A stretch of DNA of 64,000 bases from NCBI RefSeq assembly GCF_009805705.1, contig NZ_VSMB01000010.1, forward strand, positions 1-64,000. Reading direction: 5' to 3'. This document shows positions 1 to 64,000 of the stretch, piece after piece. The number at the start of each line of letters is the position of its first letter. Within the stretch, counting starts at the first letter, position 1. The notes below the pieces were generated by a model. It saw only the letters and a list, made by a program, of their open reading frames with translations, was not told where the DNA came from and did no database searches. Made by a program: the position numbers and the translations under genes. This DNA is from Ruania rhizosphaerae (GTDB lineage: Bacteria; Actinomycetota; Actinomycetes; Actinomycetales; Beutenbergiaceae).

Positions 1-6
1 AGCCAT
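1..6 (-). CDS. possible start of a gene leaving the window on the left
   Basis: Only the first codons could lie here. On the minus strand a good ribosome binding site (GGGAGGT, 11-17) is followed by GTG and ATG in the same frame (9-7 and 6-4) and then GCT. The orientation matches the two genes upstream. Nothing about the product can be said, and chance occurrence is possible. Confidence 0.3.
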
Positions 7-71
7 CACGACCTCCCACGATCACCACTTGTCGCAACGACCGTATGAATCCACCACGCGAGAATCGGCAC

Positions 72-413
72 TCAAGCCACCCTCGTGCGGCTGCGCACCT
101 GGCGCCAGAGCACGACGGCGGCCCGCCACCCGAGCAGCAGGGCCCCGAGGGTCAGGAGAGCCACCAGGGGGAAGGCGCCGGAGAGGCCGCCTCCGGTGAG
201 TCCGCGCAGCGCGAGTCCACCGGCCGCTGTGATGAGCCAGATCAACGCGCCCGTCGGCCACACCTGGTACGGGTGGCGCCATGCCCGGGACACCAGCCAG
301 CCCGCGGCGAGAGCGACCAAGAACGGCCAAGCTGTTCCGAGCGTTCCCAGCAGGACCCCGGCGTCGTGGTGGGTGCCGCGCCCAGCAATCACGAACACCA
401 GCACGGCCAGCAC
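72..413 (-). CDS. DUF3054-type small integral membrane protein
   Basis: The protein is strongly hydrophobic with about four membrane segments and resembles the DUF3054 family, whose function is unknown. It begins with the family-like stretch LAVLVFVIAGRGTHHDAG, and conserved-looking polar positions include GRGTHHD and WRHPYQVWPTGALIW. The GTG at 413-411 is the only standard start near the first membrane segment. The open frame continues upstream (reading RWWAIASDV just before it) to about 490, where the preceding gene stops, so the true N-terminus is probably 10-25 residues longer from a non-standard or unrecognised start. It lies directly behind the DUF4916 gene on the same strand and is probably co-transcribed with it. 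Confidence 0.75.
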   Translation of the reverse strand: MLAVLVFVIAGRGTHHDAGVLLGTLGTAWPFLVALAAGWLVSRAWRHPYQVWPTGALIWLITAAGGLALRGLTGGGLSGAFPLVALLTLGALLLGWRAAVVLWRQVRSRTRVA

Positions 414-487
414 GTCACTGGCGATGGCCCACCAGCGGTGACCGCTCGGTCGGGAGGGAGCTGGCGCCGTCGGGCGGGGGCACTCGC

Positions 488-1027
488 TCAGACCAGCCGC
501 CCAACGGTCGCGAGTGCGGTGCGCACCAGGGCCCCGTGCCCGTCCACCATGTCTGCTTGCACCATCGGGGAGACCGCCTCCTCAGGCGTGAACCAGCCGA
601 TGTCGAGGGCATCCTGCTGGGGGCTGCAGTCGCCGTCCACAGGGACGATGTAGGCCAGCGCGACGGCGTGCTGGCGTGGATCGTGGTACGCGGTGATTCC
701 CGGGGTGGGAAAATACTCGGCCACGGTGAACGGCGTAAGCGTCACCGGTAGCCGGGGGAGTGCCATCGGGCCGAGGTCCTTGTCGAGGTGACGGGCAAGT
801 GCGTCGCGGATCAACTCGTGGTGCATCACCCGGCCGGAGACGAGGGCGCGGGAGATGCCACCGTCGCGCGGGGTACGAAGGAGCAACCCGATCTGCTGGA
901 TCACACCATCCGGGTCGACCCGCACGGGGACCACGTCGACGTACAGAATGGGTAACCGGCGGCGAACTGCCGCCAGCTCGTCGGGCTCGAACCAGCCGTC
1001 GCCGGTCTCGATCGCAGTCTCGCTCAT
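488..1027 (-). CDS. DUF4916 / Nudix-fold protein with a degenerate Nudix box
   Basis: This 179-residue cytosolic protein looks like the actinobacterial DUF4916 family, which has a Nudix fold. The Nudix signature G-x5-E-x7-R-E-U-x-E-E-x-G can be aligned from G65: G65, E71, R79 and G86 are kept. The REUxEE core reads RHLDKD (79-84), so two metal-binding glutamates are replaced and one is Asp. Classical pyrophosphohydrolase activity is therefore doubtful; a binding or altered catalytic role is possible. ATG at 1027-1025 starts the conserved-looking N-terminus. The gene ends just before the DUF3054 gene and probably forms a two-gene unit with it. Confidence 0.85.
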   Translation of the reverse strand: MSETAIETGDGWFEPDELAAVRRRLPILYVDVVPVRVDPDGVIQQIGLLLRTPRDGGISRALVSGRVMHHELIRDALARHLDKDLGPMALPRLPVTLTPFTVAEYFPTPGITAYHDPRQHAVALAYIVPVDGDCSPQQDALDIGWFTPEEAVSPMVQADMVDGHGALVRTALATVGRLV

Positions 1028-1129
1028 TACGTGCCGTACCCCGTCGATGAACTCTCGATGAACTGTGCTGGTGTCAGGATCTCACGCACCAGAACCCGGT
1101 CGGTCGGTTTCCACAGCAATCGGTTCGTC

Positions 1130-1208
1130 CGTCACAGTGCGCGAGGGGCCGTCGCTTCGCTCCTCCTCGTCCCGCTCGGGCAGGGTTCCTTCGTCACAGT
1201 GCGCGAGG
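1130..1208 (-). repeat. duplicated tRNA-Leu 3' end flanking a conserved ~50-nt element
   Basis: A 17-nt sequence covering the last bases of tRNA-Leu (1192-1208, CGTCACAGTGCGCGAGG on the plus strand) recurs exactly at 1130-1146. Between the copies lies a segment, around 1147-1191, that closely matches the segment between the duplicated 3' ends of tRNA-Arg near 59305-59355. The shared core includes GGCCGTCGCT, CGCTCCTCCTCGTCC and TCCTTCGTC. This looks like a tRNA-associated mini-element with target duplication, or a processed-RNA structure. Confidence 0.6.
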
Positions 1209-1281
1209 CGGGACTCGAACCCGCACGCCCGAAGGCACAGGAACCTAAATCCTGCGCGGCTGCCAGTTACGCCACTCGCGC
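1200..1281 (-). tRNA. tRNA-Leu (anticodon TAG)
   Basis: The minus strand folds as an 82-nt class II tRNA. The acceptor stem GCGCGAG/CTCGCGC is perfect, and the anticodon stem CAGGA/TCCTG encloses the loop TTTAGGT, giving anticodon TAG (reads CUN leucine codons). There is a long variable arm with a TTCG-like loop, and the T arm is GCGGG-TTCGAGT-CCCGC. The discriminator is A. CCA is not encoded; the next bases are CTG. Confidence 0.95.
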
Positions 1282-1367
1282 GCGTGCCCCTAGCGTAGAC
1301 CGTGGCCGGGTGCCGTCGCGCACCCCACGGTGCGGACGCGCCCGGACGACCCTTTAGCCTGGGTGCC

Positions 1368-2078
1368 GTGACGCTCGCATCCCGACCCTCCGCCGTCCTC
1401 GTGCTCGACTTCGACGGGACCCTGTGCATCGGTGACGATCCGGTGCTCTTCTACGCCGAGGAGATCCAGCGCCGGCACAACGCGGCCCGTGGCCTCGTGG
1501 ACCAGACCCGGGAGTTCTTCGCCCGGGTGCGCGACGTCCCCGATGCCCCCGACGGTTATCACGCCGTCGCGACGCTGGCCACCGCGGCCGGCGTCCCGAC
1601 CTCGGTGCTCGGCGAGGGCTACCTCGCCTCCCGCCGCCGGCTCGATGACGGTGAAGGTGAGACCAACCCGCCCGACGGCGTGGCGGAGCTCCTCACCCAG
1701 GTACGTCACCACGGGGTGCAGGTGGTGCTGGTCACGAACGCGCCAGCGGTGGGTGCGCAGAGCTGGATCGAACGGCAGGGACTCGGGTCATTGATCGACC
1801 GGCTGTGGCCGGATGCCGGCAAGCCGGCGGCCATGCCCGGGATCCTTGAGGAACTCGCTGCCGGGCTCGCCGGCCCGGGCCGGCTCGCGAGCGTGGGCGA
1901 TGTGTGGATCAACGATGTGGAGCCGGCCGTGCGACGTGGTTCGGCAGGATTCTTCATCGACAGGTTCGGGCGGGGAGACGGGCCGTGTACCGCTGCAGCG
2001 CCCACATTCGAGGAACTGGCGCCGGCGATCGCGTCGTGGGCTCGCGAGCACCTCGGGGCTGACGACGTGGCGTCCTGA
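1368..2078 (+). CDS. HAD-superfamily hydrolase (phosphatase-like)
   Basis: All four HAD motifs are visible. Motif I is DFDGTL with the Asp pair near residues 14 and 16. Motif II is VLVTNAP. The conserved Lys is in GKPAAMPG, and motif IV is GDVWINDVEP. The family uses the first Asp as nucleophile to hydrolyse phosphate esters; the substrate is not evident. GTG at 1368 was chosen over longer in-frame starts because it begins a few residues before motif I and follows a TAGCCT hexamer (1355-1360) at a near-leaderless distance. The gene stands alone between tRNA-Leu and the phn-type operon. Confidence 0.85.
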   Translation: MTLASRPSAVLVLDFDGTLCIGDDPVLFYAEEIQRRHNAARGLVDQTREFFARVRDVPDAPDGYHAVATLATAAGVPTSVLGEGYLASRRRLDDGEGETNPPDGVAELLTQVRHHGVQVVLVTNAPAVGAQSWIERQGLGSLIDRLWPDAGKPAAMPGILEELAAGLAGPGRLASVGDVWINDVEPAVRRGSAGFFIDRFGRGDGPCTAAAPTFEELAPAIASWAREHLGADDVAS

Positions 2079-2243
2079 ACAGTGCGCCCCGGTGCCGCCG
2101 CGCCGGAAAAGTCTCGATCGTTCCGTGAGTGTTTACCGGACTGCAACCCTGTATCCCTAGCGCGTTCGCCTTTGCCTCAGTAGCGTGCAACTCGTGTTCA
2201 CCGCGCCCGCGGCTGACGTAATGACGTTGCGGGGGCAACCGAT

Positions 2244-2259
2244 GGTGCCGATCGGCACC
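2244..2259. promoter_or_regulatory. 16-bp perfect palindrome, possible operator of the phnDCEE operon
   Basis: GGTGCCGATCGGCACC is a perfect 8+8 palindrome ending 21 nt before the start codon of the binding-protein gene. Its position fits an operator. The RpiR regulator at the end of the same operon is the nearest candidate ligand, by inference only. Confidence 0.45.
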
Positions 2260-2280
2260 CTGACCTTACGAGGGTGAAAG

Positions 2281-3315
2281 ATGAAGCGTGCGATGCGATT
2301 CGCGGCGATCGGCGCCGCGGCTGCGCTTGCTCTGACGGCATGTGCGAGCGAGGAACCGGCCGATGACGAGACGACCGCCGAGGAGACCGGCGGCGAGGAT
2401 GCCGGTGACGAGACCGGCGAGGACATGGCCGACCCCGAGGAGCTCGTGCTCGGCTTGGTGCCGTCCCAGGACATGGATGCGCTGGTGGAGGACGCCGATC
2501 AGCTCGGCGCCCTGATCGAGGCCGAGCTCGGCATCCCCGTGACGACCACAGTGACCGACAGCTACGCCGGCCTGGTGACCGCGATGCAGACCGGTCAGGC
2601 CCATATCGGCATGTTCGGACCGATCGCTCTGGTGCAGGCTGCCGACCAGGCCGGTGCCCAGATCGTCCTGCAGTCGGTGCGCTACGGCACGTCGACCTAT
2701 CACACCCAGTGGTTCACCAACGACCCGGACACCTACTGCCTGGACGAGGTGGTGGAGGTCGAGCAGGAGGACGGTGCGATCTACACCTTCTGCAACGGCA
2801 CCGATGAGGCGGAGACCGGCCCGGCCGGCGAGGATGCCCTGGCCCTCATCGAGCAGGACACGCAGATCTCGATGGTCGACGAGTCCTCCGCATCCGGCTA
2901 CTACTACCCGGCGACCCAGCTCGAGCGGGTCGCAGGCCTGGACCCGCTGGCGCTCAACACGCTGTTTGCGGGCGGTCACCCGAACTCGATCATCAACGTG
3001 GCCAGCGGTGACTACGCAGTGGGCGTCAGCTTCGACGACGCCCGCGACAACGTGGTGGAGGAGAACCCGCAGATCGGTGAAGAGGTGACGGTCTTCGCCT
3101 ACTCCGACGAGATCCCGAACGACGGCGTCGCCGTCGCCGGTGACCTGTCCGAGGACCTGCAGCAGCGCATCGCCGACGCGATGGTCGCCGTGATCGAGAC
3201 CGAGGAGGGGGCCACCGCCTTCGACGAGGTGTACTCGATCGAGGGGCTCGTGGAGGCCGACCTGGAGGCTCTGGACGCCGCCCGGCAGGTCGAGGCGAAC
3301 TTCGCCGGCCTGTGA
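2281..3315 (+). CDS. phnD: phosphonate-type ABC transporter substrate-binding lipoprotein
   Basis: This 344-residue exported lipoprotein has an N-terminal signal peptide ending in lipobox LTAC (Cys about 21), then an acidic Glu/Asp-rich linker (about 24-55), then a PhnD-like periplasmic binding fold starting LVLGLVPSQDMDAL. PhnD proteins capture phosphonates, phosphite or phosphate esters for the PhnCE importer. Motifs typical of the family include YAGLVTAMQTGQAHIGMFGP and the ligand-site-like SASGYYYPATQL. A weak purine-rich ribosome site (GAGGG) precedes the ATG. It is the first gene of a five-gene operon and is followed by a strong hairpin, which may raise its level relative to the transporter genes. 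Confidence 0.88.
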   Translation: MKRAMRFAAIGAAAALALTACASEEPADDETTAEETGGEDAGDETGEDMADPEELVLGLVPSQDMDALVEDADQLGALIEAELGIPVTTTVTDSYAGLVTAMQTGQAHIGMFGPIALVQAADQAGAQIVLQSVRYGTSTYHTQWFTNDPDTYCLDEVVEVEQEDGAIYTFCNGTDEAETGPAGEDALALIEQDTQISMVDESSASGYYYPATQLERVAGLDPLALNTLFAGGHPNSIINVASGDYAVGVSFDDARDNVVEENPQIGEEVTVFAYSDEIPNDGVAVAGDLSEDLQQRIADAMVAVIETEEGATAFDEVYSIEGLVEADLEALDAARQVEANFAGL

Positions 3316-3331
3316 CCGCCAGCTAGCTCTC

Positions 3332-3365
3332 GGCGCGGGCGGGGTGCATGCACCCCGCCCGCGCC
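3332..3365. terminator. 34-nt perfect palindrome between phnD and phnC
   Basis: The two 17-nt arms (first arm GGCGCGGGCGGGGTGCA) are exact reverse complements with no unpaired loop. The element lies in the 70-nt gap between phnD and phnC and has no T-run. It probably acts as a partial terminator or mRNA stabiliser, giving more binding protein than transporter, as seen in other importer operons. Confidence 0.7.
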
Positions 3366-3385
3366 CACGCGTGAGAAGGAATCAG

Positions 3386-4168
3386 ATGATTGAGTTCCGC
3401 GACGTGTCCGTCACGTACCCGAACGGCACGAAGGCTCTCGACGGCGTCGACCTCACCATCCCGGACGGTCAGTTCGTCGTGGTGGTCGGACTCTCCGGTG
3501 CCGGGAAGTCCACGCTGGTGCGCACCATCAACGGCATCGTGCCGGCCACCGGCGGTGAGCTGTTGGTGGACGGTGCGCCCGTGGCGGCCGCCAACCGGAG
3601 ACAGTTGCGTCGGCTGCGCTCCCAGGTCGGGATGATCTTCCAGTCGTTCAACCTGGTGAATCGGACGACGGTGATGAACAACGTGCTGACCGGTCGGCTG
3701 CACTCGGCGGGTTTCCTGCGATCGATGTTCGGCTGGTTCTCGGGCGCAGACAAGGAGGTCGCCTTCGACGCACTGGAGCGTGTAGGCATCCTAGAGAAGG
3801 CCTACGTACGCGCCTCTCAGCTCTCCGGCGGTCAGCAGCAGCGGGTCGCGATCGCCCGTGGGCTCGCCCAGCAGCCGAGGATCATGCTCGCCGATGAACC
3901 CGTCGCCTCTCTGGATCCGCCGACGGCAGATGCGGTGATGCGGGACCTGCAACGCATCAACCGCGAACTCGGTATCACCACCGTAGTGAATCTGCACTTC
4001 CTGGACCTGGCCCGACGTTACGGTGACCGCATCATCGGCATGCGCGCCGGGAAGGTGGTCTTTGACGGCACTGGCGCCGAAGCCGACGATGCCGTCTTCG
4101 AGTCCATCTACGGACGCTCCCTGACCGCTGAAGATGTGGTGGAGAAAAAGGCGGGTCCGGTGGCATGA
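3386..4168 (+). CDS. phnC: phosphonate-type ABC transporter ATP-binding protein
   Basis: This is an ABC ATPase of 260 residues. Walker A is GLSGAGKST, the Q-loop region reads GMIFQSFNLVNRTTV, the signature is LSGGQQQRVAIARGL, and Walker B is IMLADEPVASLDP with the downstream switch His in VNLHFLDLA. The stretch FNLVNRTTVMNNVL is typical of PhnC. ATG at 3386 was chosen over an earlier in-frame ATG because GAGAAGGA (3373-3380) is well spaced before it and the conserved fold starts at once (MIEFRDVSVTYPNG). It overlaps the next gene by 4 nt (ATGA). Confidence 0.92.
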   Translation: MIEFRDVSVTYPNGTKALDGVDLTIPDGQFVVVVGLSGAGKSTLVRTINGIVPATGGELLVDGAPVAAANRRQLRRLRSQVGMIFQSFNLVNRTTVMNNVLTGRLHSAGFLRSMFGWFSGADKEVAFDALERVGILEKAYVRASQLSGGQQQRVAIARGLAQQPRIMLADEPVASLDPPTADAVMRDLQRINRELGITTVVNLHFLDLARRYGDRIIGMRAGKVVFDGTGAEADDAVFESIYGRSLTAEDVVEKKAGPVA

Positions 4169-4995
4169 GTACGCCAGCCACTACCGACCGGGCACCGACG
4201 GATCAGCCACCCGCCGACCGGCCGGTCAAACCGCCGCCGTCGATCGGCACGGTCGTCGGGCTGCTCGTCTTCGCAGCGATCAGTGTCTACGCTGCCATCG
4301 GGATCGAGTTCACACTCCGGCCCCTGTGGGAGGACGTCAACCGCGGCCGGGAGATCGTCGCCCGGTACTTCGACCCCAACTGGGCCATCCTGACCCGGCC
4401 GGCAGTTCGCGAAGGGTTTCTGGAGACCCTCTACATCGCGATCATCGCCACGCTGGTGGGCTGTCTGATCGCGCTGGTCTGCGCGATGCTCGCCTCCAAG
4501 GTCTCAGCACCCAACACGCCGGTGTACCGGATCACCAAGTTCGTACTCTCGGTGCTCCGCTCGCTGCCGGACCTGGCCTGGGGTCTGTTGTTCGTGGCGT
4601 TCGTGGTGAATCCCCAACTTTCGGGTGTACTCGCGCTGACCATGTTCAATATCGGCATCGTCGCCAAGTTGACGTCCGAGAGCATTGACGCGGTGGAGCG
4701 TGGGCCGATTGAGGCTGTCGAGGCCGCCGGTGGAAGCCGGTTCCAGCGTGGACGGTACGCGGTGCTCCCGCAGGTGGCTCCGAACTACCTCTCGTACTGC
4801 TTCTACGTCTTTGAGATCAACATCCGCGCCTCGGCCGTGCTTGGCATGATCGGTGCGGGCGGTATCGGTACGGTGATCAACATTCTGGTCTCCCGGCTCC
4901 AGCACGAGGACCTGGCGGCGGTCGTCTACGCGCTCGTCGTCGTGGTGTTCATCCTTGATCAAGCTTCCCGGGCCGTGCGACGGAGGCTGACATGA
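4165..4995 (+). CDS. phnE: phosphonate-type ABC transporter permease, first copy
   Basis: This 276-residue inner-membrane permease of the PhnE type has about six membrane segments. The EAA loop that contacts the ATPase is visible as ESIDAVERGPIEAVEAAGGS, followed by PQVAPNYLSYCFYVFEINIRASAVLGMIGAGGIG, both characteristic of the family. The first 30 residues are Pro/Thr-rich and cytosolic. It overlaps phnC and the second phnE by 4 nt each, so translation is coupled. Two different PhnE-type subunits probably form a heterodimer. Confidence 0.9.
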   Translation: MSTPATTDRAPTDQPPADRPVKPPPSIGTVVGLLVFAAISVYAAIGIEFTLRPLWEDVNRGREIVARYFDPNWAILTRPAVREGFLETLYIAIIATLVGCLIALVCAMLASKVSAPNTPVYRITKFVLSVLRSLPDLAWGLLFVAFVVNPQLSGVLALTMFNIGIVAKLTSESIDAVERGPIEAVEAAGGSRFQRGRYAVLPQVAPNYLSYCFYVFEINIRASAVLGMIGAGGIGTVINILVSRLQHEDLAAVVYALVVVVFILDQASRAVRRRLT

Positions 4996-5885
4996 GCGCA
5001 CGCAAGACTCACCCGCCTACCCAGGAGTCCACCACCCGTCCACGCCCGCCGTCGAAGGTGCGCAGCACCGTCTGGCTGCTGGTCAGCGCCCTGATCGTGC
5101 TGTTCGCGATCTGGCAGGTGAATGCCGACTGGTCCCGGTTTGCGAATATCTTCACCGAGGCGCCCCGGTACATCGCCCTCATGGGTCAGGGAGTGATCGA
5201 GAACCCGTTCACGATGCCGTGGAGCGAGTACTGGACCAAGAGCCTGGCTCTCATGATCGAGTCGTTGCAGATGGCCTGGATCGGCACGCTCATCGGCGCC
5301 GTGCTCTCCTTCCCGGTCTCTTTCCTCGCAGCGAGCAACACGGCACCACGCGTGGTGGTCATCGTGACGCGGCAGGTGCTCAACATCATCCGCGCAGTCC
5401 CGGAGATCGTGCTGGCACTGGTCTTCATGATCCCGATCTTCGGCCTGGGGCCGCTCGCCGGCGCGATGGCGCTCGGGGTGGGATCGGTGGGCACCCTCGG
5501 CAAGCTCTCCAGCGAGGCGATCGAGGGCATCGACCGCGGGCCGCTGGAGGCGCTCGATGCGGCCGGTGCGTCGAAGCTGCAGCAGCTGCGCTGGGCAGTC
5601 GTGCCGCAGGTGCTGCCCGAGATCGTCGCCTTCTGGCTCTACCGGTTCGAGATCAACATCCGCGCCGGGGCGATCCTCGGCATCGTCGGTGCCGGGGGCA
5701 TCGGCTCGATCCTCGACCAGCTCTTCAACGCCCGGGAGTGGGGCCGAATTGGCCTCACGCTCGTCGTGATCATCGTGGTCACCGTGATTGTGGACCAGAT
5801 CTCAGCGAAGGTCCGGCAGCGCATCATCGCCGGACCGGGCGCACCGGCGGCGGCGAAGCAGGTGCGTGAGCGGGTCGCGGTGTGA
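4992..5885 (+). CDS. phnE: phosphonate-type ABC transporter permease, second copy
   Basis: This second PhnE-type permease (297 residues) has the same layout as the first: a basic, Pro-rich start, about six membrane helices, EAA loop SSEAIEGIDRGPLEALDAAG, and WLYRFEINIRAGAILGIVGAGGIGS. It probably pairs with the first copy in one transporter. No C-P lyase or phosphonatase gene is present in the window, so the imported compound's fate is unknown. Its stop codon overlaps the start of the RpiR regulator (TGATG). Confidence 0.9.
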   Translation: MSARKTHPPTQESTTRPRPPSKVRSTVWLLVSALIVLFAIWQVNADWSRFANIFTEAPRYIALMGQGVIENPFTMPWSEYWTKSLALMIESLQMAWIGTLIGAVLSFPVSFLAASNTAPRVVVIVTRQVLNIIRAVPEIVLALVFMIPIFGLGPLAGAMALGVGSVGTLGKLSSEAIEGIDRGPLEALDAAGASKLQQLRWAVVPQVLPEIVAFWLYRFEINIRAGAILGIVGAGGIGSILDQLFNAREWGRIGLTLVVIIVVTVIVDQISAKVRQRIIAGPGAPAAAKQVRERVAV

Positions 5886-6754
5886 TGAACGGTAACCCAG
5901 AGCCGGGGAGTGTCCCGGCGCTGATCCGTGCTGGCGTCGCGGGCCTGCACCCGAGCGAGCAGCGGGTGGCCCAGGTGTTCATCGATCGCCCCGAGTGGAC
6001 GATCGAAGCCTCCGCACAGGAGGTGGCAGATGCCGCGGACACCTCACGTGCGACAGTGGTGCGGACAGCGCAGCACCTGGGATTCTCCGGGTACCCGCAG
6101 CTCCGGGTCCTGCTGGCCCGGGACGTGGGCCTGAGCGCCCGCGCCGTCGACGAGACAGAACCCAAGGACGCTGCCGGCGTGGTGCGGGCAGTGGTGCGGG
6201 ACGTGGCCCGGGCAGCCGACGACCTCGCGCTGCTGCTCGATGGTGACGATGTTCATCGAGGTGTGGAGCTGCTGCTGGCTGCTCAATCGGTGCTCGTGAT
6301 CGGGAACGGGCTGTCTGCTCCGGTGGCGATGGAAGCCGCGATGCGCCTCAACGCGATCGGCCGCAGTGCCGATGCGCCGATGGATCATGTCGCACAGGGA
6401 GTGCGGGCCCGGCTTCTCGGCCCCCAGGACCTGTGCATCGTGGTCAGCGGGACCGGGAGCACTCGGCCCACGGTTCAGGCGGCGCGGGCTGCCAGAGATG
6501 CCGGGGCCGGGCTGATCGCGTTCACCGCGTTCACGGGCTCACCGTTGACGGAGATCGCCACGGTAAGTTTCGTCTCGGGGCTGGGCTCTTCCTCGTTCCG
6601 CGACGAGATCACCCGGACCACGCGTCTGAGTCAGACGATCATGGTCAATGCCCTGATCCGGGCGCTCATCCAGGCAGACCCGGAGAGCGCCCGGCTCGCG
6701 CAGGCGCGGATGCTGGACGTGATCGGCGAGGTGTTCCTGCAGGACCCGCCCTGA
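5885..6754 (+). CDS. MurR/RpiR-family transcriptional regulator
   Basis: The N-terminal HTH_6 domain (about 1-80) has HPSEQRVAQVFIDRPEWTIE and TSRATVVRTAQHLGFSGYPQLR. A C-terminal SIS sugar-phosphate-binding domain (about 120-260) contains VLVIGNGLSAPVAMEAAMRL and CIVVSGTGSTRPTVQAARAA. The family controls sugar-phosphate metabolism in response to phosphosugars. Its position as the last gene of the phnDCEE operon is unusual and suggests that the importer serves a phosphorylated carbohydrate or related organophosphate. ATG at 5885 overlaps the phnE stop; a GTG one codon earlier is equally possible. Confidence 0.88.
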   Translation: MNGNPEPGSVPALIRAGVAGLHPSEQRVAQVFIDRPEWTIEASAQEVADAADTSRATVVRTAQHLGFSGYPQLRVLLARDVGLSARAVDETEPKDAAGVVRAVVRDVARAADDLALLLDGDDVHRGVELLLAAQSVLVIGNGLSAPVAMEAAMRLNAIGRSADAPMDHVAQGVRARLLGPQDLCIVVSGTGSTRPTVQAARAARDAGAGLIAFTAFTGSPLTEIATVSFVSGLGSSSFRDEITRTTRLSQTIMVNALIRALIQADPESARLAQARMLDVIGEVFLQDPP

Positions 6755-6757
6755 CGG

Positions 6758-6793
6758 GACCGGTCCTGCCGCCTCGGTCGGCGGGGACCGGTC
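6758..6793. terminator. bidirectional terminator between the RpiR gene and bcp
   Basis: The outer arms GACCGGTCC (6758-6766) and GGACCGGTC (6785-6793) are exact complements, and an inner CCGCC/GGCGG extends the stem. It sits in the convergent gap and touches the bcp stop codon, so it can end transcripts from both sides. Confidence 0.65.
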
Positions 6794-7268
6794 AGTCGAT
6801 TCCGAGATCGCGACGAAGCTTGGCGACGTGCCCCTTGGCGCGCACGTTGTACTGAGCCTCCGTGACAGTTCCGTCTTTGCCGACGACGACGGTCGAACGG
6901 ATCGCGCCGACATAGGTCCGCCCGTAGTTCTTCTTCTCGCCCCACGCCCCGTAGGGCTCGAGTGCGGTGTGCTCGACGTCACTGACCAACGGGAAGGTCA
7001 AGGACTCGTCATCGGTGAACTTCTTGAGTTTATCGACCGGGTCCGGTGAGACGCCCACGACGGAATAGCCGGCCGCGGTCAACGATGCGAGCGAGTCGCG
7101 GAAGTCGCACGCCTGCGTGGTGCAGCCCGGGGTGCTGGCGGCGGGGTAGAAGTACACGATCACGCCGTTTTCGGCGGAATCGCGCGCCTCGGCGAGAGAG
7201 AACGAACCGCCGTCGGCAGTGGGCAAGGTGAAGTCGGGCGCGGCCTGGCCCGGCTCGAGTCGCGGCAT
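6792..7268 (-). CDS. bcp: peroxiredoxin, Bcp/PrxQ type (thiol peroxidase)
   Basis: This 158-residue cytosolic AhpC/TSA-fold peroxiredoxin reduces hydrogen peroxide and organic peroxides using thioredoxin-like donors. The active site reads YPAASTPGCTTQACDFRD: peroxidatic Cys49 and Cys54 in the C-x4-C arrangement of atypical 2-Cys PrxQ enzymes. Gln replaces the more usual Glu before Ala-Cys. The rest, including SPDPVDKLKKF and the C-terminal VRAKGHVAKLRRDLGI, fits the family. ATG at 7268 has GGAGGT just upstream. It is a single gene divergent from tRNA-Lys. Confidence 0.93.
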   Translation of the reverse strand: MPRLEPGQAAPDFTLPTADGGSFSLAEARDSAENGVIVYFYPAASTPGCTTQACDFRDSLASLTAAGYSVVGVSPDPVDKLKKFTDDESLTFPLVSDVEHTALEPYGAWGEKKNYGRTYVGAIRSTVVVGKDGTVTEAQYNVRAKGHVAKLRRDLGID

Positions 7269-7378
7269 GGATGACCTCCGTGGTTAGGGTGCGGCTCCAC
7301 CCTACGTGGCGTGCGTCACTGCCGGTGTTCTTGGTTCGCATCGGCGGTGCGAGCGCTGCTAGTATTGCTGTCGCGCTC

Positions 7379-7451
7379 GCACCTCTAGCTCAATTGGCAG
7401 AGCAAGTGACTCTTAATCACTGGGTTCCGGGTTCGAGTCCCGGGGGGTGTA
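7379..7451 (+). tRNA. tRNA-Lys (anticodon CTT)
   Basis: This 73-nt class I tRNA has acceptor GCACCTC/GGGGTGT (one G-U at the end), a D arm with AATTGGCAGAGCA, anticodon loop CTCTTAA giving CTT (reads AAG), and T arm CCGGG-TTCGAGT-CCCGG. The discriminator is A, and the following CCC is not a full CCA. A TAGTAT hexamer at about 7360 could be the -10 element. Confidence 0.95.
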
Positions 7452-7456
7452 CCCCA

Positions 7457-7489
7457 GACGGCCCGTCAGCACCACGCTGGCGGGCCGTC
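7457..7489 (+). terminator. tRNA-Lys terminator hairpin
   Basis: GACGGCCCG (7457-7465) pairs exactly with CGGGCCGTC (7481-7489), and inner bases extend the stem with one G-U. It begins 6 nt after the tRNA discriminator base. Confidence 0.7.
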
Positions 7490-7554
7490 GCCGTTCCCAC
7501 GAGGCCGTCAGTGCATGTGGTCAGTCCCAGTCGGCCCGGCCTCGCGATCCGTCG

Positions 7555-8547
7555 CTAGGGGCGCTGGACGAGGAGGGCGCCCGGCAGGAGCGAAATGCTC
7601 ACGGCAGAGACCAGACCGAAGCTGTCTCCGTCGAGCTGGATGTGCTGCGCTTCGTCGAACCGGGCCGTGAACGTGCGATCGCGCACATACTGCATGGCGC
7701 GCAGGTCGGGTGCCGCGCGCAGGACGACGCGTCCGCCCTCCGTGTGGTGGAGCATCCCGCCGATCCCGAGCCGGGCTGCCACGCGGAGCCACTGCCAGAA
7801 CCCTTTGGGTCGTAGCAGGATGACGTCGAGCAACCCGTCGTCGGGTTCGGCGTCCGGCAGCAGGAGGATGCCGGCCGGGAGCGTGCCGCAGTTGCCGACG
7901 ATCACGGTGTGTGCAAGAACTGTGCGCTCTGCGGCGTCGCCCACCCGGTAGCGCATCTCGAACTGTTCGTTGCCGAGCACCGACCGGCTGATCGGCTCGG
8001 TGTAGGCGAGCCAGCCGATCCGCTTCTTCAGGTTGCTGTTGGTGTCGTTCGCCATCCGCGCGTCGAGGCCCACGCCGGTCATCACGAGGAACATGTGTGT
8101 GCCCACCCGGCCGTCCGGGTGCGTGAGCCGGGCGACGCCGACATCGATCGCGTGTGCCGAGCCGGTGAACGCCGCGTGCACGGACGCCTCGATGCTGCCC
8201 ATCAGGCTGAGGTTGCGGGCCAAGAGGTTTCCTGTTCCGGTGGGGACGACTGCGACGGGTGTTCCGCTCGAGTGCAAGACCTCGGTGACGGCGCGGACGG
8301 TACCGTCGCCGCCGACCACGATCACGACCGTCGGGGCGTGCTCCAGCGCGGCGCGCGCGACGTCACGTCCGGGATCGTCGGCGGATGTCTCGAGCCACAC
8401 CGAGGGGCACCAGCGGCCCGCCTGCTCCTCGTCGGCGACCGCCGACCGCAACCGTGCCACGTCGACCTTCAAGGGATTGACGATCAGCACCGCCCGGCGC
8501 TTCTCTCTCGGCAGGTACTCCTCGGAGTTCTGTCCTGGCACGCGCAC
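7555..8547 (-). CDS. diacylglycerol kinase-family lipid kinase
   Basis: This 330-residue enzyme has the DAGK catalytic domain. It opens with AVLIVNPLKVDVARLRSAV, carries the nucleotide-binding VVGGDGTVRAVTEVL and the characteristic PTGTGNLLARNL, and ends with the YegS-like C-terminal lobe (VGNCGTLPAGILLLPDA, DGDSFGL). Members phosphorylate diacylglycerol, sphingoid or other lipids at the membrane face; the exact lipid is not readable. Start GTG at 8547 has GGGGTGG a few bases upstream. It is divergent from the aldo/keto reductase and probably monocistronic. Confidence 0.88.
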   Translation of the reverse strand: MRVPGQNSEEYLPREKRRAVLIVNPLKVDVARLRSAVADEEQAGRWCPSVWLETSADDPGRDVARAALEHAPTVVIVVGGDGTVRAVTEVLHSSGTPVAVVPTGTGNLLARNLSLMGSIEASVHAAFTGSAHAIDVGVARLTHPDGRVGTHMFLVMTGVGLDARMANDTNSNLKKRIGWLAYTEPISRSVLGNEQFEMRYRVGDAAERTVLAHTVIVGNCGTLPAGILLLPDAEPDDGLLDVILLRPKGFWQWLRVAARLGIGGMLHHTEGGRVVLRAAPDLRAMQYVRDRTFTARFDEAQHIQLDGDSFGLVSAVSISLLPGALLVQRP

Positions 8548-8827
8548 ACCACCCCTTCGGGGACTCGACCTGTGCCGCTCTGGCGGGCCTGCTCGCCTGG
8601 CACGGGACCGACGTTGTCGTGATCATGATCCCATCACGGCCGAGGGGGACCGGGCAGTCGAACCTTGTCAACCATCTGAGCGTGAGCAGGTGCTGGTGGA
8701 CCTGTCACCGCCTGCGGTCCTATCGTGAGGATCGGCGCCGGCGGGTGCCGGTCGGTGCTTTCGGGTCGCCGGGACGTCGCCGATCGAGTGCGCCCTCACC
8801 GCCGAGCCCCCCGAGGAGATCCTCCAC

Positions 8828-9877
<1,050 letters not shown>

Positions 9878-9938
9878 GAACCCGCGCTCCTCAGGAGAGT
9901 GGCACCGGCGTCCGGTCGAGGTTTAGTACGGTTTCATC

Positions 9939-10892
9939 GTGACCACCTCACCCGACGCCGGTGCACGGCTCGCCCTCGTGACCTGTTCCGCACTGCCCGA
10001 TCTGCATCCTGAGGATGCCCCGTTGATCGAGGCACTCGCCGCACGTGAGGTATCTGCCGATGTCCTCGTGTGGGATGACCCCGAGGTGGACTGGTCCGTC
10101 TACGACCTCGTGGTGCTGCGTTCGGTGTGGGACTACACCTCCCAGCGCAAGAAGTTCCTCTCGTGGGCCGGTTCCGTGCCGCGCCTGGTGAACCCGCCGA
10201 ACGTGGTGCGCTGGAACATCGACAAGCACTACCTGCAGGCGCTGGAGGACCACGGGCTGCCCGTCGTCCAGACCACCTGGCTGGAGCCGGAGGCAGGCTA
10301 TGACAAGCGCGGCCTGCACAACCGGTTCCCGGCACGCGAGGACTTCGTGATCAAGCCCGCCGTGGCAGCAGGATCGGAAGGGGCGGGGCGCTACACCGCC
10401 ACCGATGCGAACTCCCGCCGGTACGCCATCGAGCATGCGAAGAACATGATCGAGGCGGGCCACAGCGTGATGGTGCAGCGGTACATGCCGGAGGTGGACT
10501 CACACGGTGAGATTGCGCTGGTGTTCTTCCACGGAACCTTTTCGCACGCGATGCGCAAAGACGCCATGCTGACCGGCATCGACGACCCGAATGCCTTCCA
10601 GGTGGAGGAGATGGAGGCCTACAAGGCCACCCACGCGGAGATCGAGGCGGCGCAGCGGGCGCTCGCCTTCGCCCGTGCCCGGATCCCTGGCCGGAGCATC
10701 TCCAGCCGGCCGCTGCCCTACGCCCGCGTGGACCTCATTCCTTCCGGACGCACCCCGGTGGTGATGGAGCTCGAACTCATCGATCCCGCCCTGCACTGCT
10801 CCCTGGGTCGCGACGCGATGGCCCGCTTCGCCGACTCGCTCGCCGCGGAGATCCGGATGGGTCCGGACTCGAACAATATCGACCTCGCCTGA
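9939..10892 (+). CDS. ATP-grasp domain protein (RimK-like ligase fold)
   Basis: This 317-residue cytosolic protein is weakly similar to RimK/glutathione-synthetase-type ATP-grasp ligases. An N-terminal pre-grasp part (DLVVLRSVWDYTSQRKKFLSW) is followed by NPPNVVRWNIDKHYLQALEDHGLPVV, the nucleotide-binding DFVIKPAVAAGSEGAGRY and VMVQRYMPEVDSHGEIALVF, and a metal-binding end VMELELIDPALHC. Such proteins join a carboxylate to an amine or thiol using ATP. No biosynthetic neighbours hint at the product. The GTG start is chosen because TAGTAC/TTTAGT lies close upstream with no ribosome site, which suggests leaderless transcription. Confidence 0.8.
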   Translation: MTTSPDAGARLALVTCSALPDLHPEDAPLIEALAAREVSADVLVWDDPEVDWSVYDLVVLRSVWDYTSQRKKFLSWAGSVPRLVNPPNVVRWNIDKHYLQALEDHGLPVVQTTWLEPEAGYDKRGLHNRFPAREDFVIKPAVAAGSEGAGRYTATDANSRRYAIEHAKNMIEAGHSVMVQRYMPEVDSHGEIALVFFHGTFSHAMRKDAMLTGIDDPNAFQVEEMEAYKATHAEIEAAQRALAFARARIPGRSISSRPLPYARVDLIPSGRTPVVMELELIDPALHCSLGRDAMARFADSLAAEIRMGPDSNNIDLA

Positions 10893-10912
10893 ACCGCACA
10901 CTCGCCGGCGTT

Positions 10913-11839
10913 TCAGGCGCCAGTCTCGTTGTCAGCACCGGCCTCGTCGGTCGAGTCGGTGCCTCGGCGAGTCCGCCGCACCAGCGCGACGGTCACGGTG
11001 ATAGCGGCGGCCCATACGACCCAGCTGACGGCGTGGTGCAACCAGTACGCGCCGTCGTCGAGTTCGGCGGTGGGGATGATGAGGTTCGCGTAGGCGTACA
11101 CCAGCACCGTGTTCAGGAGCGCATGCCCGAGCACGGCCGGCCACACCGAGTGCGACAGATACCGCACCGCACTGAGGACGAACGCGGCGAGGAAGAGGTT
11201 CACGGTCGTGGCCAGCACTTCACGGCCCGGGATGGTGCCGTCCACGAGATAGGTCGCGGTCAGCGGGAGGTGCCACAGCGACCACACCACCGCGATCGCC
11301 GTGCTCGCTCGCCAGAATCCCCACGGTGCCAGAAGCGTGGTGAGGTAGCCGCGCCAGGCCACCTCCTCGCCGATGGTCATGACCGTGGTGACCACGACGA
11401 GCGGGAGGATCAGAGCGGCGGTTGAGGCTGCGCCGTCGGCAATCGTGAGTTCCTCCGCTCCGACGCCGACCGAGACGGCGATGGTGATCGCCGGCACCAG
11501 CACCAGCACCACGATCACCAGCAGGCCGGCCCGCCCGATCGGGGCAAACGGTCGCAACGGTGTGATGGCGGACTGACGCAGGAACGACCTGCCACGCCGG
11601 GTGATCAGGTGCACCCCGAGCATCACCACCAGCGGGAGCCACTGCAGGACGGGTGTGAGCGGGCCGAGCAGATCGGTGCTGGTGCCACCGAACCAGATCG
11701 GGGCCATCGCTGCTGCGGTCAGGAGCAGTAGGACGATCACGAACCCGACGAACGTGCGGACCGCCTCGCTGGGCAGAGGCCCCGCACGGTGCCAAGGAAG
11801 AGGGATCAGGTCGCTATTTGTACTCCGTACAGACTCCAT
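10913..11839 (-). CDS. CPBP-family intramembrane metalloprotease
   Basis: This 308-residue polytopic membrane protein has about eight helices. The CPBP (Abi/Rce1-like) motifs are present: EEVAWRGYL (motif EExxxR), WSLWHLPL (FxxxH-like) and LGHALLNT (HxxxN), which together form the metal-binding protease site. Substrates of bacterial members are mostly unknown. ATG at 11839 is preceded on the minus strand by TATAGT and exactly 7 nt, so the mRNA is probably leaderless. It is divergent from a TetR regulator that shares its promoter. Confidence 0.85.
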   Translation of the reverse strand: MESVRSTNSDLIPLPWHRAGPLPSEAVRTFVGFVIVLLLLTAAAMAPIWFGGTSTDLLGPLTPVLQWLPLVVMLGVHLITRRGRSFLRQSAITPLRPFAPIGRAGLLVIVVLVLVPAITIAVSVGVGAEELTIADGAASTAALILPLVVVTTVMTIGEEVAWRGYLTTLLAPWGFWRASTAIAVVWSLWHLPLTATYLVDGTIPGREVLATTVNLFLAAFVLSAVRYLSHSVWPAVLGHALLNTVLVYAYANLIIPTAELDDGAYWLHHAVSWVVWAAAITVTVALVRRTRRGTDSTDEAGADNETGA

Positions 11840-11846
11840 GTGGACG

Positions 11847-11854
11847 ACTATACT
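11847..11854. promoter_or_regulatory. overlapping divergent -10 elements for the CPBP and TetR genes
   Basis: TATACT (11849-11854, plus) lies 6 nt before the tetR-type ATG, and TATAGT (minus strand, 11852-11847) lies 7 nt before the protease ATG. The hexamers overlap by 4 bp, so both mRNAs would be leaderless and the two promoters probably exclude each other. A GTAC-n3-GTAC repeat at 11820-11830 is a possible operator. Confidence 0.65.
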
Positions 11855-11860
11855 TCTTCG

Positions 11861-12571
11861 ATGCCACACCGCCGCAACCGAGGCCCTCGCGGTGACCTCG
11901 ACCTCGAGCGTGTGCTGGATGCGGGCGAGGCGCTGCTGGCCACCGGAGTGCCAGATCGTGTGAGCATCCGGGCGGTCGCCGCATTCCTGGACGTGGCCCC
12001 GAATGCCCTCTATACCTACGTTTCCTCCAAGGCCGAGCTGCATCAGCGGCTCGCCGACCGTGGTCTCGCCAGGATCGATCTGGAATCGCTCGCCGCAGGC
12101 GCAGGTCCCCCTGCCGATCGGCTGCTCGCGTTTGCGATGCAGGCGCGCCACACGCTGCTCGCCCATCCTGGGGTGCTACGCATCCTGGCCACGACCCCGG
12201 TGCGAGGGCCCGCGTCCGTGGCGCTCAACGAAGCGCTGCTACAGACGTGCCGGGACGGCGGACTGGACCTCGCGGGAGCCCGGAGCCTGATCTACGCCCT
12301 CACCGTGTTCCTGCACGGTTACCTGTTCCTGGAGATCGGCGATCGTGAACGCGACCAGGAACCCGAGCCGTTCGATATCGACCTGTCGACGGCCCCGTTG
12401 ACCGCTCGGATGGCTGACCTTCCCTGGGATCCCGCGGGGGAGTTCGCTCGCGGGGTCAGAGCTTTGCTGTCCGGGCACGGACTGCCGGCCCAGACGACAT
12501 CACATGAGGCATCCGCCGACGGGGATCGGCCCGGCCACCGTGAGGTAGCCGGGCCGGATCGCGCCAGGTGA
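11861..12571 (+). CDS. TetR-family transcriptional regulator
   Basis: This 236-residue regulator has an N-terminal HTH of TetR type (about 15-60), seen in VSIRAVAAFLDVAPNALYTY followed by VSSKAELHQRLADR. The C-terminal ligand domain is undistinguished. ATG at 11861 begins the basic MPHRRNRGPRGDLDL leader and lies 6 nt after TATACT. It probably represses itself and the divergent CPBP protease gene. Confidence 0.87.
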   Translation: MPHRRNRGPRGDLDLERVLDAGEALLATGVPDRVSIRAVAAFLDVAPNALYTYVSSKAELHQRLADRGLARIDLESLAAGAGPPADRLLAFAMQARHTLLAHPGVLRILATTPVRGPASVALNEALLQTCRDGGLDLAGARSLIYALTVFLHGYLFLEIGDRERDQEPEPFDIDLSTAPLTARMADLPWDPAGEFARGVRALLSGHGLPAQTTSHEASADGDRPGHREVAGPDRAR

Positions 12572-12611
12572 GGGTGCCAGGTCAGGCATCCTCAGGTCAG
12601 GAGTGCTCAGG

Positions 12612-13853
12612 TCAGGGAATGACGGCGTCCGGCATGTTGTCCATCGCCGCCCGGTTGGCCGCAGCGATGCTCCACGCGGTCTCCCGCGGAGAGACTCCCG
12701 TACGCATCGACTCCTCCAGCAGCCGCGCGACCTTGGTGCGCATCTCGGTGTGCAGCCGGTCGAAGGACTCGGCCGGGTCGGCGCCCACCCACCCGAACAG
12801 CAGCCACCAGGCCCATGCCGCGGCGCCGGTGTTGGCGACGATGTCCGGGACCACCATCACGTCCCGCCGGGCGAGCATGGCCTCCGCCTCCCGGGTGACG
12901 CCGGTGTTCGCGGCCTCGACGATGACCGACGCGGCGACGTCGTCGACGTTCGCGGGTGTGATCGCGTAGGAGATGGCAGCAGGAACGAGGATGTCGGCCT
13001 CCACCGCCAGGACTGCCTCGCGGGGCAACTGGGTGACGGTGCGCGGCACCCGGCTGCGGTCAATGGTCCCGTAGTCGTCGCGCAGGTCGAGCAGCGCGGG
13101 CACGTCGAGCCCGTTCGGGTCGTACAGCGTGCCGAGCGCATCAGCCATCGCCACCACGTGCACGCCGGCCTCGTGCAGGTAGAACGCAGCAGCTCCGCCC
13201 ATCGTCCCGACACCCTGGATCGCGACCTCGGGTTGCATCCATGCACGCGTCTCGAAGACGCCGAGGCAGGCCTGCGCCACGCCGTAGCCTCCGATCACGT
13301 CACCGAGGACGCACCCGTCGTCGGTCATGATCTCCAGCCCGGCGCGCACCCGATTGAGAGTGTCCGCCGGGTTGCTCGAGCGCTGGATCGCCGCGTGGAA
13401 CGACTGGCCGAGTCCGACGGCGGCGAACGCGTCATCGATGCGTTGCTGGGTCACGCCGAGGTCCTCAGCGGTCACCCAGTGGGCGTCCAGCCACGGCTTC
13501 ATATCAGCGAAGAAGCGCTCCAGCACACCGGTGGCGCGCGGATCCTGCGGGTCGAAGTCGATCCCGCCCTTGGCGCCACCGACCGGGAGCCCGAAGACGG
13601 CGGTCTTGGCGGCCATGCCGCGGGCCAGGTCCTCCACCTCGGAGAGCGTGCATCCCGGGCGCATCCGGGTACCGCCGGTGGCCAGGCCGGAGACGAGGGT
13701 CTGGATGACGAGGTAACCGTGAGCGCCGGTGACCGGGTCGGTCCAGTGGATCCGCCGGTACGGCTCGGTTCGGTTCTCGACGCCTGTCAGCGACTGGCCG
13801 GCGCGGCCGTCGTCGGCGGATGGATTCTGCCACCGTGTGTCGAGAGTCGTCAT
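12612..13853 (-). CDS. Glu/Leu/Phe/Val dehydrogenase family enzyme
   Basis: This 413-residue NAD(P)-dependent amino-acid dehydrogenase deaminates an amino acid to its keto acid. The N-terminal dimer/substrate domain has GGTRMRPGCTLSEVEDLARG and LPVGGAKGGIDFDP, with conserved lysines near 83 and 95. The Rossmann part has VAIQGVGTMGGAAAFYL and later EAANTGVTREAEAMLARRDV. ATG 13853 is chosen over an upstream in-frame ATG because AGGAGGT sits 7 nt before it. Glutamate is the most likely substrate, but this cannot be fixed by eye. It is divergent from a LysR gene that probably regulates it. Confidence 0.88.
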   Translation of the reverse strand: MTTLDTRWQNPSADDGRAGQSLTGVENRTEPYRRIHWTDPVTGAHGYLVIQTLVSGLATGGTRMRPGCTLSEVEDLARGMAAKTAVFGLPVGGAKGGIDFDPQDPRATGVLERFFADMKPWLDAHWVTAEDLGVTQQRIDDAFAAVGLGQSFHAAIQRSSNPADTLNRVRAGLEIMTDDGCVLGDVIGGYGVAQACLGVFETRAWMQPEVAIQGVGTMGGAAAFYLHEAGVHVVAMADALGTLYDPNGLDVPALLDLRDDYGTIDRSRVPRTVTQLPREAVLAVEADILVPAAISYAITPANVDDVAASVIVEAANTGVTREAEAMLARRDVMVVPDIVANTGAAAWAWWLLFGWVGADPAESFDRLHTEMRTKVARLLEESMRTGVSPRETAWSIAAANRAAMDNMPDAVIP

Positions 13854-14012
13854 CACGATCACCTCCTGCTGGTCGTCTTCTCGGTCCCTGAGGAGAGCCC
13901 TGACGGCGTCCCTCACCTGGTGCTTCCAGCGTGCGGGTGGCACGGCCGTACGTCTAGCAACGGTTCATGCACGGAATCGTTCAGTTCTGCTTCAGATTTG
14001 ACTTCTGGCGCG

Positions 14013-14018
14013 TACTCT
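14013..14018 (+). promoter_or_regulatory. leaderless -10 (TACTCT) of the LysR gene
   Basis: TACTCT is followed by exactly 7 nt and then the ATG at 14026, with no ribosome site, which fits leaderless transcription. The 172-nt divergent region (13854-14025) also holds imperfect TTCTG/CAGAA repeats around 13975-14005 where a LysR protein could bind. Confidence 0.5.
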
Positions 14019-14025
14019 GGCCGAT

Positions 14026-14949
14026 ATGGAGCTGTCTCTACGCCGCCTGCGGATGCTGCGCGAGCTCCATCGCCGCGGAACTGTGACCGGTGCGGCAGCA
14101 AGCCTGCACTACAGCCCGTCGGCGGTGTCTCAGCAGCTCGCTCAGCTGGAGCGCGAGGTGGGTGCCACCCTGTTCGAGCGGATGGGACGCCGGATCCGCC
14201 TCACCGAGCTGGGGGTGTTGCTCACCGAGCACGCTGAGGACATCCTCGATTCGGTCGAGCGTGCCGAGATGGCGCTCGAACACGCTCAGGGCGGTGTGGT
14301 CTCGCGGCTCGAAGGAGGGGTGTGGGCATCGGTCGCCTCGGGCTTGCTCCCGACGGCGTTGGCCCGGCTCGCCGAGGAACACCCCGGTATCGAGGTGCGT
14401 ACCACGGAACTGGCTCCCGAGGACACCGCCGGAGCCGTGCTGGACGGCTCGCTCGACTTCTCATTCGTCATCGACTACTCCGACTACGCCATGCCGTGGG
14501 ATCCGGCGCTTGCCCGGGAGGTGATCGCGGTGGAGCGGCTGCACGCTGCCGTGCCCGCCGGGTCAATTCTCGAGACCAGCATTTCCCTGGCTGCGCTCGC
14601 AGAGACCTCGTGGGTGCTCGCCGGGCCCCGTTCCCACTTCGGCCGGGCCGTGCGGATCGCCTGCCGCCGCAACGGATTTGAACCCCGGATCGCACACGAG
14701 GTCGAAGAGCAGTCCACCGCGCTGGCGATGGTGGCAGGTGGTCTGGGTGTCACCTTGGTCTCGGACCTCGTACTCGACGTCGTTCCTGACGGCGTGGACA
14801 TCATTGCGTTGACCGAGCCGGTCCTGCGCACCGTCTCACTCGCCCACCGGGCCACTACTCCCACCCGGCGCTCCCTGGAGCTCGTGATCGACGCCGTGCG
14901 TGCCGCAGCAGCTGAGCGAGGGTTGGCGGCGAGCTCGACACCGCCGTGA
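14026..14949 (+). CDS. LysR-family transcriptional regulator
   Basis: This 307-residue protein has a winged HTH at the N-terminus (LRMLRELHRRGTVTGAAASL then HYSPSAVSQQLAQLEREVGA) and the LysR linker helix LFERMGRRIRLTELG. The C-terminal periplasmic-binding-like effector domain follows. It is divergently transcribed from the Glu/Leu-type dehydrogenase, the classical LysR arrangement, so it probably controls amino-acid breakdown with an amino or keto acid as effector. Confidence 0.88.
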   Translation: MELSLRRLRMLRELHRRGTVTGAAASLHYSPSAVSQQLAQLEREVGATLFERMGRRIRLTELGVLLTEHAEDILDSVERAEMALEHAQGGVVSRLEGGVWASVASGLLPTALARLAEEHPGIEVRTTELAPEDTAGAVLDGSLDFSFVIDYSDYAMPWDPALAREVIAVERLHAAVPAGSILETSISLAALAETSWVLAGPRSHFGRAVRIACRRNGFEPRIAHEVEEQSTALAMVAGGLGVTLVSDLVLDVVPDGVDIIALTEPVLRTVSLAHRATTPTRRSLELVIDAVRAAAAERGLAASSTPP

Positions 14950-14977
14950 CCGGGTACGCCGCCAGTCCCGGCAGGTC

Positions 14978-15793
14978 TCAGTCTCGGGTGAGCCAGCCTG
15001 GGTAGAGCCGGTCCTCGCCCAGGGAGTGGGCGAGTTCGGCCCAGACGGCGTACCAGCGTCGGCGCACACGCGCCGGTTCCCACTCGGGAGATCGGAGTTC
15101 TGGAGGGACAAGCGGATCGTGACGTAGCGCTCGTTCCATGGCTTCAGCCAGGTGTAGCTGAGCTGCCACGAGGGACGTCGAGCTCGTCGGCGGTGAACTG
15201 GAGAGCTCCTCCAGCGTCGCTTCAACACCCCGGTAACCAGTCTCGATAGGTCCTGCTGGCCACAGGCGTTCTGCCAGTTCGGCCGGCGTCGAGCAGCCCG
15301 CGACCTCCAGATCGGTTGCGGTTGCTCGAACCAGGCTGACGTCGGTGGAGATCGCGAGTACGCCGTCCAGGGAGTGGGGGCTCACGTAGAGCGACGTTGA
15401 CAGTGCTGCGGCGCCCGCTCGAATCAGCGCTCGTCGTGCAGTATCTCGTTGCGCGCGGTTGCTCTCCGCAGCGCTGACGGCGGTGAGACGCCACTTCCCA
15501 TCCCACGAGGCGTACCCGTGGTCCTGTGCGACGGCAAGCCGGAATGCTACGCGGTCCCGCTCGAGACGGGCACGTCCACTCGCAGTGGGTGCTATCTGTG
15601 CCGCGCGTCCTCTGCCATGTTGTCGAAGGTCGCCCTGGGCAACCATCCGTCGTACGGCGAGTCGGAGAGTGTGGTCGTTGATTCCGACTGCATGTGCTGC
15701 CGCGTAGATCGGTTCCATGTCGGCGGTGCCCGTAGCGGGCAGGTGTGCCTCGAGGACCGTGCGGGGCGAGATGGCGGGTTCGGTAGATCTCAT
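14978..15793 (-). CDS. PaaX-family transcriptional regulator
   Basis: This 271-residue protein has an N-terminal winged HTH (PRTVLEAHLPATGTADMEPI, INDHTLRLAVRRMVAQGDL, then GRGRAAQIAPTASGRARLER). Its central PaaX domain has YASWDGKWRLTAVSAAESNR and RRALIRAGAAALSTSLYVSP. The C-terminal domain ends in RRWYAVWAELAHSLGEDRLYPGWL. PaaX represses phenylacetate catabolism in E. coli, but paralogues in actinobacteria often have other targets, and no paa genes are nearby. ATG 15793 overlaps the GNAT stop (ATGA), so the two are co-translated. AGGAGG precedes the start. Confidence 0.85.
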   Translation of the reverse strand: MRSTEPAISPRTVLEAHLPATGTADMEPIYAAAHAVGINDHTLRLAVRRMVAQGDLRQHGRGRAAQIAPTASGRARLERDRVAFRLAVAQDHGYASWDGKWRLTAVSAAESNRAQRDTARRALIRAGAAALSTSLYVSPHSLDGVLAISTDVSLVRATATDLEVAGCSTPAELAERLWPAGPIETGYRGVEATLEELSSSPPTSSTSLVAAQLHLAEAMERALRHDPLVPPELRSPEWEPARVRRRWYAVWAELAHSLGEDRLYPGWLTRD

Positions 15794-16386
15794 GCCCTCA
15801 CCTCCTTGTGCATGGTGGCGTATGACGCGAAGCCGTAGAGGTGGCGCAACGGGCCGAGCGTGTCTTCGCCGACCACCTGGTAGCCGCGTCGCAGGTAGAG
15901 CGACCGAGCGCGTGGATTGGTGCTGATGACCGAGAGTTGCACCCGCGTCGCGCCCGACGAGCGAGCGTGATCCTCTGCAGCGGCCAACAGGGCCGTGCCG
16001 ACTCCGCGACCTCGAGAGGTGGCTGCGACACAGATCCCGTCGAGCACCAGGGTGCCCGGCGAGGGTGATCTCGATAGCGGGGCGAGTGCGAGCAGGGCCC
16101 ATGATGCACCGAGAACACCGAGGCGCCGGCGCAGGACACTCCAGGTCAGATCGACGGCCCCCGCTGCACTGTCGTAGAAGCCGCACATGCCGAGAACAGA
16201 GTGCTCGGATCTGGCCACGAGGACTCGCTCCGACTGCAGTGCGGAGGTCACCTCACCTGCACCAACGTGCTCGCTGGAGAAGGCGATCCTGAGCTTCGGT
16301 CCGAAGGCCTCCCAGTAGAGCGCCCCGACAACGTCACGCTCGGCTTCGGAGAATCCTCGTTCGACCACACAATCACCACGGATCAT
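15790..16386 (-). CDS. GNAT-family N-acetyltransferase
   Basis: This 198-residue acyl-CoA-dependent acyltransferase has the GNAT core: the beta4-alpha3 acetyl-CoA loop ICVAATSRGRGVGTALLAAA (pyrophosphate-binding RGRGVG) and the beta5-alpha4 segment VISTNPRARSLYLRRGYQVV. The acceptor is unknown. It is the first gene of a GNAT-PaaX pair joined by a 4-nt overlap and diverges by only 22 nt from the alpha/beta hydrolase, so a common promoter region controls both directions. Confidence 0.85.
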   Translation of the reverse strand: MIRGDCVVERGFSEAERDVVGALYWEAFGPKLRIAFSSEHVGAGEVTSALQSERVLVARSEHSVLGMCGFYDSAAGAVDLTWSVLRRRLGVLGASWALLALAPLSRSPSPGTLVLDGICVAATSRGRGVGTALLAAAEDHARSSGATRVQLSVISTNPRARSLYLRRGYQVVGEDTLGPLRHLYGFASYATMHKEVRA

Positions 16387-16408
16387 TCATATCATGTAGC
16401 GTACGAAC

Positions 16409-17431
16409 GTGAACAGAACGAGAGTCGCTCGCCGGATGGTGATACGGACGGCTGTTGTGCTGACCCTCACGCTGTGCGCGCTGTTGGTCACCGCTCTGGT
16501 TGGTCACGATTATCGATATGAAGAACGTCGACTCACGATCGACCTGCCGGACGTTTCCCTGGACGCCATACTGACGACGCCGGAGCGTGTTCCGGCCCGC
16601 GGAATCGTCGTCGTGATCCACGGGGACGGTGCCGTGGACAGCACGCATGACGGTGGGTACAACCCCTGGTTCGAGGCTGCAGCCGATGCTGGCTTCGCCA
16701 CCCTGTCCTGGAGCAAGCCGGGCGTCGGTGGCTCGACTGGGAACTGGCTACATCAGAGCATGGCTGATCGAGCCGATGAAGCCTCTGCCGTGATCGACTG
16801 GGCGCTGGCGAACGAGATCGCACCGACCGGGACGATCGTGCTGTGGGGTGCCAGTCAGGCCGGTTGGGTGCTGCCGGAGGTCGTGGCCGCACGGACTGAC
16901 ATCGATGCGGTCGTCGCAGTGAGTCCAGCGATCAACTGGCTCCGGCAAGGGAGGTTCCATCTCCTGGCCGAACTCGACCACGACGGTGCTGGCACGAGCG
17001 AGCGGGCTCAGGCGATCCGTGTCAGCGATCGTGTGCGAGAGCTCTTGCGTAGCGGAGTTGACTACGCGACCTACCTCGACCTGACCCTGGAGTCGCACCC
17101 GATGAGTGCCGATCGTTGGCAGTTCGCGCTGCTCAATTACACCTCCGACGCCGAGGCAGGTCTTGCTGCCATGGCCGCGAGGGACATCCCGGTTCTGCTC
17201 ATGCTCGCCGAGCATGACCGTCACGTCGATATCGATGAGACGGCCACGACGTATCGGCGACTGCTCGAGGAGGCGCTGACCATGGAGTACGTCGATGCGG
17301 CACATTCCATGGTGAGACGTCCCATGGACGACTCGCCCGGTCTGGCTTTCGTGACGGCGATCATGTGGCCGCGCGCCTTGTTCTCCGCCGAGACGCTTGA
17401 CAGCTACCGGGACTTCCTCGTGGCGCAGTGA
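16409..17431 (+). CDS. membrane-anchored alpha/beta hydrolase
   Basis: This 340-residue protein has an uncleaved N-terminal anchor (about 12-33) and an extracytoplasmic alpha/beta-hydrolase domain. The nucleophile elbow is GASQAG (Ser149). The probable acid and base are in LMLAEHDRHVD and VDAAHSMVRRP. HGDGAVDSTHDGGYNPW supplies the oxyanion region. It resembles dienelactone-hydrolase/peptidase-like serine esterases with unknown substrate. GTG 16409 follows TAGCGT (16397-16402) by 6 nt, so it is probably leaderless. It is divergent from the GNAT-PaaX unit. Confidence 0.82.
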   Translation: MNRTRVARRMVIRTAVVLTLTLCALLVTALVGHDYRYEERRLTIDLPDVSLDAILTTPERVPARGIVVVIHGDGAVDSTHDGGYNPWFEAAADAGFATLSWSKPGVGGSTGNWLHQSMADRADEASAVIDWALANEIAPTGTIVLWGASQAGWVLPEVVAARTDIDAVVAVSPAINWLRQGRFHLLAELDHDGAGTSERAQAIRVSDRVRELLRSGVDYATYLDLTLESHPMSADRWQFALLNYTSDAEAGLAAMAARDIPVLLMLAEHDRHVDIDETATTYRRLLEEALTMEYVDAAHSMVRRPMDDSPGLAFVTAIMWPRALFSAETLDSYRDFLVAQ

Positions 17432-17439
17432 CCTGCCTG

Positions 17440-18621
17440 TTATCTCGGGAGATCGAGCCGTGCGATGAGGCCTCCTCCTGGGTTTGCTTCGAGCGTCAGC
17501 GTCCCTTCGTGCGCGTGGGCGATGGCGGCGACGATAGCGAGGCCGAGCCCGTGGCCGGTGCCGCGCGTGACGGTGCGGCCGTTGCCGCGGGCGAACGGTT
17601 CGGTGAGCTGATCGAGCGTGTCGCCGTCGACGACGGCGCCGGTGTTGGTGATCGTGAGGCGTGTCCGGTCGGCGCCGGTCGAGGTGGCGATCGCGATCGT
17701 CCCGCCGGCGTGGTTGTGCCGGGCGGCATTGCGCAGCAGGTTGGAGATGGCCTGGCGCAGCAGGATCGCGTTCCCGAGGGTCCTCGCGCCGGCAGTCTCG
17801 ACCGTGACGGTGAGGTCCTTGGCCTCGATCTCGTCGGCGAGTTCTGTCATGACCTCGTCGATGAGTGGGGTGAGGTCAACCGGTTCGGGGGCAAGGAGGG
17901 CGTTGCTTGCGCTGGCGAGGTTGAGAAGGGCCTCGACGGTGTCGATGTGGGACTGGTTGACGTCGCGGATGCGTTCGGCCAGCGCACGGAGCTCGCAGGC
18001 CTCAGCGTCCGGGTCTGCGAGGGTGACGTCGATCATGGTCTTGACGGTGGTCAGCGGGCTGCGCAGCTCGTGGGAGGCGTTGGCGGCGAACCGTCGTTGT
18101 GCCTGGAATGAGTGCTCGAGCGAGGCGAGCATGCGATCGAAGGTCTCGGACAGGTCGCGGATCTCGTCCCGGGGGCCATCCATGTGGATACGGTGGTCGA
18201 GATCGCCGTTGGCAGCGCGGTTGGCGGCGGTGTTGATCGCGGCGATCGGCTCGATGATGCGACCGGCCATCACCCACCCGAGCACGGCCCCCAGGACGAT
18301 GAGGATGCCGAGCGCGATCGCCGAGGCGATCAGGAGGTTCTCGAGGAAGTCGTCGGCGCTCCTGATCTCCAGGGGCTGGGCCGTCCCGAATCCGGTGGGC
18401 TCGGTGGGGCCGGAGGCGGCGTCGGGGGACGCGCTCGGATCGAGTTCGGGCGCCTGGCGTACCTGCAGGTCGTAGCTCGGTACGTACCGCATATAGAGAT
18501 AGAGCAGTGCGATGAACACGATGCCGCACACGGAGACGAGGCCGGCATAACTCGCGCACAGGCGCGCGCGGATCGTCAGTCTGCGCCTGCGCGAGGCGGA
18601 ACGCGGTTCCTGCGCGGTCAT
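17440..18621 (-). CDS. sensor histidine kinase (OmpR-partner type)
   Basis: This 393-residue membrane kinase has TM1 at about 24-46, a short extracellular Pro/Ala/Asp-rich sensor (47-95), TM2 (about 96-118), HAMP (to about 165), HisKA with His184 in NASHELRSPL, and HATPase_c with N-box NLLRNAARHN and G-box GTGHGLGLAIVAAI. It closely resembles the kinase at 37672-38787 (shared RRFAANASHELR region and LRYVP-like loop). Its ATG overlaps the regulator's stop by 4 nt. The adjacent divergent lipoprotein/exporter operon is its likely target. Confidence 0.92.
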   Translation of the reverse strand: MTAQEPRSASRRRRLTIRARLCASYAGLVSVCGIVFIALLYLYMRYVPSYDLQVRQAPELDPSASPDAASGPTEPTGFGTAQPLEIRSADDFLENLLIASAIALGILIVLGAVLGWVMAGRIIEPIAAINTAANRAANGDLDHRIHMDGPRDEIRDLSETFDRMLASLEHSFQAQRRFAANASHELRSPLTTVKTMIDVTLADPDAEACELRALAERIRDVNQSHIDTVEALLNLASASNALLAPEPVDLTPLIDEVMTELADEIEAKDLTVTVETAGARTLGNAILLRQAISNLLRNAARHNHAGGTIAIATSTGADRTRLTITNTGAVVDGDTLDQLTEPFARGNGRTVTRGTGHGLGLAIVAAIAHAHEGTLTLEANPGGGLIARLDLPR

Positions 18622-19283
18622 GCGGCGGGGCCGAACCGGTAGCCGGCCCCCGGCACAGTCTCGATGACCCAGGGCCGGCCGAGGCGTTTGCGAAGATTGG
18701 AGACGGTGACGCGGACCGTATTGCTGAATGGATCCGCATTGGCGTCCCAGGCCTGCTCGAGCAGGCTCTGCGCCCCGAGGGCTCCGCCGTCGGCCTTCAT
18801 GAGGGTGTGCAGGACGGCGAACTCCTTCGGGCTCAGGCGGATGAGGCGCCCACTGCGGTAGACCTCGCGGCGGAACGGATCCAGCCGGACGCCGTGTGCG
18901 TCGAGGACCGGCGGACTGGCCGGTTGGTTACGGCGTTCCAGCGCGCGTAGACGCACGACGAGTTCGGGGAACTCGAACGGCTTGGGCAGGTAGTCATCGG
19001 CACCGAGCTCGAACCCGGTCACCCGGTCGTCCAGGGTGCCGGCGGCGGTGAGCATGAGCACGCGGACCTCGGGATGCTCGCGGGCAAGGCGAGAGCAGAC
19101 CTCGTCGCCGTGCACACCGGGCAGGTCGCGATCGAGGACCACGATGTCGTAGTTCTCGTCAATGACAGCATCCAACGCTCGTATGCCGTCATGGACGACG
19201 TCCGCGGCGATCGTCTCCCGACGCAAGCCGGTGCGGATGGCGTCGGCGAGGTAGGGGTCGTCCTCCGCGATCAAGACCCGCAT
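18618..19283 (-). CDS. OmpR-family response regulator
   Basis: This 221-residue regulator has a receiver domain (1-115) with acidic pocket EDD, phospho-acceptor Asp in IVVLDRDLPG, Thr in LMLTAAG and Lys in YLPKPFEFPEL. A winged-helix Trans_reg_C domain follows, with LIRLSPKEFAVLHTLMKADG and NTVRVTVSNLRKRLGRPWVI. The ATG at 19283 is chosen because MRVLIAEDDPY starts the fold and GGAGAGG lies upstream. It is a paralogue of the regulator at 38784-39464. It is probably autoregulated from the shared divergent promoter. Confidence 0.92.
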   Translation of the reverse strand: MRVLIAEDDPYLADAIRTGLRRETIAADVVHDGIRALDAVIDENYDIVVLDRDLPGVHGDEVCSRLAREHPEVRVLMLTAAGTLDDRVTGFELGADDYLPKPFEFPELVVRLRALERRNQPASPPVLDAHGVRLDPFRREVYRSGRLIRLSPKEFAVLHTLMKADGGALGAQSLLEQAWDANADPFSNTVRVTVSNLRKRLGRPWVIETVPGAGYRFGPAA

Positions 19284-19364
19284 CACATACCTCTCCTGAC
19301 GTGTCGTCTGCCTACGACAGCGAACCACAGCAGGCGTTGCGAGGACATAAAGGAAACCCTGAAC

Positions 19365-19375
19365 GTTCTGAGAAC
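19365..19375. promoter_or_regulatory. GTTCTGAGAAC inverted repeat in the divergent promoter
   Basis: The 157-nt region between the response regulator and the lipoprotein operon contains GTTCT-G-AGAAC, overlapped on its left by the palindrome GAACGTTC (19361-19368). It is the best candidate binding site for the adjacent regulator. Confidence 0.4.
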
Positions 19376-19440
19376 ACCACTCCTGATCGACTGATTGCAC
19401 GCCGTCGGAGAGACCGCGGCCACGATCTCAAGGAGTGCAG

Positions 19441-19956
19441 ATGCGTCAATCACGCCGAACCGTCACCCGTGCCACCACGGTGATCGCGCTGCTCCTGGCG
19501 GGCGTAAGCCTGGCCGGATGCAGCAACGATGATTCGGACACGACAGTGGAGAATTCCGACCAGCCGTCAGCGGAGAGTTCCGACCAGCCGGAGTACTCCA
19601 GCGCGGAGGAGTATGGCCTCGCGTTCGCCGAGTGCATGCGCGAACAGGGAATCGATGTGCCGGACCCGGGGGAAGACGGCGTACAGCTCGAGGGCGGTGC
19701 CGGAGATGGGTTCATGGAGGCCGCCGAGATCTGCACGGACGAGCTCGGCACGCCACCCGGGGGCCAAGGGGGCGCTCGACCGGCGCACGGGCAACGTGAG
19801 TTCGACCTCGCGATGGCCGAGTGCCTGCGTGACAACGGCCTCGATGTCCCGGACCCGGGACCTGAGGAGACGCTCACGATCCCGATGGACGCCGGACAGG
19901 CACTGCTCGACGAGTGCGCGGCAGACGCGGAAGCGGCCGTGGGAGAGATGCCATGA
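19441..19956 (+). CDS. lipoprotein with two DVPDPG repeats, exporter-linked
   Basis: This 171-residue lipoprotein has a signal peptide with lipobox SLAGC. After an acidic Ser/Asp/Glu linker come two similar units: FAECMREQGIDVPDPG (about 61-76) and MAECLRDNGLDVPDPG (about 122-137), each with one Cys that could form a disulfide. I recognise no named domain with certainty. It leads an operon with a MacA-like adaptor and an ABC exporter, so it may be an accessory or sensor protein of that exporter. ATG 19441 has AAGGAG (19430-19435) upstream. Its stop overlaps the next start (ATGA). Confidence 0.82.
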   Translation: MRQSRRTVTRATTVIALLLAGVSLAGCSNDDSDTTVENSDQPSAESSDQPEYSSAEEYGLAFAECMREQGIDVPDPGEDGVQLEGGAGDGFMEAAEICTDELGTPPGGQGGARPAHGQREFDLAMAECLRDNGLDVPDPGPEETLTIPMDAGQALLDECAADAEAAVGEMP

Positions 19957-21101
19957 CCACGCTCGAGCACAGGGACGGACCCGGGGCCGTACCCATATCA
20001 TCCGATTCCGCCGATGCCCGTCCACCGCGGAAGCGTTCGCGACGCCGGGTTGTCGGCGTCGTCACCGGGATCGTGCTTCTCGGAGCGGCTGGGGCGGCGG
20101 CCTGGGTAGTCTCCACCGGCGCGTTCGCCGATTCCGGCCAGGAGACCCCGCAGCAGCAGTTCGCGACCGAGCACGTCGCGGGCGGTGATCTGGAAGAGAG
20201 CACCAACACGACCGGAACCTTGCGATACGACGGCTTGCGCACGGTCCAGGCGAGGGAAGCGGGAACAGTGACCGGGCTGCCCACCCCGGGGTCCACCGTC
20301 GCTGCCGGCGAGCCCTTGTACTCGATCGACGATGTACCGGCATTCCTGCTGCACGGCGAGACACCCGCGTGGCGCGGGTTCGCCAGCGGGATGGAAGACG
20401 GCACGGACGTGCACCAGCTGGAGCAGGCACTGAGCGACCTCGGCTTCTTCACCGACGAGCCCGACGAGCAGTTCCGGTGGGCGACCACCGAGGCGATCAT
20501 GGACTGGCAGGAATCCCTCGGGCTCGAACGCACCGGGGAACTGCCGTTCGGTTCCATCGTCTTCGCTGACGGGGATGTGCGCATCGGCACAGTCGCCGCC
20601 ACTGTCGGCGATCAGGTCGCTGCGGGGACTGAACTGTTCCAGCTCTCCGGCACCACCCAGATCGTCGAGGTGGACCTGAGCCTGTCCGACCAGCAGCTCG
20701 CCGTCCTGGACACGGCCGTCGTCGTACGTCTGCCAGGGGGTGAGCAGACGTCCGGGACGATCGTCTCGGTCGGGACGCCGACCGAGACCGAAGACGCGGC
20801 CGGTCAGGCCACGACGGTGATTCCGGTGGTGGTCGCCCTCGAAGACCCGGACGCCGCGGCGGCGTTCCAAGAGGCCTCGGTGACGGTCGAGATCCCGAGC
20901 GAATCCCGTGAAGACGTCCTCTCGGTCCCGGTCAGCGCGCTCCTGGCGATCAGTCCCGATCAGTTCGGAGTCGAAGTGGTCGGCGCCGACGGTTCAACCC
21001 GTCAGGTGCCGGTCGAGACCGGCCTGTTCGCCGGTGGCCGCGTGGAGGTCACCGGCGACGGCATCACCGAGGGAACAGAAGTGGTGGTCCCGCAACGATG
21101 A
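19953..21101 (+). CDS. MacA/HlyD-like periplasmic adaptor with peptidoglycan-binding domain
   Basis: This 382-residue protein has a basic cytosolic start, one membrane anchor ([20 protein letters not shown], about 30-50) and an extracellular biotinyl-lipoyl-like part with [20 protein letters not shown]. It also carries an inserted peptidoglycan-binding-1-type segment ([20 protein letters not shown] and [13 protein letters not shown]). The C-terminal beta domains end with [17 protein letters not shown]. In Gram-positive bacteria such adaptors work with MacB-type ABC exporters, here encoded next with 4-nt overlaps on both sides. Confidence 0.87.
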
Positions 21102-21787
21102 GCACCGTCATCACACTCGACAACGTCCAGCGCGCGTATGGCGACCCCCCGGTCCTGGCCTGCGCGGGAGTCTCCTTGCAGATTCACCGGGGGGAGTTCG
21201 TCGCCATCGTCGGGCCGAGTGGGTCGGGCAAGTCCACCCTGCTCAACCTCATCGGAACCTTGGATCGGCCGACCGCCGGCAGCGCCCATATCGACGGTCT
21301 GAATGTCGAAGACCTCGACGACCGTGCGTTGTCGGCGCTGCGGGCCCACCGGATCGGCTTCGTCTTCCAGCAGTTCCACCTCGCCGAGGGCGTCACCTCC
21401 CTCTACAACGTCGCCGATGGGTTGCTCTACACCGGAGCACCGATCGGCGAACGTCGCCGCCAGGCCGAGATCGCACTCGAGCGGGTGGGGCTGAGCCACC
21501 GCCTGCACCACGTTCCGCATCAGCTCTCCGGAGGCGAGCGCCAGCGGGTCGCGATCGCTCGCGCTGTCGTAGGTAACCCGCCGTTGCTCCTGGCCGACGA
21601 ACCCACCGGAAACCTCGACAGCACGGCCGGATCTTTGATCGTCGAACTGCTGCACGAGTTGAACGCCCAGGGCACCACCGTGGTGGTCATCACCCATGAC
21701 CGCGAGCTTGCAGCCCGGCTTCCCCGTCGTATCGCCATCAAGGACGGGCGTATCGTCGCCGACTCCGCCCAGGAGACCCCCGCATGA
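21098..21787 (+). CDS. ABC exporter ATP-binding protein, MacB/LolD type
   Basis: This 229-residue ATPase has Walker [13 protein letters not shown], the subgroup-typical [20 protein letters not shown], signature [15 protein letters not shown], and Walker [14 protein letters not shown] with switch His in [12 protein letters not shown]. It energises the FtsX-type permease encoded immediately downstream. Substrates of this class include peptides, lipoproteins and antibiotics; none can be assigned here. Start and stop both overlap neighbours by 4 nt. Confidence 0.93.
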
Positions 21788-23013
21788 ACGCCCTCACGAC
21801 ACCCACGAGCCCGACACCCACGACGAGCGGTCCGCCGCAACGCTCGCGGCTACTCCTGCGCGACGTTCTTCGCCTGGGTACCACCGGGCTCCGCACCCGG
21901 CCCACGCGGGCGGTCCTGTCCGCCCTCGGGATCGCGATAGGCATCGCAGCGATGATCGCCGTCGTCGGGACCTCGTCATCGAGCCAGGCCCGCCTCAACG
22001 AGCAACTGTCTCAGCTCGGTACGAACCTTCTCACCGCGACCGCTGGTACCAGCTTCACGGGCGAGCAGACGAGCCTGCCCCCAGACGCTCTCGGGAAGGT
22101 CACCCTGATCGAGGGGGTCGAGTCCGCCAGCAGCACGGCGATACTGCCGGAGAGCGTGTACCGCAGCCCGCTGTCGGACGCGGCGGCCACTGGTGGGATC
22201 ACCACCATGGTCGCCGACCACGACCTGCTGAACGTCACCTCCACCGAGGTTCGCTCGGGGACCTGGTTGAACGATGCGACCGCCGGCCTGCCCACTGTCG
22301 TCCTCGGCGACACCGCCGCTGCGCGCCTCGGTGTGGTCACTCCCGGCACACAGGTGTGGCTCGGCGGGCAGTACTTCACCGTGATCGGCATCCTGGAACC
22401 TTCGGCACTGACTCCCGAACTCGACACTGCTGCCCTGGTCGGTGCTGGTGTGGCCGACGAATTGTTTGGCTACGACGGCTCACCCACCACGATCTATGAA
22501 CGTTCCGCCGATGACGCAGTTGAAGCCGTCCGTTCCCTCCTCGCACCTACGATCTCCCCGCAGGCACCGGACGAGGTCGACGTCTCACGCCCCTCGGACG
22601 CGCTCGCTGCGCAGAGCGCTGCGAACGACGCCTACACGGGCCTTCTCCTGGGCCTGGGGTCGATCGCGCTGCTCGTCGGGGGGATCGGGGTGGCGAACAC
22701 CATGATCATCTCGGTGCTGGAGCGACGCCGTGAGATCGGGTTGAGGCGCGCCCTGGGCGCGACCCGCCACCACATCCTCGTCCAGTTCCTCGCCGAAGCG
22801 CTCCTGCTGTCCGCGCTCGGTGGCATCTTCGGCAGCCTCCTGGGGGCAGCCGCCACAGGCGTGATGGGCCTCATCAACAGCTGGCCCTTCGCCCTGCCAC
22901 CGGCCGCCATCGCCGTCGCGGTCGGCGCGACCCTCCTCATCGGAGCGATCGCCGGTCTCTACCCCGCCGTCCGCGCTGCACGTACACCACCCACTGCCGC
23001 ACTCAATTCGTGA
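21784..23013 (+). CDS. ABC exporter permease, MacB/FtsX type
   Basis: This 409-residue permease has TM1 at about 37-62 ([20 protein letters not shown]), a large extracellular MacB_PCD-like domain (about 65-275), and three C-terminal membrane helices. Between them lies the conserved [29 protein letters not shown] region split by short loops, and the end reads [17 protein letters not shown]. Together with the upstream ATPase, adaptor and lipoprotein it forms a mechanotransmission-type exporter. Its stop overlaps the 3' end of the convergent XRE gene by 11 nt. Confidence 0.9.
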
Positions 23014-23569
23014 CCCGAGCCACGGCCCGATCGCCATGTGGCCCGAACATGTGCAGGATCTCGACCGCGGTGTCCCCGGCCGGGCCGAACCAGTGCGGCA
23101 CGGCGGCGTCGAACTCGGCTGTCTCGCCCGGTGTGAGCTCGTGCTCGTCGTCGCCCAGCACCAGCCTCAGGGTGCCCGCGAGAACGTAGAGCCAGGCGTG
23201 GCCCTCGTGGGAAGTCAGCTGGGGCTTGCGTGGGCCTAGCACGTGCTTGAACACCTGGACCCGGCCGGGGTAGCGGGTCAGCGGCACGATCACTCCGCCA
23301 CGGGTCTGACGACGGGGCTCCAGATGGACGCGCGGGTCACCGGTGCCGGGAGCGTCGACGATCCGGTCCAGCGCCACTCGATAGATGCGAGCCAGGGGGA
23401 TCAACAGCTCCAACGTGGGCTGGCGATGTCCCGTCTCCAGCCGCGAGAGTGTGCTCACCGACGTGCTGGTCTGCTCGGCGACGTTCTCGAGCGAAAGTCC
23501 ACGTGACCGGCGAATCTCACGGAGTCGGGGCCCGATACCGCTGAGGATCTGAGCGACGTCTGCATCCAC
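23003..23569 (-). CDS. XRE-family regulator with C-terminal cupin domain
   Basis: This protein of about 188 residues has an HTH_3 domain (about 10-65; LREIRRSRGLSLENVAEQTS, then STLSRLETGHRQPTLELLIP) and a cupin_2 small-molecule-binding domain (about 110-180; SHEGHAWLYVLAGTLRLVLG, ELTPGETAEFDAAVPHW). This architecture is common in local repressors of efflux or catabolic genes. GTG 23569 is chosen because it begins just before the HTH; longer in-frame starts would run through the divergent promoter. It probably controls the divergent MFS gene. Confidence 0.83.
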   Translation of the reverse strand: MDADVAQILSGIGPRLREIRRSRGLSLENVAEQTSTSVSTLSRLETGHRQPTLELLIPLARIYRVALDRIVDAPGTGDPRVHLEPRRQTRGGVIVPLTRYPGRVQVFKHVLGPRKPQLTSHEGHAWLYVLAGTLRLVLGDDEHELTPGETAEFDAAVPHWFGPAGDTAVEILHMFGPHGDRAVARVTN

Positions 23570-23578
23570 GGGGAGATC

Positions 23579-23595
23579 TTTGCAGATTCTGCAAA
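23579..23595. promoter_or_regulatory. palindromic operator between the XRE-cupin and MFS genes
   Basis: TTTGCAGA-T-TCTGCAAA is a perfect 8-1-8 inverted repeat, 10 nt upstream of the XRE-cupin GTG and 81 nt upstream of the MFS start. Its symmetry and position fit the operator of the XRE regulator. Confidence 0.6.
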
Positions 23596-23675
23596 CTTCC
23601 GCCGCATGCGACCAGTTCTGCCCGCAGGATGACTGGCGGCACAGCATGTGGCATGTCATGAGAGCGGAGATCCGG

Positions 23676-25094
23676 ATGAGCGAGACCATGGTTGACCAAG
23701 CATCCGAGCTGAACGCGCGGCAACGATGGACAGTGATGGTGGTCTGCGCCCTGGCGCTCTTCCTCGTCGGGCTTGACACGACGATCGTCACGATCGGGCT
23801 GCCACAGATCGCCGCCGGTGTCAGCGCGGATCCAGGGCGGATGGCATGGGTGATCGACGCCTACACCGTTGTCTTCGCGAGCCTGCTCATCACGGCCGGT
23901 GCGCTGGCGGACCGGTTCGGTAGGCGGCGGGTGTTCCGTACCGGCCTGGTGGTCTTCGGGCTCGCGTCCCTGGCGTGCGCGGTGGCACCCTCACTCGGCT
24001 TCCTGATCGTCGCCCGCCTCGCACAGGGTGCCGGTGCCTCGATGCTGTCGCCGGTAGCTCTGGCGATCGTGGTCAACGTCATGCGCGATCCGGCCGAACG
24101 TGCCCGGGCGATCGGCGTCTGGGGTGCGGTGTTCGGTCTGAGTATGGCGGCAGGTCCGGTGACCGGTGGGGCGCTGATCGCGGCATTCGACTGGCGGGCG
24201 GTGTTCTGGATCAACCTGCCCGTGGTGGGCGTGGCACTGCTCCTGGTCGCGGCCGTGGTGCCGGAGTCGCGCGGGTTGCGGGTGCGGCGCCTCGACATCC
24301 CGGGCCAGCTCCTCCTGGTGCTCCTTTTGGGAGGGCTCGTCGCACTACTCATCGAAGGGCCGCGCCTGGGGTGGCTCTCGCCCGTGGTGATCGTCGCCTA
24401 CGTGCTGGTGCTGGTCGTCGCGATCGTGTTCGTCCTGGTGGAGTCCCGCAGCCGAGAGCCGTTGATCGCGCCCAGCCTGTTCCGGGTGGCGAGCTTCACC
24501 GGTGCCGTGCTCGGTGCAGTGGCGATCTTCGTGGCGTTCAGCCTGACACTGCTCGTGACCACTGTTCTCTTGCAGGAGGGCTCCGGCCGATCGGCTCTGG
24601 CTGCCGGGGCGCTGACGCTCCCGATGGCAGTGGCCGCCACCGTCTTCGCGCCGATCTCGGGCAGCCTCGTCGCCCGCGTCGGGCCGCGCCTGCCGCTCCT
24701 CGGTGCGGGCGTCGCGGTAGTGGCGGCCGGGGTGTGCCTGCTGATCGCGCTGTCGGTCTGGGGCCCGGGATTGAACGTCCCGCTGCTGGTGGTCGGCTAT
24801 GTGCTGCTGGGGGTGGGTGTCGGGCTGGCGAACGCCCCGATCACGAATACCGCGGTCAGCGGACTGCCGCCGGACCGGGCCGGTGTGGCCGGGGGGACGG
24901 CGTCGACGGCGAGGCAGCTCGGGACTGCACTCGGTGTCGCGCTCGGCGGCAGCCTGGTCGCCCAGTCCGCACCGGAAGATCTTGCCACCGGCACGCTCGC
25001 CGGCTGGCTGGTGGTGATGCTGTGCGGCGGCATTCTCATCCTGGTCTCTCGCACGGCTCGGCCCGCGACGTCGGTGCGCTCAGCTCAGGGGTGA
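23676..25094 (+). CDS. MFS multidrug-type transporter (DHA2/EmrB-QacA-like)
   Basis: This 472-residue permease has about 14 membrane segments. Motif A-like ADRFGRRRVFRTGL follows TM2, and the DHA2 signatures LDTTIVTIGLPQIA in TM1 and WRAVFWINLPV between TM5 and TM6 are present, as is GVWGAVFGLSMAAGPVTGG (motif C, antiporter). It exports drugs or other amphiphiles using proton-motive force. ATG 23676 has GGAG 8 nt upstream; earlier in-frame ATGs lack a ribosome site. It is probably repressed by the divergent XRE-cupin protein. Confidence 0.88.
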   Translation: MSETMVDQASELNARQRWTVMVVCALALFLVGLDTTIVTIGLPQIAAGVSADPGRMAWVIDAYTVVFASLLITAGALADRFGRRRVFRTGLVVFGLASLACAVAPSLGFLIVARLAQGAGASMLSPVALAIVVNVMRDPAERARAIGVWGAVFGLSMAAGPVTGGALIAAFDWRAVFWINLPVVGVALLLVAAVVPESRGLRVRRLDIPGQLLLVLLLGGLVALLIEGPRLGWLSPVVIVAYVLVLVVAIVFVLVESRSREPLIAPSLFRVASFTGAVLGAVAIFVAFSLTLLVTTVLLQEGSGRSALAAGALTLPMAVAATVFAPISGSLVARVGPRLPLLGAGVAVVAAGVCLLIALSVWGPGLNVPLLVVGYVLLGVGVGLANAPITNTAVSGLPPDRAGVAGGTASTARQLGTALGVALGGSLVAQSAPEDLATGTLAGWLVVMLCGGILILVSRTARPATSVRSAQG

Positions 25095-25312
25095 GGGCCG
25101 CCGTCATGACGTCGTGCGATGCGCTCGAGGCCGACGAGAGTGGACTCGACGATGAACCGGAAGTAGCGTTCGCGCACCTCGGCGGCAGTGTGCTCACTAG
25201 CTGTCAGGAGAGCGAGTAGGTCGTCGACGAACGCTGTCGGCCGCCGGAGCGACGGGCGGAGAACGGGTGCGTTGACCCGAGAGGTCGGATTGCGCGAGCC
25301 TACGGGTTCGAG
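25085..25312 (-). pseudogene. C-terminal remnant of a regulator-like gene
   Basis: The minus strand has an open frame with protein-like sequence but no usable start, bounded upstream by a TGA (25315-25313). It reads TSRVNAPVLRPSLRRPTAFV followed by DDLLALLTASEHTAAEVRER and YFRFIVESTLVGLERIARR, an amphipathic-helix pattern like the C-terminus of a TetR-class regulator. The stop (25087-25085) overlaps the end of the MFS gene. I infer that the N-terminal HTH has been deleted. Confidence 0.45.
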
Positions 25313-25377
25313 TCACGTCGTTGACAAGTGACCTCAGCCATGCTCGGCTGAAGATCCGAATCAACGAGGGGTGGCAA

Positions 25378-25494
25378 ATGCGTGTTATCCGTATGCGGAT
25401 ATCCCTCTCTGGGGTGGAGTGTGACGGCGACTCTGCGGGGAACTATTCTCCTTGCCCAAGGAAGTATGGCGTCGTAAGGTCAGTTGGTGAGTGA
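25378..25494 (+). CDS. 38-residue leader peptide upstream of MFS efflux gene (putative)
   Basis: ATG at 25378 has a good ribosome site (GAGGGG, 25366-25371, 6-nt spacing). The peptide starts MRVIRMRISLSGVE and ends at the TGA 25492-25494, overlapping the MFS start (GTG 25487) by 8 nt. Residues 5-7 are Arg-Met-Arg, a plus-X-plus pattern known from macrolide-stalled leader peptides such as those of erm genes. A hairpin spans codons 3-8. No homologue search was possible, and coincidence is possible. Confidence 0.5.
   Translation: MRVIRMRISLSGVECDGDSAGNYSPCPRKYGVVRSVGE
25386..25401 (+). promoter_or_regulatory. leader hairpins before the MFS gene
   Basis: TATCCG-TATG-CGGATA (25386-25401) lies inside the leader ORF. 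Two more hairpins are CAGCC-n6-GGCTG (25335-25350) and CCTTG-CC-CAAGG (25450-25461). CCTT of the last could also pair with AAGG (25476-25479), the likely MFS ribosome site. A TTGACA (25321-25326) may be the -35; I see no convincing -10. Confidence 0.45.
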
Positions 25495-26725
25495 TTCAGG
25501 GCGCAGCCGTGGTGCACGTCTAGTTGAGCCCTTCCGTGACGTCAGAAGCCGGAGATTGCTCGGCGCTTTTCTCTGCTCCGAGCTCGCAGACGGAATTACG
25601 TTTATCGTGGTTCCGCTCGCTGTGTATGCGGTGAGCAACGATCTGATCGCCCTCGCGGGGACATTTCTGGGGCGGCTGCTACTGGCATCGGCGGTGGCGG
25701 TGGCTGGTGGTGCCGTGGCGGATCGATGGGAGCGCAGACGCACCCTTCTGGTGACCTATGGGGTGCGCGCCGTGCTGGTCGTGTCGTTAATGTTGGTTCC
25801 TTCTGATGAGGTCACCGTATTTGCGCTGGTAGGCGTTCTGCTTGGTGCGAGCGGCGCGTTCGACAACCCTTCCGCTGAGGCGAGTCTGCGCGCCGTCTAC
25901 AGGCACGATCTACAGTCCTTGGCAGCGGCCCGCAAGACAGGAAAGACGCTGTCCAGCCTCGTAGGGCCCGCCCTGGGTGGCCTATTCGTGGGTATCGGCG
26001 GAATGAATTTTGCCCTCGGGGTGAATATTGTCATGTTTGTCCTCGCTTGGCTTATCCTCGTCGGGGACGTTCGCCACCAGGTTCATCGGGAACGACAGAC
26101 TGCCGATAGCTTGGTTCGGCGGATGGACTGGGGAGTGCTTCGTCGAGCACCCAGGGACTTGAAGCTTGCGTTCTTCTCGACCCTTGTGGCCTCATTTCTT
26201 GTTGGTTTGTCGACAGTGGTCGCGGTCCCGTACTTGGATCATCTGGAACGGGCCCCGTCGGGTTCGTACGGGTATGCGATCGCGGCCTACAGTGCTGGTG
26301 CGTTGTGCGGGCTGTGGCTGGCCGGCATCACTACCTGGGAGCGCGTCAGTTTGCGCGTCATGTTGAGCATCGCCAATGGCGTCTATGGGCTGCTCGTGGT
26401 GCTGAGCGTGGCGGCGCCTTCGTGGGAGCTGCTTGCAGTGGCGTGGTTCTTGTGGGGCCTGGCCTTCGGCCCGGAGGACGTGGTCGCGGATGCCAGGGTC
26501 GCGGCGCTCGTGCCGGACGATCGACTCGGTCGCCTCTACGCATGGTGGTCAATCATCGCGCGACTGGGCTCGGCTCTCGCCTTCGGTAGTGCCATGCTCT
26601 TGGGCTCCCTTGATGAACGAGCGGCCCTGCTGCTGACGGGGCTCGCATACGCTGTGGTCGTCCCACTCCTGGTCCTACTTCTGGGAGGCAGACGGAAGCG
26701 AGAGGTCAAGGCTCAGAACCGCTAG
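25487..26725 (+). CDS. MFS transporter (macrolide-efflux/EntS-like subgroup)
   Basis: This 412-residue permease has about 12 membrane helices. ELADGITFIVVPLAVYAVS in TM1, motif A-like GAVADRWERRRTLL and the TM4-5 segment DNPSAEASLRAVYRHDL resemble MFS_3 exporters of the Mef/EntS type. GTG 25487 has AAGG (25476-25479) upstream. Base composition looks noticeably less GC-rich than neighbouring genes, which suggests recent acquisition. Its start overlaps a 38-codon leader ORF, so expression may be controlled by translational coupling or attenuation. Confidence 0.82.
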   Translation: MSDSGRSRGARLVEPFRDVRSRRLLGAFLCSELADGITFIVVPLAVYAVSNDLIALAGTFLGRLLLASAVAVAGGAVADRWERRRTLLVTYGVRAVLVVSLMLVPSDEVTVFALVGVLLGASGAFDNPSAEASLRAVYRHDLQSLAAARKTGKTLSSLVGPALGGLFVGIGGMNFALGVNIVMFVLAWLILVGDVRHQVHRERQTADSLVRRMDWGVLRRAPRDLKLAFFSTLVASFLVGLSTVVAVPYLDHLERAPSGSYGYAIAAYSAGALCGLWLAGITTWERVSLRVMLSIANGVYGLLVVLSVAAPSWELLAVAWFLWGLAFGPEDVVADARVAALVPDDRLGRLYAWWSIIARLGSALAFGSAMLLGSLDERAALLLTGLAYAVVVPLLVLLLGGRRKREVKAQNR

Positions 26726-26904
26726 GTCGGATTCCCATGGTTGGCGACCTACGGGTGCGGCCCACCGGCCCTCGCGTCGGGCCGTTCCTGATCGTCGGTC
26801 GCGGTATGTTCTCAGCCCAGGGGTTGGTGCAGCGTGAGGAGCAAGGTGGCCCGGCCGACACACTCCGAGTTCCGCGCCGCTGCCCTCTCCGACTTCCAGG
26901 AGCC

Positions 26905-27717
26905 TCACAGATAGTCCTCCAACCGGGCGATCGTGAAGCCGGCCTCGTCGGCCATCCGCTGGATCTGCTCGAGGTTCGCCGGTAGATCGTCGGTGAAATG
27001 GGTGAGGATGATGTCGCCCGGCAGCAGCTCGTCGCCGTGCGCGAGCGAGACGTGCCCGTCCTCGGCCGTACCGCTCCAGTGCACGACGGCGGTGGTGCCG
27101 CATGCGGCCGCGGCTTCGGTGGTGCCCTCATCCGAGGCACCGTAGGGGGCACGTAGGAGGGAGCCGATCGCACTGGGGTCGAAGTTTTCCTGAAGCATCT
27201 CCACCATCCCGCAGATCTCCTCCTCCTGACCGGTCGGCGTGAGTTGCCTCAGGTCCGGGTGATTCATGGTGTGCGAGTGCACGCGGTTCCCGAGGGTCAC
27301 GTACTCCTCGAAGTACGAGGCGTGCAGGCGCACCGGTTCGGCGTTCAGGAAGAGCGAGACCGGCATCTGGTGCTCTCTGACCAGGTCCAGTGCCCGCGGG
27401 CTGGGGTAGTGGCCGTCGTCGATGGTCACGAAGATCACGCGGTCGTCGGTGTTGACCTGGTGGATCACCTCGTCCGTCCCGCCACCATCGCTCGCCTGTT
27501 GATCGGTGGCGCCCATCGGGTGCGGCTCGGACCCGGAAGAGAGAGTGCCGGTCACCATGTCACGGAGCGCCCGCACGGCTTCGGGCCCGACGGCGGCGGC
27601 CACCGTGGCACAGGTCAGCACCAGCACTGTGGTCACCGCGGCTATCAGGCGACCATGCGGCCGGCGCCGGTCCTGAGGTGTGTGGGGGGAGGAACTGGAG
27701 ATCTGTGTCGTGGTCAT
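26905..27717 (-). CDS. polysaccharide deacetylase (NodB homology), secreted/anchored
   Basis: This 270-residue protein has an N-terminal signal or anchor (about 22-45) and a carbohydrate esterase family 4 domain. NodB motifs are VTIDDGHYPSP (motif 1, TFDDG-like), HSHTMNHPDL (motif 2, metal-binding His pair), RAPYGA (motif 3), HWSGTAEDG (motif 4 region) and ILTHF (motif 5). It would deacetylate a surface glycan or peptidoglycan. The ATG at 27717 is chosen because upstream in-frame sequence is antisense to the divergent acyltransferase. Phased boxes in its promoter link it to the regulator at 31193-31867. Confidence 0.87.
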   Translation of the reverse strand: MTTTQISSSSPHTPQDRRRPHGRLIAAVTTVLVLTCATVAAAVGPEAVRALRDMVTGTLSSGSEPHPMGATDQQASDGGGTDEVIHQVNTDDRVIFVTIDDGHYPSPRALDLVREHQMPVSLFLNAEPVRLHASYFEEYVTLGNRVHSHTMNHPDLRQLTPTGQEEEICGMVEMLQENFDPSAIGSLLRAPYGASDEGTTEAAAACGTTAVVHWSGTAEDGHVSLAHGDELLPGDIILTHFTDDLPANLEQIQRMADEAGFTIARLEDYL

Positions 27718-27760
27718 GCCTCGACGGTGCCGATCCGGTGGTGCAACCGCGTGGCCGCGA

Positions 27761-27779
27761 TGTCGCAGCTGTGTCGCAA
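27761..27779 (-). promoter_or_regulatory. two phased GCGAC boxes facing the deacetylase gene
   Basis: On the minus strand TTGCGACA (27779-27772) and CTGCGACA (27768-27761) repeat with 11-bp phasing. The same octamer pair occurs upstream of the SGNH lipoprotein gene at 31928-31946. The spacing fits tandem binding by an OmpR/MtrA-type response regulator. Confidence 0.6.
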
Positions 27780-27788
27780 CGTCCCTCT

Positions 27789-27815
27789 GTGACCTGCGTG
27801 CGACCTTTCGGCGAC
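27789..27815 (+). promoter_or_regulatory. three phased GYGAC boxes facing the acyltransferase gene
   Basis: On the plus strand GTGAC (27789-27793), GCGAC (27800-27804) and GCGAC (27811-27815) repeat exactly every 11 bp, ending 34 nt before the acyltransferase ATG. Together with the minus-strand pair at 27761-27779 they fill the divergent promoter. Confidence 0.55.
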
Positions 27816-27849
27816 CGGGAGCCGACGCAGAGTCGGGAGGGTCGCCGGT

Positions 27850-29142
27850 ATGTCCCAGCCGACCAGTCCAGCAACCCGGCGCTCTACCCTGTCCGTCGTG
27901 CCACCGTCCAGGCCGCCACGGACTGGGCACATCGTCTCGCTCGATGGGCTGCGCGGCATCGCCGTTGCCGGGGTGCTGCTCTTCCACACCGGTCATCTCA
28001 GGGGAGGCTTCCTGGGGGTCGACCTGTTCTTCGTCCTCTCCGGCTTCCTCATCACCTCCCTGCTGCTGCGCGAGATGCGTGGCGGGAGCATCTCGTTGAC
28101 CGGCTTCTGGGCGCGCCGGCTCCGGCGGCTCTTTCCGGCGCTCGCCGCGATGCTGGGCGCCGTCACGCTCACCGTGTGGGGACTGGAACGCGCGGGAGCT
28201 GCGATCGAGACCGATCTCGTACGGACCACGCTCGCCGATGGCTTCTGGGTGCAGGTGAATCTGGCGAACTGGCACCTTCTTGCCCAGGACGCCGGCTACT
28301 GGGAGGCGTTCGGCCAGGCGCGCGTCTTCTCTCACCTGTGGAGCGTCGCCGTCGAGGAGCAGTTCTACCTCGTGTGGCCGATCCTGCTGATCGTGGCGCT
28401 GACGCTCGTGCGGCGCCGGTCCGAGGGGACGATGCAGTGGGCGGTCCTGAGCGTGTGCGGCGTGCTGGCGGCGGCGTCCCTCGCCCTGATGGTGCTGCTC
28501 TACGACCCTGCCGACTCCACCCGTGTGTACACGGGCACCGACACACGGGCGTTCTCGTTGCTGCTCGGTGCGGCGGCAGCGACCGCACCGCTCCAGCGCT
28601 GCTTCGCGGCGCTCCTCAGCGTGCTGGGCCGTGCGGCAGGGGCAGTGCTCACCGTGCTGGTAGCGGCACTGCTGACTCCGTGGTTCCTCGTCGACGGGAC
28701 GAGCTCGACCACGCTGTTCACCGGTGGGCTGTTCCTGCACGCCCTGGCAGCCGCCGCGCTCATCGGCATGTGCGCGGCCGCCCATGCCCGGACCGGGAGA
28801 ACGCCTCGTCCGCTCGGCACAGTGCTGGAGGCACCGCCGCTGCGCTGGCTCGGGCAGATCTCCTACAGCCTCTACCTCTGGCACTGGCCGGTAATCGTGC
28901 TGCTCCCGCCGGAGCGTGCGAGCATCGACGGAACGCTTCACACCGTGGTGGTACTCGGCCTGTCGGTGGCGCTGGCCGCGGCATCGACGCACCTGGTGGA
29001 GAACCCGCTGCGGTTCCGGGCGGGCTGGACGCGAGGCCGCGCCGGTGCCCTGCTCTTCGTCCTCGTCAGCCTTGCGCTGCTGGGATTGTGGTCGCTCCTG
29101 CCGGAGCCGGCGGGGCCCCAGATCGACATCGGCAACCTGTGA
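27850..29142 (+). CDS. acyltransferase-3 family membrane O-acyltransferase (OafA-like, no SGNH domain)
   Basis: This 430-residue protein has about ten membrane helices. Family motifs include SLDGLRGIAVAGVLLFHTGH (catalytic His region), FLGVDLFFVLSGFLITSLLL, FWARRLRRLFP and WSVAVEEQFYLVWPI, and near the end GQISYSLYLWHWPVI. It transfers acyl groups to extracytoplasmic glycans. OafA proteins often carry a C-terminal SGNH domain; here the protein ends shortly after the last helix, while a separate SGNH lipoprotein lies 3 kb away. GGGAGGG (27835-27841) precedes the ATG. Confidence 0.9.
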   Translation: MSQPTSPATRRSTLSVVPPSRPPRTGHIVSLDGLRGIAVAGVLLFHTGHLRGGFLGVDLFFVLSGFLITSLLLREMRGGSISLTGFWARRLRRLFPALAAMLGAVTLTVWGLERAGAAIETDLVRTTLADGFWVQVNLANWHLLAQDAGYWEAFGQARVFSHLWSVAVEEQFYLVWPILLIVALTLVRRRSEGTMQWAVLSVCGVLAAASLALMVLLYDPADSTRVYTGTDTRAFSLLLGAAAATAPLQRCFAALLSVLGRAAGAVLTVLVAALLTPWFLVDGTSSTTLFTGGLFLHALAAAALIGMCAAAHARTGRTPRPLGTVLEAPPLRWLGQISYSLYLWHWPVIVLLPPERASIDGTLHTVVVLGLSVALAAASTHLVENPLRFRAGWTRGRAGALLFVLVSLALLGLWSLLPEPAGPQIDIGNL

Positions 29143-29154
29143 GGACCGGCCCGG

Positions 29155-29646
29155 CTACAGGAGCGGGCAGGTGCGCGGTTCTGTCAGCGGGTTTGAGTTC
29201 GTGGCAGGGACGTCGGTGAAGGTCAGACGCACCTGCATCTCCGGTGAGCCCCCCGCCTGAACGTGCGTTGCCAGCACCGTGCAGACGATCTGGTCCACGC
29301 CGTCGGAGGTGACATCGCCGGTCGGCAGCGGCAGACGCACATCGATGACGTCCTCTCCGACGGTCACATGGGTGGTGTGCACCGCCACCTCCGCGATCCC
29401 GGTCGCCAGACCGGACCCGCCTGGACCGGTCAGCAACAAGGAGACAGCCTCCTGCATGGACCCCAGACGCCGGGTCTGACGTTCCTGGGGCACCAGATCG
29501 CCGTCGTCGAGGAAATACAGAGTCACACCGGGCGCCAGACCGGTGGGTGCCTGCGGGCCCTGCTCCACCGGGGAGGGTTGCACCGCGCAGCTGCCGACTC
29601 CGGCTAGGGCTACCAGGAGCGCCACGTGGCGCAGCCATCTGGTCAT
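29155..29646 (-). CDS. GerMN-domain lipoprotein (LpqB/CseA-like, two-component partner)
   Basis: This 163-residue lipoprotein has lipobox GVGSC (Cys about 20) and a GerMN domain (about 40-155), with LYFLDDGDLVPQERQTRRL and EAVSLLLTGP, and ends PRTCPLL. GerMN lipoproteins form operons with MtrAB-type or CseBC systems and modulate their sensor kinases at the membrane. Here it is the third gene of a regulator-kinase-lipoprotein operon, its ATG overlapping the kinase stop by 4 nt. It is shorter than LpqB, which has an extra C-terminal propeller. Confidence 0.85.
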   Translation of the reverse strand: MTRWLRHVALLVALAGVGSCAVQPSPVEQGPQAPTGLAPGVTLYFLDDGDLVPQERQTRRLGSMQEAVSLLLTGPGGSGLATGIAEVAVHTTHVTVGEDVIDVRLPLPTGDVTSDGVDQIVCTVLATHVQAGGSPEMQVRLTFTDVPATNSNPLTEPRTCPLL

Positions 29647-31196
29647 CGTTCCTCACCTTCCGGCGTGCTGCCCGCCCGGGGCAGCCACATCGTGAACTGG
29701 GCTCCGCCGTCGGGGGTGTTCGCTGCGGTGAGACTCCCGCCGTGGAGTGCCGTGTTCTCCCAGGCGATGGCGAGCCCGAGTCCGCTCCCGTGGCTGCGCG
29801 TACGGGCGGCATCGGCCTTGTAGAAGCGCGTGAAGATCCGCGGCAGCACATCCTCACCGATGCCGGGGCCGGAGTCGGCTACGGTCACCTCGACGGCGTC
29901 CGGTGCGGCGGAGAACGCGATCCGTACCGGTGGTGCGCCGTGCCGGCGGGCGTTTCCGACCAGGTTGGCCAGGACGACGTCGAGGCGCCGCCGGTCCGCC
30001 TGCACGACCAGGTCGGCGCCCTCGGGAGAGGTGAGGGTGACGTCCTGCGTCCAGCCGCGGCTACGGACGCAGTCGCGGGCGAGGGCGAGAAGATCGGTGG
30101 GCTCCAGCCGCATCGCGGCCGTGCCGGCATCGAATCGCGCGATCTCCATGATGTCCTCCACCAGGCGCACCAGCCGCCGGGTCTCGACCAGTGCCATCCG
30201 GGCCGACTCCTGTGCGGCGTCCGTGTCCGTGCTCGTGCTCGCGTCCGTGCCGGGGTGGGGGGCGGACCTGTGCTGGAAAGCGTCGTCGAGCACTTCCACG
30301 GCCGCGGTGAGTGTCGACAGTGGCGTGCGCAGCTCATGGGAGACATCGGCAGCGAAGCGCCGAGCGTCGTCCTGGATCCGGGCCATCGAGACCATCGACT
30401 GCTGGAGCGACTCGGCCATCTCGTTCACCGTGCTGGTGAGCTGCGCCAGCTCGTCGACACCGCGCGGATGCGTCCGGGCGTTGAGGTCGCCGTCGGCCAG
30501 CCGCCGGGCCGTGGTGCGCAGTCGCCGTACCGGCGCGAGCACAGTGCGGGAGGCGAGCAACGCCAGCAGCACGGCGACCGGCAGCACGAGCGCGGAGGTG
30601 CCGATGGCGGCGCGCGTGAGAGCGTCGATGTCAGCGTCGACGGGGGAGAGGTCCTGTGCTCGGTAGACCTCGACCCCGGAGGGACTGCGGGTGCCATCTG
30701 GTGCGGTGAGCATCACCGGGGCTCCGATGACCACCCAGGGAGTGTCTTCCACCATGACGCGTTGTGTGAAGGTGCCCCCTGGCGCCGTGGCGTTGGCGAC
30801 GGCGTCGCGCAAGTCACTGGTGATGAGCCCGTCTTGGGCGATGAAGATGCCAGAGGCCGACTGCGCGTCCTGGTAGACCGCGAGGGCATGCGGCCCGACC
30901 GCGGCGCGGAGCTGGTCGAGTGCATCCCGGCTCGGCGGGTACTCGACTGTGGGTGCGGCGGCGGTCACCTGCGCGACAAGGGCGTCGGCATGCTGTTGCT
31001 GGCTGGAGTCGGTGAGCGCCCGAGAGGCGTACTGTGCGCCCGCCCACGCGGCCGCGCTCGCTCCGAGGACTGCGATCAGGACGAACACGAGGACGAATCT
31101 CCCGCGTAGCCCACGCAGCCCACGCAGTCTGCCCAGCCCCTGCGGCCTGCCCGGGCGGAGCCTCCGCCGTCGCTCCTGACGCGGTGCCACACTCAC
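29643..31196 (-). CDS. sensor histidine kinase (MtrB-like)
   Basis: This 517-residue kinase has a basic N-terminus with short GLRGLRG repeats, TM1 (about 33-55), a large extracellular sensor domain (about 56-195), TM2 (about 198-217), HAMP (about 218-270), HisKA with His287 in FAADVSHELRTPL, and HATPase_c with NLVGNARRHG, DSGPGIG and GSGLGLAIAWE. It lies between regulator and GerMN lipoprotein with 4-nt overlaps, matching the MtrAB-LpqB order. It probably senses envelope state and controls the surface-modification genes on either side. Confidence 0.92.
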   Translation of the reverse strand: MSVAPRQERRRRLRPGRPQGLGRLRGLRGLRGRFVLVFVLIAVLGASAAAWAGAQYASRALTDSSQQQHADALVAQVTAAAPTVEYPPSRDALDQLRAAVGPHALAVYQDAQSASGIFIAQDGLITSDLRDAVANATAPGGTFTQRVMVEDTPWVVIGAPVMLTAPDGTRSPSGVEVYRAQDLSPVDADIDALTRAAIGTSALVLPVAVLLALLASRTVLAPVRRLRTTARRLADGDLNARTHPRGVDELAQLTSTVNEMAESLQQSMVSMARIQDDARRFAADVSHELRTPLSTLTAAVEVLDDAFQHRSAPHPGTDASTSTDTDAAQESARMALVETRRLVRLVEDIMEIARFDAGTAAMRLEPTDLLALARDCVRSRGWTQDVTLTSPEGADLVVQADRRRLDVVLANLVGNARRHGAPPVRIAFSAAPDAVEVTVADSGPGIGEDVLPRIFTRFYKADAARTRSHGSGLGLAIAWENTALHGGSLTAANTPDGGAQFTMWLPRAGSTPEGEER

Positions 31197-31867
31197 ACCG
31201 GGCCGAATCGGTATCCGAATCCGCGCACGGTCTGGACGTACTCGGGGTGGGCGGGGTCGTCCTCGATCTTCGCCCGCAGCCGCATGATCCCGTTGTCCAC
31301 CAGCCGCGAGTCCCCGAGGTATCCGTGCCCCCAGACCTCCTCCAGCAGCTGTTGCCGGCTGAAGACACGGCCGGGGGAGCGAGACAGCGTCAGCAGGAGG
31401 CGCAGTTCCGTCGGCGTCATCGGAACCGGAGCGCCACCCAGGGTCACCGTGAGCGACTCGGTGTCGATACGCAGGGAGCCGTGGGAGCGGACGCCGTCGA
31501 GATCGCTGACCGCCCGGCGCAACACCGCCCGGATACGGGCGTCGAGCACCGCCGGCTGGACCGGCTTCACGACATAGTCATCGGCCCCTGCCTCTAATCC
31601 GCCGACGACATCGAGGTCGTCCGTGCGTGCGGTGAGCATGATGATCGGTGCCTGCGAGTCCAGACGGAGCCGACGGCACACCTCGAATCCGTCGATCCCC
31701 GGGAGCATCAGGTCGAGGACCACGATGTCGGGCGCCTCCTCGGTGAATCTCGACAACCCGTTCTCACCGGTGGCAGCCGTGATCATGGTGTAGCCGTACC
31801 TTCCCAGGGCCAGTTCCAGGCTGCGTCGGACCAGGGGGTCGTCTTCGATGAGGAGAACTGAGGTCAC
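31193..31867 (-). CDS. OmpR-family response regulator (MtrA-like)
   Basis: This 224-residue protein has a receiver domain (LLIEDDPLVRRSLELALGRY, VVLDLMLPGIDGFEVCRRL with phospho-Asp, IIMLTART, YVVKPVQP) and a winged-helix domain (MTPTELRLLLTLSRSPGRVF, DNGIMRLRAKIEDDP, VRGFGYRFGPV). GTG 31867 is chosen as it begins the receiver. It heads the operon with the kinase and GerMN lipoprotein. The phased GYGAC repeats at 27.8 and 31.9 kb resemble MtrA-type boxes and are its likely targets, including its own promoter. Confidence 0.92.
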   Translation of the reverse strand: MTSVLLIEDDPLVRRSLELALGRYGYTMITAATGENGLSRFTEEAPDIVVLDLMLPGIDGFEVCRRLRLDSQAPIIMLTARTDDLDVVGGLEAGADDYVVKPVQPAVLDARIRAVLRRAVSDLDGVRSHGSLRIDTESLTVTLGGAPVPMTPTELRLLLTLSRSPGRVFSRQQLLEEVWGHGYLGDSRLVDNGIMRLRAKIEDDPAHPEYVQTVRGFGYRFGPV

Positions 31868-31927
31868 GCCAGCCAGTCTAGGAACGAACCCGCCGCGCCG
31901 GAGGCCGGAGCCGGGGAGGACCGTTCT

Positions 31928-31946
31928 TTGCGACAGGATTGTGACA
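31928..31946 (+). promoter_or_regulatory. two phased TTGYGACA boxes before the SGNH lipoprotein gene
   Basis: TTGCGACA (31928-31935) and TTGTGACA (31939-31946) repeat with 11-bp phasing in the divergent region between the response regulator and the SGNH gene. The first octamer and the phasing are the same as at 27761-27779. Confidence 0.6.
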
Positions 31947-31990
31947 CCGACGTGCCGGGGCGGCGAAATCCGGCGTGCAGAGTCGACCAC

Positions 31991-32770
31991 ATGATGATCA
32001 AGCACACCAGGACTACAGCGACGACCACCGCACTCCTCGCAGTATTCATGCTGGCGTCCTGTGGTGGCGGGCCCGGCGAAGACACCGGCGACGAGACCGG
32101 CTGGACCGAGTCGGAGGCGGCGGCTGACGCCGGCGTCTCACCACTGCTCCTCCTCGGAGACTCGGTGGCGGCAGGTCAAGCTCTGCCGCTGTCCCAGGCG
32201 GTGGCGTCCAGCGGGGCGTACTTCGTTGACGAGACCTCCGCCGGGGGCGGCAACGTGGTGGGGCCTAACGCGGAGGCCCAGTGGGAGGAGCTGCCGGAGC
32301 GTCTCGCAGAGGCGGAGGGTGGCGTCGTCGTCTACCAGATCACCAGCTACGACTGGGGCACGCGGGAGGAGCAGCGCGAGGCGTACGTGCGGCTCGCGAG
32401 CGTAGCCGCCGATTCCGATGCGGACCTGCTGCTCGTGTCCATGCCCCCCATCGAGCCCGACGAGTTCTACGCCGACCACCTGGATGAGCTGGCCGCCACC
32501 TCCGAGGTCGCTGCCGAGGTGGCGGCACAGGACGACGGCACCGAGTTCCTCGATGCCTCCGAGGTCTGGGGCGAGGAGTACTCGCGCGAACACGACGGGC
32601 AGGTCTACCGGAGCAGTGATGGGATCCACACGTGCCCGCAGGGTGCCGCCGAGTTCGCGAGTTGGCTGCTCGATGAGCTCGTTGGGCTGTATCCGGGCTT
32701 CGAGCCCGCTGACGCAGAGGAGTGGGCCAACGCAGGGTGGTCCTCGGACGAACTGTTCACCGGCTGCTGA
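31991..32770 (+). CDS. SGNH-hydrolase-like lipoprotein
   Basis: This 259-residue lipoprotein has lipobox MLASC (Cys about 23), an acidic linker, and an SGNH fold resembling the domain fused to OafA acyltransferases. The nucleophile block is LLLLGDSVAAGQ and the last block is SDGIHTCPQGAAEF with the Asp-x-x-His pair. It probably adds or removes acyl groups on a surface glycan together with the acyltransferase at 27850-29142. ATG 31991 (ATGATG) is chosen by the signal peptide. It is divergent from the MtrA-like regulator. Confidence 0.8.
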   Translation: MMIKHTRTTATTTALLAVFMLASCGGGPGEDTGDETGWTESEAAADAGVSPLLLLGDSVAAGQALPLSQAVASSGAYFVDETSAGGGNVVGPNAEAQWEELPERLAEAEGGVVVYQITSYDWGTREEQREAYVRLASVAADSDADLLLVSMPPIEPDEFYADHLDELAATSEVAAEVAAQDDGTEFLDASEVWGEEYSREHDGQVYRSSDGIHTCPQGAAEFASWLLDELVGLYPGFEPADAEEWANAGWSSDELFTGC

Positions 32771-32859
32771 ACTCCGCCGAGGCGGTCGCGATTCCAGCAG
32801 CATTCCAGATCCCGCCGCGGGCGCACGGGGTCCTCCTGGAGGACGACCCCGTCGCGACG

Positions 32860-32896
32860 CCGATATCGGTCGCTGGAAGGTCGAGTGATATCGGCG
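32860..32896. promoter_or_regulatory. two GATATC-centred boxes before the twin-permease ABC operon
   Basis: CCGATATCGG (32860-32869, perfect palindrome) and TGATATCGGC (32886-32895) have centres 25 bp apart. The whole also forms an inverted repeat CGCCGATATC/GATATCGGCG. It lies 65-100 nt before the ATPase gene and is a candidate operator for the NarL-type regulator at 36951-37667. Confidence 0.45.
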
Positions 32897-32960
32897 CGGC
32901 TCCGTAGCGTCGTTGACGGAGGAGCCATGAGGCTCTCGCCCATCGACGACAGGAGAACTC

Positions 32961-33719
32961 ATGATCGAGGTGGAGGCGCTGACGAAGTGCTACGGGCCCA
33001 CCAGGGCCGTGGACGGGTTGACCTTCACGGCGCAGTCGGGCACGGTGACGGGCTTCCTCGGTCCGAATGGCGCCGGCAAGTCGACGACGATGCGGATCAT
33101 CGTGGGGCTCGAACGCCCGACATCGGGCAGGGCCACGATCGACGGTCAGCGGTACGCGGATCTCGTGGCGCCGCTGCAGGCGGTCGGCGTCATGCTCGAC
33201 GCCCGCTCGGTGCACCCCGGGCGGACGGCCTTCCGCCACCTGCTGGCGCAGGCGCGCACCCATGGCATCTCGCGTTCGCGGGTGGATGAGGTGATCGAGA
33301 TGACCGGGCTGGAGTCGGTCGCAGGCCGCCGAGCGGGGACCTTCTCGCTCGGGATGGGGCAGCGCCTGGGGATTGCCGGTGCCCTCCTCGGCGACCCGCA
33401 CACGCTGATCCTCGATGAACCGGTCAACGGTCTCGACCCCGACGGCGTCCTGTGGGTGCGCGGACTCGTCCGTGACCTTGCGGCGCAGGGCCGGACCGTT
33501 CTCCTCTCCTCGCACCTGATGCACGAGCTGGCCCTGTGCGCGGACCGAGTGGTGATCATCGGAAAGGGGCGTCTGCTCGCTGACGCCTCGGTCCCCGAGC
33601 TCACGGCCGAAGGTGGATCGCTCGAGGATGCTTACCTGAAGCTGACCTCAGATGCGGTGCAGTACCGGGGCCGGAGCGCCACGGGTTCTGTCGTCCCCAT
33701 CACGGGAGTGACCCGATGA
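32961..33719 (+). CDS. ABC exporter ATP-binding protein (ABC-2 type)
   Basis: This 252-residue ATPase has Walker A GPNGAGKSTTMR, signature FSLGMGQRLGIAGAL (LSGGQ variant typical of lantibiotic/BcrA-type exporters), Walker B LILDEPVNGLDPDG and switch His in LSSHLMHEL. It starts the operon with two ABC-2 permeases followed by a NarL-type two-component system, so it probably exports or resists a membrane-active compound. ATG 32961 has AGGAGAA upstream and the stop overlaps the next gene by 4 nt. Confidence 0.9.
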   Translation: MIEVEALTKCYGPTRAVDGLTFTAQSGTVTGFLGPNGAGKSTTMRIIVGLERPTSGRATIDGQRYADLVAPLQAVGVMLDARSVHPGRTAFRHLLAQARTHGISRSRVDEVIEMTGLESVAGRRAGTFSLGMGQRLGIAGALLGDPHTLILDEPVNGLDPDGVLWVRGLVRDLAAQGRTVLLSSHLMHELALCADRVVIIGKGRLLADASVPELTAEGGSLEDAYLKLTSDAVQYRGRSATGSVVPITGVTR

Positions 33720-34597
33720 GCGCGTCCGCATCTTCTCCCACCGCCACGTCGGCCCGCCCGCCCGCTGTGTCCGGCCGAGGCGCGACCTTCGGGCGCGTGA
33801 TCGCCGCGGAGTGGACCAAGATCACCAGTCTGCGGTCCTCGTACCTGCTCGCAGCCGTCACCGTCGCCGTGTCCGGGGCTCTCACCTACCTGTCGGCGAA
33901 CGCTTCCTCAGGTGACCCGGGATTCGACCCGCTCGGCTCACTCACCTCGGCACTCGTCCTGACGCCGATCGGACTTCTCGTGCTCGGCGTGCTCGTGGGA
34001 ACGGGAGAGTTCAGCACCGGGACCTATCAGAGCACCTTCACGGCAGTGCCACGGCGTCTGCCCGTGCTCGCCGCTCAGGTGGTGGTCACTGCCGCATTCG
34101 CACTCGTGACCTCGCTGGTGGCCGTGGGCGCAGCGGTCCTCGGAATTCTGCCGGCGGCCGGCTCCCGAGGAATCACCGTGGACCTGACGGGGGAGCAGAC
34201 GATGCAGATCCTCGCCGGAATGGTCATCTATCCCATGGGTATGGCGCTGTTCGGTATGGCCATCGGTGCGCTGCTGCGACGCCCGGTCCGTGCCGTCGTC
34301 ACTACGGTGACGCTGACCCTTGTGCTCCCCATCGTGCTCATGCTCGCGGCCGATATGGCGACCGACCCGATGGCCCCGAGCCAGCCCGGGAGTTCCCCGC
34401 CGGCACAGGCCGTGGTCAACACCGCCGTCACCTTCTCGCCGAGTGGGGCCGGTTCGCTGCTGACCGTTCCGGAAGGCAGTGGCGTCGAGGGCGCCCCTGA
34501 CCTCGGCCGGTGGGGCGGGGCAGGTGTTCTCGGTGCCTGGATCCTTCTCCCGCTCGCAGGGGCCGCCGTGCGCCTGCGCACCCGCGACGCGACCTGA
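33716..34597 (+). CDS. ABC-2 type permease, first of a tandem pair
   Basis: This 293-residue membrane protein has a cytosolic Ser/Pro-rich start and then the ABC-2 motif FGRVIAAEWTKITSLRSSYL before TM1. About six helices follow, with the conserved GTGEFSTGTYQSTFTAVPRR loop. The next gene encodes a clearly related protein, so the exporter is probably a heterodimeric permease. It couples to the upstream ATPase gene through a 4-nt overlap. Confidence 0.87.
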   Translation: MSASASSPTATSARPPAVSGRGATFGRVIAAEWTKITSLRSSYLLAAVTVAVSGALTYLSANASSGDPGFDPLGSLTSALVLTPIGLLVLGVLVGTGEFSTGTYQSTFTAVPRRLPVLAAQVVVTAAFALVTSLVAVGAAVLGILPAAGSRGITVDLTGEQTMQILAGMVIYPMGMALFGMAIGALLRRPVRAVVTTVTLTLVLPIVLMLAADMATDPMAPSQPGSSPPAQAVVNTAVTFSPSGAGSLLTVPEGSGVEGAPDLGRWGGAGVLGAWILLPLAGAAVRLRTRDAT

Positions 34598-34605
34598 GGA
34601 GCTCG

Positions 34606-35469
34606 ATGAATCGCGCGACCAGTACTCCTCAGCACCGGCTGGAATCCACGCGCCCCGGGTCGCCGTCCCCGACCACAGCACCCGCGCGGCCCGGCGTCAC
34701 GTTCACCCGCGTTCTCGCCGCGGAGTGGACCAAGCTGCTCAGTCTGCGTTCGACGCTGTGGACCGCAGTGGGAACGATCCTCGCGGCGGCCTCGCTCGCC
34801 TACGCACTGGGTCTGTTCGTCCGCCCCGGCGACGACCAGTCCGGGGCGTCGCTGATCGTCTCCGGCTACCTCCTTGCCCAGCTCGGCGCCCTGGTCCTGG
34901 GTGTTCAGGTGGGAACGGGCGAGTACGGTGCCGGTACCTTCAGAGCCACGTTCACCGCTGTTCCCCGGCGCCTGCCGGTGCTCGTGGCGCAGGTAGTCGT
35001 CACGATCGTTGCCGCGTTCGGGACGGCGGCCGTTGCGCTCCTCGCCTCGTACCTGGTGACGATCGGTGCGCGTTCCGACCACGGGCTCATCGTCACCATC
35101 ACCGACAGTGAGACAGCCCGGATCCTGGCTGGATTCGCCGTGTACCTGGTGGGTATCGCGCTGGTCGGGCTCGGCATCGGGGCGTTGCTGCGTCGCCCCA
35201 GTGCGGCCCTCGTTGCCGGGGTGTTGATGGTGATCGTGATCGACCACCTGCTGGCAGTGAACCCCGGGAAGATCGCCGACACGGTGCGTGCCCTCCTGCC
35301 GGGATCCGGCGCCCGTCTACTCATCGACGACGCCGGGCTCGCTGTGCTGGATGCGACGAGCCTGGGGCCCCAGCTCGGAGCCTGGGGTGGCACGGCCGTT
35401 CTCGGTGGCTGGGTGCTCGCGTTGCTCCTGGCCGGGGGATACCGGTTACGCCGCCATGACCTCACGTGA
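34606..35469 (+). CDS. ABC-2 type permease, second of a tandem pair
   Basis: This 287-residue protein is a paralogue of the preceding permease: FTRVLAAEWTKLLSLRSTLW before TM1 and GTGEYGAGTFRATFTAVPRR between TM2 and TM3. It has about six membrane helices. ATG 34606 is preceded by GAGGA and lies 8 nt after the previous stop. The pair probably arose by tandem duplication and now forms the two halves of one exporter. Confidence 0.87.
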   Translation: MNRATSTPQHRLESTRPGSPSPTTAPARPGVTFTRVLAAEWTKLLSLRSTLWTAVGTILAAASLAYALGLFVRPGDDQSGASLIVSGYLLAQLGALVLGVQVGTGEYGAGTFRATFTAVPRRLPVLVAQVVVTIVAAFGTAAVALLASYLVTIGARSDHGLIVTITDSETARILAGFAVYLVGIALVGLGIGALLRRPSAALVAGVLMVIVIDHLLAVNPGKIADTVRALLPGSGARLLIDDAGLAVLDATSLGPQLGAWGGTAVLGGWVLALLLAGGYRLRRHDLT

Positions 35470-35547
35470 AGCGTGCGCAGCGGGACCTGTCTGCACAGGT
35501 GTGCCGCTCCTGGGCCCCGGCGGGGCGATGGATGGGAGAGTGAGGTC

Positions 35548-36954
35548 GTGACGACTCGGCGCACCACCGGATCCCTGCGGCTTCAGGGTGCGGACTCGGC
35601 CGCGCCACTGACGCAGATGCAGGTCCAGCGGCGGGGGCCGCTGGGGCGCCTCGTCGCCGCCCATCCCCGGATCGCCGACGTGGCGCTGATGGTGGCGGTA
35701 TTGCTTCTCGGGCTGCTGACTGTGCTGTTCGCGTCCCTGACTGTCCGGGGAGCGACTGGCCTGGGCTTGTACCCGCAGGACGCGCGTGCGTCGTGGTTGG
35801 TCCCAACCGCCTGGCTCGTCGGGGCTGCGGTAGGGGCGGTGCTACTGCTCGCCCGGCGAGCGCGGCCGCTGACCGTCACAGTGGCGCTGTGCGTCCTGGC
35901 CGTGGCGTCCCTCGCCAGTGCGGGGGTCCTGGGGGTGGTGGGAGTCTGCCTCGCGTGTGCGCTCTATGCGGTTGCCTCCGACCGGCCTCCGCGGACCACC
36001 TGGCTCAGTTGTGCGGCCGTGTTCGTCACCGTCTCGATCGCGATGTGGTGGTGGCAGGACATCGGTCTGGCAGAGATCTTGCTCTGGAGTGATCCGATCA
36101 TGACGCCGACGGGTGACCCGGTCCACGAGCTCCCCGAGCCGCTCTTCTCGCCGGGGCGTCGCTCGGCGTCGGTGTTCCTCCTGCTCGCTCTCCTGTTGCT
36201 GGGGGTGGCAGCCGGGTCGGGAGTCCGTGCCCGCCGGTTGCACGCTCTCGGACTCATGGAGCGATACGAGGCGATGGCCCGCGATCGCGACAAGAGTGCG
36301 GCGCTCGCCCGCGCTGCCGAGCGGTCACGCATCGCACGCGAAATGCACGATGTCGTCGCGCACAGCGTCTCGGTGATGGTTGCTCTTTCCGACGGCGCTG
36401 ACAAGGCTCTTGAGCGCGCGCCGGACAGTTCACGTCAGGCCCTGCGTGAGCTCTCCAGTACTGGTCGGACGGCCTTGTCGGACATGCAGCGCGTGCTGGA
36501 GGTATTCGATCCCGATGATGCCGACGACGATGGGCACCCCGACCTGGCTGAAACTGCTGCGACTGACCTGCGTACCGTCGTCGAGAGGTTCCGCGTGGCC
36601 GGCCTTCCGGTCACGGCCTCTGGCCTGGAGACAGAGCTCCCGCAGGACACCTCGCTGCGCCTGGCCGTGGTGCGCATCGTCTCCGAGAGCCTGACCAACG
36701 TGCTCCGGCACGCTCCCGGCGCTTCGTCCGTGGAGGTCACGCTGCGGCGCAGCGGCACGTTCGTCGAGGTGGAGATCATCGATTCCGGTGGCACACGGCC
36801 CGGCGCCGGCGGCACCGGGCGGGGTGTCGTCGGGATCCGCGAGCGGGTCGCGCTCCTGGGCGGCCATGCTGAGATCGGCCCGCGGACGGACGGAGGATGG
36901 CGTGTGGCCGTCGTCTTGCCGTCGACCGGTGGCCACGAGGGAGAACGCCGATGA
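35548..36954 (+). CDS. sensor histidine kinase, NarL-partner (HisKA_3) type
   Basis: This 468-residue kinase has about five N-terminal membrane helices (about 48-225), a coiled-coil-like linker, HisKA_3 with the phospho-His in [18 protein letters not shown], and an HATPase domain with [28 protein letters not shown] and [15 protein letters not shown]. It belongs to the membrane-sensor kinases often linked to ABC exporters (LiaS/DesK-like). GTG 35548 has GGGAG upstream. Its stop overlaps the regulator ATG by 4 nt. Confidence 0.9.
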
Positions 36955-37667
36955 CGACAGTGCTGCTGGTAGACGATCAGGCTCTGGTGCGGATGGGATT
37001 TCGGCTCGTCATCGAGACCGAGCCCGACCTCGAGGTGATCGGCGAGGCGTCGGATGGCAGGATCGCGCTCGAGCAGGTGGCGGCGCTCTCGCCTGACATC
37101 GTGCTGATGGACATCCGAATGCCCGGCATGGGCGGAATCGAAGCCACGCAGCGGCTGGCTGCGGAGCACCCGTCCACACGGGTGCTCGTGCTGACCACCT
37201 TCGATGTCGATGAGTATGCGTTCGCCGCATTGCGTGCGGGAGCGAGTGGATTCCTCGCGAAGAACGCCCGCCCGGATGAACTCGTCGAGGCGATCCGCAC
37301 GGTGGCCTCAGGCAGCTCCGTCGTCGCACCGCGGCTGGTGCGCCGCATGCTCGACCTGTTCGCCGCGCACCTGCCCGCCGATACCGGTGCTGGTCACGGC
37401 GAAGACGGGCTCGATCCTCGCCTGCATGTCCTCACCCCGCGAGAGCTCGACGTGCTGCGGTGCGTGGCGGAAGGGCTCTCCAACGCGGAGATCGCCGCGC
37501 GTCTTGTCCTCTCGGCCACGACGGTGAAGACCCACGTCGGCCGGATCCTGGCCAAGCTCGGCGTGCGCGACCGGGTGCAGGCGGTGATCGCAGCGTACGA
37601 GTATGGTCTCGTTGGCGTGGGGGAGGGCGACGGCGGACCTCACCCTGGCCTGCGCCCCATTGACTGA
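36951..37667 (+). CDS. NarL/LuxR-family response regulator
   Basis: This 238-residue protein has a receiver domain with [18 protein letters not shown], phospho-Asp in [18 protein letters not shown] and [16 protein letters not shown]-terminal LuxR HTH follows ([40 protein letters not shown]). ATG 36951 overlaps the kinase. As the last gene of the ABC exporter/kinase unit it probably activates that operon, perhaps through the GATATC boxes at 32.86 kb. It converges with the next kinase gene with only a few bases between. Confidence 0.93.
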
Positions 37668-37671
37668 GGCT

Positions 37672-38787
37672 TCAGGGAGTCCCACCAGCAGTGCCGCCGT
37701 CGGGCGCGTACGCCAGCCGGACAGTGACACGCAGCCCTCCGGGTGCACGTGCCGAGATGGCGAGCCGTCCGGCGTGTGCCTCGCAGATACTGGCGACGAT
37801 CGCCAGCCCGAGGCCCACCCCACCGCGCTGATCGTTGTGCAGGCGTTCGGTCGCCCGCTGAAACGGCTCGGTCAGCGTCGAGATCGCCTGCGGTGGCACC
37901 GGTTCCCCGGTGTTCTCCACCGTGAGCAGCACGGTGTCACGGTCGACGGCGGTGCTCACCCAGACCGAGCCGCCGGCACCGTCGTTGTGCACGATCGCGT
38001 TGTGCACCAGGTTGGTCACCAGCTGCAGCAGAAGCGCGGGGGAGCCGACGGTCTGCGCCACCTCACCGGAGACGTCGAGAGCGATACCCCGCCGTTCGGC
38101 GAGAGGCAGGAGCGTCTCGGTGGCTTCTTCGGCCAGCAATGAGAGGTCGACGCGCTCGCGGGCGAACGTCCGGCGACCAGCATGGCTGAGCACGAGCAGG
38201 GACTCGGTGAGGGTGATGGCTCGTGCATTCACCTCGTGCAGGCGTGCGATCAGCTGATCGACGTCACGGTTCGGGTCTGCACGGGTGGCCTCGAGCAGCG
38301 ACTGCGTCGTGGCCAGTGGTGTGCGTAGTTCATGGGAGGCGTTCGCCGCGAACCGCTGCTGCTCGGCGACGTGCGCCTCCAGCCGCTCCAGCATCACGTC
38401 GAAGGCGTCGGCGAGCTCACGGAACTCGTCGTTGCGACCCTCCATCCGGATCCGGTGCGAGAGGGAGCCCGTCGAGGCGGCACGGGTGGCACTGGTGATT
38501 CGCGCGAGCGGTGCCAGCATCCGGCCGGCGAGGAGCCAGCCGCCGGTGAGACCGAACACCAGGAGCAGCACCCACGCCAGGGCGATCCGTGGGGCAAACG
38601 CTCGCTCGAGATCGGAGCGGTTCGGGACGAAGGGTCCGCGAGTGTCGATCGGCCCGTCGGGCACGTAGCGCAGCAGGAACACCCATACGACAGCGAGCAG
38701 CAGCGTGCCTGCGATCATGACCAGCCCGGCGTAGCTCAGCGTGAGCTTGACCCGTACGCTCACGCCCGGTCGCCTCGACACCGTCAC
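37672..38787 (-). CDS. sensor histidine kinase (VanS-like position)
   Basis: This 371-residue kinase has TM1 (about 15-40), a short extracellular loop (LRYVPDGPIDTRGPF to about 66), TM2 (about 68-88), HAMP, HisKA with His152 in NASHELRTPLAT, and HATPase_c with NLVHNAIVHN and GGVGLGLAIVASI. GTG 38787 is chosen because it overlaps the regulator stop (GTGA). It is a paralogue of the kinase at 17440-18621. The divergent VanY-like peptidase gene suggests cell-wall sensing. Confidence 0.9.
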   Translation of the reverse strand: MTVSRRPGVSVRVKLTLSYAGLVMIAGTLLLAVVWVFLLRYVPDGPIDTRGPFVPNRSDLERAFAPRIALAWVLLLVFGLTGGWLLAGRMLAPLARITSATRAASTGSLSHRIRMEGRNDEFRELADAFDVMLERLEAHVAEQQRFAANASHELRTPLATTQSLLEATRADPNRDVDQLIARLHEVNARAITLTESLLVLSHAGRRTFARERVDLSLLAEEATETLLPLAERRGIALDVSGEVAQTVGSPALLLQLVTNLVHNAIVHNDGAGGSVWVSTAVDRDTVLLTVENTGEPVPPQAISTLTEPFQRATERLHNDQRGGVGLGLAIVASICEAHAGRLAISARAPGGLRVTVRLAYAPDGGTAGGTP

Positions 38788-39464
38788 CGCCGAGAGTCCA
38801 TGGCTTCGGTGTCGATGCGGTAGCCGACCCCCGGGATGGTAGCGATCACCCACGGCTCACCGAGGCGCTTGCGCAACGCGGAAACCGTGATCCGCACGGC
38901 GTTGGTGAACGGATCGGCGTTCTCGTCCCAGGCGCGCTCCAGCAGTTGTTCGGCACTGATCACCCCGCCGCCGGCGGCGGCGAGCACCTCGAGTACTGCG
39001 AACTGTTTCCTGGTGAGCGACACATGGCGCCCTTCCCGGTAGACCTCGCGCCGGAACGGGTCCACCCGCAGACCGGCGATCTCCAGGACCGGGGGCCGCT
39101 GGTGGGATCGGCGGCGCTGCAGCGCCCGGATGCGCAGCACGAACTCGCGCATCGCGAACGGCTTGGTGAGGTAGTCGTCGGCGCCGAGCTCGAACCCGGA
39201 CGCCTTGTCGTCGAGCCGGTCGGCGGCGGTGAGCATGAGGATCGGAGTGCCGGTGCCGGAGTCGACGATGTGCCGGGCCACGTCATCACCTGAGGGTCCC
39301 GGGATGTCCCGGTCCAGCACGGCCACGTCGTAGTCGTTGACCGCCAGCAGCTCCAAGGCGGTGTCCCCATGGCCGGCGATGTCGGCGGCGATCGCCTCGA
39401 GCCGCAGGCCGGTCCGGATGGACTCGGCCAGGTACGGCTCGTCCTCGACGATCAGCACGCGCAT
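38784..39464 (-). CDS. OmpR-family response regulator (VanR-like position)
   Basis: This 226-residue regulator has a receiver (MRVLIVEDEPYLAESIRTGL, phospho-Asp in VAVLDRDIPGPSG, LMLTAADR, YLTKPFAMREF) and a winged helix (VSLTRKQFAVLEVLAAAGGG, NAVRITVSALRKRLGEPWVI). It is strikingly similar to the regulator at 18618-19283, including the SIRTGLRLEAIAAD region. It probably controls itself and the divergent peptidase gene through the inverted repeat at 39495-39520. Confidence 0.92.
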   Translation of the reverse strand: MRVLIVEDEPYLAESIRTGLRLEAIAADIAGHGDTALELLAVNDYDVAVLDRDIPGPSGDDVARHIVDSGTGTPILMLTAADRLDDKASGFELGADDYLTKPFAMREFVLRIRALQRRRSHQRPPVLEIAGLRVDPFRREVYREGRHVSLTRKQFAVLEVLAAAGGGVISAEQLLERAWDENADPFTNAVRITVSALRKRLGEPWVIATIPGVGYRIDTEAMDSRR

Positions 39465-39494
39465 CCTGTGATGTTACGAGCCGGGACCTATCGT

Positions 39495-39520
39495 CGGCGT
39501 ATCGAGAACTGCATACGCCG
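39495..39520. promoter_or_regulatory. 8-10-8 inverted repeat in the regulator/VanY divergent promoter
   Basis: CGGCGTAT (39495-39502) and ATACGCCG (39513-39520) are exact complements separated by 10 nt, about midway between the two divergent start codons. It is a candidate operator of the adjacent OmpR-type regulator. Confidence 0.5.
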
Positions 39521-39550
39521 GCGCAACACGGCCCCACCTTGACTGGCGTG

Positions 39551-40162
39551 ATGAGTCGCAACAGATCAGTCGTTCGCACCCCTCGGATCCTTCTCGTCGT
39601 CGGCGTGGCCGTCGCGGTACTGGCGGGCCTGGTCGGTTACCGCGCGCTGCTCCCGTCCGCGCCGGCAGCGCTGGAGGTGCTCGAGGGTGGGCACCGCGGC
39701 GCCCCGGACGAGGCCGACGGCGTCGTTCCTGACGGCGCCACCGTGTCCGTTTTCGATGACGACACCCCCGCTGTGGCGAACCTTGAGCCGGAGCTTCTTG
39801 ACGCCGTCCGCCGTGCTGCCTCCGTCGCCGCCGACGACGGCGTCGAGTTCTCGGTCACCAGTGGCTGGCGCTCGGCGAGGTTCCAGCAGCAGCTGCTGGA
39901 CGACGCCGTCACCGAGTACGGCTCCGAGGCCGCGGCGGCTCGCTGGGTCGCCACGGCCGAGACCTCGGCCCACGTGTCGGGTGAAGCGATCGACATCGGG
40001 CCCGTCGACGCCATGTCATGGCTCTCCCAACATGGCGTCCGGTACGGGCTCTGCCAGGTCTACGGCAATGAGCCCTGGCATTACGAGCTGCGCCAGGAAG
40101 CCGCCGAGCACGGGTGCCCGCCGATGTTCGCCGATCCCACCGAGGATCCTCGGCTCCAGTGA
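39551..40162 (+). CDS. M15-family D-alanyl-D-alanine carboxypeptidase (VanY-like)
   Basis: This 203-residue protein has an N-terminal membrane anchor (about 12-30) and an extracellular zinc peptidase domain. VanY motifs are VTSGWRSARFQQQL, SAHVSGEAIDIG (zinc ligands His141 and Asp148) and GNEPWHYELR (catalytic Glu174, zinc His177). It would trim D-Ala-D-Ala ends of peptidoglycan stem peptides. A GTG one codon before the chosen ATG is an alternative start. It is divergent from the VanRS-like pair, which probably regulates it. Confidence 0.88.
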   Translation: MSRNRSVVRTPRILLVVGVAVAVLAGLVGYRALLPSAPAALEVLEGGHRGAPDEADGVVPDGATVSVFDDDTPAVANLEPELLDAVRRAASVAADDGVEFSVTSGWRSARFQQQLLDDAVTEYGSEAAAARWVATAETSAHVSGEAIDIGPVDAMSWLSQHGVRYGLCQVYGNEPWHYELRQEAAEHGCPPMFADPTEDPRLQ

Positions 40163-40240
40163 TGCCGCGCCGAGGGCGGCCTGGATGTCGTCGGAGCGCG
40201 TTCGAACGACACTCAGGCCACCGTCGCGATGGGCACCAGG

Positions 40241-40777
40241 TCATAGCACGGCTGCGTAGCTTGTCTCGAGCGTCGCCGTGCGCTCGGAGCTGAAGAGATC
40301 CACCTGCTCGTCGTGGAGGTGTGCCACGAGGGCATCGACGCACAGGTGGTATCCGGTGGCGGTGCTGGCGAAGCCTCGCGGTGCGGGCTTGTCGGCGTGC
40401 ACTGTCACGGTCAGGCGAGTTCCGCCGTCGACCGCCTCGATCTCGAACCGGAGCCGCTCACTATCCCAGGTGAACTCGAACGTGCGAGGTGGGTCCCAGG
40501 TCAGCAGCTCGCCGGGAAGGCTCGCATCATTCAGATCGAGCCCGGCGGCCTCGATCTCGGACCCGGCCTGCTCGATCGATTCGGGCCAGAACGCGATCGT
40601 GAGGGTTGAGCCCGGGATCCGTTCGCCGATGATGTCGGCGGGAAACCAGTGTCGCAAGTGCTCGGACTCGGTGATCGCTCGCCAGACCTTCTCCGGGGGG
40701 TGGCGCAGTTCCCGTTCGTAGCGCAGCACGACTCCCGCACCATCGCGGGTGACGGTGCCCATGGGTGTCTCGGACAT
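40241..40777 (-). CDS. SRPBCC (AHSA1-like) domain protein
   Basis: This 178-residue cytosolic START-fold protein of the AHSA1/polyketide-cyclase-like subgroup is recognised from RELRHPPEKVWRAITESEHL, HWFPADIIGERIPGSTL and GELLTWDPPRTFEFTW. Such genes typically follow an ArsR repressor and encode small hydrophobic-ligand-binding proteins of unclear role. ATG 40777 shares its bases with the ArsR stop (TGATG-type overlap), so the two are co-translated. An upstream in-frame start would run into the ArsR gene. Confidence 0.88.
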   Translation of the reverse strand: MSETPMGTVTRDGAGVVLRYERELRHPPEKVWRAITESEHLRHWFPADIIGERIPGSTLTIAFWPESIEQAGSEIEAAGLDLNDASLPGELLTWDPPRTFEFTWDSERLRFEIEAVDGGTRLTVTVHADKPAPRGFASTATGYHLCVDALVAHLHDEQVDLFSSERTATLETSYAAVL

Positions 40778-41106
40778 CAGTGTTCTCCTTCGGCGTCGGT
40801 CATTTCGTCCAGGTGTGCCTCGAGGGCGTCGAGGCGGTCGGCCCAGGCGCGCCGGTAGGGCCCGAGCCACTTGTCGAGCTCACGCAGCGGTTCCGGTGTG
40901 AGTGTGTAGTGCCGGCGTGGTCCATCGACGCGCGCATTCACCAGCTGGGCCTCGCCCAGCACCTTCAGGTGCTTGGAGACGTTCGGCTGTGCCGTCCGGA
41001 GCAGGTCGACCAGTTCCGAGACCATCAGGTCACGCTCGCGCAGGAGGTCCAGGATCTGGCGCCTGGTCGGGTCGGCCAGCACCGTGAACGCGTCTCGGGT
41101 TGGCAT
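40777..41106 (-). CDS. ArsR-family transcriptional regulator
   Basis: This 109-residue winged-helix repressor has VLADPTRRQILDLLRERDLM, VSELVDLLRTAQPNVSKHLK and LVNARVDGPRRHYTLTPEPL. There is no Cys metal-binding motif (ELCVCDL-like), so it is not a metal sensor of the ArsR/SmtB kind. It is the first gene of an ArsR-SRPBCC pair and probably autoregulates that pair. Confidence 0.9.
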   Translation of the reverse strand: MPTRDAFTVLADPTRRQILDLLRERDLMVSELVDLLRTAQPNVSKHLKVLGEAQLVNARVDGPRRHYTLTPEPLRELDKWLGPYRRAWADRLDALEAHLDEMTDAEGEH

Positions 41107-41206
41107 GGAGGCAACTATTCCGCTCGGAGAATATTCCTGTCAAGGAATTTGATGCGTGCTGCACCCTGCGAGCCGGCACCGAACGGCACCATCGCGCTAC
41201 CAGCGG

Positions 41207-41225
41207 CACTTGTAAAGAACAAGTG
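41207..41225. promoter_or_regulatory. CACTTGT-n5-ACAAGTG operator before the HxlR gene
   Basis: A perfect 7-5-7 inverted repeat lies 21 nt upstream of the HxlR GTG. A third half-site, ACAAGTG, overlaps the start codon (41240-41246). This arrangement fits autoregulation by the HxlR protein. Confidence 0.6.
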
Positions 41226-41245
41226 GCTACTGGCAGAGTACAAGT

Positions 41246-41914
41246 GTGCGTAGTTATCTCGACGCTTGCGGAATCACGCGGGCCCTGGATGTGGTGGGGG
41301 AGCGATGGGCGATTCCGGTGATACGTGAGCTCATCTTCGGTCCTCGCCGATACTCGGATCTCGACACGGCGCTGCCGGGCGTCAGCACCAACATCTTGGG
41401 TGCTCGACTCAAGGAGCTCGTCAAGGCGGGCGTTGTCGTGAAGCGGCGGCTGGCTCCGCCGACGCCAGCGAACGTCTATGAGCTGACACCCTGGGGTGCC
41501 GCCCTGGAGCCTGTGCTGATTGAGCTTGGGAGGTGGGGGTCGCGCACCGCGGTGGATCTCTCTCATCAGGCGCTCAGTGCCTCATCGCTGGCCCTGTCGC
41601 TGAAGACCACCTTCGATGCCCATGCTGCTGCCGGTGTCGAGCTCGACGCGCAGTTGGTGATGGGCGAAGACTGCTTCGGCGTGCACATCGGCAGCGGGGT
41701 CCTCACGATCGGTCGCGACGCTCCGCACACCGGCCGGGCGTCGGGACTACGCCTTCATGCAGACCCTCCCACGATGGCGTCCTACGTCTATCAGGGTCTT
41801 GAGGCGGCTGGGACGGCCTTCGATGTGATTCGCATCGAGGGTTCGCGCGGATCGGCAGAGCTGTTCACCCGGTGCTTCACCCTTCCTGAACCTCCAACGA
41901 AAGGAACACTATGA
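41246..41914 (+). CDS. HxlR-family transcriptional regulator with C-terminal extension
   Basis: This 222-residue protein has an HxlR winged helix (about 1-105) with LDVVGERWAIPVIRELIFGP, RRYSDLDTALPGVSTNILGA and GVVVKRRLAPPTPANVYELT. An additional C-terminal domain of about 110 residues has an SCP2/sterol-carrier-like feel (ASSLALSLKTTFDAHAAAGV). GTG 41246 has no ribosome site and CAGAGT 6 nt before it, so transcription is probably leaderless. Its stop overlaps the DHFR-like gene (ATGA), its probable target. Confidence 0.85.
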   Translation: MRSYLDACGITRALDVVGERWAIPVIRELIFGPRRYSDLDTALPGVSTNILGARLKELVKAGVVVKRRLAPPTPANVYELTPWGAALEPVLIELGRWGSRTAVDLSHQALSASSLALSLKTTFDAHAAAGVELDAQLVMGEDCFGVHIGSGVLTIGRDAPHTGRASGLRLHADPPTMASYVYQGLEAAGTAFDVIRIEGSRGSAELFTRCFTLPEPPTKGTL

Positions 41915-42552
41915 ATGGACCCGAAATCGACGTATCGACGGCGGTGAGCCGCGGCGGCACGTCGGCCGACCACTCACCTGAGGGGTCGGGGCGTGTCATC
42001 GTCTACGAGTTCCTCTCCCTCGATGGGCGGTTCGAGGGCCCGCCCGGCAACGAGATGGACTGGGTGCAGCGACACTTCAGCCATGAGATCGAGGTCGACA
42101 TCGCTGCACAGTACGAGCGTCTCGGTGGCTTCCTCATGGGTCGCCGGACGTTCGATTCTCTCGCCTCCTATTGGCCCACCTCGGCCGCCGCGCATGAGCA
42201 CCTGGTCGGGGCCATGAACACCCTCCCCAAGTTGGTGATCTCCCATCGCTCGGATGTCAGCGCGTGGGCCAACTCCCATCATCTTGGTGATGAGCCCTTC
42301 GTGGCGTTGCGGCGCGAACTGGCTGCGAGGGGGGAGATCATGCTGATCGGTAGTCAGGACATCGCGGATCAGTTAGCCCGGGCCGATCTGGTCGATGAGT
42401 ACCGGTTCCTCGTCTTCCCGGAGGTTCTCGGGCGTGGCCGACATCTCTTTCCTGCTGAAGGACCGTCGAGGTCATGGATGACGACTCGCAGTCGTCGATA
42501 CGACACAGGTGCCGTCGCGCTGCACCTCGAGCGACCGCCCACTCGATCCTGA
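41911..42552 (+). CDS. dihydrofolate reductase-family protein (RibD C-terminal-like)
   Basis: This 213-residue protein has the YyaP/RibD_C fold: VIVYEFLSLDGRFEGPPGNE at the start, GGFLMGRRTFDSLASYWP, NTLPKLVISHRSD, EIMLIGSQDIADQLARADLV and VFPEVLGRGRHLFP. Such NADPH-dependent reductases are distinct from true FolA, and their substrates are generally unknown. The first 28 residues are a polar extension. It is co-translated with the HxlR regulator through a 4-nt overlap. Confidence 0.87.
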   Translation: MNGPEIDVSTAVSRGGTSADHSPEGSGRVIVYEFLSLDGRFEGPPGNEMDWVQRHFSHEIEVDIAAQYERLGGFLMGRRTFDSLASYWPTSAAAHEHLVGAMNTLPKLVISHRSDVSAWANSHHLGDEPFVALRRELAARGEIMLIGSQDIADQLARADLVDEYRFLVFPEVLGRGRHLFPAEGPSRSWMTTRSRRYDTGAVALHLERPPTRS

Positions 42553-42600
42553 GGGCAGCACCGCCACCTGGCGTACGCCGTCACGAACTGTCGAATTCTG

Positions 42601-42617
42601 CTCCGCCGCCGGCGGAG
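42601..42617 (+). terminator. hairpin after the HxlR-DHFR operon
   Basis: CTCCGCC-GCC-GGCGGAG forms a 7-bp GC-only stem with a 3-nt loop, 48 nt after the DHFR stop codon. No T-run follows. It is a plausible GC-rich terminator. Confidence 0.45.
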
Positions 42618-42797
42618 CGGCCCGCTGCGCGTGCTCGCGTCATGTGGGCCCCGCGCAGCGCGTTCGCCAACTGTGCCCCGCTGTCAAACCGGTGGGAGCG
42701 GGGGTGTCGACCGGTTCGCGCAGAGACCGGACGGCGGCTCGGTCGGGACTCCCGGGTGCCCGTGGTCCGGAGGGGCAAAGATTCATCAGAGTTCCGC

Positions 42798-42903
42798 TCC
42801 GCTTCTGAGGTCAACCGCCTCGTAGCGGACTATCAGCATCAACGAACCTGCTGAGCGCTACGGCGTGTATGGGGGTGCGGTCGACGCTCCTCACTCGTCG
42901 TGA
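42798..42903 (+). pseudogene. decayed HTH fragment of a resolvase/invertase-like recombinase
   Basis: The otherwise gene-free stretch 42553-43059 contains two short frames that read like the C-terminal HTH of Hin-type serine recombinases. SASEVNRLVADYQHQRTC ends at a stop (42852-42854), and the neighbouring frame continues with PAERYGVYGGAVDAPHSS to a TGA at 42901-42903. A frameshift between them is implied. The catalytic domain is not visible. Confidence 0.35.
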
Positions 42904-43059
42904 GTCAAGGGACCGCGTGACTCCGCGTCGACGTCCGGGGCTCGGAGTGGGAAGCGGCCGAGTCCCGCGCGCGTTGCCACCGGGAGTCTGCGGCAGCCGA
43001 GCGAACTCAGGCGCCTGGCGCGTGGTCGGCCGAGCGGCCTACCACGTACGATCGAGGGT

Positions 43060-43089
43060 ATGACTTACACGTTCTTCCGACTCGGCTAG
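43060..43089 (+). CDS. 9-residue leaderless leader peptide before the RNA methyltransferase (putative)
   Basis: ATG 43060 follows TACGAT (43047-43052) by exactly 7 nt, the leaderless spacing. The peptide is MTYTFFRLG and stops at TAG 43087-43089, inside the first of three GGCTAGC-family repeats. This is the layout of an attenuation leader. The gene is too small for coding statistics, so support is positional only. Confidence 0.45.
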   Translation: MTYTFFRLG

Positions 43090-43140
43090 CTATCCGCTAG
43101 CCATTCTCAGCGGCTCCGTGCCCGCGGCTAGCGATGCGGG
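43084..43140 (+). promoter_or_regulatory. attenuator-like alternative hairpins (GGCTAGC repeats)
   Basis: Arm 1 GGCTAGC (43084-43090) pairs with arm 2 GCTAGCC (43096-43102). Arm 2 can instead pair with arm 3 GGCTAGC (43126-43132), which sits in the loop of CCCGC/GCGGG (43121-43140). In addition TCAGCGG (43107-43113) is complementary to CCGCTGA (43164-43170), just before the ribosome site GGAAGAG of the methyltransferase. The structures are mutually exclusive. Confidence 0.5.
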
Positions 43141-43185
43141 AGCAGTCCTCCGGCAGCTCCCGACCGCTGACCGGAAGAGTTCGTC

Positions 43186-44238
43186 ATGTCTTCTGCGCGC
43201 GTTTCCGATGCGCCGTACCGTTACCACTTTTCTCCTGACTCGAAGGTCGTCGTGCGCGCCACGACTGGCCTGGAACAGCTCGTGGCCACTGAAGTCACCG
43301 CTGCCGGCCACTTCGTCGAGGAGGTGTCAAAGCGCCAGATCATTGTGTCGCCTGCTGCTGGATGGATCCTGACCCGCCCGCCCCGGCTTGCCGACGACGT
43401 CTTCGCCGTCGCGGCCCAAGTTCCCGACCCGGGTCCCGGGCGCGTTCCCCTGTGGAATACCACTGCCAGTCTGGGTCCGGTCAGTCGTGCGTGGGTGGGC
43501 CCACCAACGTTCGCTGTCTCAGCATCGTTCGTCGGGCGACGAAGATACTCCCGCTTCGACATCGAAGACGCTGTCGGTCGCGCGTTGTCGCGGCAAGGGG
43601 TCGGCACCTATGTCTCCCGTCGCGACGGCGGGGTGCGGCCACGCGATGCCGCGCAGTGGCGCGTCACGTTGGACGGATCGACGATGTACGTCGGTCCGCG
43701 CCTCTTCGCTGCGCCCCTCCACCGGCGCCCGTGGCGGGCACGCACGGTTCCCGGGAGTCTGCACCCGCCGGTTGCGGCGGCAATGGCTCGTCTCGCTGGG
43801 ATCGACAGCCACCACACAGTGGTCGACCCCTGTTGTGGTGCAGGAACGATCCTGATCGAGGCTCATATGCACGCACCTGCGGCTGGGTTCGTCGGACGTG
43901 ACATCGCCCCCAGCGCGATTGCGATCGCCCGGCACAACAGCGGTGGGCGACCGATCGAATGGAACCGCGGCGAAGCGAGTGCATGTGATGTCCCACCGCA
44001 CAGCGTGGATCGAATCATCACGAACCCACCCTGGGGCATCCGTCAGCGGGCCGGCGACCTCGCCACGTTCCTGACCGAGTGGCACAGAGTGATCCGGCCG
44101 GACGGGCTGCTCGTCGTGCTGCTGGATGAAGCCCAGGAGCCCGTCATGACTCGTCGCCGGGACTGGGCGCTCACCGCCACGTATCCGCTCAGCGTCGCAG
44201 GCAGACACCCACGCATCCTTCTTGCCGTACCTCGATGA
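43186..44238 (+). CDS. THUMP/UPF0020-type RNA N-methyltransferase
   Basis: This 350-residue SAM-dependent methyltransferase acts on RNA bases. An N-terminal THUMP-like region (about 20-165; VVRATTGLEQLVATEVTAAG, YSRFIDIEDAVGRAL-like) precedes a Rossmann MTase with motif I VVDPCCGAGTILIEA, motif II region GRDIAPSAIAIARHN and catalytic motif IV NPPWG. The NPPWG motif and the layout resemble the tRNA (guanine-N2) TrmN/Trm14 and 23S RlmL families. The target is not clear. It follows a probable attenuation leader, so expression may respond to translation. Confidence 0.85.
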   Translation: MSSARVSDAPYRYHFSPDSKVVVRATTGLEQLVATEVTAAGHFVEEVSKRQIIVSPAAGWILTRPPRLADDVFAVAAQVPDPGPGRVPLWNTTASLGPVSRAWVGPPTFAVSASFVGRRRYSRFDIEDAVGRALSRQGVGTYVSRRDGGVRPRDAAQWRVTLDGSTMYVGPRLFAAPLHRRPWRARTVPGSLHPPVAAAMARLAGIDSHHTVVDPCCGAGTILIEAHMHAPAAGFVGRDIAPSAIAIARHNSGGRPIEWNRGEASACDVPPHSVDRIITNPPWGIRQRAGDLATFLTEWHRVIRPDGLLVVLLDEAQEPVMTRRRDWALTATYPLSVAGRHPRILLAVPR

Positions 44239-44326
44239 GCTCCGAGAGGGCGCGCCCCGTGGTTCCCGGGTGCCGGTGGCGTCGGGTGGCCCGGCTATTC
44301 GTGGGCTGATCTTGCTGTCACAACAT

Positions 44327-44387
44327 GAGCGAGGCCCGGGCTCCGCCCTACCGTGGTCGGTGAGGGAAAGGAGTCCGGGCCTCGCTC
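44327..44387 (-). terminator. long hairpin terminator downstream of tRNA-His
   Basis: Two 18-nt arms (44327-44344, beginning GAGCGAGGCCCGGG, and 44370-44387) pair along their full length with a single G-U type mismatch. The loop is 25 nt. It starts 3 nt after the tRNA-His CCA on the minus strand and could also end the methyltransferase transcript. Confidence 0.75.
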
Positions 44388-44390
44388 GTC

Positions 44391-44467
44391 TGGGGTGGCT
44401 AACGGGGCTTGAACCCGCGACCCCCGCGACCACAACGCGGTGCTCTACCAACTGAGCTATAGCCACC
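44391..44467 (-). tRNA. tRNA-His (anticodon GTG)
   Basis: This 77-nt minus-strand tRNA includes the histidine-specific extra G at -1 (44467) opposite C73. The acceptor is GTGGCTA/TAGCCAC, the anticodon stem CCGCG/CGCGG encloses the loop TTGTGGT, giving GTG, and the T arm has GGGTTCAAGCCC. CCA is encoded (44393-44391). It lies just downstream of orn on the same strand. Confidence 0.96.
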
Positions 44468-44579
44468 AAGTGCATCCGCACACAGCGGCTGCGATCCACC
44501 AGTGTAGCGAACGATCCGGGTGTCTCGGGACGCCGCACGATGTGTCTGTGGGCACACCCGGGAGCGGGACTGCTGGTTC

Positions 44580-45239
44580 TCAGGCGGGCGGTTCCGCCTT
44601 GGCAGGGAGCGTGGGGGAGGAGGCGATCAGGGCGGCTGTGCGCTGCGCTGATTTGGAGTCCGGCTGCTTGGCATCGTCCGGGAACAACACCGCGCGGTAG
44701 TAGCGCAACTCGTCGATGCTCTCGGCGATGTCGGCGAGTGCGCGGTGCCCACCATCCTTCTTCGGGGAGTTGAAGTACGCCCGTGGGTACCAGCGCCGCG
44801 CCAACTCCTTGATGGAGGAGACGTCGATGATCCGGTAGTGCAGATGCCCGGTCAGCTCGGGCATGTCGCGCTCCAGGAAGGCTTTGTCGGTGCCGACCGA
44901 GTTGCCCGCCAGTGGTGCCTTGCCCGCCTCTGGCACGAACTGCTTGATGTACTCGAGCGTCTGCGACTGCGCGTCGGCCAGCGGAATCCCGTTCGGCAGC
45001 TCATCGAGCAGTCCGGAGGTGGTGTGCATGGTGCGCACCACCTCGTTCATCTGCTCGACGGCGCCCGGCGGGGGAGCGATGACCAGGTCCAGACCGGGAT
45101 CGAGGGTGTGCAGCTCGGAGTCGGTCACGAGCACGGCGATCTCGATCAGCGCGTCGTTGTGGAGGTCGAGGCCGGTCATCTCGCAGTCGATCCAGACGAT
45201 CGGATCGCCGCGGCCAGGGGTCTTGGACGGAGAACTCAC
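44580..45239 (-). CDS. orn: oligoribonuclease
   Basis: This 219-residue 3'-5' exoribonuclease degrades 2-5-nt RNA fragments, including pGpG. DEDDh motifs are visible: IVWIDCEMTGLDLHNDALIE (first Asp-Glu), LAGNSVGTDKAFLERDMPEL (second Asp), and RALADIAESIDELRYYR preceded by the catalytic His in GGHRALADI. The C-terminus has a short Lys/Pro/Ala tail. GTG 45239 lies exactly 7 nt after TACAGT on the minus strand, so the mRNA is probably leaderless. tRNA-His follows downstream. Confidence 0.94.
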   Translation of the reverse strand: MSSPSKTPGRGDPIVWIDCEMTGLDLHNDALIEIAVLVTDSELHTLDPGLDLVIAPPPGAVEQMNEVVRTMHTTSGLLDELPNGIPLADAQSQTLEYIKQFVPEAGKAPLAGNSVGTDKAFLERDMPELTGHLHYRIIDVSSIKELARRWYPRAYFNSPKKDGGHRALADIAESIDELRYYRAVLFPDDAKQPDSKSAQRTAALIASSPTLPAKAEPPA

Positions 45240-45321
45240 GCGCCTCACTGTATCGACCACCGCCGACAGGGGGGTCACGGCCGTCGCGAACGCCTCCAAA
45301 TCGGACTCGTCATCAAACGCA

Positions 45322-45355
45322 TCAAACCGGTTGACCTCCGAGAATCAAACCGGTT
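45322..45355. promoter_or_regulatory. tandem TCAAACCGGTT operators of the LacI-controlled sugar operon
   Basis: TCAAACCGGTT occurs at 45322-45332 and 45345-45355, each centred on the palindrome AACCGGTT, 23 bp apart (about two helical turns). A partial ATCAAACGC precedes them. They lie 39-72 nt before the lacI-type start, typical LacI-family operators. Confidence 0.7.
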
Positions 45356-45393
45356 AACGTCACCACTAACAGTCCAACGAAGGAGATCCCGAG

Positions 45394-46431
45394 ATGCCGC
45401 AGCTGCCGAGCCCGGCGAAACCGACCATCGGTGACGTGGCTGCCAAAGCAGGAGTGACCAAGGCGACCGTCTCGCACGCCTTCAGTGGCCGCCGTCCGAT
45501 CTCGGAGGCCACCAAGGCACGGGTGTTCGCCGCCGCCGAGGAACTGCAATGGTTGCCCAGTGCCAGTGCCCGCGCGTTGGCCACCCGGCGTGCCAACGCG
45601 ATCGGCATCGTTCTCGCACGGGACCCCGAGATCATCGCCTCGGACACCTTCTTTCCCGCCTTCATCGCCGGGGTGGAGTCAGTGCTCGCCACCGCCGAGG
45701 TGGCCCTGGTGCTCCAGGTGGCCGGCAGCCGAGACGCCGAAGAACGTGCCTACCGGGCGATGGCCAGTGGTCGGGCCGACGGCGTGATCATGCTCGACCT
45801 GCACCGCGCCGACTGGCGGGTGCCGTACGTGCACCAGTTGGGCTTGCACGGCGTTGTGCTGGGCGCCTACGACGCCCCCAGCCCATTCACCTGCGTACGC
45901 ACCGATGACGCCACGCCGATGGCCGAGATCGTGGCCCACCTGCGCGGTGAGGGTCACACGCGGATCGCCCACGTGGCGGGACCGTTGGACTACGTCCACT
46001 CCCACGTGCGCTCCCAGGCATACCTGGCCGCCGTCGGGAGTGAGGACCTTCTCGCCGAGGGCGACTTCGGCGCCGCAAGCGGTCGCGACCGCACCGCCGA
46101 GCTGCTCGCCCTGCCTGACCCGCCCACCGCCATCCTCTACGCCAACGACACCATGGCCATCGCGGGCTTGTCGTACGCACGCAGCATCGGCCTGTCCGTC
46201 CCGGGCGACCTCGCCGTCGCGGGCTTCGACGACGACCATCTCTCCGCCCATCTGTCGCCGGCTCTGACCACCGTGGCCACCGACCCGATCGAACGTGGCC
46301 GCGTCTGCGCCGAGGCACTGCTCGCCGATATTGCCGGTGAGCCCGCGCGCACCATCCAACTTGACTGCAACCGGCTCCAGCTGCGTGCAAGCACGCAGGT
46401 CCAACCCACTCTCCAAGGAGAAGAACGATGA
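45394..46431 (+). CDS. LacI-family transcriptional repressor
   Basis: This 345-residue regulator has an N-terminal LacI HTH and hinge (about 10-65; PTIGDVAAKAGVTKATVSHA, FSGRRPISEATKARVFAAAE, LATRRANAIGIV) and a periplasmic-binding-like effector domain, with ILYANDTMAIAGLSYARSIG and DLAVAGFDDDHLSAHLSPAL. Unusually it is the first gene of the operon it probably controls: its stop overlaps the binding-protein ATG, and tandem operators precede it. The inducer is probably an oligosaccharide taken up by the encoded transporter. GAAGGAGA precedes the ATG. Confidence 0.92.
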   Translation: MPQLPSPAKPTIGDVAAKAGVTKATVSHAFSGRRPISEATKARVFAAAEELQWLPSASARALATRRANAIGIVLARDPEIIASDTFFPAFIAGVESVLATAEVALVLQVAGSRDAEERAYRAMASGRADGVIMLDLHRADWRVPYVHQLGLHGVVLGAYDAPSPFTCVRTDDATPMAEIVAHLRGEGHTRIAHVAGPLDYVHSHVRSQAYLAAVGSEDLLAEGDFGAASGRDRTAELLALPDPPTAILYANDTMAIAGLSYARSIGLSVPGDLAVAGFDDDHLSAHLSPALTTVATDPIERGRVCAEALLADIAGEPARTIQLDCNRLQLRASTQVQPTLQGEER

Positions 46432-47702
46432 AGTTCACGAAGACTGCGGCACTCGTTGGTGCCGCGACCCTGATGCTTGCCGCCTGTTCCGGAGGTAGCG
46501 ACCCTGCCGACGGCGGAAACGCAGCGCCCGCCGGCACCGGCCCGATCGAGATCTGGCTGTCCAACAACGAGGCCGAGATCGCCTGGGGCGAAGGCGTGGT
46601 GGAAGCCTGGAACGCCGAGAACCCCGACCAGCAGGTCACCGCCCAGGAGATCCCCGCCGGCTCCTCCTCCGAGGAAGCCATCACCGCGGCGATCACCGCC
46701 GGCACGGCACCATGCCTGGTGTACAACATCGCCACCGCCGCCGTCTCCGGCTGGGTGCAGCAAGGCGGTCTCGTCGACCTGACCACCTTCGACGATGGCG
46801 CGTCCTACATCGAAGAACGTGGCGGCGACTCCACCGCCGCCTATCAGAACGATGGTGGGTACTACCAGCTGCCGTGGAAATCCAACCCGGTGATGGTCAT
46901 GTACAACAAGGACCTCTTCGAACAGGCCGGCCTCGACCCGGAGAACCCGGGGATGAGCACCTACTCCGACTTCCTCGACGGTGCCCGCCAGCTCGTCGAC
47001 TCGGGCGTGCAGTCCGCCATCTGGCCGTCCCCGACGAACGAGTTCTACCAGCCCTGGTTCGACTTCTACCCGCTCTACCTCGCCGAGACCGGCGGCACGC
47101 AGCTCGTCGAGGACGGCGCCGCCACCTTCGACAACGAGGCCGGCGCCGCCGTGGCCGAGTTCTGGTCCACGATCTACTCCGAGGAGCTCGCCCCGCAGGA
47201 GGCGGCCACCGACGACGCCATGGTCTCCGGCAACACCGCCATGCAGCTCGCCGGGCCCTGGGCGATCACCTCCTACGGCGAGGACGTGAACGTCGGGTTC
47301 ATGCCGGTGCCGACCTCGGGTGGGAGCGAGGAGGTCGTCACCTTCGCCGACTCCAAGAACATCTCCATGTTCACCGCCTGTGAGAACCAGGCCACTGCCT
47401 GGGAGTTCCTGAAGTTCTCCACCAGCGCCGAGGCCGACGGGCAGCTCCTCGAAGCCACCGGGCAGATGCCGATGCGCGTCGACCTGGCCGGCACCTACCC
47501 GGACTACTTCGAGGCCAACCCGATGTATGCCGCGTTCGCCAGCCAGACCGAGCGGGTGGCCGATGTGCCGAGCATCCCGAACTCTGTGGAGGCGTGGCAG
47601 GTGTTCCGCGAGGCCTACTCCTCAGCGGTGATCTTCGGCAACACCTCCACCGAGGAGTTCCTCTCCGGTTCGGCCGAAGAGATCACCGGGCTCGTGGGCT
47701 GA
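46428..47702 (+). CDS. extracellular sugar-binding lipoprotein (ABC transporter, SBP family 1)
   Basis: This 424-residue lipoprotein has lipobox MLAAC (Cys about 19) and a family 1 solute-binding fold: IEIWLSNNEAEIAWGEGVVE, WKSNPVMVMYNKDLFEQAGL, the AMQLAGPWAITSYGEDVNVG segment typical of carbohydrate CUT1 systems, and FADSKNISMF. It delivers an oligosaccharide to the two permeases encoded next. No dedicated ATPase gene is in this operon, so a shared MsiK-like ATPase elsewhere is likely, as is common in actinobacteria. Confidence 0.92.
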   Translation: MKFTKTAALVGAATLMLAACSGGSDPADGGNAAPAGTGPIEIWLSNNEAEIAWGEGVVEAWNAENPDQQVTAQEIPAGSSSEEAITAAITAGTAPCLVYNIATAAVSGWVQQGGLVDLTTFDDGASYIEERGGDSTAAYQNDGGYYQLPWKSNPVMVMYNKDLFEQAGLDPENPGMSTYSDFLDGARQLVDSGVQSAIWPSPTNEFYQPWFDFYPLYLAETGGTQLVEDGAATFDNEAGAAVAEFWSTIYSEELAPQEAATDDAMVSGNTAMQLAGPWAITSYGEDVNVGFMPVPTSGGSEEVVTFADSKNISMFTACENQATAWEFLKFSTSAEADGQLLEATGQMPMRVDLAGTYPDYFEANPMYAAFASQTERVADVPSIPNSVEAWQVFREAYSSAVIFGNTSTEEFLSGSAEEITGLVG

Positions 47703-47703
47703 C

Positions 47704-48648
47704 ATGACCGACATCGCCGCCCCTCCCGCGCGCACTCCGTCGTCACCGGGGCCGCGCGCGGGAGGCCCGCTCCGGAACCGGCTGCTGGGCAGGAACCCCA
47801 TCGGCTCGCTGTTCGCGTTGCCGTACATGGTGTTCGTGGCGGTGATCTTCGCCTTCCCGCTCGGGTTCGCCTGCTACATCGCCTTCCACGACTACTTCTT
47901 CACCGCACCCGGCGTGGAGGTGGAACGCCCCTTCGTGGGGTTGGACAACTTCGCCGACGTGCTCACCGACCCCCAGGTGCTGGAGTCCTTCCGCAACACC
48001 GCCGTGTTCCTGGTGATCAACGTGCCCCTGACGGCGGTCGGAGCCCTGGTCCTGGCCAGTGCCCTGAACGCGGGGATCCGGTGGGCGGCCGCGTTCCGGG
48101 TGGCCTTCTACGTGCCCTATCTGACGGCGAGCGTCTCCCTGGTGGGCGTGTGGATGCTGCTGTTCTCCTCCGGCGGGCTGGTGAACAGCGTGCTGGGTCC
48201 GCTCGCACCGGACCCGTCCTGGCTGGTGAACTCCGCCCTGGCGATGCCGAGCATTGCCCTCTACGTCACCTGGAAGCAGCTCGGCTTCTACATCCTGCTC
48301 TACCTCGCCGCCCTGCAGAACATCCCCTCCGAGCTGCACGAGTCCGCCGCCACGGACGGCGCCACCACCCTGCAACGTTTCCGGCACGTGACCATCCCCG
48401 GCGTGCGCAGCGCCACCACGCTGGTGCTGATCCTGGCCATCATCACCGGCGCGAACCTGTTCACCGAGCCGTACCTGCTCACCAACGGCGGTGGCCCGGA
48501 CGGGGCAAGCACCACACCCGTGCTGCTCATCTACCAGCAGGGGATCCAGCAGCAGAACCCGGACACCGCCTCGGCCATCGGCATGCTGCTGGTGATCGCC
48601 GTCGGGCTGCTCTCGCTCACAGCCAACCGACTCACCAGGGAGACGTGA
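47704..48648 (+). CDS. carbohydrate ABC transporter permease (MalF-like)
   Basis: This 314-residue CUT1 permease has six predicted helices. The EAA loop is SELHESAATDGATTLQRFRH followed by VTIPGVRSATTLVLILAII. N-terminal IGSLFALPYMVFVAVIFAFP and LVGVWMLLFSSGGLVNSVLG are typical. It pairs with the next permease. It begins 1 nt after the binding-protein stop. Confidence 0.92.
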   Translation: MTDIAAPPARTPSSPGPRAGGPLRNRLLGRNPIGSLFALPYMVFVAVIFAFPLGFACYIAFHDYFFTAPGVEVERPFVGLDNFADVLTDPQVLESFRNTAVFLVINVPLTAVGALVLASALNAGIRWAAAFRVAFYVPYLTASVSLVGVWMLLFSSGGLVNSVLGPLAPDPSWLVNSALAMPSIALYVTWKQLGFYILLYLAALQNIPSELHESAATDGATTLQRFRHVTIPGVRSATTLVLILAIITGANLFTEPYLLTNGGGPDGASTTPVLLIYQQGIQQQNPDTASAIGMLLVIAVGLLSLTANRLTRET

Positions 48649-48649
48649 G

Positions 48650-49480
48650 ATGACCCGGACCACGACCTGGTGGCGTTACGTCCTGCTCGCCGCCGCAGCC
48701 ATCGTCTTCGCGTTCCCGTTCTACTTCATGGTGGTGGGCGCCTTCCAGGAGAACCCGACCAACACGCCGGACGAGATGTTCCCCATCTCCGGTTGGACGT
48801 TCGGGAACTTCACGGCCATCAACGCCCGGATCGACCTGCTCGGCTCACTGGCGAACTCTCTCATCTTCACCGCCGGGGTGTTGCTCGGCACTGTCACCTT
48901 CGGGCTGCTCGCCGGGTACGCCCTGGCCCGGCTGGACTTCCGCGGCAAGAGCGCCACCTGGGTGTTGATGATGCTGGTGCAGATGGTGCCCTTCCAGCTG
49001 CTGATGATCCCGCTGTACGTGCAGATCACCCGCAGCTACGGCCTCGGCGACACCTATCTCGGGATGATCCTGCCGTTCGGCATCAACACCACAGCCGTGT
49101 TCATCTTCACCCAGTTCTTCAAGGCTCTCCCCAAGGAGATGTTCGAGGCCGCGCGCATCGACGGTGCCTCCGAGCTGCGCATCCTGCGCTCGGTGGCCGT
49201 CCCGATGGTGCGGCCCGCGCTGGTCACGGTGGTGCTGGTGACCTTCATCGGCCCGTGGAACGAGTTCCTCTGGCCGTTCCTGATCACCAAGGACACGTCC
49301 CTGCAGCCCCTGGCCGTCTCCCTGGCGAACTACATCTCCAACGCCGCCCAGTCCACCGCCAACCCGAACGGGGCCATCCTCGCCGGCGCCACCGCGCTCG
49401 CGTTCCCCGTGGTGATCCTCTTCCTGCTGTTCCAGCGCTACTTCACCGCCTCCGACATCGGCGCTGCCGTCAAAGGCTGA
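48650..49480 (+). CDS. carbohydrate ABC transporter permease (MalG-like)
   Basis: This 276-residue CUT1 permease has FPFYFMVVGAFQENPTNTPD after TM1, and EAA loop PKEMFEAARIDGASELRILR with SVAVPMVRPALVTVVLVTFI and WNEFLWPFLI. It starts 1 nt after the preceding stop. With the SBP it forms the membrane core of the importer. Confidence 0.92.
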   Translation: MTRTTTWWRYVLLAAAAIVFAFPFYFMVVGAFQENPTNTPDEMFPISGWTFGNFTAINARIDLLGSLANSLIFTAGVLLGTVTFGLLAGYALARLDFRGKSATWVLMMLVQMVPFQLLMIPLYVQITRSYGLGDTYLGMILPFGINTTAVFIFTQFFKALPKEMFEAARIDGASELRILRSVAVPMVRPALVTVVLVTFIGPWNEFLWPFLITKDTSLQPLAVSLANYISNAAQSTANPNGAILAGATALAFPVVILFLLFQRYFTASDIGAAVKG

Positions 49481-49489
49481 AAGGAATCC

Positions 49490-50533
49490 ATGTCTACCCT
49501 CCCCTCCACCGAGCCCACCACTGAGTCCACGGTGCCCAGCATCTTCACCGGCGCCACCTTCCCGCTCGGCCCGTTCACCCCGTACGAGCACAACCCGATC
49601 CTGCGCCCCCGCGGGAACTCCTGGGAGTCGGCCAACCTGTACAACCCGGCCGCGCTCGTGGACGGTGACGAGGTGCTGCTGCTCTACCGTGCGCACGCCG
49701 ACGACATCGTCTCCCACATCGGCCTGGCCAGGAGCCGTGACGGCTACCACTTCGAGCGCGAGGACGCCCCGATCCTCTCCCCGAGCGAGGACTACGAACG
49801 GTACGGCTGCGAGGACCCGCGGATCGTCGCGATCGACGGCACCTACTACCTCACCTACACCGGCTGGGACCGCCGTAGCGCCCAGCTGTGCCTGGCCACC
49901 TCCACCGACCTGCGCAGCTGGACCAAGCACGGGCCCCTCTTCGAGGACTTCGACACCTTCGCCACCATGGACCCGCGCGGCTTCAACTGGTCCAAGGCCG
50001 GCGTGATCGTGCCGTTCCCGATGCAGGGCCAGTGGTGGATGTACTTCGGCGAAGGTGCGATCTACTGGGCCACCAGCGAGGACCTGATCCACTGGAAGCC
50101 CGGCACACCCGACACCGAGCCGATGTACGCTCCCACCCCCGGTTCCTTCGACGCCGACCTCGTGGAGATCGGCACCTCCCCGGTGCTCGCCAGCAACGGG
50201 CTGCTCGTCTTCCTCACCAACGGCGCCACCCGCACCGTGCACGCCGACGGCCGTGTGGACGTGGACTACCGATGCGGGCAGATCGCCATCGACCCGGACA
50301 ACCCCACCCGCGTGCTCGCCCGGCTGCAGGAACCCTGGCTGCGCCCGCAGACCTTCGAGGACACCCACGGCCTGGTCTCCAACGTCACCTTCGTGGAGGG
50401 CCTGGTGAGATTCGCCGGGAAGTGGTTCGCCTATTACGGCCAGTCCGACACCACACTCGCCGTGGCCGTGCACGATCCCGCCCAGGGCTGGGGTTCCACA
50501 GTCACGATCCCTGACGGCGGAGGGTCACGATGA
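49490..50533 (+). CDS. GH130-family glycosidase/phosphorylase
   Basis: This 347-residue cytosolic five-bladed beta-propeller enzyme resembles glycoside hydrolase family 130, which contains beta-mannoside phosphorylases and related hydrolases. Recognisable pieces are YEHNPILRPRGNSWESANLY, NPAALVDGDEVLLLYRAHAD, GCEDPRIVAIDGTYYLTYTG (catalytic Asp of the EDPR motif), KAGVIVPFPMQGQWWMYFGE and YYGQSDTTLAVA. It probably splits the imported oligosaccharide by phosphorolysis; a mannoside is likely but unproven. AAAGGAA precedes the ATG, and the stop overlaps the next gene by 4 nt. Confidence 0.87.
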   Translation: MSTLPSTEPTTESTVPSIFTGATFPLGPFTPYEHNPILRPRGNSWESANLYNPAALVDGDEVLLLYRAHADDIVSHIGLARSRDGYHFEREDAPILSPSEDYERYGCEDPRIVAIDGTYYLTYTGWDRRSAQLCLATSTDLRSWTKHGPLFEDFDTFATMDPRGFNWSKAGVIVPFPMQGQWWMYFGEGAIYWATSEDLIHWKPGTPDTEPMYAPTPGSFDADLVEIGTSPVLASNGLLVFLTNGATRTVHADGRVDVDYRCGQIAIDPDNPTRVLARLQEPWLRPQTFEDTHGLVSNVTFVEGLVRFAGKWFAYYGQSDTTLAVAVHDPAQGWGSTVTIPDGGGSR

Positions 50534-52560
50534 GCGCCTCACGTCGAGCATTCCTCGGCCTGGCTGCCGGTACGACGGCGGCCCTCGCCACTGGTTCCTC
50601 CGCTGCCCTGGGGCTTGCCCCAGCTCATGCGATGCCCCCTGGCGCTCGCAGCCCCGGCGGCACCGCGCGCCTGACGAACCTGGACCACCTGCGATTCCTG
50701 CTTGACGAGGTGCCTTTGCCCGAGCTGGAGCACCACCGTACCTACGACCAGGGCAGCCTCGGTCTCGCCCCGTGGACCTATGCAGACTTCGACGGCGAGA
50801 CGTTCACTCGCGTCGGCGGCGGCTCCCTCGACCCCGCCACCGGGCACTGGACCCAAGGTGCGTACAACGTCGACGACATCGCCCGTGCCGCCGTCGTGTT
50901 CCTGCGCGACTGGCAGACCAGCGGTGATCCACGCAGCCGGGAGGCCGCCGTCGGGACCCTGCGCACCCTCGCCTACCTGCAGAACGACTCCGGACCCGAC
51001 GCCGGTCGGGTCGTCCTCTGGCAGCAGAGCGACGGCACGCTGAACCCGAGCGCCGAACCGGTAGAGCTCCCGGATCCGTCAGACTCGGCCGAGTCCTACT
51101 GGCTCGCCCGTGCCGTGTGGGCGTTCGGCGAGGGCTATGCCGTGTTTGCAGGCTCGGGAGTGGAGTTCGTAGCGTTCGCCGGATTCCTCCGCGATCGGCT
51201 GCACCTGGCTCTGACGGCACTGGGCGAGGAGTCGCTCGCCCGGGTCGGCGACCTGGTGCGAAGTGACAGCGTGGAACTGCCCGACTGGCTCATCGCCGGC
51301 GGAGCGGACGCCACCGCCGAGGCCGTGCTTGGGCTCGCCGCCGCGAATGAAGCAGACCCCGATGACGCCGTGGTGGCCGACGCGCTGCGCGCCTACGCCG
51401 AGGGCATCGCCCGGATGGGCACCGGCACAGACGTGTGGCCATTCGGTGCCGTACTGCCATGGACCGGTTCGCTCGGGTTCTGGCACGGGTGGGGAGCAGC
51501 CACCCCTGAGGCGCTCGCCCGCGCCGGCGCCGTGCTCGGCCGCCCGGACCTGGTGGAGGTGGCAGTCGCTGATGCCGGATCCTTCACCCCACTGCTGCTC
51601 GCCACCGGGGGACCGGTGAACGCCTGGGCGCCCACTCCCGCTGAGGCGCAGATCGCCTACGGCGTGCACGGCCGGGCGGCGGCTGCGCTTGCAGTCTCGG
51701 AGGCAACCGGAGGCCCCGGGCTCGCCGAGGTGGCGGCGCTCGCGGCCGGCTGGTTCTTCGGTGCCAACCCGGCCGGTGAGCCGGTGTACGACCCGGCCAC
51801 GGGTGTGACGGTGGACGGGATCGAACCGGACGGGCGGATCAACCGCAACAGCGGGGCTGAGTCCACCATTCACGCCCTGCTCACCATGCTGCTGCTGGAC
51901 GAGCGTCCTGAGGTGGCGGCCATCGCGCGGTCCATGACCGGCATCGAGTCCACCCATGGGGTCAGCATGGTGGAGGCCGAGGCGGCAACGCTGAGCGCCG
52001 GGTGCGTGGTGGAGCTCCCCGATAGCGGTGCATGGACCGGAGAGGGCAACCTGTCCGGTGGTGCGTACGTGAGCGTGCCGGCGGGGGAGTGGGTCGAGTT
52101 CGAGCTCGACCTCCCGGGCGATGCCGAACTGCACCCGATCGTGTGGCAGCGTGCCGAGGAGGCTGGACATGGTCAGTGGGAGATCGTCGACGGTCCCGTT
52201 CTCGGATCCACACCAGCCGGCGGTCTCGGCGCCGCCGGCTTGACTGAGGCGCCTGGCGCGCTCCGACCGCTCCCGCTGGAGCGTCCGCTACCGGCTGGGC
52301 GGATGCGGGTGCGGTGCACCAGCACTGGCGACCTGCGCCTGGACGGGGTGCTGATGCGGCCGGTCGTGGCCAGTGCTGTGTACCGCACCGAGACCGGGGA
52401 GGCAGCGCTGTACGTCAACGCCTCCGATCGCACGCTGCTCACCGAGGCGCTCGCCGACGGCAGCGGCCGCACCTTCACCGTGCGAGGGGCCCAGCGCGGG
52501 CAGGCTCGTGCCGGACGTCGCGTGCGCATCGCCGGTGGCGGGTTTGCCACCACCCGATAG
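50530..52560 (+). CDS. exported six-hairpin (alpha/alpha barrel) glycosidase-like protein
   Basis: This 676-residue protein has a twin-arginine signal peptide (SRRAFLGLAAG, cleavage near APAHA). A helical region (about 45-465) resembles six-hairpin glycosidases: AYNVDDIARAAVVFLRDWQT, SAESYWLARAVWAFGEGYAV, GWFFGANPAGEPVYDPATG and NRNSGAESTIHALLTMLLL. A C-terminal beta-rich segment, possibly carbohydrate-binding, follows (about 480-676). I cannot assign a GH family. Co-translation with GH130 and the sugar importer suggests that it releases the oligosaccharide outside the cell. Confidence 0.75.
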   Translation: MSASRRAFLGLAAGTTAALATGSSAALGLAPAHAMPPGARSPGGTARLTNLDHLRFLLDEVPLPELEHHRTYDQGSLGLAPWTYADFDGETFTRVGGGSLDPATGHWTQGAYNVDDIARAAVVFLRDWQTSGDPRSREAAVGTLRTLAYLQNDSGPDAGRVVLWQQSDGTLNPSAEPVELPDPSDSAESYWLARAVWAFGEGYAVFAGSGVEFVAFAGFLRDRLHLALTALGEESLARVGDLVRSDSVELPDWLIAGGADATAEAVLGLAAANEADPDDAVVADALRAYAEGIARMGTGTDVWPFGAVLPWTGSLGFWHGWGAATPEALARAGAVLGRPDLVEVAVADAGSFTPLLLATGGPVNAWAPTPAEAQIAYGVHGRAAAALAVSEATGGPGLAEVAALAAGWFFGANPAGEPVYDPATGVTVDGIEPDGRINRNSGAESTIHALLTMLLLDERPEVAAIARSMTGIESTHGVSMVEAEAATLSAGCVVELPDSGAWTGEGNLSGGAYVSVPAGEWVEFELDLPGDAELHPIVWQRAEEAGHGQWEIVDGPVLGSTPAGGLGAAGLTEAPGALRPLPLERPLPAGRMRVRCTSTGDLRLDGVLMRPVVASAVYRTETGEAALYVNASDRTLLTEALADGSGRTFTVRGAQRGQARAGRRVRIAGGGFATTR

Positions 52561-52575
52561 GGGCACCGAACGCAC

Positions 52576-52610
52576 CAGGGCCCCGCAGGAACGAATCCTG
52601 CGGGGCCCTG
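52576..52610 (+). terminator. strong terminator of the GH130 operon
   Basis: A perfect 15-bp stem (CAGGGCCCCGCAGGA / TCCTGCGGGGCCCTG) with an ACGAA loop is followed by ACTCTTCTTC. It begins 15 nt after the last stop codon of the operon. Confidence 0.85.
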
Positions 52611-52667
52611 ACTCTTCTTCAGCGCGTCAGCGCCAGCCGCCACCACCGAACGACTGGCGCGACCGCG

Positions 52668-52919
52668 TCAGCTGGCTCGGATGTAGTCGGCGTTCTCCTT
52701 CTGCGGGGTGGCGCCAGGGCTGCCATCAGTAGCAGTGCCCTTGGGAGCAACGGTGTCCATGGCAGCAGAAAGGCGGCCGGTGGACCGACCGCCTCGGGTG
52801 AGTTGCGCGATGATCTGCCGGATCCTCAGCTCCCGCAGGATGGTCCTGCGGTGGGTGAGTTCGGCGAGCCGCTGCCTGTGCTCGAGGCGGTGTATCTCGT
52901 AGACGACGATCGGGTGCAT
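52668..52919 (-). CDS. small hypothetical protein, 83 residues
   Basis: The protein begins MHPIVVYEIHRLEHRQRLAE, a short amphipathic, Arg-rich helical segment (about 8-45) seen at the start of many small uncharacterised actinobacterial proteins. A Thr/Gly-rich tail to about 83 follows. There is no signal peptide or membrane helix. ATG 52919 has AGGA upstream; a longer in-frame start exists but adds low-quality sequence. It lies downstream of the DUF998 gene on the same strand. The function is unknown. Confidence 0.55.
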   Translation of the reverse strand: MHPIVVYEIHRLEHRQRLAELTHRRTILRELRIRQIIAQLTRGGRSTGRLSAAMDTVAPKGTATDGSPGATPQKENADYIRAS

Positions 52920-53025
52920 GAGTGGATCCTGCTTTCGGCGGTGGTGTGGGCGTACCCGGCTGGGCACGGTGACCACCCTGGCAGGGGGCATGTCTCCTGG
53001 TCACGGCATTTTCCGCCGTCAGCGA

Positions 53026-53619
53026 TCAGGAACTTGCGGCCAGCAGCACCGCCACCCATGACCACCCGAGGAGGATGGTCAGGCGCTGCCACAGCCCGGC
53101 GTGCGGCGAATCCCGTTCCCACGCCTGGCCGAAGACGAGGAACCCCGCCGTGGCGGCCGTGGCGGTTCCTGCCGAGTACAGCCGGAGCGGCCCGCCCAGC
53201 TCCGGCGTGAGGGCCGCGATCACCGCTGCGATGGGTACCGTGGCGAAAACCACCATTCCTGCATGATCGTGCAGTTGGTGGTGCCGCGAGAACGTCGAAG
53301 GATCTCCTGCAGGAGTGCCTGCCGGATATCCACGCATCGGATCCATCGTGAACACACCGGAGGCGACCAGCGCGAGCCCGAAGACTGCGATCGCCACGGT
53401 CAGCAGCACGTTCGCGCCGAGGAGTGCGAGGCTCCCGACGGCGACTCCCGCGCCACAGACGATGAAGCTCGCCTTCTGTATCCAGCCCCGTCGCCCCAGG
53501 GAAAGCGCGCTCACCGGGTGGTAGCGGGGGCGGTAGTCCGGTCGGGTCCACCCGTCGGCGGTGAAGACAATCATGAACAGCACAGCCGCGCTCGGGCCGA
53601 CCCATCCCCAGGCAGTCAC
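53026..53619 (-). CDS. DUF998 family membrane protein
   Basis: This 197-residue protein has about six membrane helices and resembles DUF998. The characteristic segment after TM1 is RYHPVSALSLGRRGWIQKAS, and later it has VFTMDPMRGYPAGTP and HDHAGMVVFATVP. The function of the family is unknown. GTG 53619 begins just after the stop of the upstream ABC permease (53625), so it is the third gene of an ATPase-permease-DUF998 transcription unit and may be an accessory of that exporter. Confidence 0.8.
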   Translation of the reverse strand: MTAWGWVGPSAAVLFMIVFTADGWTRPDYRPRYHPVSALSLGRRGWIQKASFIVCGAGVAVGSLALLGANVLLTVAIAVFGLALVASGVFTMDPMRGYPAGTPAGDPSTFSRHHQLHDHAGMVVFATVPIAAVIAALTPELGGPLRLYSAGTATAATAGFLVFGQAWERDSPHAGLWQRLTILLGWSWVAVLLAASS

Positions 53620-53624
53620 TGCGT

Positions 53625-54392
53625 CTACTCCCACCGGAACACGACGGCCGCCACTGCGAACCCGACGACGGCGGTCACCGTCATCCCGATCAGGGACGAG
53701 GCCTCGACGGAGGCGCCCACCCACGCCGCCCCGAGTCCCTGGACCGCCCCGCCGAAGGGCAGGGTCGTACCGATCGACGCCAACGGGTCGGGCAGCGTCG
53801 CCATGCCGCCGAACAAGCCGCCGAGTGCACCGACAGCGAAGAAGGCCACCAGCCCGATCGCCACCGCCGAGTTCGGCGTCGGAGCGAGTGCGGCCACCAT
53901 CATCCCGATCCCGTACATCGCCAGGCTCGCCAGGGCGAACACACCGACCGCGACCCCGAGATCCTCGGGTGGTCCAGCTCCGAAGCCCACCACGGCCACC
54001 GCGACAGCCAGGGTGAGGCCCAGGAGCGCCTGCACGATGCTCACCACCGTTTGCGCCACCAGCACCAGAGCTGGGGACGCCGGGGTGACCGCCAACCTCC
54101 GCAGGATGCCGGTCCGCCGGTAGTAGGCGAGGAAGCTGGGCATGTTCACGATCGCGATCATCGCGATCACGATCGTCAACGCCAGCGGCAGCACGAACAC
54201 CTCCAGCGCGGTGTGACCGTTCTGCACCACCTGCGAGGCGGCACTCGAGGCGCTCATCAGCAGGATCAGCAGCGGCAGTCCGAGTGGCACGATCAGGCCG
54301 GAAGTATCGCGCGCGACCATCTTGGCCTCACACACCACCAGCGTGCGCCAGGCGCGTAGACCTGGACGCTGAGCCTGGATCTCCGTCGTCAT
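53625..54392 (-). CDS. ABC-2 type exporter permease
   Basis: This 255-residue permease has six helices: GLIVPLGLPLLILLMSASSA in TM1, VNMPSFLAYYRRTGILRRLA in the loop after TM2 (typical ABC-2 gate segment), and TLPFGGAVQGLGAAWVG near the end. ATG 54392 overlaps the ATPase stop (ATGA). It works with the ATPase at 54389-55126. The divergent kinase-regulator pair probably controls the unit. Confidence 0.88.
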   Translation of the reverse strand: MTTEIQAQRPGLRAWRTLVVCEAKMVARDTSGLIVPLGLPLLILLMSASSAASQVVQNGHTALEVFVLPLALTIVIAMIAIVNMPSFLAYYRRTGILRRLAVTPASPALVLVAQTVVSIVQALLGLTLAVAVAVVGFGAGPPEDLGVAVGVFALASLAMYGIGMMVAALAPTPNSAVAIGLVAFFAVGALGGLFGGMATLPDPLASIGTTLPFGGAVQGLGAAWVGASVEASSLIGMTVTAVVGFAVAAVVFRWE

Positions 54393-55126
54393 AGGACCTC
54401 CTCCGGTTCCTGCCCTGTGAGGGCCACGAAAGCCTCGTCGAGAGAGGAGGCTCCCGCTCGATCGGTCAGCCCGCTCGGCGTGTCGAGCGCTGCCACCTGC
54501 CCAGCAACGAACAGGGCCACCCGGTCGCAGAGGGCCTCCACCTCTTCCATGGCATGACTGACCAGCAGCACCGTCGCACCGCTGGACCGCAGGTTCTCGA
54601 TTGTCCGCCACATCTCACGCCTGGCGCGGGGATCCAGCCCTGTGGTCAGCTCGTCCAGGATGACCACTCGTGGCCTCCCGACCAGCGCGAGCGCGATCGA
54701 GAGCCGCTGCTGCTGCCCGCCGGAGAGTTTCTCGAACCGAGTGGTGACCTGCGAGGTCAGGCCGACCTGCTCGATCAGTTCGCCGGTCGGCACCGGGCGG
54801 GCGTACAGGCTCGCATACAGGTCGACCAGCTCGGAGACGGTCAGAGACCCGTGCAGTGCCGACGACTGCAGCTGGACGCCCAGCACCTGGCGGACCTTCC
54901 CACGGTCGGTAGCGGGGTCCAGTCCCAGCACGCGGACCTGACCCGCATCGGGCCGACGCAGCCCGGCGATCATCTCCACCGTGGTGGTCTTGCCGGCCCC
55001 GTTGGTCCCGAGGATGCCGAACACCTCGCCAGGGTGGACGCCCAGACTGATCCCGGCCACCGCCTCGGTGCTGCCGTAGCGTTTTCGTAGATCGATCGCC
55101 TCGATCGCCAGGTCGTGAGAAGCCAT
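54389..55126 (-). CDS. ABC exporter ATP-binding protein
   Basis: This 245-residue ATPase has Walker A GTNGAGKTTTVEM, signature LSGGQQQRLSIALAL, Walker B VVILDELTTGLDP (Leu-Thr in place of the usual Pro-Thr) and switch His in LLVSHAMEEVEALCDRV. It belongs to the CcmA/NatA-like ABC-2 group with drug or lipid export roles. It is the first gene of the minus-strand unit, divergent from the two-component genes with about 110 nt between. Confidence 0.9.
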   Translation of the reverse strand: MASHDLAIEAIDLRKRYGSTEAVAGISLGVHPGEVFGILGTNGAGKTTTVEMIAGLRRPDAGQVRVLGLDPATDRGKVRQVLGVQLQSSALHGSLTVSELVDLYASLYARPVPTGELIEQVGLTSQVTTRFEKLSGGQQQRLSIALALVGRPRVVILDELTTGLDPRARREMWRTIENLRSSGATVLLVSHAMEEVEALCDRVALFVAGQVAALDTPSGLTDRAGASSLDEAFVALTGQEPEEVL

Positions 55127-55236
55127 ATCTCGACGCTAGGCAGCCGGTCGCTCGTGCACAGGTGCCGGTGGTCACCACCTCGACCCATGACTTCTGGCAC
55201 GGGCGCCAGACTCGGGTGGGCCCGTACGCTGAAGGG

Positions 55237-56334
55237 ATGCGGCGGATGGGGTCGGACGAGTGGGCAGGCCTGGTGATGCTCGCGGTCGCCGTCGGCGTCT
55301 CGCTCCCGGCGCTGCTCGGTCTCGTGCCCACCGAGATCGGTCGCGGCCCGTGGATCGCCGTGCTGAGCGTGTTCGTGGTGTGTCTCCTGCTGGCGGTCCT
55401 CGCCGACGGCCGTCGAAGCCGGTATGCCGCACTCGCCGGAGCGGTGCTCAGTTCGTGGGCGCTCGTGCTGACCGTCCACGTCTCGGGGCTCCTGCCCGTG
55501 ATCCTCGTGGTGATGGCCGCCGTCAGTGCCTACCTGGTGCCGGTCCGGGCGGTCGCAGGCATCGTGGCAGGGAACACGGTGGTGCTCTGGCTCGCCCATC
55601 TGCCGGTGGAGACATTCGCCGAGCCGCTTGTCATGGTCGGCTTCTACCTGCTGATCCAGGTGGCCTCGGTGCTCAGCTCGCTCGCTCTCATCCGAGAGCA
55701 GCGGATGCGCCGCGACCTGGCACGCGCGCACGTCGAGTTGCAGGGTGCCAGCGTCTTGATGGAGCAGTCAGCCCGGTCCGCGGAGCGGTTGCGGATATCG
55801 CGGGACCTGCACGACCTCATCGGGCACCAGCTGACTGTGCTGACCCTCGAGCTGGAGGCCGCTCGCCACCGGGGCGCAGAACATGGGCGTGACCATATCG
55901 ACCGCGCGGACAGGGTAGCGCGCGACCTCCTCGCCGACGTGCGGCACACCGTCTCCGAGCTGCGGGCGCCTCCTGCCGACCTGACGGAGGCGGTGCGGCG
56001 CGTCCTCGAGGACATTCCCGGGTTGGAGGTCGAGCTCGACATGGAGCCGGAGGTGAGCCTCGACGAGGAGCGAAGCGCCGTGGTCCTGCGCGCAGTTCAG
56101 GAGATCGTCACCAACACTCTCCGGCACGCTGAGGCCCGCACCTTGACGATCCATGTCGCCCAGGATGGGCACGAGGTGGTCCTGACGGGATCCGACGACG
56201 GCCGTGGGGACGAGCGCCTCACCTGGGGCAACGGGCTGCGTGGGATGGCCGAACGACTGACCGACCTCGGCGGCCGTCTCGACGTCGATGGCAGCGGAGG
56301 GTTCACTGTCACCGTCCGGGTCCCGGCCGTATGA
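55237..56334 (+). CDS. sensor histidine kinase, NarL-partner (HisKA_3/DesK-like)
   Basis: This 365-residue kinase has about five to six N-terminal membrane helices (about 5-150), a short coiled coil, HisKA_3 with phospho-His in RISRDLHDLIGHQLTVLTLE, and an HATPase with EIVTNTLRHAEARTLTIHVA and GNGLRGMAERLTDLGG. ATG 55237 follows TACGCT (55225-55230) by 6 nt, so the mRNA is probably leaderless. It overlaps the regulator gene by 4 nt and is divergent from an ABC exporter it probably controls. Confidence 0.9.
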   Translation: MRRMGSDEWAGLVMLAVAVGVSLPALLGLVPTEIGRGPWIAVLSVFVVCLLLAVLADGRRSRYAALAGAVLSSWALVLTVHVSGLLPVILVVMAAVSAYLVPVRAVAGIVAGNTVVLWLAHLPVETFAEPLVMVGFYLLIQVASVLSSLALIREQRMRRDLARAHVELQGASVLMEQSARSAERLRISRDLHDLIGHQLTVLTLELEAARHRGAEHGRDHIDRADRVARDLLADVRHTVSELRAPPADLTEAVRRVLEDIPGLEVELDMEPEVSLDEERSAVVLRAVQEIVTNTLRHAEARTLTIHVAQDGHEVVLTGSDDGRGDERLTWGNGLRGMAERLTDLGGRLDVDGSGGFTVTVRVPAV

Positions 56335-56975
56335 CACGCGTGGTCGTGGTCGACGACCAGGCGCTGGTGCGCCAAGGCATCCGCACGTTGCTGACCATTG
56401 CCGAGGTCGACGTCGTCGGGGAGGCCGGCGACGGAGAACGTGCCGTGACAGTCGTGGCCGAGACGGCACCCGAGGTGGTGCTGCTCGACCTGCGGATGCC
56501 CGGCAAGGACGGCATCTGGGTGCTGGAGCAGCTGCGGGAACGTGGCCTGGACGTGCCGGTGCTGGTGCTGACCACCTTCGACGACGACGCCCTGGTGCTC
56601 CAGGCTCTCGGAGCCGGGGCGCGCGGCTATCTGCTCAAGGACGTCACCGTCGACCAGCTCACCCGTGCGGTGCGCACGTTGGCCGACGGCGGCACGCTGG
56701 TCTCCCCGTCACTGACCGACCGCCTGCTGCGGGCCATCCGCTCCGGGCCCGTGCCAGGGGGAGCCAGAGGCGCGGTCGTCGAGGACCTCACCCCGCGCGA
56801 ACAGGAGGTCCTACGGTTGGTGGCCGAGGGACACAGCAACCGTCAGATCGCGCAGACGCTTCACCTGGCCGAAGGGACGGTCAAGAACCACGTCTCGACC
56901 GTGCTGGTCAAACTCGGGGCCAGGGACCGCACGAACGCCGTCCTGCGGGCTCTGCACCACGGTCTTCTTGGTTAG
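56331..56975 (+). CDS. NarL/LuxR-family response regulator
   Basis: This 214-residue regulator has a receiver with [20 protein letters not shown], phospho-Asp in VVLLDLRMPGKDG, VLTTFDDDALV and YLLKDVTVDQL. A C-terminal LuxR HTH follows (LTPREQEVLRLVAEGHSNRQ, LHLAEGTVKNHVSTVLVKLG). It is the partner of the overlapping kinase and the likely activator of the divergent ABC-DUF998 operon. Confidence 0.93.
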   Translation: MTRVVVVDDQALVRQGIRTLLTIAEVDVVGEAGDGERAVTVVAETAPEVVLLDLRMPGKDGIWVLEQLRERGLDVPVLVLTTFDDDALVLQALGAGARGYLLKDVTVDQLTRAVRTLADGGTLVSPSLTDRLLRAIRSGPVPGGARGAVVEDLTPREQEVLRLVAEGHSNRQIAQTLHLAEGTVKNHVSTVLVKLGARDRTNAVLRALHHGLLG

Positions 56976-57066
56976 TCCTCCGGCGGGTGCGGTCCTCGCC
57001 GTGCGCCCGAGCCACTGGTCCAGGAGCCAGCTGAGCAGAGACGACGCCGTCATGTCGGCCGGCGTA

Positions 57067-57098
57067 CTCAGCCCACCCCGGGAGTGGGGAGGGTTGAG
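57067..57098. terminator. bidirectional terminator between response regulator and exporter genes
   Basis: CTCAGCCCACCCC (57067-57079) pairs with GGGGAGGGTTGAG (57086-57098) with one A-A mismatch and one G-U. The loop is GGGAGT. It lies in the convergent gap 56976-57116. Confidence 0.6.
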
Positions 57099-57116
57099 CA
57101 CACTGGGCTTGCGACG

Positions 57117-57968
57117 TCAGGACTTGCGGTTGTAGATGAACATTGAGATCGGTCCGAACACCGCCACCAGCACCACGCAGTAGATCAGCACGGTCATCAT
57201 CGAGCCCACATCATAGATACCCGACATCAGCTCGCGCACCGAGGTGACCACGACCGAGACCGGGTTGACGTCGACCACGGCCTCGAGCCAGCTCGGCATG
57301 GTCGTCGGGTTGACGAAGATGTTCGAGGCGAACGTCAAGGGCATCAAGATGAACATCGAGATCCCCATCGCTGCCTGCTCGCTGCGCACTGCGAGTGAGA
57401 CCACGGTCCAGATCCAGGAGACGCTGAAGGAGAACACCAACAACATCAGGAACGCCGCCAGCACACCGAGCAGACCTCCGTCGGGGCGGAAGCCCATCAC
57501 GAAGCCGACGATCAGGATGATCGCGCCGGCGAGGGTGTAGCGCACCTGGTCGCCGAGCAACGCGCCGACGAGCTGAGCAGGTCGCCAGGTCGGCAGGGAG
57601 CGGAACCGGTCGAAGACGCCCTTGGAGATGTCCTTGTTCAGCGTCAGCCCCGTGTACATCGTGATCATGATCAGCGTCTGCACGAAGATCCCCGGGATGA
57701 GCCACTGCACGTACTGATCCACGGACCCGGCGAGCGCACCGCCGAAGATGTACGTGAACATCACTGTCATCATGATCGGGAAGATCGTGACGTCGAAGAG
57801 CTGCTCCGGGACGTGCTTGATCTTCAGCAGCGCCCGCCAGCCATAGGTGAGTGACGCGCTGACCGGCCCGGACCGATGCGGTCGGTCCTGCTTGCTGACG
57901 AGGATCTTGCGGATCCGTTCCGGTTCGGCCGTTGTGGTGGGAGCCTGCGGCTGTGTGGTCGTGGTCAT
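57117..57968 (-). CDS. ABC-2 exporter permease, DrrB-like
   Basis: This 283-residue permease has a cytosolic Thr/Pro/Gln-rich start and six helices. DrrB-type signatures are FDVTIFPIMMTVMFTYIFGG, YVQWLIPGIFVQTLIMITMY, FDRFRSLPTWRPAQLVGALL and LTFASNIFVNPTTMPSWLEA. In the family it forms the channel for daunorubicin or other lipophilic compounds. ATG 57968 overlaps the DrrA-like stop by one base. A longer frame upstream is a shadow of the ATPase gene. Confidence 0.9.
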   Translation of the reverse strand: MTTTTQPQAPTTTAEPERIRKILVSKQDRPHRSGPVSASLTYGWRALLKIKHVPEQLFDVTIFPIMMTVMFTYIFGGALAGSVDQYVQWLIPGIFVQTLIMITMYTGLTLNKDISKGVFDRFRSLPTWRPAQLVGALLGDQVRYTLAGAIILIVGFVMGFRPDGGLLGVLAAFLMLLVFSFSVSWIWTVVSLAVRSEQAAMGISMFILMPLTFASNIFVNPTTMPSWLEAVVDVNPVSVVVTSVRELMSGIYDVGSMMTVLIYCVVLVAVFGPISMFIYNRKS

Positions 57969-58960
57969 CAGGCACTCACCTTCTGCTCGTCTGCGGCGTT
58001 CTCGGTGGTCTCGGACTCGACAGGTTGCCCGGTGAGGGCGAGGAACACTTCGTCCAGGCTCGGGTGCCCGAGCGCGAATGTCTCGATCTCGATGTCGGAA
58101 CTTTCCAACGCGTGCAGGGCATCGGCTGCGCGCGAACCGGCGTCCATCCGCAGCAGGAGCGCCGACGGATCGGACTCGCGGGTGACCTCGGCGTCGATGC
58201 TGCCGGAGAGAATCTCGGCTGCCTGCTCGCGCTGAGCTGGATCGGCCACGCGCACCTTCAGCGCACCTGAGCCGACTTGTGCCTTGAGCTGGCCGGGCGT
58301 GCCCTCCGCGATCACCCGGCCGTGGTCGATCACAGCCAACCGGTCGGCGAGCTGGTCGGCCTCCTCCAGATACTGCGTGGTCAACAACACCGTGGTTCCG
58401 GTGGCCACCAGCGTGCGGATGATGTCCCATACCTGGTTGCGGCTGCGCGGATCGATCCCGGTCGTGGGTTCGTCGAGGAACATCAGCTCGGGCGTGACGA
58501 GCAGGGAGCCGGCGATGTCGAGTCGGCGGCGCATCCCGCCCGAGTACTTCTTCACCTGCCGTGTGGCGGCATCGGCGAGGCCGAACGCTTCCAGCAGATC
58601 GAACCCGCGGCGGCGAGCCGCACGGGCCGAGAATCCGAGCAGCCTGCCGAGCAGCACCAGGTTCTCGATTCCGGTCAAGTCCTCGTCCAACGAGGCAAAC
58701 TGCCCGGTGAGAGCGATCTTCTCCCGGATTGTGGACCCTTCGGTGAAGACGTCGTGCCCGAGCACACTCGCTCGTCCGGCGTCCGGCCGCAGGAGGGTGG
58801 CAAGCATGCGGATGGCAGTCGTCTTCCCGGCACCATTGGGGCCGAGGACTCCGTAGACCCCACCGCGCGGGATCGACAGGTCGACCCCGTCGACGGCGAT
58901 GTTGTCGCCGAACTTCTTCACCAGACCCTCGGTCTGGATGGCCAGGTCGTGTGAACTCAC
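57968..58960 (-). CDS. ABC exporter ATPase, DrrA-like (daunorubicin-resistance type)
   Basis: This 330-residue ATPase has Walker [15 protein letters not shown], the DrrA-typical [20 protein letters not shown], signature [15 protein letters not shown], Walker [17 protein letters not shown] and [20 protein letters not shown]. The C-terminal extension (about 235-330) contains [14 protein letters not shown], the DrrA CREEM-like region. It partners the permease next to it. GTG 58960 has AAGGGA upstream. No antibiotic biosynthesis genes are present, so self-resistance is not implied. Confidence 0.92.
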
Positions 58961-59056
58961 GCAGGGATCCCTTCCAGTACGTGACCGGTGGGCGCGCCAT
59001 CGAGACGGTTACAGAACTCGGGCGCGCACCATCGCGGTCTTCTGACCCTATGGTCT

Positions 59057-59076
59057 GACGGAATAGGCGCTCCGTC
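59057..59076. promoter_or_regulatory. GACGGA-n8-TCCGTC inverted repeat upstream of the DrrAB-like genes
   Basis: The arms are exact complements, about 100 nt upstream of the ATPase start. No regulator gene is adjacent. The surrounding gap 58961-59289 otherwise holds only an inverted repeat CGAATCCA/TGGATTCG (59202-59235) and no convincing gene. Confidence 0.35.
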
Positions 59077-59289
59077 CAGAGTTTTCTGACGTCGATTCAG
59101 CATGAGCCGGACTCTACGGGCGAGCACCGACATCGAACTCGCAGCCGGCCGCACCCCCAGCGATCGCCGGTCAAGGTCCGTTCGAATCCACGCACGGCCA
59201 TCGAATCCAATTGCAGCTTCCATGGGCTGGATTCGCGCGCAAGAGATGCTTTCGAATGCGCTCGAGGTGCCTCAGCGCTAGCGCGCATC

Positions 59290-59430
<141 letters not shown>

Positions 59431-59539
59431 GTCCGCCTAGGATATCGAGGTACGGGGTCCCTCGATATCCACCGACCCCGCGGCGCGCCCGCCCGGCGCG
59501 CGAGTTGGCCCACGACCGAGGAGACGGCAGGCTAGGCAC

Positions 59540-61189
59540 GTGAGCTCGACCCCCGCAACTTCGCCGCCCGAGCCGGGCACCGATTCCGACGACGCCTACG
59601 AGGACCTCGCCGGCCGCGTGCCGATGGTGGAGGTGATTGAACACCTGCTCACCAACGTTGACGCCGCGTCGCTGCCACTCGAGGTTCCCGGGATCGGCGA
59701 GTATCGCGCTCGCAGAGACCGGCTGGCCACCCAGATCCGCCACCACCTGTTGCCACGGCTGAAGCAGGTGGCCGCCCCGGTCATCGTCGTCGTCGGTGGT
59801 TCCACGGGCGCGGGCAAGTCCACCATCGTCAACTCCGTCGTCGGCGAGGAGATCACCGAGGCCGGGGTGCTCCGGCCCACCACCCGTCAGCCAGTCCTGG
59901 TGGTGCACCCGAAGGACGCCGAGCTGATGGACGAGCACCCAGTCACTCAGGTGGCTGATGCGTCGACCACCGAGAACATCCCCCGGGGGATGGCATTGCT
60001 CGATGCGCCCGACCTGGACTCGGTCCATGCCGGTAACCGCGGCCTGGCCGACCAGCTCGTCGAACTGGCCGATCTCTGGGTGTTCGTCACCACCGGGTCC
60101 CGGTACGGCGACGCCGTGCCATGGACGCGCCTGCGGGCGGCATCCGAGCGAGGCGTCTCGCTCGCCGTCGTCCTGAACCGGGTGGATCCCGATGCACTTA
60201 CCACGGTGCGCCGGGACCTGTTCGAGCGCCTCGACGGTCAAGGCTTCGGATCCGTGCCCTTCTTCGTGGTCCCCGACGTCGGACCGCACGAGGGTGTCCT
60301 GAGCGAGGACCGGATCCGCGAGTTCACCCAATGGCTCACCGTGCTCGGTGCACGCAGCCAGTCACGCAGTGTCATTGCGCGTACTGTGCGCGGGGCGTGG
60401 CCAGCCCTGCGCCAGGACGTCCAGCAGGTGGCCCTGGCCCTGGAGGAGCAGTGGCGGGCTCGGGTCGGTCTGCGCAATCAGCTCACCAGCGCCGCGACGG
60501 GCTCCGCGGACCAGGTGCGGGAGGATCTGACCACCGGCGCGGCCGCCACCGGAGCACCGACGACGGCCTGGCTCTCCGGCGCGAGTACCGGCGGCCCGCT
60601 GGCACCGTTGGTTGCCCCGGCTGCCAACCTGTTCGAGTCGTGGCGCTTCCGCCGCGCCGCGCCCGCCCGCGCCGAGGCGATCCGTTCGTTGCGAGAGGTC
60701 GCCGTGCAGGCCGCCCGTACCCTCATCGAGGAGGCTGCCGAACGGGCGGAACGAGCCATTCGGACGACGGCGGAGCAGTCTGATGCCGGGCGTCACCTCG
60801 CCGCTTCGGTCAGCACCGAGGAGTGCCAGCAGGCACGCGCCGAACGGCTCACCGTGCTTTTCGCTGAGTGGGATGACGTCGTGGCGGAGCTGTGCGAGAC
60901 GTTGCCGTTCTCCGGTGAGGACGCTGGCCTGGATGGTGGCGGTAAGGCGGCGCTGGTCGAGGCTGCTGCTGTCGGTCTGGACGGGGCCGCGCGCGCAGTG
61001 ACGCGTTTGCTGGGGGAGCGAGGTGACGCCGTCGTGGGACGCTTGAGCAGCGACCTGGGCTCCTGGGCGCACATGGCCGTCACAGCTGAGTCCGAACCGT
61101 TCGTCGCTACGCTCGACGCGCTGGGTATGGATGAGGACTCTGCCCGTAGCCTGCGCCTGCGAGCCTCCGAGCTGAAGGGGTACATGTGA
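59540..61189 (+). CDS. dynamin-like GTPase, first of a pair
   Basis: This 549-residue protein has a GTPase domain at about 75-260: P-loop VVVGGSTGAGKSTIVNSVVG (Lys93), switch Thr in LRPTTRQPVLV, G3-like ALLDAPDLDSV and G4 VLNRVDPD. A long helical C-terminal half (about 300-549) is rich in Ala/Glu/Arg. The fold resembles bacterial dynamin-like proteins or YfjP/GTPase paralogues. Such GTPases occur as adjacent pairs in actinobacteria; Streptomyces DynAB stabilises the division septum. GTG 59540 starts shortly after tRNA-Arg, divergent from it. Confidence 0.82.
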   Translation: MSSTPATSPPEPGTDSDDAYEDLAGRVPMVEVIEHLLTNVDAASLPLEVPGIGEYRARRDRLATQIRHHLLPRLKQVAAPVIVVVGGSTGAGKSTIVNSVVGEEITEAGVLRPTTRQPVLVVHPKDAELMDEHPVTQVADASTTENIPRGMALLDAPDLDSVHAGNRGLADQLVELADLWVFVTTGSRYGDAVPWTRLRAASERGVSLAVVLNRVDPDALTTVRRDLFERLDGQGFGSVPFFVVPDVGPHEGVLSEDRIREFTQWLTVLGARSQSRSVIARTVRGAWPALRQDVQQVALALEEQWRARVGLRNQLTSAATGSADQVREDLTTGAAATGAPTTAWLSGASTGGPLAPLVAPAANLFESWRFRRAAPARAEAIRSLREVAVQAARTLIEEAAERAERAIRTTAEQSDAGRHLAASVSTEECQQARAERLTVLFAEWDDVVAELCETLPFSGEDAGLDGGGKAALVEAAAVGLDGAARAVTRLLGERGDAVVGRLSSDLGSWAHMAVTAESEPFVATLDALGMDEDSARSLRLRASELKGYM

Positions 61190-62673
61190 GTGAAGTCGTC
61201 GAGACCGCCCGCCCGGCCGATGGTGTTGGCACGGTGCTCGGTCACCGGGTGGAGGAGATCTCGGCGGCGCTCGACGCCGCCGGTGACCTGATCCCCTCCG
61301 AGGCCCATGACCAGGCACAGGCGGATCTGCGGCGCGTCATGCGCCGGCTCGAGCTCGGCGTGGACTACACGGTCGTTGCTCTGGTCGGCGGAACCGGGTC
61401 CGGCAAATCGAGCCTGTTCAACGCGGTCTCCCATCTCGAGTTCGCAGATGTCGGTGTGATCCGCCCGACGACGGCGCGCGCTGCGGCCTGCGTGTGGGGC
61501 AGTAAGGCGACGACACTGCTGGACTTCCTCCAGGTCGCACCGGACCGGCGCATCCAGCGTGAGTCTGCCCTCGACGGTGACTCCGAGGACGACCTGGCGG
61601 GCTTGGTCCTGCTGGATCTGCCCGACCATGACTCGGTCGAGTCCGGGCACGCCGATCAGGTCCAGCGTCTGTTGCCGCTCATCGATCTGCTCGTGTGGGT
61701 AGTAGACCCGCAGAAGTACGCCGACAACGTCCTGCACGAGGAGTACCTGCGAGCACTGGCCGACCGGCACGAGGCGATGGTGGTGGTGATCAATCAGATC
61801 GATCGCTTGCCGGATGCGGCCCGTGACCGCGTGCGGTCCGACGTGCAGCGCCTCCTGATCGAGGACGGTCTTGCCGACGTGCGCATCGAGATGGTCTCCG
61901 CCCGGGAAGGCACCGGGGTCGACCAGCTCCGTGCGTTGCTCGCGCGGGTGATCGGTGGAGAGTCGGTTGCCGCGCGGACCGCGAGGGACGAAACCGCGGC
62001 GATCTGCCGGCGGCTCGCCGTGCACCTCGGGCCGCAGGATCCGCAACCACCGTCAGCGCAGGAGACCGCTGAGCGCCTCGCACTGGCCTCCGGAGTGCCC
62101 TCGGTCGCCGAGTCGGTCCGGACTGCCGTCAGCTCGGCGCGCGCCGTTGCCCTGGCGCCTGTGCAGGAGCCGGCGAGTAGCAGGATCCAGGCGATCCGGG
62201 ACCGATGGCTTGCGCAGGTCACCGAACGGCTCCCCGAACCGTGGACGGAGGCCGTGCTGGAGGGTGTGGCGTCATCCGAGGAGTTCGGGGCGCACGTCTG
62301 GCAGGCGCTGTCGGGCTCCGCGCTCCCTTCTGGTCGTGACCGGGCCGCTGCGACGTTACGGCTGCTCGGGCTCGTCATCGGCGGGTTCGCTGTGGCGCTG
62401 GTGATCGCTGCCGGAGCCGTGATGTCCACCTCGGGTGTGGTAGCGGCATCGATGGCGGGGGCGGCACTCGCCCAAGTGTTCGTGTGCATCGCATTTCTGA
62501 TCGCAGCCCGTCGCCGGCGCCGGCACACGGGGCACGAGCGGGCCGAGGACTACCTCCAGCGCACGACCGAGGCACTCCGGGCCGTGGTCGAGGAGGATCT
62601 GGTCAACCCGACGGCAGCACCGCTGCAGCGTCATGCGACCGTGCGCCGAGGCATCTCCTCGACTGATCACTGA
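61186..62673 (+). CDS. dynamin-like GTPase with C-terminal membrane hairpin, second of a pair
   Basis: This 495-residue protein has P-loop LVGGTGSGKSSLFNAVSHLE (about 65-84), switch Thr in VIRPTTARAAACVWG, G3-like LLDLPDHDSVESGH and G4 VVINQIDRLPDA. It ends with two membrane helices (about 388-445; LGLVIGGFAVALVIAAGAVM, AALAQVFVCIAFLIAA) and a basic tail. It overlaps the first GTPase gene by 4 nt, so the two probably act as a membrane-bound complex. A role in membrane remodelling or division is inferred from architecture only. Confidence 0.82.
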   Translation: MSEVVETARPADGVGTVLGHRVEEISAALDAAGDLIPSEAHDQAQADLRRVMRRLELGVDYTVVALVGGTGSGKSSLFNAVSHLEFADVGVIRPTTARAAACVWGSKATTLLDFLQVAPDRRIQRESALDGDSEDDLAGLVLLDLPDHDSVESGHADQVQRLLPLIDLLVWVVDPQKYADNVLHEEYLRALADRHEAMVVVINQIDRLPDAARDRVRSDVQRLLIEDGLADVRIEMVSAREGTGVDQLRALLARVIGGESVAARTARDETAAICRRLAVHLGPQDPQPPSAQETAERLALASGVPSVAESVRTAVSSARAVALAPVQEPASSRIQAIRDRWLAQVTERLPEPWTEAVLEGVASSEEFGAHVWQALSGSALPSGRDRAAATLRLLGLVIGGFAVALVIAAGAVMSTSGVVAASMAGAALAQVFVCIAFLIAARRRRRHTGHERAEDYLQRTTEALRAVVEEDLVNPTAAPLQRHATVRRGISSTDH

Positions 62674-62780
62674 CGGGTCTGCCGCGCGCAGGCATATGGG
62701 CCGCGCCTCCCGATGTTCCTTCGTCCACAGCCCCATGCCGGCGCACCTCGGCTGTCGCGCTCGTGCCTCCACTCTGGGTT

Positions 62781-62803
62781 CAGCGCCGGAAGGCCCGGCG
62801 CTG
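62781..62803 (+). terminator. hairpin between the GTPase pair and the SSB gene
   Basis: CAGCGCCGG-AAGGC-CCGGCGCTG is a perfect 9-bp stem with a 5-nt loop, 17 nt before the SSB start and just before its ribosome site GGAGGAGA. It may terminate the GTPase transcript or act as a leader structure for ssb. Confidence 0.5.
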
Positions 62804-62819
62804 AACTGGAGGAGACGAG

Positions 62820-63416
62820 ATGGTCAACGAGGTAGATGTGACGATCCGTGGCTACATCGGGCACGACCCGACCCTCATGCAAGGCGAAGGAAAAGTGCCG
62901 TATCTGCGCCTGAATGTGGGGAGCACCCCACGCATCCGGGACCGGGAGGGTCACTGGTCGGACGGGGCGACGCAATGGTTCGCGGTCAAGTTCTTCGGTG
63001 AGTTCGCCGTCAATGTTGCCAGGAGTATCCGTCGCGGAGACGCCGTGGTTGCCCGTGGTCGGCTCGAGCACGAGGAGTACGTGAGCAGGGACGGTGAGGA
63101 TCGGTGGAGCGCCACGATCATCGCGAACGCCTTCGGGCCAGATCTGCGTCACGCCGAGGCGAACGTACGCCGGAGCAGCTGGGCAGCCGAGGTGGCCCAG
63201 CAAGCGGCGGAACGGGCCCAGCACAATGTTCCGGATGTCTCCGGTATGGAGGAAGTGCCGGAGAACTGGGACACACGAACCGATCAGGCTGAGTCCGGCA
63301 CCGGCGATGCAGAAGGTGCTGACGACCCGCAACACGACGGGGCAGATCCCGGTGTGCTGGCGTCCACCGACGAACCCGCAAGTGAGGAGTCGCTGGTCGA
63401 GCGGGTCTCCGCCTGA
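62820..63416 (+). CDS. ssb: single-stranded DNA-binding protein paralogue
   Basis: This 198-residue protein has an N-terminal OB-fold (about 1-110): DVTIRGYIGHDPTLM, LRLNVGSTPRIRDREGHWSD, TQWFAVKFFGEFAVNVARSI, RRGDAVVARGRLEHEEYV. The acidic C-terminal half (about 130-198, rich in Asp/Glu/Thr) ends EESLVERVSA rather than the DDDIPF-type tip that recruits partner proteins in replicative SSB. It is therefore probably the secondary SSB of actinobacteria. ATG 62820 follows GGAGGAGA. Confidence 0.85.
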   Translation: MVNEVDVTIRGYIGHDPTLMQGEGKVPYLRLNVGSTPRIRDREGHWSDGATQWFAVKFFGEFAVNVARSIRRGDAVVARGRLEHEEYVSRDGEDRWSATIIANAFGPDLRHAEANVRRSSWAAEVAQQAAERAQHNVPDVSGMEEVPENWDTRTDQAESGTGDAEGADDPQHDGADPGVLASTDEPASEESLVERVSA

Positions 63417-63503
63417 GCAGATGACTCGGCCACAGGTACACCCCAGTGCGTCGAGGGCCGTAGGCTGGGAGATGCGATCCACCCGAACTGATCTGGGAGA
63501 ACT

Positions 63504-64000
63504 GTGGCCGAGTACATCTACTCGATGGTGAAAGCGCGCAAGGCGCACGGTGACAAGGTCATCCTCGACGACGTGTCGATGTCGTTCCTGCCGGGTGCGA
63601 AGATCGGCATGGTCGGCCCGAACGGAGCCGGAAAGTCCACGATCTTGAAGATCATGGCCGGTCTGGACACCCCCTCCAACGGAGAGGCACGCCTTTCGCC
63701 CGGCTACTCGGTGGGCATCCTGTTGCAGGAGCCGCCCCTGAACGAGGAAAAGACCGTCCTCGGCAACGTCGAGGAGGGGATGGGCGCGATCAAGGCAAAG
63801 CTCGACCGCTTCAACGAGATCGGCAACCTGATGGCCGAGCCGGACGCCGACTTCGATGCCCTGATGGCAGAGATGGGAAGTCTGCAGGCGGAGATCGACG
63901 CGGCGGACGCGTGGGACCTGGACTCACAGCTCGAGCAGGCGATGGACGCACTGCAGCTACCTCCGGGCGAGGAGGCGGTCACTCACCTCTCCGGTGGTGA
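63504..64000 (+). CDS. ettA: ABC-F translation factor EttA (5' part, cut by window end)
   Basis: The first 165 residues of an ABC-F ATPase are present. It starts MAEYIYSMVKARKAHGDKVI and has Walker A GPNGAGKSTILKIMAGLDTP, GYSVGILLQEPPLNEEKTVL and the EttA-typical insert NEIGNLMAEPDADFDALMAE, reaching HLSGG (signature) at the window edge. EttA binds the ribosomal E site and restrains translation at low ATP/ADP. GTG 63504 follows GGGAGA. The frame stays open to 64000, so the gene is incomplete here. It lies behind the SSB paralogue on the same strand. Confidence 0.93.
   Translation, partial: MAEYIYSMVKARKAHGDKVILDDVSMSFLPGAKIGMVGPNGAGKSTILKIMAGLDTPSNGEARLSPGYSVGILLQEPPLNEEKTVLGNVEEGMGAIKAKLDRFNEIGNLMAEPDADFDALMAEMGSLQAEIDAADAWDLDSQLEQAMDALQLPPGEEAVTHLSGG

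Follow-up and report, generated by a model that had tools for sequence, protein, structure and literature searches.

Three envelope sugar-modifying enzymes of Ruania rhizosphaerae appear to be switched on from near-identical phased-box promoters, probably read by an adjacent two-component regulator

Introduction

The envelope-stress circuit CseABC/sigma-E of Streptomyces coelicolor combines an OmpR-type regulator, a kinase and a lipoprotein. Its inducers are wall antibiotics and lysozyme, its mutants are lysozyme-sensitive, and CseB acts via sigE, which is thought to be its sole target. MtrAB (with LpqB) and AfsQ1/Q2 (with AfsQ3) follow the same regulator-kinase-lipoprotein operon logic, and direct-repeat operators have been described for both MtrA and AfsQ1. 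In Streptomyces PhoP, the Pho boxes consist of 11-nt direct-repeat units, two per dimer. On the enzymatic side, PatA/PatB and OatA combine a membrane acyl carrier with an extracytoplasmic SGNH component, and in Firmicutes SigV and GraRS tie envelope signalling to peptidoglycan O-acetylation and lysozyme resistance. A review of DUF459 counted Gram-negative members only, and a review of AT3 proteins asked whether stand-alone AT3 proteins require a separate SGNH partner. Apart from the Firmicutes circuits, this regulatory and enzymatic background follows published sources (PMC9739842, PMC9558356, PMC6767563, PMC5650626, PMC6988585, PMC7286019, PMC9487903).

Here we analysed a locus in a 64-kb stretch of the R. 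rhizosphaerae genome (the window, 64,000 nucleotides). Like CseABC, it encodes an OmpR-type regulator, a kinase and a lipoprotein, but its enzymes appear to be direct targets. Its repeats have a spacing similar to those of MtrA and AfsQ1, whereas the boxes are mostly GCGAC instead of GTnAC, and the predicted regulon is local, not pleiotropic, among the sites examined. The 11-nt unit is shared with Pho boxes; unlike these, the present operators have another half-site, a four-unit layout, a fixed start codon and non-phosphate genes. The SGNH protein resembles PatB, but the membrane partner is an AT3 (Acyl_transf_3) protein and not an MBOAT protein as PatA, and unlike in OatA it is unfused to SGNH. 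SigV and GraRS are different regulators, and no comparable operator was seen in the abstracts on them. Our literature search, mostly at the level of abstracts, found no description of the present OmpR/PhoB-type two-component system, which is apparently undescribed.

Results

The response regulator (31193..31867, minus strand, 224 aa) is of the OmpR/PhoB type by Pfam and NCBIfam, with a receiver match to PF00072 (98.5 bits), a Trans_reg_C winged helix (PF00486, 92.5 bits) and RLVDN in the recognition helix. The preliminary description called it MtrA-like. This was not borne out, because it scored 247.3 against the NCBIfam MtrA model (cut-off 300), and another gene of the genome passes that cut-off with 386.2. 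Its best NCBIfam model was CseB, at 267.9 below the cut-off of 350. Judged by its sequence, the regulator is a member of a separate OmpR/PhoB-type clade and not MtrA. The kinase (29643..31196, minus strand) carries HAMP, HisKA and HATPase_c domains in Pfam, and its best NCBIfam model, MtrB, gave 263.8 against a cut-off of 450. The third gene (29155..29646, minus strand) encodes a GerMN-like lipoprotein of 163 aa, whose Cys20 is invariant in 8 homologues. The window protein had no Pfam match, including GerMN (PF10646), and one homologue reached 15.1 of the required 23 bits for PF10646 and another had no match. Its predicted structure (mean pLDDT 78.4) matched GerM with an E-value of 2.3e-4. No sigma-factor match was found in Pfam among the six module proteins.

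The NodB-type polysaccharide deacetylase (26905..27717, minus strand, 270 aa) matched Polysacc_deac_1 with 72.9 bits (cut-off 23.1). Its translation contains TIDDG, HSHTMNH and RAPYG, which we take to be the motifs of NodB-type enzymes, and it scored far under the cut-offs of the PgdA equivalog models of NCBIfam. The AT3 membrane acyltransferase (27850..29142, plus strand, 430 aa) has no fused SGNH domain. Acyl_transf_3 (103.3 bits, cut-off 31) was its sole Pfam family at E 0.001, and SucT its sole NCBIfam match (130 of the 1,275 bits required). A separate gene (31991..32770, plus strand) encodes a DUF459/PatB-type SGNH lipoprotein with a length of 259 aa. It passed the PF04311 cut-off narrowly (29.0 versus 27.2 bits), spanning profile positions 63-196 of 197. 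The catalytic blocks GDS (56-58) and DGIH (210-213, DxxH) are invariant in 7 homologues, and the block III Asn was not evident in the alignment with them. The predicted structure (mean pLDDT 79.5) had PatB as its top PDB match; esterases match this fold too.

The promoters of these three enzyme genes share one layout, in which boxes at 0 and +11 are followed by degenerate boxes at +22 and +33, an A at +49 and a T at +53 within a -10-like hexamer (+48 to +53), and the start codon at +60 or +61. The deacetylase operator (27740..27777, minus strand) reads GCGAC, GCGAC, GCCAC, GCACC in 11-bp steps, with the hexamer CACCGT at 27724..27729 and the start codon at +60. On the plus strand, the acyltransferase operator (27789..27826) reads GTGAC, GCGAC, GCGAC, CCGAC with the same steps, followed by GAGGGT (27837..27842) and the ATG at 27850 (+61). 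The SGNH/regulator operator (31930..31967, plus strand) reads GCGAC, GTGAC, GTGCC, GCGAA, also in 11-bp steps, followed by CAGAGT (31978..31983) and the ATG at 31991 (+61). Its first box lies 62 nt from the start of the divergent regulator gene, which makes autoregulation likely; the regulator's own -10 hexamer TAGACT (31875..31880, minus strand) begins 13 nt upstream of its start codon. Pho-box operators are also positioned just upstream of the -10. A direct sequence check found all box strings of the preliminary description at the coordinates it gave. Three features were overlooked there: the third and fourth boxes, which are weaker, the conserved -10-like hexamer, and the constant spacing between boxes and start codon. 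Its assignment to GTNAC-type boxes fits poorly, since GCGAC accounts for 5 of the 7 named boxes, and the spacing does fit. With its end some 10 bp from the hexamer, the +33 box was rejected as a -35 element. Inspection by eye also raised an ECF-type promoter (CGTC preceding the ATG), which was dropped because the fixed A (+49) and T (+53) suit a sigma-70-type -10 better.

The preliminary description suggested a scan for GYGAC-N6-GYGAC. The locus holds such pairs at 27762-27777 (minus strand), 27789-27804, 27800-27815 and 31930-31945 (plus strand). The bare pattern was not significantly enriched in the window (5 pairs versus 3.27 expected, sd 1.84), as 26 of 100 shuffled windows had at least 5, and it was therefore left out of the evidence. 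The whole genome (4.43 Mb) contains 127 pairs, versus 100 for the reversed pattern. Unlike the bare frequency, the placement is far from random, with 4 of the 5 pairs in the window inside two intergenic segments that together measure 255 bp (27718-27849 and 31868-31990). Enrichment at these promoters did emerge for the flanked and full-layout forms. The refined motif, the box pair plus its flanks (TGYGACMNNNNKGYGACM), had 6 genome matches and none for the reversed control, and 4 of the 6 are sites of the present locus. The other two (on C22 and C38) are without the promoter layout, and a wider regulon through them was rejected. Among the 100 box pairs listed of the 127, the full layout was found only at the three target promoters (0 of the 97 others). 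A four-box motif with at most 1 mismatch had one genome match, the acyltransferase promoter with 0 mismatches, and the reversed control also had one.

The same arrangement was found in distantly related actinobacteria, where the regulator, kinase, lipoprotein, SGNH and AT3 genes co-occur. Of 22 flagged loci, six (L044, L072, L076, L080, L081, L099) have regulators from outside the clade (56-69% identity) and were for this reason excluded from the module set. At the regulator promoter, the exact box pair is absent from all six; L072 and L076 each carry a single pair at another position. The set does include L183 and L067, which belong to the clade and have part of the module; L186, L187, L191 and L192 were removed as duplicates of L043, L061, L067 and L058 (identical regulator protein). 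In 16 loci of the clade, the layout was present in 30 of 34 upstream regions of target genes, versus 1 of 3,400 shuffles. It was absent from the deacetylase region of L180, the SGNH and acyltransferase regions of L047 and the SGNH region of L061, and L183 had no layout opposite the regulator. In the controls it occurred in 0 of 50 regions of other genes of the same loci and in 1 of 74 non-module loci. The 11-bp phasing is conserved in orthologous intergenic regions, a comparison that the preliminary description had proposed.

The exact box pair was found upstream of the regulator gene in 12 of 17 clade members but in 1 of 73 other relatives, and a spacer scan at these promoters peaked at spacer 6. 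The boxes start 49-53 nt from the regulator start in 9 of 15 cases and 61-63 nt in 6 of 15, one turn apart. In every aligned regulator promoter the operator lies upstream of the -10, and the boxes end about 10 bp from it. L040, a near-copy of the window, was omitted from this profile. L188-L190 and L193-L196 were examined separately, outside the 12/17, tree, distance-profile and 30/34 counts. Among these additional regulators, the exact pair was present in both clade members (L189 and L193, both with Asn) versus 0 of 5 with Ala; the A and T are in place in both, with a start codon at +61 in L189 and none at +60/61 in L193. The recognition-helix Asn accompanies the boxes with the same 12/17 versus 1/73 counts. 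On the tree this association is a single event, so its Fisher p-value was set aside as support for co-evolution. L045 has the Asn but neither box nor module, and L057 has box and layout but no Asn.

A PSSM trained on regulator promoters from 10 other genera ranked the deacetylase site first (27.2) and the SGNH/regulator site second (23.0) in the 64-kb window. The third match reached 11.6, and the peak over 60 random windows was 20.8. The acyltransferase site scored just 6.1, lower than several unrelated matches. Close regulator homologues occurred in 6 of the 396 genomes that were sampled from the order (E 1e-82) and in 19 of 394 from the class (1e-85); not all of these 19 have the module or the boxes.

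Discussion

Among the sites examined, the operator and promoter layout is restricted, at the level of sequence, to the genes of this locus, and we infer that the adjacent regulator binds there and activates. The preliminary description held that the regulator controls the deacetylase, the acyltransferase, the SGNH lipoprotein and itself; apart from its MtrA-like label, this is probably right, given boxes whose phasing is conserved in orthologues and a layout confined to these promoters. The predicted regulon is likely local. We consider it quite probable that the locus is a self-contained regulon, in which the regulator would activate two envelope-modifying systems, a split AT3 plus PatB-like O-acyltransferase and an N-deacetylase.

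In the proposed mechanism, an envelope signal would reach the histidine kinase, with the GerMN-like lipoprotein perhaps acting as a modulator. Once phosphorylated, the regulator would bind as dimers in tandem to the four half-sites, two strong and two weak in 11-bp steps, replace the -35 function and bring RNA polymerase to the conserved -10-like hexamer, and transcription would yield leaderless mRNAs. The AT3 protein would then carry an acyl group through the membrane for the PatB-type SGNH lipoprotein to attach to a glycan of the envelope, plausibly as peptidoglycan O-acetylation, and N-acetyl groups would be removed from the glycan by the NodB-type enzyme. Together, O-acylation and N-deacetylation may blunt muramidases and tune the wall.

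The regulon may be real and the modified glycan another one, such as a capsule, a teichoic or teichuronic polymer, an arabinogalactan-like polymer or a lipoglycan, and the acyl group may be, for example, succinyl. NodB-type enzymes are active on several glycans, the sole NCBIfam match of the AT3 protein is SucT, and the AT3 literature, in the parts cited, describes diverse substrates. However, the SGNH protein passes the DUF459/PatB cut-off and has PatB as its nearest solved fold, and the pairing with a deacetylase is reminiscent of peptidoglycan O-acetylation plus N-deacetylation. We regard another glycan as a real possibility, but a somewhat doubtful one.

It is unlikely that the boxes are read by another regulator (the true MtrA, the unassigned paralogue found on C39, or a protein of the AfsQ1/GlnR type, whose sites are GTnAC-n6-GTnAC) while the adjacent regulator has other targets. 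The genome does encode a true MtrA, repeats of similar spacing are reported for MtrA and AfsQ1 in the cited excerpts, and the GTGAC boxes are compatible with GTnAC; against this, the GCGAC majority among the named boxes does not suit GTnAC, and the boxes track the regulator clade rather than MtrA, both in the main comparison and in the additional regulators. MtrA may bind the boxes as well. Similarly improbable is that the boxes are repressor sites through which the regulator keeps the genes off until a signal arrives. OmpR-family proteins can repress, and the boxes do reach to about 10 bp from the -10, but the operator is upstream of the -10 in all aligned promoters, in place of a -35, and this is the placement of PhoB-type activation. 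The last alternative, that short GC-rich strings were chosen post hoc, could point to the unenriched bare pattern in the window and the modest genome count, but it is contradicted by the conservation of the layout in orthologous regions, the transfer of the PSSM between genera and the confinement of the full layout to three promoters, and its probability is close to nil.

Returning to the adjacent regulator as activator, a more specific proposal is tentative, with somewhat less than even credence: a dedicated, patchily distributed actinobacterial two-component system, distinct from both MtrAB and CseBC, which would have an AT3 plus PatB-type split O-acyltransferase and an N-deacetylase as its entire regulon. 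In a Gram-positive setting, this would join the chemistry of OatA with that of PatA/PatB under a single activator, and the rigid four-box, -10 and leaderless promoter would make its members predictable from sequence.

If this reading is true, it would supply the operator code of a two-component system of actinobacteria that has no name yet, and would tie a Gram-positive DUF459/PatB-type protein to an AT3 partner. In several genera the AT3 and SGNH genes appear co-regulated, with promoters that are nearly identical, and the pair therefore lends itself to testing whether stand-alone AT3 proteins require an SGNH partner. Envelope O-acylation and N-deacetylation would stand under a single switch, and in any genome with a close homologue of the regulator, the promoter grammar would allow regulon members to be predicted from sequence.

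Box pattern at the module promoters

The module consists of a deacetylase gene (minus strand, start 27717), an acyltransferase gene (plus strand, start 27850), overlapping genes for a regulator (31193-31867), a histidine kinase and a lipoprotein, all on the minus strand, and an SGNH lipoprotein gene (plus strand, start 31991). The preliminary description placed GYGAC-type boxes at 11-bp steps ahead of the deacetylase (27761-27779), ahead of the acyltransferase (27789-27815) and between the regulator and SGNH genes (31928-31946), and every box was found exactly there.

The enrichment suggested as a check for GYGAC-N6-GYGAC did not hold for the bare pair, which was unremarkable in the window (5 versus 3.27 expected; at least 5 in 26 of 100 shuffles) and in the genome (127 versus 100 for the reversed pattern). 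It was seen for the flank-extended motif, with 6 matches in the 4.43 Mb genome, 4 of them in the module locus, and none for the reversed control. Across eight genomes of the genus this motif gave 26 matches versus 13 for the control; 11 lay in the module locus or its orthologues, and the remaining 15 were about background. The four-box version (at most one mismatch) occurred once in the window's genome, at the acyltransferase promoter, and twice each in G004, G003 and G002, within the orthologous locus except for one copy in G002. Genus members without a close regulator had none (G001, G005, G007) or two (G006), and the reversed control gave 0-3 per genome (1 in the window's own genome). Tandem GTGAC/GCGAC arrays outside the module were noted at G006:C3:9931-9968 and G002:C1:1473705-1473742, the latter a near-perfect 11-bp tandem repeat.

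A rigid promoter layout

When 15 regulator promoters were aligned on the first box, GnGACA was invariant at 0 and +11, GnGAC recurred at +33 (each fixed base in 14 or 15 of 15) and the box at +22 was degenerate. An A at +49 and a T at +53, both in a -10-like hexamer, were each present in 14 of 15. In the window, the start codons lie at +61 (SGNH and acyltransferase) and +60 (deacetylase), and the hexamer ends 6-7 nt ahead of them. A -10 element this close to the start codon as a rule means a leaderless mRNA, which is thus implied here. Towards the regulator, the distance from the first box to the start codon is 49-53 nt (9/15) or 61-63 nt (6/15); the two classes differ by one helical turn, as expected if the protein keeps its helix face.

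The layout was found in 30 of 34 target-gene regions (SGNH 12/14, acyltransferase 13/14, deacetylase 5/6), and opposite the regulator in 15 of the 16 loci of its clade (absent in L183). The regions without it precede the L180 deacetylase, the L047 SGNH and acyltransferase genes and the L061 SGNH gene. The L047 and L061 genes may be operon members, since the stretches ahead of them resemble, by eye, the coding sequence of the adjacent module gene. In L061 (Phytoactinopolyspora), a deacetylase-type gene with the same layout ahead of it replaces SGNH opposite the regulator; the SGNH match range (L061:3756-4397, minus strand) contains a stop codon, from a broken gene or an alignment-end effect.

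Among the controls, 3,400 dinucleotide shuffles gave the layout once, 50 further gene regions from the same loci never, and 74 non-module regulator loci (either strand) once. The flanks of 100 of the 127 pairs in the genome of the window were read, and the full layout was found in three, all at the module locus. Among the 97 others, one had A and T, two had a long or open frame beginning with a start codon at +60/61, and none had both. The promoter grammar of the regulon is unusually rigid, and the regulon is local among the sites examined.

Conservation and transfer across genera

The module recurs in the orthologous loci of G004, G002 and G003 (in G003 with no deacetylase found). Both intergenic regions of these loci have boxes in the same phase, and much of the sequence around them has diverged. 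The phasing is thus conserved between orthologous intergenic regions. Boxes also occur at ten further loci with regulator, SGNH and acyltransferase genes, from Nocardiopsis, Actinoallomurus, Promicromonospora, Nonomuraea, Phytoactinopolyspora and five other genomes.

With a 23-bp matrix built solely from ten non-genus regulator promoters, the best match in the 64-kb window was the deacetylase promoter (27.2), followed by the regulator-SGNH promoter (23.0) and then by a match of 11.6. The reversed matrix reached 12.0 and 60 random 64-kb sequences reached 20.8. The acyltransferase site scored just 6.1 because C, not A, follows its boxes; its predicted assignment is based on the four-box array together with the layout. 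Rank 4 (11.1) was an extra phased pair, GGGAC and GCGAC, at 27837-27859 (minus strand), spanning the acyltransferase start codon, which may be due to chance.

Recognition-helix residue

In the recognition helix of the clade's regulators, RLVD is followed by Asn; relatives mostly have Ala at this position. The exact pair was found upstream of 12/17 regulators with Asn versus 1/73 without it (16/17 versus 25/73 at up to one mismatch), and the spacing comparison of upstream pairs peaked at spacer 6. Seven additional regulators gave the exact pair in 2/2 with Asn and 0/5 with Ala. The Asn group forms a single branch (SH-aLRT 85), so this association reflects one event on the tree and is not independent proof.

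L045 (Nocardia) has Asn, kinase and lipoprotein, and no boxes, SGNH or acyltransferase were found nearby. L057, on a short MAG contig, has Ala instead of Asn, yet shows an exact pair along with the complete layout on the divergent strand. Ahead of some regulators without the module (e.g. L048-L053, L097), other repeats such as TGACA-N6-TGACA were seen by eye. This suggests that sister clades recognise half-sites of another sequence, again spaced by 11 bp.

Regulator identity and gene products

The regulator contains Pfam receiver and Trans_reg_C domains. It scored 267.9 against NCBIfam CseB (cut-off 350) and 247.3 against MtrA (cut-off 300), reaching neither, and MtrA of this genome is a separate gene (386.2). 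The preliminary interpretation was right in substance, except for calling the regulator MtrA-like. The distribution of close homologues is patchy: they occur in 4 of 8 genomes in the genus (E 1e-75) and, with seven candidates scored per genome, 6 of 396 in the order (E 1e-82) and 19 of 394 in the class (E 1e-85).

Pfam assigned Polysacc_deac_1 to the deacetylase, Acyl_transf_3 to the acyltransferase, kinase domains to the kinase and, slightly over the cut-off, DUF459 to the SGNH lipoprotein. The lipoprotein of the regulator-kinase operon had no Pfam match; its predicted model (mean pLDDT 78.4) resembles GerM of Bacillus by structure comparison. The SGNH model (mean pLDDT 79.5) best matched the peptidoglycan O-acetyltransferase PatB; the catalytic domain of OatA ranked 15th, and the matches also included hydrolases and esterases. 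The sole NCBIfam match of the AT3 protein was SucT, far under the cut-off. One review equates DUF459 with the PatB family, counting Gram-negative members only. Another describes the AT3-only protein WecH as able to replace PatA alongside PatB, and asks whether AT3-only proteins require an SGNH partner. Peptidoglycan is a plausible substrate of the enzymes. Adjoining the SGNH gene, ORF translations at 32961-37667 look like those of an ABC transporter ATPase, a kinase/regulator pair of the NarL type and two membrane proteins that resemble each other.

Regulatory model

PhoB-type activators work with their operator in the -35 place. Judged from the promoter sequences, the best reading is that the regulator is a PhoB-type activator on two strong and two weak predicted half-sites; the weak pair would occupy the -35 place, and the regulator would act on a weak -10. 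In the literature, CseBC of Streptomyces responds to lysozyme and wall antibiotics and acts via sigE, its presumed sole target, whereas the enzymes here are apparent direct targets. In conclusion, the locus is a probable OmpR/PhoB regulon that centres on a deacetylase and on a split acyltransferase of AT3/PatB-like type.
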